NCBI GenBank assembly: GCA_944326465.1
Contig: CALVEB010000021.1
Span: 1 to 37,283, forward strand
Length of the DNA: 37,283 nt
Source: Candidatus Gastranaerophilales bacterium
GTDB taxonomy: Bacteria > Cyanobacteriota > Vampirovibrionia > Gastranaerophilales > Gastranaerophilaceae
Direction: 5' to 3'
This document shows, in pieces, positions 1-37,283 of this stretch; the first letter of the stretch is position 1, and each line of letters starts with the position of its first letter. The notes beneath the pieces were generated by a model, which was given only the letters and a program-made list of their open reading frames with translations, was not told the DNA's origin and ran no database searches. The position numbers and the translations under genes were made by a program.

Positions 1-119
1 CGTAAGCACAACAGGCGATACTCTGCGAGCGTGGAGCAAATCCAAGACAGGGGAATAAGTTCGTTACATGAATTAGTTCCCTTTCCGATTTTCCTAGTCC
101 CATTTTTTCAATTGGCTGG

Positions 120-144
120 ATTGCTTCGCCTTAAGGCTCGCAAT
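120..144. repeat. short palindromic REP-like element
   Basis: ATTGC (120-124) pairs with GCAAT (140-144), and GCCTT (128-132) pairs with the adjacent AAGGC (133-137). This nested, almost loopless palindrome resembles the small intergenic palindromes scattered through many bacterial genomes. Only one copy is seen here, so membership of a dispersed family is inferred. Confidence 0.4.
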
Positions 145-246
145 GACATATAATTAGGCTATGTGAGCATATCACGTTGACTAATAATTGATAACTCTTA
201 TTTCCTTAATCCCTTATTCCCTTCTAAAAAAATAATTTGGTTCAAT

Positions 247-343
247 AAATTGCACACTACATTTACTCCTTAGTGCCTCAGCCCCATAGTGCCCTAGTGC
301 CCCTGAAAATAACTGGTGCAAAAAATTGCACCCTACATTTACT
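247..343. repeat. pair of 21-nt direct repeats
   Basis: Positions 247-267 and 323-343 read AAATTGCAC(A/C)CTACATTTACT, differing at one base and spaced 76 nt apart. The stretch between them contains three short AGTGCC repeats. No function is evident. Confidence 0.5.
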
Positions 344-425
344 TAATCACATAATCCCTAATGAAAGTAATAGATAACGCCGGAGGTGTCCGGCAGAAAG
401 GTACGAGAGTAAGCCTTGTGCCGCT

Positions 426-455
426 TTGTTAAGTTTTGTATCAATATCGGATAAT
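426..455 (+). promoter_or_regulatory. probable promoter of the 508-1890 gene
   Basis: TTGTTA (426-431) and GATAAT (450-455) are separated by 18 nt. Transcription would start near 462 and give a ~45-nt leader ending in the AGAGAGG ribosome-binding site before ATG 508. Both hexamers are imperfect, so this is the best candidate rather than a certain site. Confidence 0.4.
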
Positions 456-507
456 CTTTATTTTATATGCAATAAAAACACTTTAAAAATATAGAGAGGT
501 ATATTGT

Positions 508-1890
508 ATGACTTATTCTTTTTGGAATAATTCCGGTACTGAACTTAGTAAAATAAAATTTAAAAAGAATGAAAACTGGTCAGAAATAGCAAAGAAAACT
601 AACAATGCAAAGTTTAATTCCTTATGGACACTTGTGGATAATGGTGACGGTATTGTTCAAAAAGACGAAATAAAAATGCTTAACAAGCTGCTCAAAGTTG
701 CTGACAAATCAGTTGAGAATACTAAAGGCAATAAACAAATAGAAAATGAAGAACTGATAGCGCTTTCTAAAAAAATTCAGGATGGTACAATAAAAGATGA
801 AATAGATGAAAAAACATTTGAAAGAATAAGCTCTAACCTCACAAAATCTACCTGGTCAGAAGGCGTTGATCGTAATATCAGTCAAATCAATATTTCCTCC
901 GTAAACATAAATAACGCGCAGAGCCGGCAGTTCCCTGTTATCAAAGAGGAACTTGAAGCTATAGGTAAAGAGGTTGGCTTTGAGGTCAATGACTGGAAAC
1001 TTTTAAACAGTGGAGGAATATGGATTGAAGATTACGGTGTTAGGCGTTCTGATGGCAAAATGATTGTTATATCGGAGGATGCTGCAGGCGGAGTTGATGC
1101 TAATCGTCGTAATCGTGAACATATAATTCAAAACAGAAAAAATATATCAACTATCGGTCAAGGCTCAGCGGTGAGTTACTTTGACTTAGTCGAAGCGAAA
1201 TTTCAGCAAGAGGATTTAGTACGCTCCAAAAGTTATCTTGAAGGCGGAAATGTTTTGAATACAAAGCTCGCCGACGGGACTCCTGCTGCTGTAGTCGGTG
1301 AGGAATCCATAGGATATACTTTACAGGCCATGGGTCTTGAAAATAATGAAGAAAATGTAGAAATCGCTAAAAAACAAATAGCTGAGGATTTAGGTCTAAA
1401 AACCGAAAATGTAACCTTTATGCCACAGTATGATTTTCATATTGATATGGCATACAGACCGTTTCATAACGGTCAGATGGCTGTTCCGGATTATGATGAA
1501 GGAATTAAACTATTACAGGAAACAAATATTGAAGGTATGAGCGGGCAAGCAAAGCAGGAACTTATTACTAAAATGACTGAAATGAGAGACAAAACCGCCG
1601 GAATACGTCTGCAAGCAGAAGAAAAATTAACAGAAGCCGGATATGAAATCGTTAAAATCCCGTGTTTTGCAACCGACAGCCAATCAACTATAAACTATAT
1701 GAACGGTATAGGTGGAACATCCAAAACTGGTGAATCCTTTTATATAACCAATAAATCTGACTATCCGGAACTTAATGAGGCAATGAAAAAGTATTTCAAA
1801 AATGCAGGTATTGATAAAATGTATTTTGTATCTACCTCCCCGTTTTTATCAGCGCAGGGCGGCATTGACTGTCTCACTCAGGAAGAGTAA
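508..1890 (+). CDS. EF-hand-like, guanidine-modifying-fold (agmatine/peptidylarginine deiminase-like) protein
   Basis: This 460-residue protein has two parts. Residues ~40-80 contain two EF-hand-like loops: VDNGDGIVQKDE is well formed except for Val at the first ligand position, and a second loop (NTKGNKQIENEE) is degenerate. Residues ~140-460 carry the ordered motifs of the guanidine-modifying enzyme superfamily (agmatine, arginine and peptidylarginine deiminases): W172-I-E-D175, LEGGN (E245-G-G), FHIDM with H311 and D313, and a C-terminal GGIDCLTQ with candidate nucleophile C455, six residues from the end. The Asp/His/Cys set fits hydrolysis of a guanidino group, by analogy to agmatine deiminase GG-H-C-T-Q. 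There is no signal peptide. The AGAGAGG Shine-Dalgarno supports the ATG. The gene stands alone. The substrate is unknown; Ca2+ dependence is only suggested. Confidence 0.7.
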   Translation: MTYSFWNNSGTELSKIKFKKNENWSEIAKKTNNAKFNSLWTLVDNGDGIVQKDEIKMLNKLLKVADKSVENTKGNKQIENEELIALSKKIQDGTIKDEIDEKTFERISSNLTKSTWSEGVDRNISQINISSVNINNAQSRQFPVIKEELEAIGKEVGFEVNDWKLLNSGGIWIEDYGVRRSDGKMIVISEDAAGGVDANRRNREHIIQNRKNISTIGQGSAVSYFDLVEAKFQQEDLVRSKSYLEGGNVLNTKLADGTPAAVVGEESIGYTLQAMGLENNEENVEIAKKQIAEDLGLKTENVTFMPQYDFHIDMAYRPFHNGQMAVPDYDEGIKLLQETNIEGMSGQAKQELITKMTEMRDKTAGIRLQAEEKLTEAGYEIVKIPCFATDSQSTINYMNGIGGTSKTGESFYITNKSDYPELNEAMKKYFKNAGIDKMYFVSTSPFLSAQGGIDCLTQEE

Positions 1891-1897
1891 TTATACT

Positions 1898-1926
1898 AAA
1901 AATCCGGCAATTAATGCCGGATTTTT
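1898..1926. terminator. bidirectional intrinsic terminator
   Basis: A perfect 12-bp stem (1898-1909 with 1915-1926) has a 5-nt loop, with A-tract and T-tract on its two sides. It lies between convergent genes ending at 1890 and 1931 and can serve both. Confidence 0.85.
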
Positions 1927-1930
1927 AATT

Positions 1931-2566
1931 CTACCATTTTTTGCTTTCGTCGCTTTGAATACGTTTTCTGATTTCCAGTATTCTGATGAATATTGTCAAC
2001 TGTGCAAGGATAATCAGGAATACAGCGCCCAGATCCTGCCATGAGAACATTTTGCCTGTTTCTAAGTCAAAAATCATAAATGGTCTGCCATGTTTCATGC
2101 AGAAATATTCTACAAGTAAAATGATGACGAGTAAAAGCGTTCTGCCTAATTTACACATAGGCCCGTTTTTAACACAGCCTACTCCTTGCGCTTTTCCGAT
2201 AAGTCCTGTTATACCGACAAGCACCATTGAAATTAATGTGAAAAATCCGAGATAGAAATTAGTTAATCTTGACACCATAAAGCCGCCCCAGATAAATAAT
2301 TCAGAATATTTATCTGCAATTTGATAATAAACATTTTTAGAAGCCCCATCTTCTCTTGCTTCCATAATAGCTTTTGTTGTCCAGTTAAGTATTAGTCTGA
2401 ATAGCAGAAGTACAACAATCCAGATGTAAAGGAATTTTTGTTTGTTTGCATCCAGAAAGTAATATCCTGTTTCTATTGAAACAAGTAATGCCAATACAGA
2501 CAGAATATTCGGATTAATAAATTTCAAATTGTCAGCGTATCCACGCTTAAAACCTTCAAATGACAT
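1931..2566 (-). CDS. integral membrane protein, possible divergent CDP-alcohol phosphatidyltransferase
   Basis: A 211-residue protein with about five or six hydrophobic segments. Between the second and third lies a polar stretch, AREDGASKNVYYQIADKYSE, that resembles the cytosolic CDP-alcohol phosphatidyltransferase signature (DGxxAR...G...D...D). The later D-x-x-x-E/D pair is kept, but the first DG is displaced and the central Gly is missing. If homologous, it is a divergent or altered member of this phospholipid-synthesis family; a plain membrane protein of unknown function is the alternative. AAAGGAG lies just upstream of the ATG, with its own promoter at 2599-2627. It follows miaA in the same direction. 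Confidence 0.5.
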   Translation of the reverse strand: MSFEGFKRGYADNLKFINPNILSVLALLVSIETGYYFLDANKQKFLYIWIVVLLLFRLILNWTTKAIMEAREDGASKNVYYQIADKYSELFIWGGFMVSRLTNFYLGFFTLISMVLVGITGLIGKAQGVGCVKNGPMCKLGRTLLLVIILLVEYFCMKHGRPFMIFDLETGKMFSWQDLGAVFLIILAQLTIFIRILEIRKRIQSDESKKW

Positions 2567-2598
2567 AAAATCTCTCCTTTATTTAAACTGACTACATT

Positions 2599-2627
2599 AT
2601 TATATATAATCTTTTTCAGTATTGCAA
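2599..2627 (-). promoter_or_regulatory. promoter of the 1931-2566 gene
   Basis: On the minus strand TTGCAA (2627-2622) and TATAAT (2604-2599) are separated by exactly 17 nt. The start falls near 2592, about 25 nt before the ATG and upstream of an AAAGGAG site. The gene can therefore be expressed independently of miaA. Confidence 0.6.
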
Positions 2628-2632
2628 TACCT

Positions 2633-3502
2633 TTACTTTTTTAATTTTTCAGGATAGCAGTTCCATTTGATATTTTCATTTTTTCTAAACCATGTCAACT
2701 GGCGTTTGGCGTAATTTCTTGTGTTTTGTTTCAATTTATCAGCAGCTTCTTCAAGAGTCATTATTCCGTCAAGATATGCAATGATTTCCTGATATCCTAT
2801 TGTGTGGACAAGGTTTTGTATTCTTCCGTATTTATTGAGTAATTTTTGCGTTTCTGCGACGAGCCCATGTTCAAGCATTATATCAACGCGTTTGTTTATA
2901 CGCTCATATAATTCGTTTCGCGGAAAGTTGAGTCCTATCCACTCAACTTCATAAGGATGTTCTTTTACCCCTCTTACTTCGCTTAAAGGTTTGCCGAGAG
3001 ATTTAATTATTTCCAGTGAACGGATTATTTTTTTCTTGTCGTTGCGTTCAATTGTTTCTGCTGATACAGGATCTAATAGTTTTAACTCATTGTATAGCTT
3101 ATCGGCATCAATTTTTTTTAACTCTTCCCGCAGGCGATAATCAGTTTTCATATCCGGAAAGTCGTAACCTTCAAGTAATGCTTTTAGATATAACCCTGTG
3201 CCTCCTGTAATTACGGGTAATTTGCCCTTTGATGTAATTTCCTGAATCGCATTTTCTGCATCTTTTACAAATTGCGCAACCGAATAATCATAGACTGGTT
3301 CAATAATATCAATCAGATAATGTTTTATCGCTTGCTGTTCTGCTTTTGTAGGTTTTGCTGTTCCTATATCAAAACCTTTATATACAAGTCTGGAATCCGC
3401 AGAAATAATTTCGCCGTTATTTTGTCCGGCAAATTCTATTGCGTATGAAGTTTTTCCGCTTGCTGTCGGCCCAACAATAGCAACTACTTTAATTTTCTTC
3501 AT
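2633..3502 (-). CDS. miaA: tRNA dimethylallyltransferase MiaA
   Basis: MiaA transfers the dimethylallyl group of DMAPP to N6 of adenosine 37 in tRNAs reading UNN codons. The 289-residue protein has the normal family length and layout: a P-loop GPTASGKT at residues 11-18, the DSRLVYKGFDIGTAKPT segment with the catalytic Asp, ITGGTGLYLKALLEG, and the C-terminal YAKRQLTWFRK motif. The start overlaps the end of the upstream membrane-protein gene by 14 nt, which suggests translational coupling. The DMAPP donor comes from the MEP pathway, whose dxr is also in this window. Identification is secure. Confidence 0.96.
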   Translation of the reverse strand: MKKIKVVAIVGPTASGKTSYAIEFAGQNNGEIISADSRLVYKGFDIGTAKPTKAEQQAIKHYLIDIIEPVYDYSVAQFVKDAENAIQEITSKGKLPVITGGTGLYLKALLEGYDFPDMKTDYRLREELKKIDADKLYNELKLLDPVSAETIERNDKKKIIRSLEIIKSLGKPLSEVRGVKEHPYEVEWIGLNFPRNELYERINKRVDIMLEHGLVAETQKLLNKYGRIQNLVHTIGYQEIIAYLDGIMTLEEAADKLKQNTRNYAKRQLTWFRKNENIKWNCYPEKLKK

Positions 3503-4328
3503 TTTCTTTTATAAATTCTCCGTCATAGTAAGAGAATATCAGCATTAATACATAAATAATGTAATAAAGATATACTGTTGCCATGACAAAATACAAGACA
3601 GGGAACAGCAGTGTAAATGTCATTATAAATGAAAGTATAAAATTAATAACCGTCAAAATAACAAATAAATACAATGATTTAAGCGGCTTTTTGAAAAGCT
3701 TTCCAATTCCTGTGAATAATGCAATTAAAGGATTTCTATCTGTATAAATAATTTCCGGTATCCAGAACATTAAAAGGTATGAGAATACAAAACTTGCGCC
3801 CATCAGTAGAAAATTCCATTTTGCAAGCAGGATATATTGCTCAATAGGCATTGTTTCGACAAAATTAAGTAGACCTTTTGTTGAGGAGGTCAGCATATTG
3901 ATTTGTTCAGGTGTAAAATCAATCTTGCCTATAAAATTAATTCCCAGAGTAAATATAAATGCACTTAGCAGGATAACCAGAATAATAAAAATTACAAAAA
4001 AACCGATAAACGTGAGGAAATACTTTCCGACACCTGCCGGAAATTCTTTTATCAAAGCGAGATGCGCTCTTGCAGCTTCATCATCAAGCACAAATATTTT
4101 CTTGGACAAGTCTACGGCCTTTTTTATCATATAGAACCAGCCGGCGAGGAAAACCGCAACCATAAATGTTATGGTTAACATTGCAATTAAGGCTTCCAAC
4201 GGGGTGTCGGCCATATATTTTGTGTATCCGAGATAAAGATTTATTAGTATATAAAATATTAACAGCGGCACTGCGACTATTACATTTTCGTTAGTTATTT
4301 TTAGTGCGTTTTTTAAGTATTTAAGCAT
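3489..4328 (-). CDS. hypothetical polytopic membrane protein
   Basis: A 279-residue protein with roughly six transmembrane segments (near residues 15-35, 45-70, 105-130, 160-190 and 215-265, the last long enough for two helices) and short polar loops. I do not recognise a diagnostic motif. The general form, an N-terminal amphipathic stretch followed by broad hydrophobic segments with a short charged tail, resembles uncharacterised six-helix families, but I cannot assign one. Its 3' end overlaps miaA by 14 nt, and it lies 46 nt downstream of the activase-like gene, so the three are probably cotranscribed. No convincing Shine-Dalgarno lies close to the ATG; a GAGG sits ~17 nt upstream. Confidence 0.75.
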   Translation of the reverse strand: MLKYLKNALKITNENVIVAVPLLIFYILINLYLGYTKYMADTPLEALIAMLTITFMVAVFLAGWFYMIKKAVDLSKKIFVLDDEAARAHLALIKEFPAGVGKYFLTFIGFFVIFIILVILLSAFIFTLGINFIGKIDFTPEQINMLTSSTKGLLNFVETMPIEQYILLAKWNFLLMGASFVFSYLLMFWIPEIIYTDRNPLIALFTGIGKLFKKPLKSLYLFVILTVINFILSFIMTFTLLFPVLYFVMATVYLYYIIYVLMLIFSYYDGEFIKENEEN

Positions 4329-4374
4329 AGTATATCTATTTTTACCTCATTTTATTAATAATGTAAGCTACAGA

Positions 4375-5511
4375 TTATTTAGTCAATTCAGCCTGTTTTT
4401 CTTCCATTGCCAATTTTCTTTTTCTTCTGCGCATAAGATCAACAAATGCTTCAAGACGTGTGAGATATCCGGCTTTACCGGTTTGTTCATCCATAATTAG
4501 CGGCAAAATCGGAATATCGCAATTTTCACGCATTGCAGGAAATATATTCTGAGACATAATTTCCGGCATGCAGGTAAACGGACTTACGTGGATTATACCG
4601 TCTATTCCGCGCATATCAGCGTATACCACATCAGAAACACATTCAAGACTGTCACCTCCGATATCACGTAAAAGATACGGTTTCGCCATTCTGTTTGCAC
4701 GCTGGAGGTGGGTTTCGCCTTTTCTGAAAATCTTCGGGATTATGGCATCCTTTAAGAAACTGCCGACAGTCAGGCTGCGTCTGACTTCCACACCCATTTT
4801 ACCAAGCTCTTTTACTATATTCTGATTGGAAAAATCATCACATACAATATATATTTCGCCTGTTAAGTCAACATGCAAAACTTCGCGGTTCGGGTCTATT
4901 TGAGTTTTGTTCAATTCCTCAAAAGCGAGTTTTTTTGCTTTATCAAGCGAGCGGTTGGTGTTTGCATTCATAATATAGTGTACAGCTTTATGAAAATGCT
5001 TGTCAGCCTCCCCTGATGTGACTTCTCTTGCTCGCAAATAGGAAAGCCGCGCATCAAGATCATCCATTATGAAAACTTTTCTGATAGCAATAATGATAGC
5101 TCTCATAAACAAAATCGGGTCATTTTTACCGGTTATTTCTTTTAAAAAATTGTACATGCCCTGTATACCGTCATACAGCGTTAATTCTATATATTTTGTG
5201 TTATACCCTAAATCCGTCAGTGCATTTTTTATACAGCTTCCGTACTCACCGAGTCTGCAAATACCGGGAGAGGTAATCATTGCCACATAGTCGGCACCGC
5301 CTTCTATTGCTTCTATAAAGTTACCTAAAATCAATTTATACGGCAAACAAATAGCTTCCGGCGAATGTTTTGTGCCGAGAGATAATGTTTTTTTGCTTGT
5401 ATATGGCGGGATAAAAGGTTCAACACCAACTTTTTTCAGCGCTGCTGACCATGCTATATATATATTACCCATGTGCGGGAATGCTACTTTTAATTTTTTC
5501 TTCTGTGCCAT
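4375..5511 (-). CDS. 2-hydroxyacyl-CoA dehydratase / CoA-activase related protein (COG3580/DUF2229-like)
   Basis: This 378-residue protein resembles the component that accompanies the ATP-dependent activator of 2-hydroxyacyl-CoA dehydratases (HgdC/BcrA-type systems). Family-like motifs are VAFPHMGNIYIAW at the start, a CLPYK segment (SPEAICLPYKLILGNFIEA), a SPGICRLGEYG cysteine, and a C-terminal VSPFTCMPEIMSQ cysteine. These conserved cysteines are candidate Fe-S ligands. Members are often fused to, or adjacent to, the ASKHA-type ATPase activator and the dehydratase subunits. None of these is visible here, so this is a stand-alone copy of unknown substrate. The polar C-terminus is rich in Arg/Lys. 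The start has a weak AGAAAGAAG site. Confidence 0.75.
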   Translation of the reverse strand: MAQKKKLKVAFPHMGNIYIAWSAALKKVGVEPFIPPYTSKKTLSLGTKHSPEAICLPYKLILGNFIEAIEGGADYVAMITSPGICRLGEYGSCIKNALTDLGYNTKYIELTLYDGIQGMYNFLKEITGKNDPILFMRAIIIAIRKVFIMDDLDARLSYLRAREVTSGEADKHFHKAVHYIMNANTNRSLDKAKKLAFEELNKTQIDPNREVLHVDLTGEIYIVCDDFSNQNIVKELGKMGVEVRRSLTVGSFLKDAIIPKIFRKGETHLQRANRMAKPYLLRDIGGDSLECVSDVVYADMRGIDGIIHVSPFTCMPEIMSQNIFPAMRENCDIPILPLIMDEQTGKAGYLTRLEAFVDLMRRRKRKLAMEEKQAELTK

Positions 5512-5550
5512 TTTTTACTTCTTTCTATTGTCTTGTTCAAGCTCCCCAGT

Positions 5551-5667
5551 TAAATCGGGATATCTAGCTTTTTCATCCCTCTTTATCGGCGCCCTTGTAC
5601 CTTAAATCAGGATATCTAGCTTTTCATCCCTCTTTATCGGCGTCCTTGTACCTTAAATCAGGATATC
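5551..5667. repeat. tandem duplication of the gcvPB 3' end including its stop codon
   Basis: Units at 5551-5602 (52 nt) and 5603-5653 (51 nt) are nearly identical, and a third partial unit (5654-5667) lies inside gcvPB. Read on the minus strand, the gcvPB ending ARYPDLRYKDADKEG-stop is followed in frame by KARYPDLRYKGADKEG-stop. The next copy is shifted by one inserted base. The copies differ at few positions, so the duplication looks recent. Confidence 0.85.
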
Positions 5668-7060
5668 GTGCCGCCTTTGTCTCATCAATCCTTTTGACAG
5701 GAGTGGTGTGAGGCGCTGATGTTAATTTGTCAGGATTAGATTTTGTTTCTTCTGCTATTTTTCTCATTACTCTGATAAAATCATCCAGACGCTCTTTGTT
5801 TTCGGATTCTGTAGGCTCTATCATAAGCGCTTCATGTACAATCAGAGGGAAATATACTGTCGGCGGGTGAGTGTTCTCATCCATAAGACTTTTGGCTATA
5901 TTCAGGGTTGAAACACCCTCAGCTTTTTGCCGGTCACCTGAAAGTACAAATTCATGCATACAAGGCTCATCGTATGGAAGATGATACACATCTTTTAGGC
6001 ATTCTTTCAGGTAATTTGCGTTTAAAACAGCATTTTCACTTGCATGTTTTAAGTTTTTACCCATCATAAGTATGTATGCATAAGCTTTTACAAGAACTCC
6101 AAAGTTGCCGAAAAATCCTTTCACCTGCCCGATTGAGTGCTTTATATTATAATTTCTGTAGTATTTTTCACCATCAAACTCAATAACAGGAGCAGGTAAA
6201 AATTCTTTCAATTCTTCAACGACAGCGACAGGGCCGGCTCCCGGGCCGCCTCCTCCGTGCGGTGTTGCAAAGGTTTTGTGCAGGTTCAAGTGTACTACAT
6301 CAAATCCCATTAATTTCGGGTTTGTATAGCCCATTATTGCATTAAAATTTGCACCGTCATAATAAAGCAATGAACCGTTATCATGCATAAGTTTTGATAT
6401 CTCAAGTACATTTTCTTCAAAAATGCCAAGAGTATTCGGGTTTGTCATCATTATTGCGGCTACATCTTTATCAATAAGGCTTTTTAATGCGTCTATATCG
6501 ACCTGACCTTTTTCATTAGACGCAACCGGAACAACTTCAAACCCGCAGAGATGAGCACTGGCAGGATTGGTGCCATGCGCTGAATCCGGTATGATAACTT
6601 TCTTACGTCTGTCACCCTTTACTTCAAAATATTTTTTTATAACCATCATGCCGGTAAGTTCACCGTGTGCACCGGCTGCCGGCTGTAATGTGATAGCAGA
6701 CATGCCTGTAATCGTTTTTAATGCTTCCTGAAGTTTATGCATCAATTCCAGTGCACCCTGTGCATCTTCATCATTTGTTGCGGGATGAAGATTGGTGAAC
6801 CCTTCAAGATTTGCGAGCATTTCATTGACTTTAGGGTTATATTTCATTGTGCAGGAGCCAAGGGGATAAAAGCCTTTTTCAATACAGAAATTCATATCAG
6901 AAAGTTCTTTATAGTGGCGCAGAACCTCTAATTCGCTTACCTCAGGCAGTTCTGGCTGCTCAGTTCTTAAAAATTTTTTGTCGATAAAGTTTATATCATC
7001 TGTCCTATCACACAGCGTAACCCCGTCTGCGCCGTTACTTTTTTCAAATATAGTTTTCAC
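5624..7060 (-). CDS. gcvPB: glycine dehydrogenase (decarboxylating) subunit 2, GcvPB
   Basis: This is the PLP-binding half of the two-subunit P-protein of the glycine cleavage system, which decarboxylates glycine and loads the aminomethyl group onto H-protein lipoamide. The 478-residue protein has the usual KTIFEKS start, GFYPLGSCTMKYNP, DGAN at ~235-238 and the PLP lysine K262 in HKTFATPHGGGGPGAG. The start codon is GTG and overlaps the sigma-factor stop (TAGTG), with GGGG a few bases before it. The gcvPA, gcvT and gcvH partners are not in the window, so coupling to a sigma-factor gene is unusual. The stop lies within a tandem repeat, and readthrough would add 16 residues. Confidence 0.95.
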   Translation of the reverse strand: MKTIFEKSNGADGVTLCDRTDDINFIDKKFLRTEQPELPEVSELEVLRHYKELSDMNFCIEKGFYPLGSCTMKYNPKVNEMLANLEGFTNLHPATNDEDAQGALELMHKLQEALKTITGMSAITLQPAAGAHGELTGMMVIKKYFEVKGDRRKKVIIPDSAHGTNPASAHLCGFEVVPVASNEKGQVDIDALKSLIDKDVAAIMMTNPNTLGIFEENVLEISKLMHDNGSLLYYDGANFNAIMGYTNPKLMGFDVVHLNLHKTFATPHGGGGPGAGPVAVVEELKEFLPAPVIEFDGEKYYRNYNIKHSIGQVKGFFGNFGVLVKAYAYILMMGKNLKHASENAVLNANYLKECLKDVYHLPYDEPCMHEFVLSGDRQKAEGVSTLNIAKSLMDENTHPPTVYFPLIVHEALMIEPTESENKERLDDFIRVMRKIAEETKSNPDKLTSAPHTTPVKRIDETKAARYPDLRYKDADKEG

Positions 7061-7665
7061 TAAATTATCCCCTGTTTTTTTAAATCTTTCTTAATTTTAT
7101 CCAGTCCGGCCTGAATAATACGCGATATTCTTGACTGGGAAATATTAAATTCTTCTGAAATTTCGCGCAGTTTTTTTTCTTTGAAAAATTTATATTCAAT
7201 TAGTTCTCTCTCGCGAGGGGAAAGCTTTTTCATTGATTCAAGGATTTCTGCTTTTAATTCTGCAAGTTCAATATTTTCTTCAGGAGTTGCGTCTTCTGCC
7301 TTTATCTGAGTCGGAATTTCCGCATCCTGCATTTCATCTATTGACAATATGGTTTTGTAAACCTCAACACGCAATTCATTGTTATCTTCTTCCATTGCCT
7401 GTTTTCTGTTTTTTAGTGAATACCATTTGTATCTGCGGCGAACCTCGTTTCTGATAGCCCATTTTATAGCTGTTGAGAGGTAGGTGTTGTTAAAGTTTTC
7501 CGGTGATTTATTTTTGAATAATATGTATAAAGTGTGATTGCCGATATTAACAAGTTCCGGTAAGTCAATAAGATGAGATGTCGCAAACTTTTGATATTCA
7601 ACTTTTGCAATCGTTTCAATTAAATCTTTGTATTCTCTTAGGTTAACCTTTTGATTGGCCGGCAT
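7060..7665 (-). CDS. sigma-70 family RNA polymerase sigma factor (short, alternative type)
   Basis: A 201-residue sigma factor. Residues ~25-80 match region 2 (IDLPELVNIGNHTLYILFKN, then AIKWAIRNEVRRRYKW), and residues ~145-198 form region 4 with helix-turn-helix (LSPRERELIEYKFF, LREISEEFNISQSRISRI). The middle is an acidic linker. Region 1 is absent, and region 3 appears reduced. The size and region 4 style resemble FliA/SigB-like alternative sigmas more than the primary sigma. A TTTAAT box lies 6 nt before the ATG and an AAAAGGA lies further upstream, so a leaderless or short-leader start is possible. Translation is coupled to gcvPB through a one-base overlap. Confidence 0.85.
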   Translation of the reverse strand: MPANQKVNLREYKDLIETIAKVEYQKFATSHLIDLPELVNIGNHTLYILFKNKSPENFNNTYLSTAIKWAIRNEVRRRYKWYSLKNRKQAMEEDNNELRVEVYKTILSIDEMQDAEIPTQIKAEDATPEENIELAELKAEILESMKKLSPRERELIEYKFFKEKKLREISEEFNISQSRISRIIQAGLDKIKKDLKKQGII

Positions 7666-7791
7666 GGTATTATTAAAATCCTTTTAAAAGCTTTTATCCC
7701 TAATTTCATATTAGCAAAAAAAATTATAGAATACCAGACAATGTAATTTTCCTTAACATATTGTATTAAATTTTTAAAAAGGAGTAACAAT

Positions 7792-8649
7792 ATGAAGATA
7801 TTATTTTGTACGGACGGGTCAAAAATAAGTTTTAACGCGATAAGGAGCTTTTCCCACTGGGTAAAGGATGCGGTTGTAGATATAATATGTGTAATTGACT
7901 GGAGCTTTTTGCCTGATGAAGTCAGCATAGAAAATACCGGTTTTGCCTCAAGCTGTGCAAACATTGCCGACAATATTTTAAACAATGCAGAAGATGAAAT
8001 TATAAAAGTCGGGTTAACAGCAGGAGAGCGTATAAAACATTGCGGCGGTGTTGTAGATGCCATAATTGAACAGATTAAAAATGAAAATTACGATCTTGTT
8101 GTTATGGGGTCACACGGTAAAAAAGGAATACAAAAATGGCTAGGGTCTGTTTCGCGTGAAGTTCTGGATAATAATATAACGTCAACATACATATCCAAAA
8201 ATCCTCATGAGGCAAAGCGGCTTTTGATAACAATTGACGGGTATCACAGTGCCGCGGAAGCAATAGAGGGATTTCTGCCTAAATTAAACCTTATTGATAA
8301 GGAGATTTATGTATGCATGGTTAATGAAGATCCGAATTTCTTATTTTTGGAAGGAAATATTGATTCCAACTGGCTTATACAAATAGAAAAAAATCAGGAG
8401 CAATATGCAGCGAAGCGTTTAAGTAAAGTGCGTAATGCATTAAACGAAAGAGGTTTATCTATAATAGAATCGGCAATACTTGTCGGAATACCTGCCCAGG
8501 AAATACTTAAATATGCAAAAGATAAATCTATTGATTTAATTGTTACGGGAACAAAGAGCAAGAACAAAATAGATTCGTTTTTAAACGGTTCGGTGAGCCG
8601 CCGCGTGCTTGAGAATACAAATTCTGATGTCCTGATTATAAAAAATTGA
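7792..8649 (+). CDS. tandem-domain universal stress protein
   Basis: A 285-residue protein of two UspA domains (about 1-140 and 143-285). Domain 1 ends with MGSHGKKGIQKWLGSVSREVL, close to the ATP-binding signature G-x2-G-x9-G-S but one residue short. Domain 2 has GTKSKNKIDSFLNGSVSRRVL, where the second Gly is Ser. Each domain keeps the N-terminal beta strand (ILFCTDGS; LLITIDGY). UspA proteins bind ATP or AMP and act in stress survival; the altered loops make ATP binding uncertain. A strong AAGGAG precedes the ATG. The gene is divergent from the sigma-factor gene and convergent with dxr, so it is monocistronic. Confidence 0.9.
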   Translation: MKILFCTDGSKISFNAIRSFSHWVKDAVVDIICVIDWSFLPDEVSIENTGFASSCANIADNILNNAEDEIIKVGLTAGERIKHCGGVVDAIIEQIKNENYDLVVMGSHGKKGIQKWLGSVSREVLDNNITSTYISKNPHEAKRLLITIDGYHSAAEAIEGFLPKLNLIDKEIYVCMVNEDPNFLFLEGNIDSNWLIQIEKNQEQYAAKRLSKVRNALNERGLSIIESAILVGIPAQEILKYAKDKSIDLIVTGTKSKNKIDSFLNGSVSRRVLENTNSDVLIIKN

Positions 8650-8663
8650 CATTTCTAAAAATA

Positions 8664-9806
8664 TTAATACACTTTAGTCGTAAGTTTATTGATATATTCA
8701 CGGGTTTGGCTGCGTACATCTTCATCAATGGCAAATATTTCGTCTATTGAAGGATTTGTCACAACTTTATGTCGGGACATCATTTCTGCTGTTATTTCAT
8801 ATATATTATAAAGTTTAATTTTGCCGTCAAGAAATGCAAAAACAGCCTCTTCGTTAGCTGCATTCAGACAGACTGTTGCAGAGCCTCCTGTTTTGCCGGC
8901 CTCGTAGGCAAGTTTTACGCAAGGAAATTTTTCAAAATCAGGTTTTTCAAAATCAAGACGTGCAATTTCTGCAAAACTAAAACTTTTTGATTTAATTCCC
9001 TCAAAGCGTTCAGGATAAGTTATAGCATATTGTATAGGTATATGCATGCTCGGTAATCCCAGCTGGGCGATAACACTTCCGTCTGCATATTCAATAGCTG
9101 AATGCACTATGCTTTGCGGATGCACAACAACATCAATTTTATCGTAATCAAATCCGAACAGGTGATGTGCTTCTATAATTTCTAAACCTTTGTTCATTAA
9201 TGTGGCGCTGTCCACTGTAATTTTTTTCCCCATATTCCAGCGAGGATGCGCAAGCGCCTGTTCCGGTGTTGCATTTTTTATATCATCTATACTCTTATGT
9301 AAAAACGGGCCGCCTGAGGCTGTAATAATTAATTTTTCTACCTGCGAAATATCTTTTATACACTGATGAATTGCACAGTGTTCACTGTCAACCGGAATTA
9401 TTTTAACACCGTTTGCTTTAGCCTTTTTCATTACTATATCGCCGGCCATAACAAGAGTTTCTTTATTTGCAAGGGCAATGTCAATACCGTTTTCTATGGC
9501 AGTAAGAGTCGGTTTGAGTCCGATTTTTCCGGATACTGCAACAAGTATAATGTCATTTTCTTTATTGGAACATATTTCATCCAGTGTTTCTGCTGTTTTA
9601 ATACCTGCGACAGAAACAGGTCTGGCTGCATAAATATATTCAGGTTTAAATTTTTGAGCTTGCTGCTTTAGTAATTCTGTGTTTAACCCGCCGGCCAGTG
9701 CTATTATTTCAAACTTATCCTGTAATTTTTCAATTACTTCCAGAGCCTGTGTTCCTATAGAGCCGGTAGAGCCGATTATACTAATTTTTCTCTTCTTTGT
9801 TTCCAT
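8664..9806 (-). CDS. dxr: 1-deoxy-D-xylulose 5-phosphate reductoisomerase
   Basis: Dxr converts DXP to 2-C-methyl-D-erythritol 4-phosphate with NADPH, the committed step of the MEP isoprenoid pathway. The 380-residue protein has the NADPH loop GSTGSIGTQALEVIE at the N-terminus, the metal-binding DSEHCAIHQC, the ASGGPF loop, and PRWNMGKKITVDSATLMNKGLE. I start at the ATG at 9806: the motif-bearing sequence METKKRKISIIGSTG begins there. A reading frame 24 codons longer has an unrelated extension and lies upstream of the -10 box. TATAAT sits exactly 6 nt before this ATG, so the message is probably leaderless. Confidence 0.96.
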   Translation of the reverse strand: METKKRKISIIGSTGSIGTQALEVIEKLQDKFEIIALAGGLNTELLKQQAQKFKPEYIYAARPVSVAGIKTAETLDEICSNKENDIILVAVSGKIGLKPTLTAIENGIDIALANKETLVMAGDIVMKKAKANGVKIIPVDSEHCAIHQCIKDISQVEKLIITASGGPFLHKSIDDIKNATPEQALAHPRWNMGKKITVDSATLMNKGLEIIEAHHLFGFDYDKIDVVVHPQSIVHSAIEYADGSVIAQLGLPSMHIPIQYAITYPERFEGIKSKSFSFAEIARLDFEKPDFEKFPCVKLAYEAGKTGGSATVCLNAANEEAVFAFLDGKIKLYNIYEITAEMMSRHKVVTNPSIDEIFAIDEDVRSQTREYINKLTTKVY

Positions 9807-9812
9807 AGAAAT

Positions 9813-9818
9813 ATTATA
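9813..9818 (-). promoter_or_regulatory. -10 box of dxr, leaderless geometry
   Basis: Minus strand TATAAT-ATTTCT-ATG: a consensus -10 six nucleotides before the start codon. Transcription starting ~7 nt after the -10 would begin at or within one base of the A of ATG. No Shine-Dalgarno is present. A weak TTGTAA lies 19 nt upstream. Confidence 0.55.
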
Positions 9819-9875
9819 GTATAAAAAAATAAGTTTGTTACAATCAGTGTAATCTGTAACCAATTTCACGCAACA

Positions 9876-9906
9876 CAAAAACCGGCTTTTATCGTGAGTC
9901 GGTTTG
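9876..9906 (-). terminator. terminator of the 53-aa gene
   Basis: On the minus strand AAACCGAC and GCCGGTTT flank an 11-nt loop and run into TTTTTG. One A-C mismatch lies in the stem. It is correctly placed ~30 nt downstream of the small gene and upstream of dxr. Confidence 0.6.
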
Positions 9907-9936
9907 TGAATTACATATTAAATTTTTACTTTACTC

Positions 9937-10098
9937 CTATATGAGACCGAGTACTTTTTTGTACCAGCTAAAAGTTTCAAGTTCAACGCCGTTAAAAGTT
10001 GTTTTCAGGCATTGATTTTTTAAGTAATTTTCAAATTCATCGTTGAATTTGGATTTGATTTTCGGCATTTTTACCGTTTCGTTGACTAAAGTTGACAT
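9937..10098 (-). CDS. small hypothetical protein, 53 aa
   Basis: A short ORF encodes a 53-residue protein beginning MSTLVNETVKMPKIKSKFND and ending ETFSWYKKVLGLI. It has a strong AAGGAGAAGG ribosome-binding site 5-8 nt before the ATG, an extended -10 (TGTTATAAT) ~63 nt upstream of the predicted transcript start, and a terminator just after the stop. These three signals make it a likely real gene. No family is recognised. It is soluble and amphipathic, with a single cysteine. It lies between dxr and the HExxH gene in the same orientation but has its own signals. Confidence 0.7.
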   Translation of the reverse strand: MSTLVNETVKMPKIKSKFNDEFENYLKNQCLKTTFNGVELETFSWYKKVLGLI

Positions 10099-10167
10099 TG
10101 GACCTTCTCCTTTTTGATTCCTTGATGCATATATATTAGTAAAAAATTAGCGAGAATAGATATACAT

Positions 10168-10176
10168 ATTATAACA
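10168..10176 (-). promoter_or_regulatory. extended -10 promoter of the 53-aa gene
   Basis: Minus-strand TGTTATAAT is a consensus extended -10 (TGn plus TATAAT). The predicted start near 10161 gives a ~63-nt leader carrying the AAGGAG site. The -35 is weak, as is common with extended -10 elements. Confidence 0.55.
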
Positions 10177-10261
10177 CATGTTCTATAAAAATACTAGAGG
10201 ATATTTTTTGATAAAGTAAAAAAATCGCGATATATCAACTCAAATTCGCTGTAAATTTTTA

Positions 10262-10930
10262 TTAAGCTGTAATTGTAAAATTAGGAGCCCCGCTTTTTAT
10301 TGCATTTGCAAAATTTGACGGCGGATGTTTGCGATCGCCTGCCGGAAGGCTGCCGTAAGATTTTCGGACTTTTTCAATCAGACCCGAAAGATCTTTGTTA
10401 AAATACATAGCTGAATATAAATTTACTCCGTTTTTGAGTATGTTTGCATCATTAGTTTCAAATATTCCGGGGTCTTTTGCATTTAGTGTTCTGTGAGCCA
10501 TAGAATTCAGAGATAAACAGTTTATTTCTTCCTGAATGGAACTGTCGCCATCCATGTCTTTTGCGTGTCCGGCTTCATGCAGTGTGGATTCCGCAATGGC
10601 CAGTATTACAGCTTTACTTTTGGTATCACGGTATTTCTCATTGATTTTGATTGTTTTATTATTCACATCCCATTGTGCATGAATATCATCAGAAGGAAGT
10701 TTCATAAATTGCACATTAATGTTGTTGTCTTTTATAAAATTATATGCCTGATGTCCGTTTTTAAACGGAGGTTTTGCCCCCAATTTTTTGACATATTTAA
10801 CATCATTATTGTCGAATTTTATTTTTTTTAATTCTTCCAGTGCAGCATTTATAACAGGATCTTGTTTTTCCTTTTGCTGAGTTTTTCCTGTGAAATTCAC
10901 GTTGAAATTTATTGAATTAACCCTAACCAT
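10262..10930 (-). CDS. putative HExxH zinc metallopeptidase with N-terminal NFTG motif
   Basis: A 222-residue protein. H118-E-A-G-H122 is a zinc-protease HExxH motif, and E134/E135 (SIQEE) could be the third ligand of a gluzincin-like site. The intervening DMDGDSS is acidic. The N-terminus (MVRVNSINFNVNFTGK) carries an NFTG segment that, from general knowledge, recurs at the start of many Gastranaerophilales proteins of unknown role. There is no classical signal peptide or membrane segment. The ATG is preceded, exactly 6 nt upstream, by TGC-TAATAT (extended -10), with no Shine-Dalgarno, so a leaderless message is likely. Substrate unknown. Confidence 0.65.
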   Translation of the reverse strand: MVRVNSINFNVNFTGKTQQKEKQDPVINAALEELKKIKFDNNDVKYVKKLGAKPPFKNGHQAYNFIKDNNINVQFMKLPSDDIHAQWDVNNKTIKINEKYRDTKSKAVILAIAESTLHEAGHAKDMDGDSSIQEEINCLSLNSMAHRTLNAKDPGIFETNDANILKNGVNLYSAMYFNKDLSGLIEKVRKSYGSLPAGDRKHPPSNFANAIKSGAPNFTITA

Positions 10931-10936
10931 ATTTTT

Positions 10937-10982
10937 ATATTAGCATACTTTTCTTTATATGTGAATTTTTTTGTGATAAATT
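10937..10982. promoter_or_regulatory. two divergent extended -10 promoters with leaderless geometry
   Basis: Minus strand: TGC-TAATAT (10945-10937), six nt, then ATG at 10930. Plus strand: TGA-TAAATT (10974-10982), six nt (TATCTT), then ATG at 10989. Both have the TGn extension and the same -10-to-ATG distance, and neither gene has a Shine-Dalgarno. The two starts are 58 nt apart. Confidence 0.5.
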
Positions 10983-10988
10983 TATCTT

Positions 10989-11909
10989 ATGAGATTGATA
11001 GGCGAGAATATTCACATTATATCTAAATTTGTGCGTGATGCACTTATAAATCGTGATGCAACATTTGTTAACAATTTGTTAGAATTGCAAAAAAATCTGG
11101 ATTATATAGATTTAAATGTAGGGCCTGCAAAGGGTGAATTAGAAAATATTTTGCCGTGGCTTTGCGGGCTGGCGGAAGCTAAAACAGATTTATGTATTTG
11201 TTTTGATACAACTAATGCAGATGAGATGCGGCGCGGGCTGGCTGTTTGTAAAAATAGTGAAAGAGCAATTATAAACAGTACATCAAAAGATGAACCGCGA
11301 TTTTCTGCAATGTGCGGGCTTGCCGCTGAATATAACTGTAATCTTATTGCGCTTACCATGGGTAAAGAAACAGGTATTCCAGCATCAGCAGACGGACGTC
11401 TTGAGATTGCTTTTGAAATATATGAAAAATGTATTGAGGCCGGTATTGAAAGTGAAAAATTGTATTTTGATCCTTTAATATTACCTGTTACGGTTGAACA
11501 GTCACAATGCAGAGAAGCCCTGCAGGCAATCCAGATGATTAAAGAAAGTTTTGATCCGCCTGTTAATACTGTTATTGGGCTTTCAAATGTTTCAAACGGG
11601 GCCCCTAAAGAATTAAGACCGCTTATAAATCGTGTGTTTGCTGTGCTTGCAGCCGGAGCCGGTTTAGATGCCGCAATTATTGATGCAAAAGATGATGAGC
11701 TAATCAGAATTTTGAAAATGTTGGATAAAAATACGCCTGAAAATGATATTGATAATTTATACTTGAAGCTTGCAAAAATGATAGCTGATTTTGGTGAACT
11801 TGAAGATGTTAAGTTTGATGAAAATTCGCAAGAGCAAAAAATTATTATAAAAACAGCAGATATCCTGTTGAACAGAAAAATTTATTCGCATAGCTTTACA
11901 CAAATATAG
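10989..11909 (+). CDS. methyltetrahydrofolate:corrinoid methyltransferase (AcsE-like, pterin-binding TIM barrel)
   Basis: A 306-residue protein matching the AcsE/MeTr family, which moves a methyl group from 5-methyl-tetrahydrofolate to a corrinoid protein. The pattern of the family is clear: IGENIH at the start, DLNVGP, CFDTTNADEMRRGL, INSTSKDE, LTMGKETGIP, YFDPLILPV, VIGLSNVS, PLINRVF, GLDAAIIDAKDDELI and the closing TADILLNRKIYSHSF. About 45 extra residues (roughly 240-285, acidic and helical) lie before this closing segment, which makes it longer than typical ~262-residue AcsE. No CO dehydrogenase/acetyl-CoA synthase or corrinoid-protein gene is nearby, so the partner is unknown. The start appears leaderless. 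Confidence 0.85.
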   Translation: MRLIGENIHIISKFVRDALINRDATFVNNLLELQKNLDYIDLNVGPAKGELENILPWLCGLAEAKTDLCICFDTTNADEMRRGLAVCKNSERAIINSTSKDEPRFSAMCGLAAEYNCNLIALTMGKETGIPASADGRLEIAFEIYEKCIEAGIESEKLYFDPLILPVTVEQSQCREALQAIQMIKESFDPPVNTVIGLSNVSNGAPKELRPLINRVFAVLAAGAGLDAAIIDAKDDELIRILKMLDKNTPENDIDNLYLKLAKMIADFGELEDVKFDENSQEQKIIIKTADILLNRKIYSHSFTQI

Positions 11910-11923
11910 TTTTCTGCTAATAT
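11895..11923 (+). promoter_or_regulatory. promoter of the TPR gene
   Basis: TTTACA (11895-11900), a 17-nt spacer and TAATAT (11918-11923). The promoter overlaps the last codons of the upstream methyltransferase gene. Transcription near 11930 leaves a leader of only ~12 nt before the TTG start. Confidence 0.55.
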
Positions 11924-11941
11924 GTTGGTACGTATATCAAT

Positions 11942-14008
11942 TTGAGGGTCAGAAAAATTAAAAAGCAGTTATTATTATCAGTTTTTGTATCATTAATGAT
12001 GCCGCTGGCAATGCCGGCACAAGCGTATATGTCGCCTGAAGCAACAAGTCTTTATCAACAGGCTTGCACTTATGAATATAAACAGGATTTTAAATCAGCC
12101 GCGGCTGCTCTGGAAAAAGCAATTGTGCTTTCAGGTAATGAGCCGCAATTATACACTAAGCTTGCCGGTGCTTATACCGAACTCGGCGAGTATGATAAAG
12201 CCCTCGCTGCATACGCAAAAGTTACTGAACTAAGACCGACGGATGCTTTTATTTACGTTAGTATGGGAAGTATTTACGAGCATACAGGAGATTACAAATC
12301 CGCACTTGATTCTTATAACAAGGCAATGATTTTATTCCCTGAATATAAATTTAACTATCTTAATATAGCTAATGCACAGTACCAATTAAAAGATTATAAG
12401 GCGGCCACAGAAAGTTATAACAAATTTCTGGAAACTTATTCTCAGCACAAAGAAGCCCGTGAAAGTCTCGCTGCATCATATCTTTTAACAGGTGATGCGC
12501 AAAAAGCTGTTACAGAATATGATAAACTTTACTCTGCTGACCCGAATAATTTTAATGATCTGGATAAATACGGGTATGCATTATTTTGTACAAAAGACTA
12601 TGCAAGATCCTCTGATATTCTCGCAAAATATATTGAAAAGCGTCCGGATGACTTGAATTCCCGTTCAATTCTTGCGCTTGCATATCAAGAACAGGATAAA
12701 AATGATCTGGCTTATGCGCAATATCAGGAAATGTTTAAGCAAAAACCTGATTTGCATGCTGTGCGGCTTGATTATGCAAATCTTCTTGCAGATATGGGTA
12801 AGAATGCAGAGGCAATTCAGCAATACGATCTTTATATTAAAAATTTTCCGGACAATGCTATTGCTTACAAAAATCTCGGTATTGTGTATAAACGCTTGAA
12901 TAATATTGATAAAGCAATAGAAAACTATGAACTAGCAATAGCAAAACATTGTCGTGATTTTGATTTGAAAGAAGATTTGGCGCAATGTTATCATCTTAAA
13001 AAAGATTATACCAACGCTATTAAATACTATGATGAAATACTGCTTGTGCAAAAAGATAACTATGATGTAAAACTCAATAAGGCGCTTGCGCTGCATGCAA
13101 TGCAGAAATATCCTGCTGCAATCGCAATATATGATGAATTACTTCAAACAAAGCCTGATAACAAAGAAGTACAAAAAAATCTGATTATGGCCTTAATCGC
13201 GCAGGGGCAGATCTGTTATGATTCACAGGATTATACTACTGCCGCAACATATCTGGAGCAAGCCGTTGAAAGAGGCAGTGAAGAAGGTTTTGGCTATTAT
13301 CTTCTTGCCAAAACTTACCGCCGGTGCAGCATGCCTGATAAGGCATCTGAAATGTATGAGAAAGCTATTGCGCTTGAACCTGCAAACGCAAAATTCAGCA
13401 ATGAATATGCAGAATTCATTGCCGCAAAGTTTAATAGTGAACAATTACCTGCTGAAGATGCACAAACAGCGGCTTCAGGCAGTGAACTTCCGGCTGTTAG
13501 TATTACTGATGGCGCTGATACTGAAAGAGTCTCCGAACTTGATTCTGAAAGACATAAAGATCTTATTGAGTTAGGGGACGAAAACCTTAAAAATAAAAAA
13601 TATGATGAGTGTATTGTAAATTATAAAGAAGCTCTTCAAATTCGTCCGAGTGATGAACAAACACTTTTTAAACTCGGTTATGTATATAAACTAAAAAATG
13701 ATAATGCAAATGCAATTAACTTTTACAAAAAAGCTATTTTTGTAAATCCGGATTACAGGGACGGCTGGTTCAATCTCGGTTTAATTTATGCGGACGAAAA
13801 TAATCTTTCTGGCGCAATAGATGCATTTAATCGTGTTGTGATGCTTGATAAGAATTACGGATATGCATATTATGCTTTAGCGCTTGCTTATGAAAACGAA
13901 AAAGATTATATAAATGCGATCCAAAATTATAAACTGTTTCTTGAACACAGTGATGATGACATAACAAAAAAGGCCGTAAAAGAGAAATTAAAAACACTGG
14001 AAAAGTAA
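11942..14008 (+). CDS. exported tetratricopeptide-repeat protein
   Basis: A 688-residue protein with a signal peptide (basic MRVRKIKK, a hydrophobic core, AQA cleavage near residue 28), followed by about 14 TPR units at ~34-residue spacing. Typical repeats are PQLYTKLAGAYTELGEYDKALAAYAK and AIAYKNLGIVYKRLNNIDKAIENYE. A low-complexity Ala/Ser/Asp linker (about residues 495-535) separates the first large TPR block from a second block of about four repeats. TPR superhelices bind protein partners; this one probably works in the periplasm. The start codon is TTG with no clear ribosome-binding site; it is chosen because it gives a complete signal peptide. The lipoprotein gene follows after one base. 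Confidence 0.88.
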   Translation: MRVRKIKKQLLLSVFVSLMMPLAMPAQAYMSPEATSLYQQACTYEYKQDFKSAAAALEKAIVLSGNEPQLYTKLAGAYTELGEYDKALAAYAKVTELRPTDAFIYVSMGSIYEHTGDYKSALDSYNKAMILFPEYKFNYLNIANAQYQLKDYKAATESYNKFLETYSQHKEARESLAASYLLTGDAQKAVTEYDKLYSADPNNFNDLDKYGYALFCTKDYARSSDILAKYIEKRPDDLNSRSILALAYQEQDKNDLAYAQYQEMFKQKPDLHAVRLDYANLLADMGKNAEAIQQYDLYIKNFPDNAIAYKNLGIVYKRLNNIDKAIENYELAIAKHCRDFDLKEDLAQCYHLKKDYTNAIKYYDEILLVQKDNYDVKLNKALALHAMQKYPAAIAIYDELLQTKPDNKEVQKNLIMALIAQGQICYDSQDYTTAATYLEQAVERGSEEGFGYYLLAKTYRRCSMPDKASEMYEKAIALEPANAKFSNEYAEFIAAKFNSEQLPAEDAQTAASGSELPAVSITDGADTERVSELDSERHKDLIELGDENLKNKKYDECIVNYKEALQIRPSDEQTLFKLGYVYKLKNDNANAINFYKKAIFVNPDYRDGWFNLGLIYADENNLSGAIDAFNRVVMLDKNYGYAYYALALAYENEKDYINAIQNYKLFLEHSDDDITKKAVKEKLKTLEK

Positions 14009-14009
14009 A

Positions 14010-14417
14010 ATGAAAAAGATATTATTTTTATTTTTGACAATATCAATTTTGTTATTTACGAGTGCCTGCGACAGAGTAAAACCGTCAATTCTGTTTAACA
14101 ATGCACCTATTACGGCAGAAAATGCAACAAGATTAACAAATGTTTTTTCACCGGGAATGCGTATATATTACCTTGTTATAATTCCCCAACCAATTAAATC
14201 CCGTTATGCATATATACAAATAATTAAGAAAGAAGGGGAACATGACAGACTCGGGTATAAGATGTATTACGGAAACACTGTTCGATTGAAAGATGAACAA
14301 ATGTACTATTACGATGATTATATTGTCATAAATGAAAAAGGAACGTATGTTATGAAGATATATTCAAAGGATAATCCGACAAAAGTTCTTACGATGGCGC
14401 AGTTCCGGGTACAGTAA
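14010..14417 (+). CDS. small lipoprotein cotranscribed with the TPR protein
   Basis: A 135-residue protein with a lipoprotein signal (MKKILFLFLTISILLFTSAC; lipid-attachment Cys at residue 20, with a slightly unusual T-S-A-C lipobox). The mature part is rich in beta strands and Tyr (YYLVIIPQP, YKMYYGNTVRLKDEQMYYYDD). It starts one base after the stop of the TPR gene, so the two are almost certainly one operon, and an exported TPR/lipoprotein complex is plausible. I do not recognise the mature domain. Confidence 0.8.
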   Translation: MKKILFLFLTISILLFTSACDRVKPSILFNNAPITAENATRLTNVFSPGMRIYYLVIIPQPIKSRYAYIQIIKKEGEHDRLGYKMYYGNTVRLKDEQMYYYDDYIVINEKGTYVMKIYSKDNPTKVLTMAQFRVQ

Positions 14418-14487
14418 TATAAGTGAACAAAGCGTCATAGTCGTCCAATAAGTGCCTGTTTTTTGCATCTTCGACAAGTTTATTCTA

Positions 14488-14670
14488 GTGTCTTGCTCGG
14501 TCGCGTGTAACGGCATTTCGCGTTTTGCCTTATGTAATTTCATTACAGCGGCAAAAGCGCTACAGCCTCAGCTCCCTCGCGCGATTCGAACCCGACAAGG
14601 CTTTGCCTTGTGGTTCTCATCCTTCCGCCAACAAAAAAAGCCCTCACGGGCTTAAAATTCTGGGGCGGAA
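14488..14670. repeat. tandem repeat copy 1 (~183 bp) carrying a tRNA-Gln 3' fragment
   Basis: This unit starts GTGTCTTGCTCGGTCGCGTG and is repeated directly at 14671. It contains an ACAAGGC-TTT-GCCTTGT hairpin, a TTCGAA motif resembling a T-loop, a terminator-like hairpin, and ends with CTGGGGCGGAAG. That ending is identical to the last 12 nt of the tRNA-Gln gene (plus-strand reading). Confidence 0.85.
14633..14653 (-). terminator. terminator-like hairpin in repeat copy 1
   Basis: On the minus strand AAGCCC, GTGA, GGGCTT is followed by a T-run of seven. It is a second copy of the tRNA-Gln terminator carried along by the tandem repeat. Confidence 0.65.
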
Positions 14671-14856
14671 GTGTCTTGCTCGGTCGCGTGTAACGGCATT
14701 CCGCGTTTTGCCGTTGTAATTGTATTCCACCGTCAAAAGCGCTCCAGCCTCAGCTCCCTCGCGCGATTCGAACGAGACAAGGCTTTGCCTTGTGGTTCTC
14801 ATCCTTCCGCATACTAAAAAAAGCCCTTGTGGGGCTTTTAAATTCTGGGGCGGAAG
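14671..14856. repeat. tandem repeat copy 2 (~186 bp), overlapping the tRNA-Gln 3' end
   Basis: This copy aligns along its whole length with 14488-14670, with scattered substitutions. Its last 12 bases are the 3' end of the tRNA-Gln gene itself. Within it, ATCCTTCCGC (14801-14810) is a perfect inverted complement of GCGGAAGGAT inside the tRNA (14850-14859), flanking the terminator. Confidence 0.85.
14816..14839 (-). terminator. tRNA-Gln terminator
   Basis: On the minus strand AAAAGCCC, a 5-nt loop and GGGCTTTT run into a T-tract. It begins ~6 nt downstream of the tRNA 3' end. Confidence 0.85.
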
Positions 14857-14916
14857 GATTCGAACCTCCGGATGCCTGAACCAAAATCAGGTGCCTTACC
14901 ACTTGGCGACGCCCCA
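14845..14916 (-). tRNA. tRNA-Gln (anticodon TTG)
   Basis: 72 nt on the minus strand. The acceptor stem TGGGGCG/CGCCCCA has discriminator G, the D-arm has AAGTGGTAAGGC, the anticodon stem CCTGA/TCAGG holds the loop TTTTGGT (anticodon UUG), and the T-arm contains GGTTCGAATCC. CCA is not encoded. U1-A72 in the acceptor stem is usual for bacterial tRNA-Gln. A terminator follows at once, so the gene is transcribed alone or as the last of a unit. Confidence 0.95.
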
Positions 14917-14966
14917 TTAATGGCTACTATTTTATTCTATATGCTGAAATTCTGTTGTCAATATTT

Positions 14967-15374
14967 TTATTTTAAATCTAATCCCGTTAATAATCCGCGC
15001 AGTCTCTCACGCGCAAGTTTCCGCTCCGGCGCTTCCGCCGCAAGGCATATTAATTCCGTTTGCGCATTACTCAACGCAGCTTTTTCCATTACCTTTTTCA
15101 GTTTCTTGATGTTTTTATTGTATGTCTCTATGACTTCTAATGTCATTTTATCCGTTTCTATATTCTCTATATCAAATAAAAGTTTTACCGGAACATTTAA
15201 TACTGCACTTAATTTTTCTATTGTTTCTGCTGTGACAAAACTCTCTCCGACTTCTATTCTCGCCATCTGTCTCTGGTCTATTTCTATTAATTCCGCCAGT
15301 TTTTCCTGTGTTAAATTACGCGACTTTCTGATTAATTTTACATTTGTACCAAAGCCCTTTTTTATATAACTCAT
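14967..15374 (-). CDS. XRE-family transcriptional regulator
   Basis: A 135-residue protein with an N-terminal lambda-repressor-like helix-turn-helix (residues ~9-64: GTNVKLIRKSRNLTQEKLAELI, DQRQMARIEVG, TAETIEKLSAVLNVPVKLLFD). The C-terminal region (~70-135) is charged and helical (NKNIKKLKKVMEKAALSNAQ), possibly for dimerisation. AAAGGAG lies a few bases before the ATG. It is divergent from the prepilin gene, whose promoter contains a 23-bp inverted repeat; binding there is plausible but unproven. Confidence 0.85.
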   Translation of the reverse strand: MSYIKKGFGTNVKLIRKSRNLTQEKLAELIEIDQRQMARIEVGESFVTAETIEKLSAVLNVPVKLLFDIENIETDKMTLEVIETYNKNIKKLKKVMEKAALSNAQTELICLAAEAPERKLARERLRGLLTGLDLK

Positions 15375-15449
15375 TTATGCTCCTTTTAATTTATTATATT
15401 TTTTTATTGTGTAAAAATAATGGATGTAAAATTCAATTTTTATGAACTA

Positions 15450-15479
15450 TTGACATTATGCTGTTAAATGTCATATAAT
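15450..15479 (+). promoter_or_regulatory. consensus promoter of the prepilin gene with an embedded inverted repeat
   Basis: Perfect TTGACA (15450-15455) and TATAAT (15474-15479) are separated by 18 nt. The spacer and hexamer edges form an inverted repeat, TGACATT (15451-15457) with AATGTCA (15467-15473), 7-bp perfect arms 9 nt apart. This is an operator-like arrangement that would block RNA polymerase when bound. The predicted start (~15486) coincides with the AAGGAGG site. Confidence 0.75.
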
Positions 15480-15498
15480 GACGACAAGGAGGTACAAA

Positions 15499-16200
15499 AT
15501 GCAGAACAAATCTAATTATATTTTTAGGGCTTTTACTCTTGCAGAGGTCTTAATAACACTTGCTGTTATAGGTGTTGTTGCCGCTCTGACAATTCCAAAC
15601 CTAGTTCAATCATACAAAAAACGGGTGGTCGAAACACGGCTTGCAAGGTTTTATTCAATGATAAATCAGGCTCTAAAAATGTCAGAAGTAGATAACGGGC
15701 CTAAAGAATACTGGGCAACATTATATATTAGTGCTGAAAATCAGGATACCAACGCTCTTCTTCCCGAAGATTGGTATAATAAATATTTAAAAAATTATTT
15801 GAAAGTATTAAAAGTTGAAACATCAGAGAACTTTGAACGTAAAGTTTCTATTTATTTTTTAGATGGAAGTATGGCTCATTTTTCAGGCTCAAGTTGGATA
15901 TTCTATCCAAATGCGAATGATTATACTGAAACAACACAAGAATATAACAATGAAGATGTTATTATAAGAGATAAAGAGGTGAGTGGTATTAAGTATTTTA
16001 CATTTATGTATCGAGCTAATGAGTTTGGTTTAATACCTTACGGTTATGATAATAGTACATATAATAATATTGAGACAATCAAAAGTCATTCTTCTATCGG
16101 ATGTACCAAAGAAATGCCTTCTAATGAACGTGCATTATGTGCGCTCTGGATAATGAAAAACGGCTGGAAAATTCCTGATGATTACCCGTTAAAGTTTTAA
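15499..16200 (+). CDS. type IV prepilin-like protein (N-methylated leader)
   Basis: A 233-residue protein with a class-III (prepilin) leader: MQNKSNYIFRA, then FTLAEVLITLAVIGVVAALT, in which processing before Phe would leave Glu at position 5. The hydrophobic helix is followed by NLVQSYKKRVVETRLARFYSMINQAL, a pattern common among Gastranaerophilales pilin-like proteins. The globular part has two cysteines near the C-terminus (GCTKEM and ALCALW) that may form a disulfide. I start at ATG 15499, six nt after AAGGAGG; an upstream ATG at 15478 overlaps the -10 box. Its stop overlaps the convergent NIF3-family stop by 3 nt. Confidence 0.88.
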   Translation: MQNKSNYIFRAFTLAEVLITLAVIGVVAALTIPNLVQSYKKRVVETRLARFYSMINQALKMSEVDNGPKEYWATLYISAENQDTNALLPEDWYNKYLKNYLKVLKVETSENFERKVSIYFLDGSMAHFSGSSWIFYPNANDYTETTQEYNNEDVIIRDKEVSGIKYFTFMYRANEFGLIPYGYDNSTYNNIETIKSHSSIGCTKEMPSNERALCALWIMKNGWKIPDDYPLKF

Positions 16201-16874
16201 TAAATAAACGGACTGTGCTCTTGTGCGTATATTATTTCGACGTCGCTTAAAAGAGAGGCGAGTACCGGCAAAACTAATATTTCGCTTTCAAAATGCCCGA
16301 TGTCAAAGACAACTATTTCACTATCAAGTGCTGTATGGAATTTCAAATCACCGGTCACAAGGGCGTCTGCTCCTTGTTCTTGTGCTGCATTGATAAATTC
16401 TGTCCCGCTGCCCGCACAAAATGCTATTCTATGCAGAATTTTGCTGTCAAAATTATTTACATAGCGCAGATTAGGCGAAATTTCTCTTAATTTTTCCACA
16501 AAATCGTCTACAGAAATTTCACAGTCAACAAAACGTAAAAAATCTTCCTTGTCGCTTACTTTAAATCCAAGAGCCGCGATTAAAGTGTCGGTTGTACCGC
16601 CATCTGTACGGTCAAGGTTTGTATGCACGCTGTAAATATTTATGTCACGCCATTCCAACGGAACATAAAACAGCGGATGATGTGAAATAATCATGTCACA
16701 GTGTGCTTTTCTCGCCTGATTTACAACATCATTGGTGACGGTTAAACAAAGCATTATTTGGTGAATTTCGTCATGCCCTTTAACCTCCACACCCCAGCCG
16801 GAACAGTCCCAATCTTCTGCCAGTTCAGGCGGCGCAAATCTCTCTATGCGTTGTTCAATCTCGTATTTATCCAT
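16197..16874 (-). CDS. NIF3-family (YbgI/DUF34) dinuclear-metal protein
   Basis: A 225-residue protein starting MDKYEIEQRIERFAPPELAEDWDCSGW. NIF3-family motifs are present: IISHHPLFY (metal-binding HH), VHTNLDRTDGGTTDTLIAALG, then ALVTGDLKFHTALDSE and FDIGHFESE, which carry the remaining His/Glu ligands. The family forms toroidal assemblies with two metals per subunit; roles such as GTP cyclohydrolase-like or general metal chaperone activity are proposed. I start at 16874, where the ATG overlaps the coaBC stop by 8 nt and the conserved sequence begins; a longer frame would extend into coaBC. The third gene of gmk-coaBC-NIF3. Confidence 0.88.
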   Translation of the reverse strand: MDKYEIEQRIERFAPPELAEDWDCSGWGVEVKGHDEIHQIMLCLTVTNDVVNQARKAHCDMIISHHPLFYVPLEWRDINIYSVHTNLDRTDGGTTDTLIAALGFKVSDKEDFLRFVDCEISVDDFVEKLREISPNLRYVNNFDSKILHRIAFCAGSGTEFINAAQEQGADALVTGDLKFHTALDSEIVVFDIGHFESEILVLPVLASLLSDVEIIYAQEHSPFIY

Positions 16875-18042
16875 AAATTTCCTCAAAAATTTGGCGTGCA
16901 ATAGTGTATTTGTCAGCCCGCTCAAGTTTTTTCACAACGCCGTTCGGAGTAAGAATGGAAACTTCATTATAGTCACTTGAAAATCCTATGTCTTTGCGGG
17001 AAATATCATTTGCAATTAAGTAATCGCAGCCTTTTTTCAGGATTTTTTCTTTTGCGTTTTCAATTAAATTTTCGCTTTCTGCACAGAAACCTACAACAGT
17101 CTGGTGTGTTTTTATTTCGCACAGATGTTTCAGGATGTCCGGATTTTTTACAAGCGTCAGTGTTATTTCCTCATCGGATGTTTTTTTTATTTTTTGTTCG
17201 GACGGTTGTTTTACTCTGTAATCAGCGACCGCAGCAGCCATAATTACACAATCGGCATCTGCAAAATCTTTTTCTATTGCTTTTTGCATTTCAAGAGCGG
17301 ATTTAACTTTTTCAACAATGTAAGGCTTTTGAGCCGAAACCGTTGTTATAAGGTGCACATCTGCCCCGAGGCTGTATGCTGTATCTGCAAGCGCGATACC
17401 CATTTTGCCGGAGGAATAATTGGAAATATATCTCACGGGATCAATATCCTCAATTGTCCCGCCTGCCGTAATAACTATTTTTTTACCTGCAAGCGTTTTT
17501 TTTTCTGTAAGTATATTTTTTGCAGTGTCAAATATTTTATCGAGTGAACACAGCCGGCCTTTACCTTCATAACCGCAGGCCAGAAATCCGGTTTCAGGTT
17601 CAAGAATTGTATAACCAGAACTGATAAGTTTTTGTAAGTTCTCCTGAATAATTTTGTTATTCCACATGTTGCAGTTCATTGCGGGTGCAATGATTACAGG
17701 CTTTGAAAAAGCACAGAATACAGAAGTCAAGAGGTTATCACATATACCGTTGGCCATTTTGGAAATAGTGTTTGCGGTTGCAGGGGCTACTATCATAATG
17801 TCTGCTTCGTCAGCATAGGATATATGTTCCGGTTTAAAGTCAGGTATATCAAATTCTTCAATGCCGACTTCATTTTGACTGAGGTTTTGCAGGGTTAATT
17901 TAGTTACGAAATTCATTGCATTCGGGGTGCATATAACCCTTACATTTGCATTTGCACGTTTAAACATGCGGATAAGTTCACAGATTTTATACGCTGCAAT
18001 TCCGCCTGTGATACCTATTAAGACCGATTTCCCGCTTAACAT
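16867..18042 (-). CDS. coaBC: bifunctional phosphopantothenoylcysteine synthetase/decarboxylase
   Basis: CoaBC makes 4'-phosphopantetheine for coenzyme A. The 391-residue protein has an N-terminal CoaC flavoprotein (ITGGIAAYKICELIR; active-site His in EHISYADEADIMIVAPATANT; PAMNCNMW; and ACGYEGKGR, the Cys loop) and a C-terminal CoaB synthetase (ITAGGTIEDIDPVRYISNYSSGKMG, the CTP-binding VKNPDIL and FCAE segments, and DYLIANDI). Length and order are normal. Its ATG overlaps the gmk stop by 7 nt (ATGTTAA), and its own stop overlaps the next gene by 8 nt, so the three are translationally coupled. The gmk-coaBC pairing resembles the common gmk-(rpoZ)-coaBC cluster, with rpoZ missing. Confidence 0.95.
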   Translation of the reverse strand: MLSGKSVLIGITGGIAAYKICELIRMFKRANANVRVICTPNAMNFVTKLTLQNLSQNEVGIEEFDIPDFKPEHISYADEADIMIVAPATANTISKMANGICDNLLTSVFCAFSKPVIIAPAMNCNMWNNKIIQENLQKLISSGYTILEPETGFLACGYEGKGRLCSLDKIFDTAKNILTEKKTLAGKKIVITAGGTIEDIDPVRYISNYSSGKMGIALADTAYSLGADVHLITTVSAQKPYIVEKVKSALEMQKAIEKDFADADCVIMAAAVADYRVKQPSEQKIKKTSDEEITLTLVKNPDILKHLCEIKTHQTVVGFCAESENLIENAKEKILKKGCDYLIANDISRKDIGFSSDYNEVSILTPNGVVKKLERADKYTIARQIFEEIYG

Positions 18043-18599
18043 TTTTCCATTTCTCCTCTAATTACATTTTCAAGAGTTGTAATGGCTGTTTCCAAATCAT
18101 CATTTACTATCCGGTAATCAAAATTTTCAGCGGCTTTTAATTCTTTTTTCACTTCATCAAGTCGTTTTTGAATAGTTGCTTCATCTTCTGTATGGCGGCC
18201 GCGAAGACGGTTTTCAAGGGTTTCGTAAGACGGCGGGCAGATGAAAATCAACACAGCTCCCGGCATCTGTTTTTTTACCTGCATTGCGCCTTTTGTTTCA
18301 ATTTCCAGAATGATGTCTTTCCCCTCTTCAAGGCACTGATTTATATATTTTTTCTTTGTCCCGTAAAAGTTTCCGGCAAATTCTGCCCATTCAAGGAATT
18401 TATTCTTTTCTATACAGTCCTTAAATTCATCTTTAGATATAAAAAAGTAATTTACGCCGTCAATTTCTCCGGGGCGCGGTGTGCGTGTTGTGCAGGAAAT
18501 AGAAAGCATAAATTCCGGATTTCTTTCCAAAAATCCTTTTAAAACAGTACCTTTTCCGACACCTGATGATCCTGATATTACAAATAATTTTTTGTTCAT
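18036..18599 (-). CDS. gmk: guanylate kinase
   Basis: Gmk phosphorylates GMP to GDP with ATP. The 187-residue enzyme has the P-loop GSSGVGKGT (residues 10-18), SCTTRTPRPGEIDGVNYFF (GMP site), the EWAEFAGNFYGT segment, ILEIETKGAMQVK, and the lid region RLRGRHTEDEATIQKRL. I start at 18599: the P-loop-proximal MNKKLFVISGSSG begins there. A frame 13 codons longer starts within the divergent promoter region. TATAAT sits exactly 6 nt upstream of this ATG, indicating a leaderless transcript. It heads the coaBC-NIF3 operon. Confidence 0.96.
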   Translation of the reverse strand: MNKKLFVISGSSGVGKGTVLKGFLERNPEFMLSISCTTRTPRPGEIDGVNYFFISKDEFKDCIEKNKFLEWAEFAGNFYGTKKKYINQCLEEGKDIILEIETKGAMQVKKQMPGAVLIFICPPSYETLENRLRGRHTEDEATIQKRLDEVKKELKAAENFDYRIVNDDLETAITTLENVIRGEMEKC

Positions 18600-18601
18600 A
18601 C

Positions 18602-18611
18602 TATAATTATA
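18602..18611. promoter_or_regulatory. palindromic shared -10 of gmk and the histidine kinase
   Basis: TATAATTATA is its own reverse complement and supplies a TATAAT on each strand (18602-18607 plus; 18611-18606 minus). Each is followed by exactly 6 nt and then ATG (18614 plus; 18599 minus). The two start codons are 14 nt apart. -35 matches are weak on both sides. Opposite polymerases could not both occupy this box. Confidence 0.6.
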
Positions 18612-18613
18612 CA

Positions 18614-19777
18614 ATGAATATGATAAATCAAAATACAATACATCAATTTTTGCGAAAAATTAATACACTTGCAACCGGTAAAGAGCTTGCAAAAGCAGTA
18701 ACATCAACGCTTGTAAACATTTGTCAGGCACAGGTCTGCTGGATTTGTCTTATAAATTTTGAGACCGGAAAAGTTGAGTATAAGCGTTTTTATTATGCTG
18801 AAAACATGCTGAATAATATTGAATTGCATAACGAAGCTGAAAAAATCTATACTATAGCAGCGGATTTTCTGACCAATAATTATGATACTGAAGAAGTGCT
18901 TGAATACTTTGATGCAGTCTCTAAAGATAACAAAATTCTTGAACCCGTTATTTATAGAAACAATCTTCTTGGATTTCTGGGATTGATTGGCTGTGACAAT
19001 ACATTTAATAAAACTTACCGTGATTTAGTCGGAATTTTGTTGGAGAATATAAATTCACGCCTTGAGATTATTTCACTTAACGAGGAGAGTGAAAAAACGC
19101 TAAAGGAGCGTGTTGAGTTTCTGGCAAGCATATCACACGAATTTAAAACACCGCTTAATTCTATAATAGGTTTTTCAGAAGTTTTAAAGGAAAAATGCCG
19201 TGAAAAAACTAACTTGAAATATATTGATAACATCTCTAAAAGTTCAAAGTTTTTGTTGAGTCTTATTCAGGATGTTTTAGATCTGGCGCGTTCGCAGGCA
19301 AACCCGATGGAGTTAAAATACGAATATTTCAGGCCTAAAGAAGTCATAAAAGATATTATCTGGGGATTTGATGAGGTTAGAAAAGAAAAGAATATTGAAT
19401 TCAGTTATACGCTTTCTGATATAATAATTTATGCTGATTTAAAAAGGTTTAAACAGCTTATATACAATTTAATTTCAAATGCAATAAAATTCAATAAGAT
19501 TAATGGGAAAATAACAATTGTTACTTATCTGAATGAGAAACAGGAATTTGTTTTTGAAATAAAAGATACAGGTGACGGTATAAGCAAAAAAGACTGTTCT
19601 AAAATTTTCAACTTTTTCACGCAGGTTAACAGGAATCAGTTGAAGCGCCAGCAGGGCTCCGGTGTCGGACTTGCACTTTGCAAAACCATTGCACAGGCTC
19701 ATGGCGGAGACCTGAATTTTAAATCGCGTTTGAGCTACGGCAGCACCTTCTGGTTTTCAATCCCGCAAAAGAACTAA
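18614..19777 (+). CDS. sensor histidine kinase with N-terminal GAF-like domain
   Basis: A 387-residue kinase with no transmembrane segment, so it is probably cytosolic. Residues ~1-150 look like a GAF-type sensor (QVCWICLINFETGKVEY..., NNLLGFLGLIG). A short helical linker leads to the dimerisation/phosphoacceptor domain (FLASISHEFKTPLNS, H175), then the HATPase domain: NLISNAIKFN (N box), DTGDGIS (G1), FNFFTQVN (F), GSGVGLALCKTIAQAHGG (G2). The phosphoacceptor His lies in the HisKA pattern. I start at ATG 18614; an earlier in-frame ATG lies upstream of the promoter. No response regulator is adjacent. The ligand is unknown. A leaderless message is predicted. Confidence 0.88.
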   Translation: MNMINQNTIHQFLRKINTLATGKELAKAVTSTLVNICQAQVCWICLINFETGKVEYKRFYYAENMLNNIELHNEAEKIYTIAADFLTNNYDTEEVLEYFDAVSKDNKILEPVIYRNNLLGFLGLIGCDNTFNKTYRDLVGILLENINSRLEIISLNEESEKTLKERVEFLASISHEFKTPLNSIIGFSEVLKEKCREKTNLKYIDNISKSSKFLLSLIQDVLDLARSQANPMELKYEYFRPKEVIKDIIWGFDEVRKEKNIEFSYTLSDIIIYADLKRFKQLIYNLISNAIKFNKINGKITIVTYLNEKQEFVFEIKDTGDGISKKDCSKIFNFFTQVNRNQLKRQQGSGVGLALCKTIAQAHGGDLNFKSRLSYGSTFWFSIPQKN

Positions 19778-19780
19778 TTA

Positions 19781-21175
19781 TTACTTTTGTGCCGCTTTTC
19801 TTTTTTTGTTTTCATTTACAAACAGAATTGAACATATAACTATACAAATAATTGCAGATAGTATCCAGAATGCGATAGCGCCGTTCCAGCCAAACTTATC
19901 AATCATAAAACCAGTACCTGTTGCAGACAGTACAGCGCCTACATATCCGAATGTACCGGTAAATCCTGTTGCGGCAGACGCAACCTTTTTGGAACTGGAT
20001 TCAACTGCACACAGCCCGCCTATCATCATTTGCGGTCCGTAAGTGAATGCTCCAAGCAACCCTATCAAAACAAAATCTATACTGCTGATTGTGTTGAATT
20101 TCAATAATATGAGACAAACTGTTACACCGGCAAGATATATGAGGTTGACAGGCGCTCTCTGGCCTTTGAATATTTTGTCTGATATAACACCGGCGCAAAT
20201 TGTCCCTAAAATTCCGACAAGAGGAAGAGAGCTTAATTTCATTGCCGCAAGCTCTAAACTGTTGTGTTTAGCCTCACTTAAATATTTTATCATCCAGTCT
20301 TCTGCCCCAAATCTTATGATGTAGACAAAAATGTATGCAATAGCCAGAAGCCAGATTGTTTTATTAAACAAAATATTTTCTTTGAAGATTTCAATATAAG
20401 TTTTGTCATCATCTTCGCAAGAAGATTTTTTTGCGGCCGGTTCATTGTTATATGTTTCAATATCCGGCAGCCCGAGGGATTGCGGTCTGTCTCTTAATCT
20501 GTCATATAACCATATTGCAACCAGAATAGCAAGTGTTCCCGGAACAAAAAACGCCATTTTCCAGCCCCAGTGCGCAACCAGAAATCCTGAAATAATTACG
20601 CTTAAAAAAGTTCCCATCTGATGAGAACAAGACCATAACGACCATTTGGTTCCGCGTTCGGAGTTTGAGTACCAGTATGTTAAGCTTTTTGCAACAGCCG
20701 GAAAGCCCGCTGATTGGAACCATCCGCTTGCGCCCCAGAAAAATACAAACAACCATAAAAGAATTGTATTTGCCGGTAAGCCAAAGAATGATACATGCCC
20801 CGGAGTTATAAATACGGCCGACAAACCGAAACATAAATTCGCAATAGCTGTTAAAATTAATGCGGTAGGTAAAAATTTTCTTACATCAGCGCGGTCAGCA
20901 ATAACGCCGTTTACAAATTTTCCTATTCCGTAAGTCAAATATAGGGAACTACCCAATATACCAAGCTGGGTATTTGTATAACCGTATTCCGCACTTAGCC
21001 CCGGCAGTGCAACCGCAATATTTTTTTTACACAGATAGAATACTGTATAACCTATAAAACAAGCATAAAAAATTCTTAATCTCCAGTGCGCATAAGATTT
21101 TTTAATCTGTTCGGAGTCCAGTGTAACCTCTTTTACAGGAGGTTCTTTAAAAAATTGCAATAATTTTTCCAACAT
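19781..21175 (-). CDS. MFS transporter of the organophosphate:phosphate antiporter type
   Basis: A 464-residue, ~12-helix protein. The N-terminal segment YTVFYLCKKNIAVALPGLSAEYGYTNTQLGILGSSLYLTYGIGKFVNGVIADRADVRK carries the OPA-family layout (GlpT/UhpT/UhpC), including the R/K-rich loop 2-3 and the later GWFQSAGFPAVAKSLTYWYS motif. Members exchange glycerol-3-phosphate, hexose phosphates or phosphoglycerate for phosphate; the substrate cannot be read here. It begins 2 nt after the stop of the DnaQ-like exonuclease, with GGGAAATAATT as a weak ribosome-binding site. It converges with the histidine-kinase gene, with only 3 nt between stops. Confidence 0.85.
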   Translation of the reverse strand: MLEKLLQFFKEPPVKEVTLDSEQIKKSYAHWRLRIFYACFIGYTVFYLCKKNIAVALPGLSAEYGYTNTQLGILGSSLYLTYGIGKFVNGVIADRADVRKFLPTALILTAIANLCFGLSAVFITPGHVSFFGLPANTILLWLFVFFWGASGWFQSAGFPAVAKSLTYWYSNSERGTKWSLWSCSHQMGTFLSVIISGFLVAHWGWKMAFFVPGTLAILVAIWLYDRLRDRPQSLGLPDIETYNNEPAAKKSSCEDDDKTYIEIFKENILFNKTIWLLAIAYIFVYIIRFGAEDWMIKYLSEAKHNSLELAAMKLSSLPLVGILGTICAGVISDKIFKGQRAPVNLIYLAGVTVCLILLKFNTISSIDFVLIGLLGAFTYGPQMMIGGLCAVESSSKKVASAATGFTGTFGYVGAVLSATGTGFMIDKFGWNGAIAFWILSAIICIVICSILFVNENKKRKAAQK

Positions 21176-21177
21176 AA

Positions 21178-22095
21178 TTATTTCCCTGCTTTTATTATTT
21201 GAACATTTCTTGTTTCGGTAAGTTCATGTCTTGCGTCTTTTATTAATTCTCTTTTTTCTTCATCAAGCCTTCCGCCTCCAACAAGACGATCTATAAAGCC
21301 TGTATTGACTTTGACAGCTTTTTCCAGAGCGCCGACTTCTTCAAGCACATCCTTAATTTGATTAAGATCATATCCAAAGGATTGTTTTGAATTGTAAACC
21401 AGAGTTTCTCCGGTTTGAGAAGTAATAGGAGTCCCGCCCTGTTCAAAATAGAGCTTGAATACTGACTTCAAATCCTGAAGTTCTGATTGCATAGTTGTAA
21501 TTGCCTGTTGAATACGCAAATAACGTTCAAACAGATATTCAACATTGTCAAGCTGCTTGACTTCCCAGTCGTATTTTTGAAGATAGAGCTTTTTAAGAGC
21601 CGGATACGCCAGCGCAAGTCCCATTGTATCGGCCATTGCTCTGTGATGGTTTGTTAATTCTACATGGAAACGTTTAGTTAATGCTTCCAGTCCGTGAGAT
21701 TCAAGATCCGGATAGATTTCTCTGAACATCTGTTGTGTATCTACCCGCGGATTGGTTAATTCTTTACCGAAAACTCTTAATGACGCTTCGTTTAGAAAAG
21801 CGTAATCGAAAATAGCGTTATGCGCAACAATAGGATAGTCGCCGATAAATTCCATAATTTTTGGCATAGCTTCTTCTTCTGACGGGGCATCTTCAACCAT
21901 TTCCGGAGTAATGCCATGTATTGCTATACTGGATTTTCTGATATGTTGATGCGGATTTATAAGAGTTTGAAATTCATCCTTAATTTTCCCGTTTTCCAGC
22001 CTGACTGCAGCAAATTCAACCATTTTTTCTTTTGTATAATCCAAACCGGTAGTCTCTGTATCGAGAACAATTTCTATTATTTTTTTCCTTGCCAT
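21178..22095 (-). CDS. DnaQ-family 3'-5' exonuclease (PolC/epsilon type)
   Basis: A 305-residue DEDDh exonuclease: ExoI LDTETTGLDYTKEKMVEFAAV, ExoII IVAHNAIFDYAFLNEA, ExoIII HHRAMADTMGLA. The exonuclease domain covers residues ~8-172. The C-terminal ~130 residues (helical, e.g. ERYLRIQQAITTMQSELQDL) are not part of the core and may mediate oligomerisation or binding. It could be a proofreading epsilon-like subunit or a PolC-like stand-alone exonuclease; the extra C-terminal domain distinguishes it from the short E. coli-type epsilon. It heads an operon with the MFS transporter. It is divergent from trxA across a 90-nt spacer. Confidence 0.88.
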   Translation of the reverse strand: MARKKIIEIVLDTETTGLDYTKEKMVEFAAVRLENGKIKDEFQTLINPHQHIRKSSIAIHGITPEMVEDAPSEEEAMPKIMEFIGDYPIVAHNAIFDYAFLNEASLRVFGKELTNPRVDTQQMFREIYPDLESHGLEALTKRFHVELTNHHRAMADTMGLALAYPALKKLYLQKYDWEVKQLDNVEYLFERYLRIQQAITTMQSELQDLKSVFKLYFEQGGTPITSQTGETLVYNSKQSFGYDLNQIKDVLEEVGALEKAVKVNTGFIDRLVGGGRLDEEKRELIKDARHELTETRNVQIIKAGK

Positions 22096-22112
22096 TTTCT
22101 TATCCTACTATA

Positions 22113-22131
22113 TGCTATTAAGATAATAGCA
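22113..22131. promoter_or_regulatory. inverted repeat in the exonuclease/trxA divergent spacer
   Basis: TGCTATT (22113-22119) and AATAGCA (22125-22131) are perfect 7-bp arms with a 5-nt loop. On the minus strand it sits between TTGTGC and TATAGT (16 nt apart), the most plausible promoter of the exonuclease gene. The placement suggests an operator; no evidence of what binds. Confidence 0.4.
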
Positions 22132-22146
22132 CAAAAATTTTTTCTG

Positions 22147-22155
22147 TGTTAGAAT
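22147..22155 (+). promoter_or_regulatory. extended -10 promoter of trxA
   Basis: TGT-TAGAAT is an extended -10. The start would fall near 22162, leaving a ~23-nt leader containing AAAGGAG (22173-22179) five bases before the ATG. Confidence 0.5.
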
Positions 22156-22184
22156 AAAACTGTAAAGTAATTAAAGGAGATATC

Positions 22185-22508
22185 ATGTCAAACGCAATTG
22201 ATATTAATGATGCAAATTTTGAAGCGGAAGTTTTAAATTCACAAATTCCTGTAGTTGTAGATTTTTGGGCGCCATGGTGCGGCCCATGCAGAAAACTCGG
22301 GCCAATTTTGGATGAAGTTGCAACAGAATTTTCTGAAAGAGTAAAATTTGTAAAAGTAAATACCGATGAAAATTTGAAAACAGCAAAAGATTATTCAATA
22401 AGCGGACTTCCAAGCCTTCTTGTATTCAAAGACGGCAAAGCACTGGAAAGATTAGTCGGGCTGATGCCAAAATCAACTATTGTTTCAAATATTGAAAAAC
22501 ATTTATAA
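22185..22508 (+). CDS. trxA: thioredoxin
   Basis: A 107-residue thioredoxin, the normal length for a stand-alone protein. The redox motif WCGPC occupies residues 31-35 (VVVDFWAPWCGPCRKLGP), and the cis-Pro loop is SGLPSLLVFKDG. It keeps ribonucleotide reductase, methionine sulfoxide reductase and other clients reduced. A strong AAAGGAG precedes ATG. It is monocistronic, divergent from the exonuclease gene and followed by a hairpin terminator. Confidence 0.97.
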   Translation: MSNAIDINDANFEAEVLNSQIPVVVDFWAPWCGPCRKLGPILDEVATEFSERVKFVKVNTDENLKTAKDYSISGLPSLLVFKDGKALERLVGLMPKSTIVSNIEKHL

Positions 22509-22533
22509 TATAGAGAGGTATTTAAGTAATACG

Positions 22534-22569
22534 GCCGGCCGGAATGTTTGTTCACGGCCGGCTTTGATT
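22534..22569 (+). terminator. terminator after trxA
   Basis: GCCGGCC (22534-22540) pairs with GGCCGGC (22556-22562) across a 15-nt loop and is followed by TTTGATTT. The T-run is interrupted, so this is moderately strong. Confidence 0.6.
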
Positions 22570-22580
22570 TAACAATTATT

Positions 22581-23885
22581 TTACTCAAGCAAAGTCTCTA
22601 ATATACCAATCATATATAACGGAATGTTATACAAATCTCCGTCTGCTTTATAATTTGCAAGAGATGTTCTGACAGCTTTTGGGGGCATGTATTCTTTCCT
22701 GTATTGTGCAAGACTTTTTGCTTTTAAATTCGTTGTAGCTTTTACCTCAATTGGTACAATAAGATTTTCTACCTGTAAAACAAAATCAATTTCTGCGATA
22801 TTAGAACGGCTTGTCCAATAATTTATCTGTTTATTTGTTTTATTTTTTAGCTGTTGTAAAACATATTGTTCGGTTAAAGCCCCCTTAAACTCTGTGAAAA
22901 TTTGGTTGTCTTCAATGATAGTTTTTTGGCTTAGATTAGACCGTGCCCCAAGCAGCCCAATGTCCAGTATGTATAGTTTAAAGGCTTCTAAATCTTCATA
23001 AGCTTTGATAGGTAGTCCGGGTTTTGAAATTCTGTTTATTTTATATATAAGTCCGCTGTCACGCATCCAATTAACGGCCTCTTCATATTCGCGGGCTCTT
23101 GCTCCATGTTTTATTGCTCCATAGATGAATTTTTTATTTTCTTTTGCAAGCTGTGAGGGTATGGAATTCCATAGAGCTCTGATACGCTCCGAAGTCGTTG
23201 AAGATGCATGTTTTGAAAAATCATGTTCGTATGAAATAATAATATTTTCTTGTAAAGTTCGGACTTTATTATAATCTTTTTCTTCAATAAAATTTTGTAC
23301 AACTTCGGGCATGCCGCCAATATAATAGTAATGTTTTAAAGTATATATAATTTTATCCGCAAATGATGAAATAAGAGTAAAGTTTTTGTCTTCGATAATT
23401 TTCCTGAAACGTCCTTCGCCAATTGCATCTAAAAATTCTAAAAAAGATAGAGGATAAAGTGTCATAAAATCAACTTTACCTACCGGAAATCCTGTTCCGC
23501 TGTGATGAGCAACACCTAATAAACTTCCTGCGGCAACAATGTGATATTCCGGTGCATTTTCGTTAAAATATTTTAAAGCTGTTAAGGCCTCAGGACATTC
23601 CTGTATTTCATCAAAAATTATTAATGTATTATCAGGTTCAATTTTTATTCCTGAATCTAATTCAAGGGCTGAGATTAAAAAAGGAATTTCAACACTTTTT
23701 GAAAAAGCTGTTTTTAAGTGTTCATTTCTGTCAAAACTGACATAAACAGTATTTTTGTATTCAAGCCTGCCAAATTCTTTCATCAACCAGGTTTTACCAA
23801 CCTGCCTTGCGCCTTGAATAATCAATGGTTTTCTATTTTTACCGCTTTTCCATTCTGTCAGTTGTTTTAATGCATCTCTATCCAT
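22581..23885 (-). CDS. AAA_14/DUF4143 P-loop ATPase
   Basis: A 434-residue protein with the AAA_14 N-terminal ATPase and the C-terminal DUF4143 domain. Walker A is GARQVGKT (residues 25-32), Walker B TLIIFDEIQECPEAL, and sensor-like AAGSLLGVAHHSG. The C-terminal part has EIDFVLQVENLIVPIEVKATT, the PD-(D/E)xK-like fold signature (D, E, K) of DUF4143. Proteins of this type are widespread and scattered; roles such as DNA-binding ATPase, toxin or mobile-element cargo are suggested but not settled. The upstream 283 nt contain four phased repeats. It is monocistronic. Confidence 0.85.
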   Translation of the reverse strand: MDRDALKQLTEWKSGKNRKPLIIQGARQVGKTWLMKEFGRLEYKNTVYVSFDRNEHLKTAFSKSVEIPFLISALELDSGIKIEPDNTLIIFDEIQECPEALTALKYFNENAPEYHIVAAGSLLGVAHHSGTGFPVGKVDFMTLYPLSFLEFLDAIGEGRFRKIIEDKNFTLISSFADKIIYTLKHYYYIGGMPEVVQNFIEEKDYNKVRTLQENIIISYEHDFSKHASSTTSERIRALWNSIPSQLAKENKKFIYGAIKHGARAREYEEAVNWMRDSGLIYKINRISKPGLPIKAYEDLEAFKLYILDIGLLGARSNLSQKTIIEDNQIFTEFKGALTEQYVLQQLKNKTNKQINYWTSRSNIAEIDFVLQVENLIVPIEVKATTNLKAKSLAQYRKEYMPPKAVRTSLANYKADGDLYNIPLYMIGILETLLE

Positions 23886-23900
23886 ATTTTATCCTGAATT

Positions 23901-24016
23901 ACATTTTTTCGAACGAATATTTAACTATATCTTACACTTTTTCGAACGAATGTCAAGGAGATTTGACACTTTTTCGAACGAATATTTAACTGTACCTTAC
24001 ATTTTTTCGAACGAAT
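23901..24016. repeat. four phased 18-bp direct repeats upstream of the ATPase gene
   Basis: Copies at 23901-23918, 23934-23951, 23966-23983 and 23999-24016 share ACA(T/C)TTTTTCGAACGAAT. Start-to-start spacing is 33, 32 and 33 nt, about three helical turns, so the copies lie on one face of the DNA. Spacers 1 and 3 are also alike (ATTTAACT...CTT), which suggests a 65-bp unit was duplicated. Each contains TTCGAA. Operator-like. Confidence 0.8.
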
Positions 24017-24168
24017 CTTTTAAAATCGCTTAAAATATGAAATTTTACGTATGTAAATTTATGTAACAATTTCTTTGTTTAAAATCTGAATTTTTAAAGA
24101 AAACATGCGATTTTACCGATAAAAACTATAGTCATAATAGTAAATTATGCAGTTCGGAAAGGGAAATC

Positions 24169-27100
24169 ATGAGTACTAATACAGTTGATAATATTTTTAA
24201 TCAATTGAAAGGCAACTCAAGATATGCAGGCTTGAGTGAGGATCAACTGTACGATATTGCTAATGAAATAAGCAAAGGCGGTATGTATAGCCGTATAGGC
24301 TCTATTTATTCTCGTAATGTAAGTATTTTAGACCCTTTCTACGGTGAAAATGCTGAGTGGGCAAAATTTACCTATGAAGAACTGATTAGAATGGAAGAAG
24401 AAGGTGTTTTAATTCCTGAAGAAGTGCTCTCATGGGCTCATTCTATGCAGGATGCAGATTCTACAAGTTATGAAACAACTCAGGTATCTGAAGATCAAGA
24501 TGCCGGAGCTATTGAACAGGAAGTAAATGATACAAATAATTCTGATGTAATTGACCTTAAAAAAGGTGCTCAGGCTTTAGTTGATAAAAATGAAGCAAAT
24601 CAGAATACTATGGCAAATCAGGTTGATGAAGTTGCTGCAATGGGAAAAGATGTTGAAAATACTTTAAACCAGGCAGAAGAACTTCAAGAAGATTCTCTGG
24701 CTAAAATCCAGAGCATTGTTGATGAATACAAAGAATTAGAAAGCAAACTTAAAAGAAATATCCCTTTATCCGAAACCGAACAACAGAGATTTAATGAATT
24801 AAGCACATTGCTTGATCAAGAAACCAAGCAGTACCAGAAAAACATGAGTGATCTGGATGTAGATTTTGACGAAATCGCATCTGCATTAAGCGAACTTGAC
24901 AAGACAACCAAACAATCTGATGAGTTAATTGAGGCAACAGATTCAATGGCTGAACAGTTATCAAACCGTGAAGCAGATCACAAATTTACAAATGTATCTA
25001 CAGCCCCTGGTTCTTATACCGGAATTGTAGGTATTATTATGAGCAGCGCACTTGCTAAGACATTGACTCAGGCTGCTCAAGAAACAACTATAACAACAGG
25101 ACAGGAAACAGAAGATGTTCAGGCTGACTTAAACGAATTAGCTGCAATGACTGATTTGACAAGAAGTATAACAGCTAATGCTCAAGCTCCGGAAACTGAA
25201 CAACCTGAAGTTTCTCCTGCTCAAACAAGAAGTGTAGAAAATCAGGCAACCGAAGGAGTAGAAAATGAAGTCCAAGATGCAGAAGGCGCTGTACAAAATA
25301 CAGCAGCAACAAATACGCAAACTACAACACCATCTCAATCTGCTGCGCAAGCACAGGCTGCACCTGTTTCAGCGGCAGCAACAGGCAATGCAGGCATAAC
25401 CGAAACTACAAATGTTGCAGAAGCTTCCGCTGATTCTTCTGTTGAGTCTGATACTCTCGGAACAAACAACAGTGAAGAATCCGGTAATGACCTTAAAGCT
25501 CAAACTCAGGAACAAATTCAAAAATGTAATGTAAGATCAGCTGAAATTGATGCAGCAGTTAACGAATTAGATCCTATTAAACAATCTGTTGAAGACATTA
25601 TCAAAGAATCAAAATTCCAGAGAAAAGTTCAAGAAATTAAAGTTAATAAATCACTTAAAAAATATGAAGAACTTTGCAACAAGCTTAAAGATGGCGAAGA
25701 ATTAACATCCGGTGAAAAACAGGAATATAAAAAGTTAAGTACTGACTTAGATAAAGACAATGGCAATTATGTCAATGGTCTTAACGAAAAAATCAACACA
25801 TTGAATGGTTACAGAAGCAGCCTCAACTATGCTATGAGTATTGCAAATCAAGGCGCAGATATTGCAAATGCAACAATAGAAATCGGTAAACAGCTTGCAA
25901 TATCAGAACTCGGCGACAGAAGCTATTTGAAGAAAACATTCTTCTATGCACTTCTTAACGATGAAAGACAAAAAGATTTATTATACGGTAAAAAAGGTGA
26001 ATCTCTCGGCCGTGACGCTATTGACCGCGGTGATGTATTAAATCTTCAGGTTAGCAGTGCAAATTCAGTATTAACAAAACAAATTCCGTTGGCTAATGCA
26101 GCACAGGAACGCTCACAAGAAATTGCACAGACTAAAAATGAATTCACAGCAAAAGTCAGTGAAATTACAAAAGGTTTACCGGAATCCGTTGCTCCTAAGT
26201 CAACTCAATATGTACAAAAAACAGGCAACAATCCATCTAATGCCGAAAATATTGAAGTTGTAGATAACGGTGAAGAACTCCAGCAGGACGGTGAACTTCA
26301 AACAAGAGCAATGCAGCGTGAAGCATCTAATCCGCCGGCTCAAGCATCAACCGAAGCATCAGGTACAGCATCTTCATCTTCAAGTGAAAGCGGCGAAGAA
26401 ATCAGCGCAGAAAACGGTAAAGATGCAGCAGCAAGTGCTGAAAAACAAGGTGAAGAAGTTAAAGGCGACACTAAGTCAACCGAAGAAGATGCAAAAGAAA
26501 TGGAAAATGTTGACAAAGAAGCTCAACAGTCAGACAAGCAACTTCAAAAAGATTCTAAGAAAATTGATAAAGATATCAAGAAAAATCAGAAAGAATTAAC
26601 ACAGAACGAAAAACAAGTACAAGAAGTACAACAAAAAATAGAAGAAGAAGCAGCAGCAATTGAAGCATTGCAAACAGAAGTCGACAGCTTAACTGCATCA
26701 GAAGAAATGGCAGCAGGTCCGGCTATGGCTGCAGCTCCTCAAACAGCAGCACCGGCAGCTCCTCAAACAGCTGCTGACGGTACACAATCTCAGGCTGCTC
26801 CTCAAGCTTCACATGCCGGTTTCAGTGCAATGGATAATGTAATGAATGGCGGGGCAGCGGCTTCAGGTACTTCAAACGACACACAAACAAAAATTGACGG
26901 TTTAAATGAACAAATCATGACAAAAACCGGTACTATTGGTATTTATTCAAGCAAATTAACATTCTTGCAGGAAAAATCTAGCAGAATTGTTAAAACAATG
27001 AATATCAATACTAAAAACTATAACAAAGCCGTACAAAAAGAACAGGAAGCAAAAGAAGAAGATCAATCAACAAGCGAAAAAGTTCTTGAAGTAGCAACTA

Positions 27101-29394
27101 AAATCGAAAGTGTAGCATCAAAAGTTGCACTGGCAGGCTTTATTGTTGGTACAACCGGTGATGTATTGATGAAAGTTATTTTACCGCCTTGGATTCCGGT
27201 AATCGGCGCTGTAATGTCACCTGTCGGCCACGCAGTAGAAGCTATCGGTAACTATGGTGTACTTGCTGCAAACGTTACCAAAATGGCAACTTATGCTGCT
27301 CAGGGTAATTTGATGGGTGCATTGATGAGTGCAGGTATGGCTGTTATGGCTGGTGCTTCAGCATTGGGCGCAACTGCTCAGGCCGCTAAAGGATTCCAGC
27401 AATTAGGTAAAAACATAGCTCAGGCTCAGGCTAGAGCAGCTGTTATGAAAGCTGCACAAGAAACCGCTAAACAAGCTGTTACCAAAACCGGTATGGAAGG
27501 TTTAAAACAAACCGGTCAGAAAATGGCAGCAGAAGGCATGGTTAAAAGTATGAAAACTGCTTCTAAGCAGGCTATTAAGCAAACTCTTAAAGCAGCCGGT
27601 CAAAAAGCTTTAATGTACACAATGACAACAATGGCTCAATCTCAAAACCAACAGCCGGAAGAAAAGAAATCAGAATTGAACATAGTTCTTTCTGACAGAG
27701 CAAAAGAAATAATTGCAGCAGGTGAAAGACGCCGTGCAAACATTCGTGCAGCATTAGAAGCTAGAAATGAAGAAGCAGCACTTCTTGATGACGGTTCAAC
27801 TACTGTTATTGAAGAAGATGCAGACGGAACAGGTAATGCAGCAGGCCGCGTAAGAACAGGTGAAGGCGCTGCAACTTCCGGTAATAACAGAAAATCTTCA
27901 GCAACACGTACTTCTTCAACTTCTGCTTCAACAAGAACTGCATCTGCTGCAAAAACAACAGGTACAACTACAACATCTGCAGCTTCTTCAACAGCTTCAT
28001 CAGCAACATCATCTGCTGCAAAATCATCAGAAAGCAGCAAAGAAGTCGATGCAAACAATGGTAAAGCAGAAGCAAGTCAAGTTGATAAAGACGCTGATGG
28101 TGTTGAAGCTGATACCGCAACAACAGAAAAAAATACCGATGAAATGGAAGAAGTTGATAAAGAAGCTCAAAAATCAGACAAGCAGTTCCAAAAAGATTCC
28201 AAAGCATTAAGCAAAGATATTAAAAAAGACGAAAAAGAATTACAAAAGAACGAAAAAGAAGTACAAGAAACACAGCAGAAAATTGAAGAAGAAATTGTAG
28301 CAGTAGAAGCTCTTCAACTTGAAGTTGACACATTAACAGCAGAACAAGAATCTTCATCAGCAACCGGTGCAGCTGCTCCTTTAAATCCTGTACAGCCGCA
28401 GCATGCAGGTTTCAGCGTAATGGAAAATATCGCAGGCGGTGCAGCAGCATCAACAACCGCAGCTACAACCGGTAATGCAGCTTCTAATCAAACTGAAATA
28501 GATGCGCTTAATGAACAAATCGGTGAAAAAACAAATGTAATTAAAATCTATTCTGACGGTTTGCTTAAAACCCAAAAAAGTTCTGATACAATAATCAAAA
28601 GAATGAATAATACTACCAAGGTATATAACAAAACCGTTGCAAAAGAACAGGCTGAAAAGCAAGAAGACCAATCAAGAAGTGAAAAAGTTCTTGAAGTTGC
28701 AACAAAAGTTGAAAGTATATCATCAGCAGTTGCAATGGCAGGTTTTATCGTTGGTACAACCGGTGATGTATTAATGAAAGTAATTTTACCGCCTTGGATT
28801 CCGGCAGTCGGTGCTGTAATGTCACCTATAGGCCATGCTGCAGAAGCTATCGGTAACTATGGTGTTGCAGCAGCAGGTCTTACAAAAGCAGCAACATACG
28901 CTGCTCAAGGTAATTTGCTCGGAGCTTTAACAAGCGCAGCTTCAGCAGTAATGGCAGGTGCTTCTGCAGTAAGTGCTACAGGTCAGGCTGTTAAAGGGTT
29001 CCAGAATATGGGTAAAAATATTGCAGCATCTCAGGCAAGAGCAGCAGCTTATCAGGGCGCAAAAGAAGCAGCTAAATCCGCTGTTACTGCTACCGGCGAA
29101 GAAGGTATGAAACAGCTTGCTCAAAAAACAGCCGGCGAAACAACTGCTAAAGCTATGAAAGCTGGCGCTAAATCTGCAATTAAAGGTACTTTAAACGCAG
29201 CTAAAAAACAGGCTCTTACATACGCTGCATCATTTGCTATGCAAAGTCAAATGAATAACCAGCAAGACTCTCAACAACAAGAACAAGAACAAAAATCTGA
29301 ATACGAAATTATCCTCTCTGACCGTTTCAAAGAAATTCAACGCAAAAATAAAAAACGTAAAGAGTATACAGCAACAAGATATGGTGTAGCATAA
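24169..29394 (+). CDS. giant coiled-coil protein with two internal duplications and hydrophobic segments
   Basis: A 1741-residue protein of unknown function with no signal peptide. Two duplications are visible. In the N-terminal half a helical unit recurs at ~186 (EYKELESKLKRNIPLSETEQ) and ~498 (KYEELCNKLKDGEELTSGEK). In the C-terminal half a ~440-residue module recurs at ~749-1190 and ~1297-1730. Each module has a charged Lys/Glu/Gln coiled coil (VDKEAQQSDKQLQKDSKK; VDKEAQKSDKQFQKDSK), an Ala/Gly linker with an HAGFS motif, more helix, then a hydrophobic Ala/Gly segment (from 989 and 1524) with 22 identical residues starting AGFIVGTTGD, and a final SDR-K-E-I segment. Between modules lies a Ser/Thr/Ala stretch (~1245-1295). 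The coiled-coil plus hydrophobic-hairpin build recalls secretion translocators such as IpaB/YopB, but this is an analogy only. Confidence 0.85.
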   Translation: MSTNTVDNIFNQLKGNSRYAGLSEDQLYDIANEISKGGMYSRIGSIYSRNVSILDPFYGENAEWAKFTYEELIRMEEEGVLIPEEVLSWAHSMQDADSTSYETTQVSEDQDAGAIEQEVNDTNNSDVIDLKKGAQALVDKNEANQNTMANQVDEVAAMGKDVENTLNQAEELQEDSLAKIQSIVDEYKELESKLKRNIPLSETEQQRFNELSTLLDQETKQYQKNMSDLDVDFDEIASALSELDKTTKQSDELIEATDSMAEQLSNREADHKFTNVSTAPGSYTGIVGIIMSSALAKTLTQAAQETTITTGQETEDVQADLNELAAMTDLTRSITANAQAPETEQPEVSPAQTRSVENQATEGVENEVQDAEGAVQNTAATNTQTTTPSQSAAQAQAAPVSAAATGNAGITETTNVAEASADSSVESDTLGTNNSEESGNDLKAQTQEQIQKCNVRSAEIDAAVNELDPIKQSVEDIIKESKFQRKVQEIKVNKSLKKYEELCNKLKDGEELTSGEKQEYKKLSTDLDKDNGNYVNGLNEKINTLNGYRSSLNYAMSIANQGADIANATIEIGKQLAISELGDRSYLKKTFFYALLNDERQKDLLYGKKGESLGRDAIDRGDVLNLQVSSANSVLTKQIPLANAAQERSQEIAQTKNEFTAKVSEITKGLPESVAPKSTQYVQKTGNNPSNAENIEVVDNGEELQQDGELQTRAMQREASNPPAQASTEASGTASSSSSESGEEISAENGKDAAASAEKQGEEVKGDTKSTEEDAKEMENVDKEAQQSDKQLQKDSKKIDKDIKKNQKELTQNEKQVQEVQQKIEEEAAAIEALQTEVDSLTASEEMAAGPAMAAAPQTAAPAAPQTAADGTQSQAAPQASHAGFSAMDNVMNGGAAASGTSNDTQTKIDGLNEQIMTKTGTIGIYSSKLTFLQEKSSRIVKTMNINTKNYNKAVQKEQEAKEEDQSTSEKVLEVATKIESVASKVALAGFIVGTTGDVLMKVILPPWIPVIGAVMSPVGHAVEAIGNYGVLAANVTKMATYAAQGNLMGALMSAGMAVMAGASALGATAQAAKGFQQLGKNIAQAQARAAVMKAAQETAKQAVTKTGMEGLKQTGQKMAAEGMVKSMKTASKQAIKQTLKAAGQKALMYTMTTMAQSQNQQPEEKKSELNIVLSDRAKEIIAAGERRRANIRAALEARNEEAALLDDGSTTVIEEDADGTGNAAGRVRTGEGAATSGNNRKSSATRTSSTSASTRTASAAKTTGTTTTSAASSTASSATSSAAKSSESSKEVDANNGKAEASQVDKDADGVEADTATTEKNTDEMEEVDKEAQKSDKQFQKDSKALSKDIKKDEKELQKNEKEVQETQQKIEEEIVAVEALQLEVDTLTAEQESSSATGAAAPLNPVQPQHAGFSVMENIAGGAAASTTAATTGNAASNQTEIDALNEQIGEKTNVIKIYSDGLLKTQKSSDTIIKRMNNTTKVYNKTVAKEQAEKQEDQSRSEKVLEVATKVESISSAVAMAGFIVGTTGDVLMKVILPPWIPAVGAVMSPIGHAAEAIGNYGVAAAGLTKAATYAAQGNLLGALTSAASAVMAGASAVSATGQAVKGFQNMGKNIAASQARAAAYQGAKEAAKSAVTATGEEGMKQLAQKTAGETTAKAMKAGAKSAIKGTLNAAKKQALTYAASFAMQSQMNNQQDSQQQEQEQKSEYEIILSDRFKEIQRKNKKRKEYTATRYGVA

Positions 29395-29431
29395 AAAACG
29401 GATGGATTAATTTATCGGACATCCGTTTTTT
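29393..29431. terminator. bidirectional terminator after the giant gene
   Basis: A perfect 12-bp stem (29393-29404 with 29420-29431) begins at the stop codon and has A-tract and T-tract flanks. It lies between the convergent giant gene and GH13-like gene. Confidence 0.9.
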
Positions 29432-29438
29432 GTTGCTA

Positions 29439-30989
29439 TTATTTTATTTCTAAATTGTTAAACATTAAAACTCCTGTTTCTCCTGCCGTAAGATTAATAG
29501 TAATTTTTTTATTTTTTATAACGGGTTCGTTTTCTGTTGACTTAATACAACGGTACCCGCTTGTTTTTTTCAATCCGGATATCTTTATATCAGTTTTTTC
29601 ATTATTCTCAAAATTTAAGTTGCCAAATACAATAACAGTAGTTTTATTATCAGTCATTGCATAAGAAAATATACGTTCGTTGCTGCTTTTTAAAGGTATA
29701 AAAGTTCCATTTGCTAAAACCGGTGCAATTTCTGCTCTGAATTTATTCGCACGGATGAATTCTTTCAAAAACTCTTTATCACTGCCGGCCGGCTTGCGTG
29801 AAAAGTTGAAGATATCTATTTTACCGCGGTGAGCAAAGTAATAATCATCGTCAGTAAAGGTTATGTCAGCTTTTTGATTTGCCCAATCATAAATATAATT
29901 GTCTCCAGTCGCAAAACCGTCGACATAGTACGCATTAACAGGCAATGTACTGTTCAGCCACAGTATCATTGTACTGTATTTAATCCCGTTTACTAAAACA
30001 GGCGAAATTTCATCATGCGTTGAAAAGCTTCCTATTACGCTTTTCGGAGAATTAAATTGTCTGGCAAGATCTTTATTAAATAAAACATGATTAATCAGTT
30101 TATCAGCCGAACTCCATTCTTTCAAATTAAAGAAACTGCCGTAATAACCGTCAAAACCGGCCTCCAGAAGTTTATCATAAGATGTGAACACCCCGTATGG
30201 CGAAACAGCATCGTGCCAGCTGTCAGAACTTTCTGCAAGCCAGAGGAATTGCGGATCTTTTTCTCTTGAATAAGAGATTAATTCTCTCCAGAATTCAGCG
30301 GGTTTGCAATGCGCAACATCTGCTCTTATGCCGTCAACTCCGAGTTCATCAATTGCAAGGTCTACAAATTCTTTATATACCCCGAAAACATCAGGATTAA
30401 TAACACTTTCACTACCTGCATTCAGTAGTCTTACATCTGTCCAATCCGCAGGCACTACAGGTAATTGCTCTTTATCTTTTACAAACAGTTCCGGTCTTTG
30501 TAAATATAAATCGTATGCTGCACAGGCCGGTAAATCAAGAATTATACGAATTCTGCGTTTATGTGCTTCCTGTACAAATTTTTTAGCCTGACTGTTTATA
30601 TCATCATTACTTTTGTCTTTTAATTGTTCATTAAGCCTGTTAAAAGAGGATGCGGCATATAGCGAACCTGCTGTGCCGAGTGCTTTTGTTTTTCCTACCT
30701 GAGTTACCGGAAGTACATGTAACATGTTTATACCGGCGTCTTTTATTTCATCAAGCCTGTCTATTGCGTTTATAAAAGTTCCGCTTTCTTCATTTAAATC
30801 AAAATCAATGATGTCATTATTATTGGTGTCTTTTGCATTAAAAGTTCTGATATTAATTTCATATATAATCGCGTTATTATCGGTGAAAAGTTTTCTTGCG
30901 TTGTTTGTATAAGCTTCCTGCGCTGCTACAGTTGTGCAAGTGTATATCAAAGTTAAAGTAGTAAATAATAATTTGTAGAAATTATTCAT
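29439..30989 (-). CDS. secreted GH13-family (alpha-amylase-type) glycosidase
   Basis: A 516-residue protein with an N-terminal signal peptide (MNNFYKLLFTTLTLIYTCTTVAAQ, cleavage ~residue 24), followed by a GH13 TIM barrel. The catalytic set is present: nucleophile D224 in DGIRADVAHCK, acid/base E253 in LWLAESS, and D326 in STHDE with H325. The first conserved region reads IILDLPACAAYD instead of the usual D-x-x-x-N-H, so the substrate-binding Asn-His is absent. A D/N-rich stretch (DTNNNDIIDFD, residues ~53-63) may bind calcium. The C-terminal ~90 residues form the usual beta domain. It probably degrades alpha-glucans in the periplasm or outside. Confidence 0.85.
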   Translation of the reverse strand: MNNFYKLLFTTLTLIYTCTTVAAQEAYTNNARKLFTDNNAIIYEINIRTFNAKDTNNNDIIDFDLNEESGTFINAIDRLDEIKDAGINMLHVLPVTQVGKTKALGTAGSLYAASSFNRLNEQLKDKSNDDINSQAKKFVQEAHKRRIRIILDLPACAAYDLYLQRPELFVKDKEQLPVVPADWTDVRLLNAGSESVINPDVFGVYKEFVDLAIDELGVDGIRADVAHCKPAEFWRELISYSREKDPQFLWLAESSDSWHDAVSPYGVFTSYDKLLEAGFDGYYGSFFNLKEWSSADKLINHVLFNKDLARQFNSPKSVIGSFSTHDEISPVLVNGIKYSTMILWLNSTLPVNAYYVDGFATGDNYIYDWANQKADITFTDDDYYFAHRGKIDIFNFSRKPAGSDKEFLKEFIRANKFRAEIAPVLANGTFIPLKSSNERIFSYAMTDNKTTVIVFGNLNFENNEKTDIKISGLKKTSGYRCIKSTENEPVIKNKKITINLTAGETGVLMFNNLEIK

Positions 30990-31394
30990 TGTATGCTCCT
31001 GTTATTTTAATATGAGAATAATATCAAATATATTGGAGGTTTTCAAGCCAAAACTTGCAAGATGTTTAATGTTTTATTAAATATGCAAATGTTTAATATA
31101 TTAAGAAAAATTTACAATTATCTTGAAAAGTTGCATAAAAAGCCGTTCTGAAACATGCAAGCGTTTATTGAATGTGTGGTGTTTTTATATAAACAATCAA
31201 AAATATATTTATAAAATAATCTGAAATAAGCCTGAAAACACTTGCAATCAAATATTTTGCAAGTATGATTTAAATAGAATGGTAAATAGTGAAAATTTAT
31301 ACCGGCCGAAGCAGGGTATTTACCCTTTCAGAAGATTGAAAACCAAATAAAACAGTGTAAATTGTCAAAAGCGCTGTAATAAAAGAGGACAAAT
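30990..31394. other. 405-bp spacer between the GH13 gene and infA, TGCAA-rich
   Basis: No gene is seen. It carries several TTGCAA/ATGCAA motifs, a perfect 8-bp inverted repeat ACTTGCAA/TTGCAAGT (31240-31247 with 31257-31264) and a GGGTA-TT-TACCC hairpin (31314-31325). The infA leader ends with AAGAGGAC. Likely the promoter region of the ribosomal operon; I cannot fix a single promoter. Confidence 0.5.
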
Positions 31395-31610
31395 ATGTCA
31401 AAAGACGTTATTGAAATAGAAGGAACGATAATAGAATCCATGCCAAATGCCATGTTTAAAGTACAACTGGAGAACGGGCATGAGATACTGGCACATATTT
31501 CGGGTAAAATCAGGAAGAATTTTATAAGAATTTTACCTGGCGATAAGGTAAGAGTTGAAATGACACCTTATGATTTAACCCGCGGGCGAATAACCTTCCG
31601 CCTGAAATAA
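31395..31610 (+). CDS. infA: translation initiation factor IF-1
   Basis: A 71-residue S1-like OB-fold protein starting [21 protein letters not shown], with [41 protein letters not shown] in the family pattern. IF-1 binds the A site of the 30S subunit and helps initiation. It is the first gene of the infA-rpmJ-rpsM-rpsK-rpsD-rpoA-rplQ series. The usual upstream secY-adk-map genes are not next to it; a GH13-like gene on the other strand is. Confidence 0.97.
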
Positions 31611-31652
31611 ACCGGAGAATTTACATAATTATAAAATATAAAGGAAAACAAA

Positions 31653-31766
31653 ATGAAAGTAAGATCATCAGTAAAACCGATTTGCGACAAATGCAAATGT
31701 ATTAAAAGAAAAGGCAGAATAGCCGTAATATGTGAAAACCCGAAACACAAACAAAGACAGGGTTAG
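31653..31766 (+). CDS. rpmJ: 50S ribosomal protein bL36
   Basis: 37 residues, [21 protein letters not shown] onward to KHKQRQG. The zinc-ribbon ligands are intact (C11, C14, C27, H32), so this is the zinc-binding form. AAAGGAAAACAAA lies before the ATG. It follows infA by 42 nt, as in most bacteria. Confidence 0.96.
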
Positions 31767-31992
31767 GTTTGTGTTGAGTGAAGTTGGCGTAAGCGAACTA
31801 ACTCAAGTCGGCGCGATGCAATGAGCGGCAATTTTACGAAGTGAAATAAAGCGAACGAGCGCAGAGCGGAACACATATAATAAATTTAATTCAGCCGAAC
31901 CTGCGGGCTATAAACGGCAGGTGAAGAGGAAGTATTTAAGCCTCTTACCCAAAAAAATCTAACAACAAGAAAACAAAGGAGAATATTTAAAA
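31767..31992 (+). other. rpmJ-rpsM spacer with hairpins
   Basis: 226 nt without a gene. It contains CCTGC/GCAGG (31900-31904 with 31917-31921) and AAGAGG/CCTCTT (31924-31929 with 31941-31946) hairpins shortly before the rpsM ribosome-binding site, and an AGCGAA/GAGCG-rich stretch upstream. The position is that of the leader through which S4 represses the alpha operon in E. coli, but I cannot show a pseudoknot. Confidence 0.4.
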
Positions 31993-32358
31993 ATGGCAAG
32001 ACTAGCAGGGGTAGATTTACCTCGTAACAAAAGAATGGAAATTGCATTGACCTATATTTACGGAATAGGTCCTACAAGAAGTAAGAAAATTCTTGCAGCA
32101 ACAGGTATATCACCTGATTTAAGAACAGACGATTTGACAGAAGAAGATATTAAAAATTTACGTAACGAATTGTCAAATTATCATATAGAAGGTGACTTGA
32201 GACGTGAAGTAACAATGAATATTAAACGTCTTCAGGAAATCGGATCATACAGAGGCATGCGTCATAAACGCAACCTTCCTTGCAGAGGTCAGAGAACAAA
32301 GACAAATGCAAGAACACGCCGCGGAAAGAAAAACGGCGCAGTGGCTAAGAAAAAGTAA
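31993..32358 (+). CDS. rpsM: 30S ribosomal protein uS13
   Basis: 121 residues, [34 protein letters not shown], with the C-terminal [25 protein letters not shown]13 sits in the head of the 30S subunit and contacts the P-site tRNA and 50S. AAAGGAG lies before the ATG. The spacer on either side is unusually long for this operon. Confidence 0.98.
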
Positions 32359-32365
32359 GATAGCC

Positions 32366-32566
32366 GTTGGCGAGCGTCAGCGAGCCTTACGGATATCTTA
32401 TCCCGAACTTGTTTCGGGATCTCAATTGAAAATTGAAAACGAAAAATAAAGATGAAAGTTGGCAAACGTCAGCAAGCCTTACGGATGTTTTATCCTGATT
32501 GTTTCGGGATCTGACCGGAGGTGAGCGAAGCGGCCGGCGGATATCAAGCCCGAACTTGTTTCGGGC
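32366..32566 (+). repeat. three related hairpin repeats in the rpsM-rpsK spacer
   Basis: Units at 32366-32422 and 32458-32512 are direct repeats (GTTGGC...GTCAGC...AGCCTTACGGAT...TTTCGGGATCT). A third, shorter relative ends at 32566. Each ends with a hairpin: CCCGAA-CTTGT-TTCGGG, perfect in units 1 and 3, imperfect in unit 2. These resemble REP-like palindromic elements inserted in an operon spacer. Confidence 0.7.
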
Positions 32567-32610
32567 AGATAAAAGAAATTAAACAAAATCACAACATAAA
32601 GGAAATAAAA

Positions 32611-32997
32611 ATGGCAAGACCACAAAAAACAAAGAAAAAAGAAAAAAAGAATGTATTGCAAGGTGTTGTACATATTCAATCAACATTTAACAATACAATC
32701 GTAACATCAACAGATACTCAGGGTAATGCTATTGCTTGGGCAACAGCAGGTGCTACCGGGTTCAAAGGTGCAAGAAAAGGAACACCTTTTGCAGCACAAT
32801 CAGCAGCAGAACTTGTTGCTAAAAAATCAATTGATCAGGGTATGAAAAAAGTTGAAGTACATATCAAAGGCCCTGGTTCAGGCAGAGAAACAGCTATCAG
32901 AGCAATTCAGGCTGCAGGTTTGGAAATTACATTGATTAAAGATGTAACACCAATTCCTCACAACGGCTGCCGTCCGCCTAAAAAACGCCGTGTATAA
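32611..32997 (+). CDS. rpsK: 30S ribosomal protein uS11
   Basis: 128 residues, [39 protein letters not shown], ending [13 protein letters not shown]11 lies in the 30S platform and contacts the mRNA Shine-Dalgarno region. I start at 32611, 9 nt after AAAGGAA; the frame stays open 90 nt upstream, but that stretch is the hairpin repeat and not S11. Confidence 0.98.
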
Positions 32998-33012
32998 TAC
33001 GGCAAATTAATT

Positions 33013-33123
33013 GCGGTCACATATAAATAGCAGGCATTTATGCCTGATGAAAGACCGCTTATGAAACAATATGTAACCGCGGGGGCTTGCCCTCAAGCCA
33101 AAGGCAAACCGTAGATGCCCCGC
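33013..33123 (+). promoter_or_regulatory. structured leader RNA before rpsD
   Basis: Two nested hairpins precede rpsD. First: GCGGTC (33013-33018) with GACCGC (33053-33058), enclosing CAGGCAT-TT-ATGCCTG (33031-33046). Second: GCGGGG (33079-33084) with CCCCGC (33118-33123), enclosing TTGCC/GGCAA (33087-33091 with 33103-33107). The rpsD ribosome-binding site AAAGGAG (33132-33138) follows immediately. S4 is an autoregulator in several bacteria, so an S4-binding leader is a reasonable inference. Confidence 0.5.
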
Positions 33124-33148
33124 ACAAAAGTAAAGGAGAATAAATAAA

Positions 33149-33751
33149 ATGGCTAGATACACAGGACCTAATAACAAATTATTCCGCAACAAGAAGGTTA
33201 GTGATTTGTCAAACAGAAAACTTACCGTCTCAATGCGTCAAACTGCTTCAGGTCAACACGGTGCTGTTAGAAAAAAACTTTCTGAATATGCACTTCACTT
33301 AGCAGAAAAACAAAAAATCAGATTTACATATCTTGTAAGCGAAAAACAATTCGCGAAATATTATAACGAAGCAGCAAGAAGAAAAGGCGTAACAGGCACA
33401 ATTCTTTTGCAGCTACTTGAATCAAGACTTGATAATGTTCTTTATAGAGCAGGACTGGGTGTTACCCGTAAGCAAACAAGACAAATCGTAAACCACGGTC
33501 ATGTTCTTGTAAACGGCAAGAAGGTAGATATTCCGTCATATCTTGTAAAAGCAGGCGATGTAATAACAATCAAATCAAGAAGTACAGAGTTTATCAAAAA
33601 TGTAACTGAACTTATTGATATGGCTTGTGCTCCTGCCTGGATGACAATAGATAAAGAAGCTTTGAAAATCACTTTCGACAGAATTCCTGAAAGAGAAGAA
33701 TTAGATCCGAACTTCAAAGAGCAACTCGTAATTGAGTACTATTCAAAATAA
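33149..33751 (+). CDS. rpsD: 30S ribosomal protein uS4
   Basis: 200 residues. MARYTGPNNKLFRNKK, SGQHG, SEYALHLAEKQKIRFTYLVSEKQFAKYY, and LLQLLESRLDNVLYRAGLGVTRKQTRQIVNHGHVLVNGKKVDIPSY are S4 landmarks. It lacks the N-terminal zinc Cys cluster, like the cyanobacterial/C- type. S4 nucleates 30S assembly and binds 16S h16-18. Cyanobacteria usually keep rpsD away from this operon, so its presence between rpsK and rpoA is the general bacterial order. Confidence 0.98.
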   Translation: MARYTGPNNKLFRNKKVSDLSNRKLTVSMRQTASGQHGAVRKKLSEYALHLAEKQKIRFTYLVSEKQFAKYYNEAARRKGVTGTILLQLLESRLDNVLYRAGLGVTRKQTRQIVNHGHVLVNGKKVDIPSYLVKAGDVITIKSRSTEFIKNVTELIDMACAPAWMTIDKEALKITFDRIPEREELDPNFKEQLVIEYYSK

Positions 33752-33873
33752 CGGGCTAGGCGCTGCCTTCAGCGGTTAAAGCTGCAGGTAATGCAGAATT
33801 CCGGAAATGGATTTAGTAAAATCCGCAAATGGAGAAATCCGAAACAGTTAATTAAAAAACCAGGAGAAAAAAC

Positions 33874-34842
33874 ATGGAATTAAAAATTAAATGCGTTAAT
33901 ACGACAACAAGTTCAGATGGTTCACAATATGGTAAATTCGTAGTAGAGCCGTTAGAAAAAGGATTTGGTACTACAATCGGGAACTCTCTGAGACGTGTGT
34001 TACTCTCCAGCCTTGAAGGAACAGCGGTAACATCTGTCAGAATTGAAGGTATTACTCACGAATACACTGCAATACCTGGCGTTTTAGAAGACGTAATTGA
34101 TGTAATGTTGAATTTGAAAGGCCTTGTTGTAAAGACAGATTCAAAAGAACCACAACATTTGCGTATAGACGTAGATAAACCGGGTGCTGTTTTAGCAAGT
34201 GATATTCAATTGCCTGCAGGTGTAAAAGTTGTAAACCCTGACTGGTTGATTTGTACAGTTGCAGACGGCGGCAGCTTCCATGCTGATATTATCGTAGAAA
34301 CAGGCAAAGGCTATGTTGCTAACGATGTACCTAGAGATGCAAAAGGCGTTTCTATTGATGTATTGCCGATAGATGCGACATTTATGCCTATCAAACGTGT
34401 AAGCTACAACGTAGAAAACACACGTGTAGGTGATTCTATCGACTTTGATAAATTGACTCTGGAAATTTGGTCAAACGGTTCAATTGATGTAATTCAGGCG
34501 TTAAGTCAGGCATCAAATCTGTTAATTGAACACTTTATGCAAATTTCAGCGATAGCAGGTCAACCGGCAATTTCGCCTATAGCTGCTATTGAAGAAGAAA
34601 AAGAAGATGATTCAAATGTTCCGAGCATGACAATTGAAGAGTTAGAATTGTCTGTCAGAGCATACAATTGTCTGAAACGTGCAAGCATCAATTCTATGGC
34701 AGAATTGTTGAAAAAATCAGAACATGATTTGTTAAACATTAAGAACTTCGGTAAGAAATCATCAGACGAAGTAATCGAAAGACTTCATCATTTCGGTTTA
34801 GACCTTGCTCCGAACCCTGAAATAGAAGAAGAAATTGGATAA
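33874..34842 (+). CDS. rpoA: RNA polymerase alpha subunit
   Basis: 322 residues. The alpha-NTD has GFGTTIGNSLRRVLLSSLEGTAVTSVRIEGITHEYTAIPGVLEDVIDVMLNLK and the second half of the domain. The acidic linker (IEEEKEDDSN) leads to the alpha-CTD (VRAYNCLKRASINSMAELLKKSEHDLLNIKNFGKKSSDEVIERL), which binds UP elements and regulators. Length is typical. CAGGAGAAAA lies before the ATG. Confidence 0.98.
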   Translation: MELKIKCVNTTTSSDGSQYGKFVVEPLEKGFGTTIGNSLRRVLLSSLEGTAVTSVRIEGITHEYTAIPGVLEDVIDVMLNLKGLVVKTDSKEPQHLRIDVDKPGAVLASDIQLPAGVKVVNPDWLICTVADGGSFHADIIVETGKGYVANDVPRDAKGVSIDVLPIDATFMPIKRVSYNVENTRVGDSIDFDKLTLEIWSNGSIDVIQALSQASNLLIEHFMQISAIAGQPAISPIAAIEEEKEDDSNVPSMTIEELELSVRAYNCLKRASINSMAELLKKSEHDLLNIKNFGKKSSDEVIERLHHFGLDLAPNPEIEEEIG

Positions 34843-34875
34843 TAAAATAAAAAATAACTATAAAGGAAAATAAAA

Positions 34876-35304
34876 ATGAGACACATGACAAAAAAACATA
34901 CGCTGGGAAAAGCGCAAGACCAGAGAAAAGCCTTGTTGCGTTCTTTAGCTACCGAACTTTTTGTACATGGTGAAATCAAAACAACTATGGCACGTGCAAA
35001 AGCATTAAAACCATACGCAGAAGAGATTATCACCCTTGCAAAAAAAGGCGGTTTACACAATATCCGTCAAGCTGCTAAATTTATCTATAACAAAGAAACA
35101 GGCAGCTATATTGACCTTGCTACAGGCGAAGTTTTTGAAGCACCTCAGGCTGACAAAAAACTGGCTTCTCAAACTGTATTGAGAAAACTGTTTGTAGTAA
35201 TCGGTAAAAAGTACGAAAACCGCAACGGCGGCTATACAAGAATTTTCAGATTGCCTCCAAGACGCGGTGACGCATCAGAAATGGCATTAATCCAATTGGT
35301 ATAG
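34876..35304 (+). CDS. rplQ: 50S ribosomal protein bL17
   Basis: 142 residues: MRHMTKKHTLGKAQDQRKALLRSLATELFVHGEIKTTMARAKALKPYAEEIITLAKKG, ending GDASEMALIQLV. A ~22-residue middle segment (FIYNKETGSYIDLATGEVF) extends it beyond the ~117-residue form. bL17 lies near the polypeptide exit tunnel. It follows rpoA, as is usual. Confidence 0.97.
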   Translation: MRHMTKKHTLGKAQDQRKALLRSLATELFVHGEIKTTMARAKALKPYAEEIITLAKKGGLHNIRQAAKFIYNKETGSYIDLATGEVFEAPQADKKLASQTVLRKLFVVIGKKYENRNGGYTRIFRLPPRRGDASEMALIQLV

Positions 35305-35310
35305 AACGCC

Positions 35311-36078
35311 ATGCGTTATGCACTTCAGGTTCATTATGTCGGGAAAAATTATTCCGGAAGCCAGATACAGTTTAGAAATGGTGAAGAAATACCAGTACCG
35401 ACAATACAGGGCGAACTTGAAAAAGCAATTCGAACATTGATATACGGAAATTCCGTAAAAGATAAAAGACCTGTAAAAACATACTTCTCCGGAAGAACAG
35501 ATAAAGGAGTGAATGCATACGGGCAAGTAGTTCATTTTGACACAGATAAACAATTTGTTGCTTCAAAGTTTCTCTATTCACTGAATGAAATACTGCCCGC
35601 AGACATCTCCGTATCGGATTTGAAACAGGCGGAAGAAACATTTCACGCACAAAAATCAGCAAAAAGCCGGCATTACAGATATGAATTTATAACCCGAAAA
35701 TCTCACAATGCTTTTGATGGAGATTTGCTGAGAGTGAAGTTTGATATTAATATAGAACGAATGCAGACTTCATTAAATTATCTGCTGGGAGAACATGATT
35801 TCACGAGTTTCAAAAGTTCCGGAACGCTAAACCCGAGCAAAGTATGTATAATAACGGAGGCGAAAGCCAAAAAAGAAGGCGATAGAGTGATTATTGATAT
35901 TAAAGGAAACAGATTTCTTTATAATATGATAAGAACAATCGTCGGAACCCTTTTAGAAATAGAAGGGCATAACCTGCCGCCTGAACATATTAAAGAAGTT
36001 CTGGAGGCAAAAGATCGCCGCAAGGCCGGTCAGACAGTCAGTCCTTATGGTCTGACGCTTATAAAAGTAGATTATTAA
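35311..36078 (+). CDS. truA: tRNA pseudouridine(38-40) synthase
   Basis: 255 residues. The catalytic motif is FSGRTDKGVNAYGQVVHF with the Asp nucleophile, and SRHYRYEF and NRFLYNMIRTIVGTLLEIEG are present. TruA makes pseudouridine at 38, 39 and 40 of the tRNA anticodon arm. It starts six bases after the rplQ stop with no clear Shine-Dalgarno, implying translational coupling. truA between rplQ and rplM is the order also seen in cyanobacteria. Confidence 0.95.
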   Translation: MRYALQVHYVGKNYSGSQIQFRNGEEIPVPTIQGELEKAIRTLIYGNSVKDKRPVKTYFSGRTDKGVNAYGQVVHFDTDKQFVASKFLYSLNEILPADISVSDLKQAEETFHAQKSAKSRHYRYEFITRKSHNAFDGDLLRVKFDINIERMQTSLNYLLGEHDFTSFKSSGTLNPSKVCIITEAKAKKEGDRVIIDIKGNRFLYNMIRTIVGTLLEIEGHNLPPEHIKEVLEAKDRRKAGQTVSPYGLTLIKVDY

Positions 36079-36102
36079 AAACAAAATAAATGGAGATAAA
36101 GC

Positions 36103-36546
36103 ATGAAAACATATTCAGCAAAACCTCTGGAAGTAGAAAGAAAATGGTATTTAATTGATGCCGATGGAGAAATCCTCGGAAGATTGGCTACCAGAATTGC
36201 TAATATTTTGAGAGGAAAAAACAAACCTGAATATACACCGAACGTTGATACAGGTGATTTCGTAATCGTTATCAATGCTGAAAAAGTTCGTGTATCAGGT
36301 AACAAAGAAACTGATAAAATCTATTATCACCACACAGGATATCCAGGTGGTTTGAAATCAGCAAGCGTAAAAGAATTACGTGAAAAAGACGCAAGATTAC
36401 TAATCGAAAAAGCTGTAAAAGGTATGTTGCAGCACAATACTTTAGGTGATCAGCAGTTTACTAAACTTAAAGTATACACAGGTTCAGAACACCCTCACGC
36501 AGCGCAAAAACCGATTGTTCTTGAAAAAGAAGGAGGTAATAACTAA
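36103..36546 (+). CDS. rplM: 50S ribosomal protein uL13
   Basis: 147 residues: [62 protein letters not shown], then [11 protein letters not shown] and [10 protein letters not shown]. uL13 is an early-assembly 50S protein. Its stop codon overlaps the rpsI start (TAATG). Confidence 0.98.
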
Positions 36547-36941
36547 TGGCTAATAAAGAATTTATGGCAACAGGACGCAGAAAAACCTCTATCGCGGTTG
36601 TAAAATTAGTTAAAGGTCAAGGCAGAATCTTTGTTAACGGTAAAAAGTTAAGAGATTATATCGGCAACAGACCTGCAATTGAAATGTTAGTTTATAGACC
36701 TTTAGTATTAACTGACAATCAGGAAAAATACGATGTAAGAGTAAAAGCAGTGGGCGGCGGAATCGTTGCACAATGCGGAGCTATCAGACATGGTATTTCA
36801 AGAGCACTGGTTCAGGTAAACGAAGAATACAAAAACGTTTTACGTTTAGAAGGCTTACTAACCCGTGACCCACGAGTTAAAGAACGTAAAAAATACGGCC
36901 GTAAACGTGCAAGAAAACGTTTCCAATTCTCAAAACGTTAA
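36546..36941 (+). CDS. rpsI: 30S ribosomal protein uS9
   Basis: 131 residues: [33 protein letters not shown], then GGGIVAQCGAIRHGISRAL and the C-terminal KYGRKRARKRFQFSKR, which reaches the P-site tRNA. It overlaps rplM by one base and is followed by a strong terminator, so it is the last gene of the series. Confidence 0.98.
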   Translation: MANKEFMATGRRKTSIAVVKLVKGQGRIFVNGKKLRDYIGNRPAIEMLVYRPLVLTDNQEKYDVRVKAVGGGIVAQCGAIRHGISRALVQVNEEYKNVLRLEGLLTRDPRVKERKKYGRKRARKRFQFSKR

Positions 36942-36966
36942 TATGTGTATTATTTTATATATCAAA

Positions 36967-36999
36967 GCCGCCGGTTTACCAAAACCGGCGGCATTTGTA
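36967..36999 (+). terminator. terminator after rpsI
   Basis: GCCGCCGGTTT (36967-36977) pairs perfectly with AAACCGGCGGC (36982-36992), followed by ATTTGTAT. It closes the ribosomal protein operon. Confidence 0.8.
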
Positions 37000-37010
37000 T
37001 GTAGAAAAAG

Positions 37011-37103
37011 CTATAATTTAAAATCAAATAATTCAGACATAGTTAACCCGAGAGCCTCAACTATTTGAAAAAGATTTGTGTATCGTATATCGGAGAAATC
37101 CGT
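37011..37103 (-). pseudogene. truncated XRE-type helix-turn-helix remnant
   Basis: The minus strand encodes 30 residues, TDFSDIRYTNLFQIVEALGL followed by TMSELFDFKL, then TAG. This matches the last helices of XRE HTH domains (the ...LxxIAxALGxxxxELF pattern). An in-frame stop lies just upstream (37104-37106), and no N-terminal helix-turn-helix is found in another frame. It sits between two terminators, so it is probably a gene relic. Confidence 0.5.
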
Positions 37104-37118
37104 TCAGAAGAAGATAAT

Positions 37119-37158
37119 AAAACACAGGCAATGCAAGATTTATGCGTTGCCTGTTTTA
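37119..37158. terminator. hairpin with T-tract, probably a bidirectional terminator
   Basis: ACAGGCAA (37124-37131) pairs perfectly with TTGCCTGT (37147-37154), with A's before and T's after. Confidence 0.55.
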
Positions 37159-37216
37159 AGGGAAATAGGGGAATAGCGTACGGCTCGCGCTCCGTCCGCA
37201 AATCCCCTATTCCCCT
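37159..37216. repeat. 20-bp imperfect inverted repeat
   Basis: 37159-37178 and 37197-37216 are inverted copies (about 16 of 20 positions match) rich in GGGGAATAG/CTATTCCCC, enclosing an 18-nt GC-rich loop. It resembles an intergenic palindromic element. Confidence 0.55.
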
Positions 37217-37283
37217 AAAAACAATTAACAAAAATTAATAAAAGTTGTGAAAAAATTAAAGAACAAAAGCCATCCTGTCGTAT

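What the first reader, a model, noticed from the sequence alone, without database searches (positions are those of the whole stretch)
24169..29394. 1741-residue protein built as A-A'-B-B', with duplicated coiled-coil and hydrophobic-hairpin modules
Two independent internal duplications are visible: a helical unit (~186 and ~498) and a ~440-residue module (~749 and ~1297). The most conserved part of the module is a hydrophobic Ala/Gly segment with 22 consecutive identical residues, while the linkers have diverged. Membrane-active hydrophobic hairpins after coiled coils occur in secreted translocators and pore formers. No signal peptide or known domain is seen. It may be a new family of secreted or surface protein.
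Basis: partly seen in the sequence, partly recalled or inferred. Interest (0 to 1): 0.65.

Follow-up and report, generated by a model that had tools for sequence, protein, structure and literature searches.

The report
Duplicated membrane-hairpin protein of gut cyanobacteria
A very large helical protein from a non-photosynthetic gut relative of cyanobacteria really is built from two duplicated halves, belongs to a three-protein set found only in part of its own bacterial family, and looks like a membrane-inserting protein that may be exported by a leftover flagellum-type secretion machine, although export is not shown.

Summary
ORF 24169-29394 encodes 1741 aa built as A-A'-B-B'. B and B' are 57% identical over 458 columns (E 2e-154) and share a 22-residue identical run; A and A' are 25% identical (E 1e-7). 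The window is from a Candidatus Gastranaerophilales MAG. No Pfam, NCBIfam, PDB or fold match exists.

The protein (LONG) is an old, vertically inherited gene at a fixed site (trxA-LONG-amylase). B-B' occurs only in this genus; elsewhere LONG has at most one B. A single-module paralogue (SHORT, about 600 aa) and a third protein (SMALL) that shares LONG's N-terminal motif are co-inherited with it. The set is confined to one bacterial family. B is two long helices, then an Ala/Gly-rich hydrophobic hairpin conserved family-wide (6% charged). None has a Sec signal.

These genomes lack flagellar FlhA but keep a distinct second flagellum-type export apparatus (ring, rod, gate), present across the order. 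My best reading: LONG and SHORT are translocator-like, membrane-inserting substrates of that machine. The apparatus is shown; its link to these proteins is inferred (confidence 0.35). They are not members of the SseC/IpaB family (no profile match, no chaperone motif). The main rival is an inner-membrane-tethered cytoplasmic scaffold.

The parts
24169..29394 (+). LONG: 1741-aa protein, A-A'-B-B'
   Evidence: orthologues in congeners at 53-84% identity
24343..24474 (+). N-terminal motif (residues about 59-102; '[YF][ST]YEEIxxMEExGVxIPEEVLxWAHSMQ'), shared with the SMALL protein elsewhere in the genome
24472..24963 (+). A helical repeat, first copy (residues 102-265)
   Evidence: E 1e-7; long helices in the model
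25402..25899 (+). A' helical repeat, second copy (residues 412-577)
   Evidence: pLDDT mostly 70-90 over residues 441-580
26398..27735 (+). B module, first copy (residues 744-1189): two long helices, hydrophobic hairpin, Ala-rich helices, basic tail
   Evidence: 57% identity to B', E 2e-154; helix pattern
27112..27366 (+). hydrophobic Ala/Gly hairpin of B (residues 982-1066)
   Evidence: hydropathy maxima 1.38, 1.72, 1.64; family-wide peaks and 6% charged residues
27133..27198 (+). 22-residue run identical in B and B' (residues 989-1010)
27688..27738 (+). basic tail of B, LSDRAKEIIAAGERRRA, resembling the C-terminus of the SHORT paralogue
   Evidence: alignment A2
28042..29361 (+). B' module, second copy (residues 1292-1731)
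28717..28971 (+). hydrophobic Ala/Gly hairpin of B' (residues 1517-1601)
   Evidence: hydropathy maxima 1.46, 1.58, 1.60
28738..28803 (+). 22-residue run identical in B and B' (residues 1524-1545)
22185..22508 (+). thioredoxin, upstream marker of the conserved LONG site
   Evidence: same gene precedes LONG in L032, L033, L034, L041, L040, L046, L044
29439..30989 (-). alpha-amylase-like protein, downstream marker of the conserved LONG site
   Evidence: weak Pfam/NCBIfam amylase matches; same neighbour in L032, L033, L041, L046

Best explanation
LONG is the largest of three co-inherited proteins (LONG, SHORT, SMALL) of one clade of Gastranaerophilales. Its B module is a membrane-inserting unit: two long helices that probably pair as a coiled coil hold out a weakly hydrophobic Ala/Gly hairpin that can enter a bilayer. 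In this genus the B module has been duplicated within LONG. I infer that these proteins leave the cell without Sec, through a flagellum-derived type III export apparatus that these bacteria keep although they lack flagellar FlhA, and act at the cell surface or on a neighbouring membrane as translocator-like pore or anchor proteins. Shown: the duplication, the family, the hairpin, the co-inheritance, the absence of a signal peptide, and the presence and distinctness of the export apparatus. Inferred: export by that apparatus, membrane insertion, and the surface role.
For: Architecture is coiled coil, then hydrophobic hairpin, then Ala-rich helix. Hydrophobicity is conserved family-wide with peaks 1.24/1.56/1.33, 6% charged and 36% Ala+Gly; moderate hydrophobicity is what helps keep type III transmembrane substrates out of the inner membrane (review PMC9993115). 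No signal peptide in any of 15 proteins, and few cysteines. A single-module paralogue SHORT of about 600 aa is in the same genome. SHORT and the LONG/SMALL motif co-occur in 65 of 127 genomes, neither in 53, discordant 9. The motif is in two proteins per genome in 66 of 73 positive genomes. The genome encodes FliE, FliF, a FliH-like protein and FlhA in one cluster, FliP/Q/R and FliM/N in another, and FlgF/G/B/C-type rod proteins in a third. Its FlhA belongs to a class reciprocally monophyletic (100/100) from the flagellar FlhA. SHORT lies 17-19 kb from that flhA in four genera (G011, G015, G018, G026). The set was found only in genomes without flagellar FlhA: 0 of 11 with the set have it, against 13 of 19 without the set.
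Against: None of the three genes is in an operon with export-apparatus genes; LONG sits by trxA and an amylase, SHORT by fabI and an adhesin, SMALL by rpe. The export apparatus is also in genomes that lack the set, so the set is not a core part of it. The 17-19 kb linkage and the anticorrelation with flagella may each be one ancestral event. No match to the SseC or any translocator profile, no class II chaperone anchor motif in 13 of 15 proteins, no fold match from low-confidence models. Needle and outer-membrane channel for this apparatus were not sought. A flagellated genus, g16, has a short B-like protein.
Confidence: 0.35

Rival explanations
1. LONG and SHORT are not exported. They are cytoplasmic coiled-coil scaffolds that anchor themselves in the inner membrane with the hydrophobic hairpin, organising the cell pole, the envelope or a membrane domain.
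For: No export gene is next to them. Neighbours are housekeeping genes. Long coiled coils with weak DivIVA and SMC profile matches. No signal peptide.
Against: Those profile matches are far below cut-offs and typical of coiled coils. The Ala/Gly-rich hairpin with 6% charge is unusual for a simple anchor. Low-complexity Ser/Thr/Ala linkers and few cysteines fit exported proteins at least as well.
Confidence: 0.35
2. LONG and SHORT are alpha-helical pore-forming or cell-contact proteins released by another route (lysis, vesicles, an unknown exporter), working like ClyA/Hbl-type pore formers.
For: Foldseek's non-significant matches to the B model include ClyA, SmhB, AhlB and XaxB; long helices that present a hydrophobic hairpin are the anatomy of that class (own knowledge). 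SHORT sits next to a filamentous adhesin gene.
Against: All fold matches have E above 0.2 and the model's mean pLDDT is 45. No profile match. Near-universal vertical retention in a clade is less usual for a toxin.
Confidence: 0.15
3. The hydrophobic segment is a soluble, buried helical core and the proteins are large structural or tape-measure-like proteins without membrane activity.
For: Weak PHROG tape-measure matches in single members (best E 5e-4). The model cannot tell.
Against: The genes are at fixed chromosomal sites in many genera with no phage genes around. Tape-measure matches of that strength are to be expected for coiled-coil, Ala/Gly-rich proteins.
Confidence: 0.15

Closest known systems
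Type III secretion major translocators (SseC/IpaB/YopB/CopB family, Pfam SseC)
   Same: Coiled coil with a weakly hydrophobic helical hairpin, similar size of the single-module form (SHORT about 600 aa; CopB 493 aa, PMC4536800), no Sec signal, genome with a type III export apparatus
   Different: No profile match at E 1; no P/VxLxxP chaperone anchor in 13 of 15 proteins; no neighbouring class II chaperone or partner translocator; two hairpin modules on one chain; gut Gastranaerophilales
Alpha pore-forming toxins of the ClyA/Hbl/Smh type
   Same: Long helices that carry a hydrophobic hairpin; non-significant Foldseek resemblance
   Different: No profile or significant fold match; size, duplication and large N-terminal A-A' region differ
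Flagellum-derived secretion organelles (Myxococcales NF-T3SS, PMC3459982; Buchnera basal bodies, PMC8109811)
   Same: Flagellar ring and export-gate genes kept without a working flagellum; proposed role in protein export
   Different: Here it is a second, distinct paralogous system kept across a whole order, also beside a true flagellum in flagellated members; substrates unknown
Partial flagellar gene sets of non-motile Gastranaerophilales (Soo et al. 2014, PMC4040986)
   Same: Same bacteria, probably the same genes
   Different: [quoted passage not shown] the FlhA tree here shows a separate paralogous class

Membership tests
SseC/IpaB/YopB type III translocator family | match to the family profile (Pfam SseC) | tested here: not met
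   P0001 had no Pfam family at E up to 1; SseC is not among the families matched by the 12 B-module members
SseC/IpaB/YopB type III translocator family | coiled coil plus hydrophobic helical hairpin | tested here: met
   hydropathy and family alignment; helix pattern in a low-confidence model
SseC/IpaB/YopB type III translocator family | class II chaperone anchor P/VxLxxP before the hydrophobic region (present in many, not all, translocators) | tested here: not met
   no such motif in 13 of 15 proteins, among them the window's
SseC/IpaB/YopB type III translocator family | encoded with chaperone, partner translocator or injectisome genes | tested here: not met
   neighbourhoods
SseC/IpaB/YopB type III translocator family | secreted by a type III apparatus | not testable with these tools
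   needs proteome or secretion assay
ClyA/Hbl alpha pore-forming toxins | profile match or significant fold match | tested here: not met
   (best E 0.2 overall, ClyA E 1.3)
Flagellum-type type III export apparatus in the same genome | FlhA, FliP, FliQ, FliR, FliF, FliE and rod proteins present | tested here: met
   profile matches for FlhA, FliP, FliF, FliE, FliM/N and rod proteins; FliQ and FliR called from gene order and sequence
Flagellum-type type III export apparatus in the same genome | distinct from the flagellar copy | tested here: met
   class I and II FlhA reciprocally monophyletic, 100/100
Flagellum-type type III export apparatus in the same genome | needle, tip or secretin | not tested
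   not searched
Phage tape-measure proteins | phage gene context and strong profile match | tested here: not met
   context; best PHROG E 5e-4 in one member

The most novel reading that the evidence does not exclude
One clade of non-photosynthetic gut cyanobacterial relatives lost its flagellum, kept a second flagellum-derived secretion machine, and evolved its own translocon (LONG, SHORT, SMALL), unrelated in sequence to known translocators, to act on neighbouring or host cell membranes.
Probability: 0.17. Interest if true: 0.85.

Novelty: new variant of a known kind. Interest (0 to 1): 0.5.

Why it matters
Gastranaerophilales are gut bacteria whose contact with host or neighbours is little understood. 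If the proteins are exported, they would be candidate membrane-active substrates of a flagellum-derived machine in this group, and the gene set previously read as a non-functional flagellum would become a working secretion organelle. Even without export, a three-protein, clade-wide family with no known relatives is a concrete target.

Tried and rejected
Pfam, NCBIfam, PHROG and PDB profile searches gave no credible relative. AlphaFold models were too poor for fold assignment: B 45 mean pLDDT from 9 sequences, A 58 from 5; Foldseek gave nothing below E 0.001. The alignments for folding were restricted to window and the search for related loci sequences because the tool states that it admits no others. 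Phage origin was rejected on synteny. Recent, unselected copying was rejected as the cause of the 22-residue identity, because 23 of 72 identical residues in the region use different codons; but B and B' of one congener (G005) group together with 100/100 support, so homogenisation or a separate duplication occurs. The weak match in G029 looks like a low-complexity Ser/Thr/Ala linker and was dropped. Whole-genome download was not available. Paper searches found no report of a type III system in this order; the library holds open-licence papers only.

Full report
Observation. The ORF at 24169-29394 (+) is intact, 1741 aa, ATG start. Split-sequence BLASTP and shuffles confirm both duplications. 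B (744-1189) and B' (1292-1731) share 57% identity over 458 columns, E 2e-154, score 1260 against a maximum of 158 in 200 shuffles. A (102-265) and A' (412-577) share 25%, E 1e-7, score 151 against a maximum of 99. The longest identical run is 22 residues at 989 and 1524; 4 of its 66 nucleotides differ, and the surrounding 91 residues have 23 synonymous codon changes among 72 identical residues, so the identity reflects constraint on the protein.

What organism and what locus. The window is contig C21 of a 2.07 Mb genome. Its close relatives in named records are Candidatus Gastranaerophilales MAGs. LONG lies at a fixed site in the family: coaBC, gmk, histidine kinase, MFS transporter, DnaQ-like exonuclease, trxA, then LONG, then usually an amylase-like gene on the other strand (gene names by sequence, own knowledge). 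In this genome alone of those read, an AAA_14/DUF4143 gene (22581-23885, -) sits between trxA and LONG.

Family. LONG's B module recurs in a second gene, SHORT (about 580-740 aa), in the same genome (G000:C22:939-2786, -) and in relatives. Two B modules on LONG are seen only in genus g1; in other genera LONG has one B or none detectable and is about 1000-2060 aa, or about 450 aa in genus g14. A tree of B modules places most B1 copies apart from the B2 copies, so the duplication predates most species of g1; in G005 the two copies group together. The B profile finds 66 of 127 genomes of the order and 67 of 244 of the phylum, all in one family (13 genera).

A third member. LONG's N-terminal region holds a motif of about 45 residues, YEEIxxMEExGVxIPEEVLxWAHSMQ. 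A profile of it finds two genes per genome in 66 of 73 positive genomes: LONG and a SMALL protein of about 150-530 aa, next to rpe where read. The profile included the one SMALL sequence from this genome, so the hits in other genomes are the test. Of 127 genomes, 65 have SHORT and the motif, 53 neither, 8 motif only (seven of genus g14 and one of g8), one SHORT only and weakly. Relatedness makes the Fisher value (7e-26) no more than a description; the point is that one clade gained the set and nearly always keeps it.

Anatomy of B. The model predicts helices 7-114 and 158-253 of the module, then shorter helices over the hydrophobic part (low confidence). Across 44 aligned B regions the hydropathy peaks are 1.24, 1.56 and 1.33 in 19-residue windows, the 85-column region has 6% charged and 36% Ala+Gly, and several Gly, Ala and Asn positions are invariant in alignment A2. 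No Sec signal is visible in 15 LONG/SHORT proteins.

A candidate exporter. PF00771 (FlhA) has three classes in the order: class I at about 850-890 bits, class II at about 670-740 bits in nearly every genome, and class III, a detached cytoplasmic domain in an ORF of about 490 aa. This genome has classes II and III but not I. Class II FlhA is in a cluster with FliE, FliF and FliH-like genes; FliP, FliQ, FliR and a FliM/N protein form another cluster; FlgF/G/B/C-type rod genes a third. The six genomes tested without class I carry two Flg_bbr_C proteins each, the two flagellated ones seven. The FlhA tree separates class I and II with 100/100 support, with both classes present in the same flagellated genomes. 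So the partial flagellar set that Soo et al. (PMC4040986) read as non-functional is, for FlhA at least, a distinct paralogous system and not a decayed flagellum.

Linking the two. Evidence is circumstantial: absence of a Sec signal, translocator-like anatomy, SHORT within 17-19 kb of the class II flhA in four genera, and presence of the set only in genomes without class I FlhA (0 of 11 against 13 of 19, confounded by ancestry). Against it: no operon linkage, presence of the apparatus without the set, and failure of the defining sequence tests for known translocators. I therefore say that it may work like a translocator and that it is not shown to be a member of that family. Confidence 0.35; the rival of a non-exported membrane-tethered scaffold is about as likely.

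Noticed in passing
G000:C34:11755-13731 (L056), G000:C16 (L064 9603-13159), G000:C2 (L087 9885-12177): A second, non-flagellar class of flagellum-type ring, rod and export-gate genes is conserved across the order, also in genomes that have a true flagellum; FlhA classes are reciprocally monophyletic.
   Followed up: partly
G000:C17:16863-17885 (L057 8444-9919): A detached FlhA cytoplasmic domain in a 491-aa protein with a different N-terminus, found in nearly every genome of the order.
   Followed up: no
window 22581-23885 (-): AAA_14/DUF4143 ATPase gene inserted between trxA and LONG in this genome; absent at that site in the relatives read.
   Followed up: no
L038 7732-11574, L099 4200-8681: Next to SHORT is a filamentous adhesin (LktA-family domain in L099) with a signal-like N-terminus; in L038 the same gene ends in a PilZ domain, an odd pairing.
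   Followed up: no
L099 15985-17574, L100 17586-18560, L039 1-741: Conserved gene starting MGMAASQARYLGLTARKTNVEYEGQQ near SHORT, no family or PDB match; possibly an export substrate.
   Followed up: partly
window 10262-10930 (-); L057 14770-15405; L057 17763-18182: Several otherwise different proteins carry a similar short N-terminal NFTG/KFKG-like motif; could be a shared targeting signal.
   Followed up: no
L045 6579-8507 and L034 7793-11847: In G004 LONG is split at contig ends inside EETDETAQVPAEPAA-like tandem repeats, so the assembly breaks there.
   Followed up: no
L041 6693-11588: In G005 the two B modules of LONG group together (100/100), suggesting homogenisation or a separate duplication.
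   Followed up: partly
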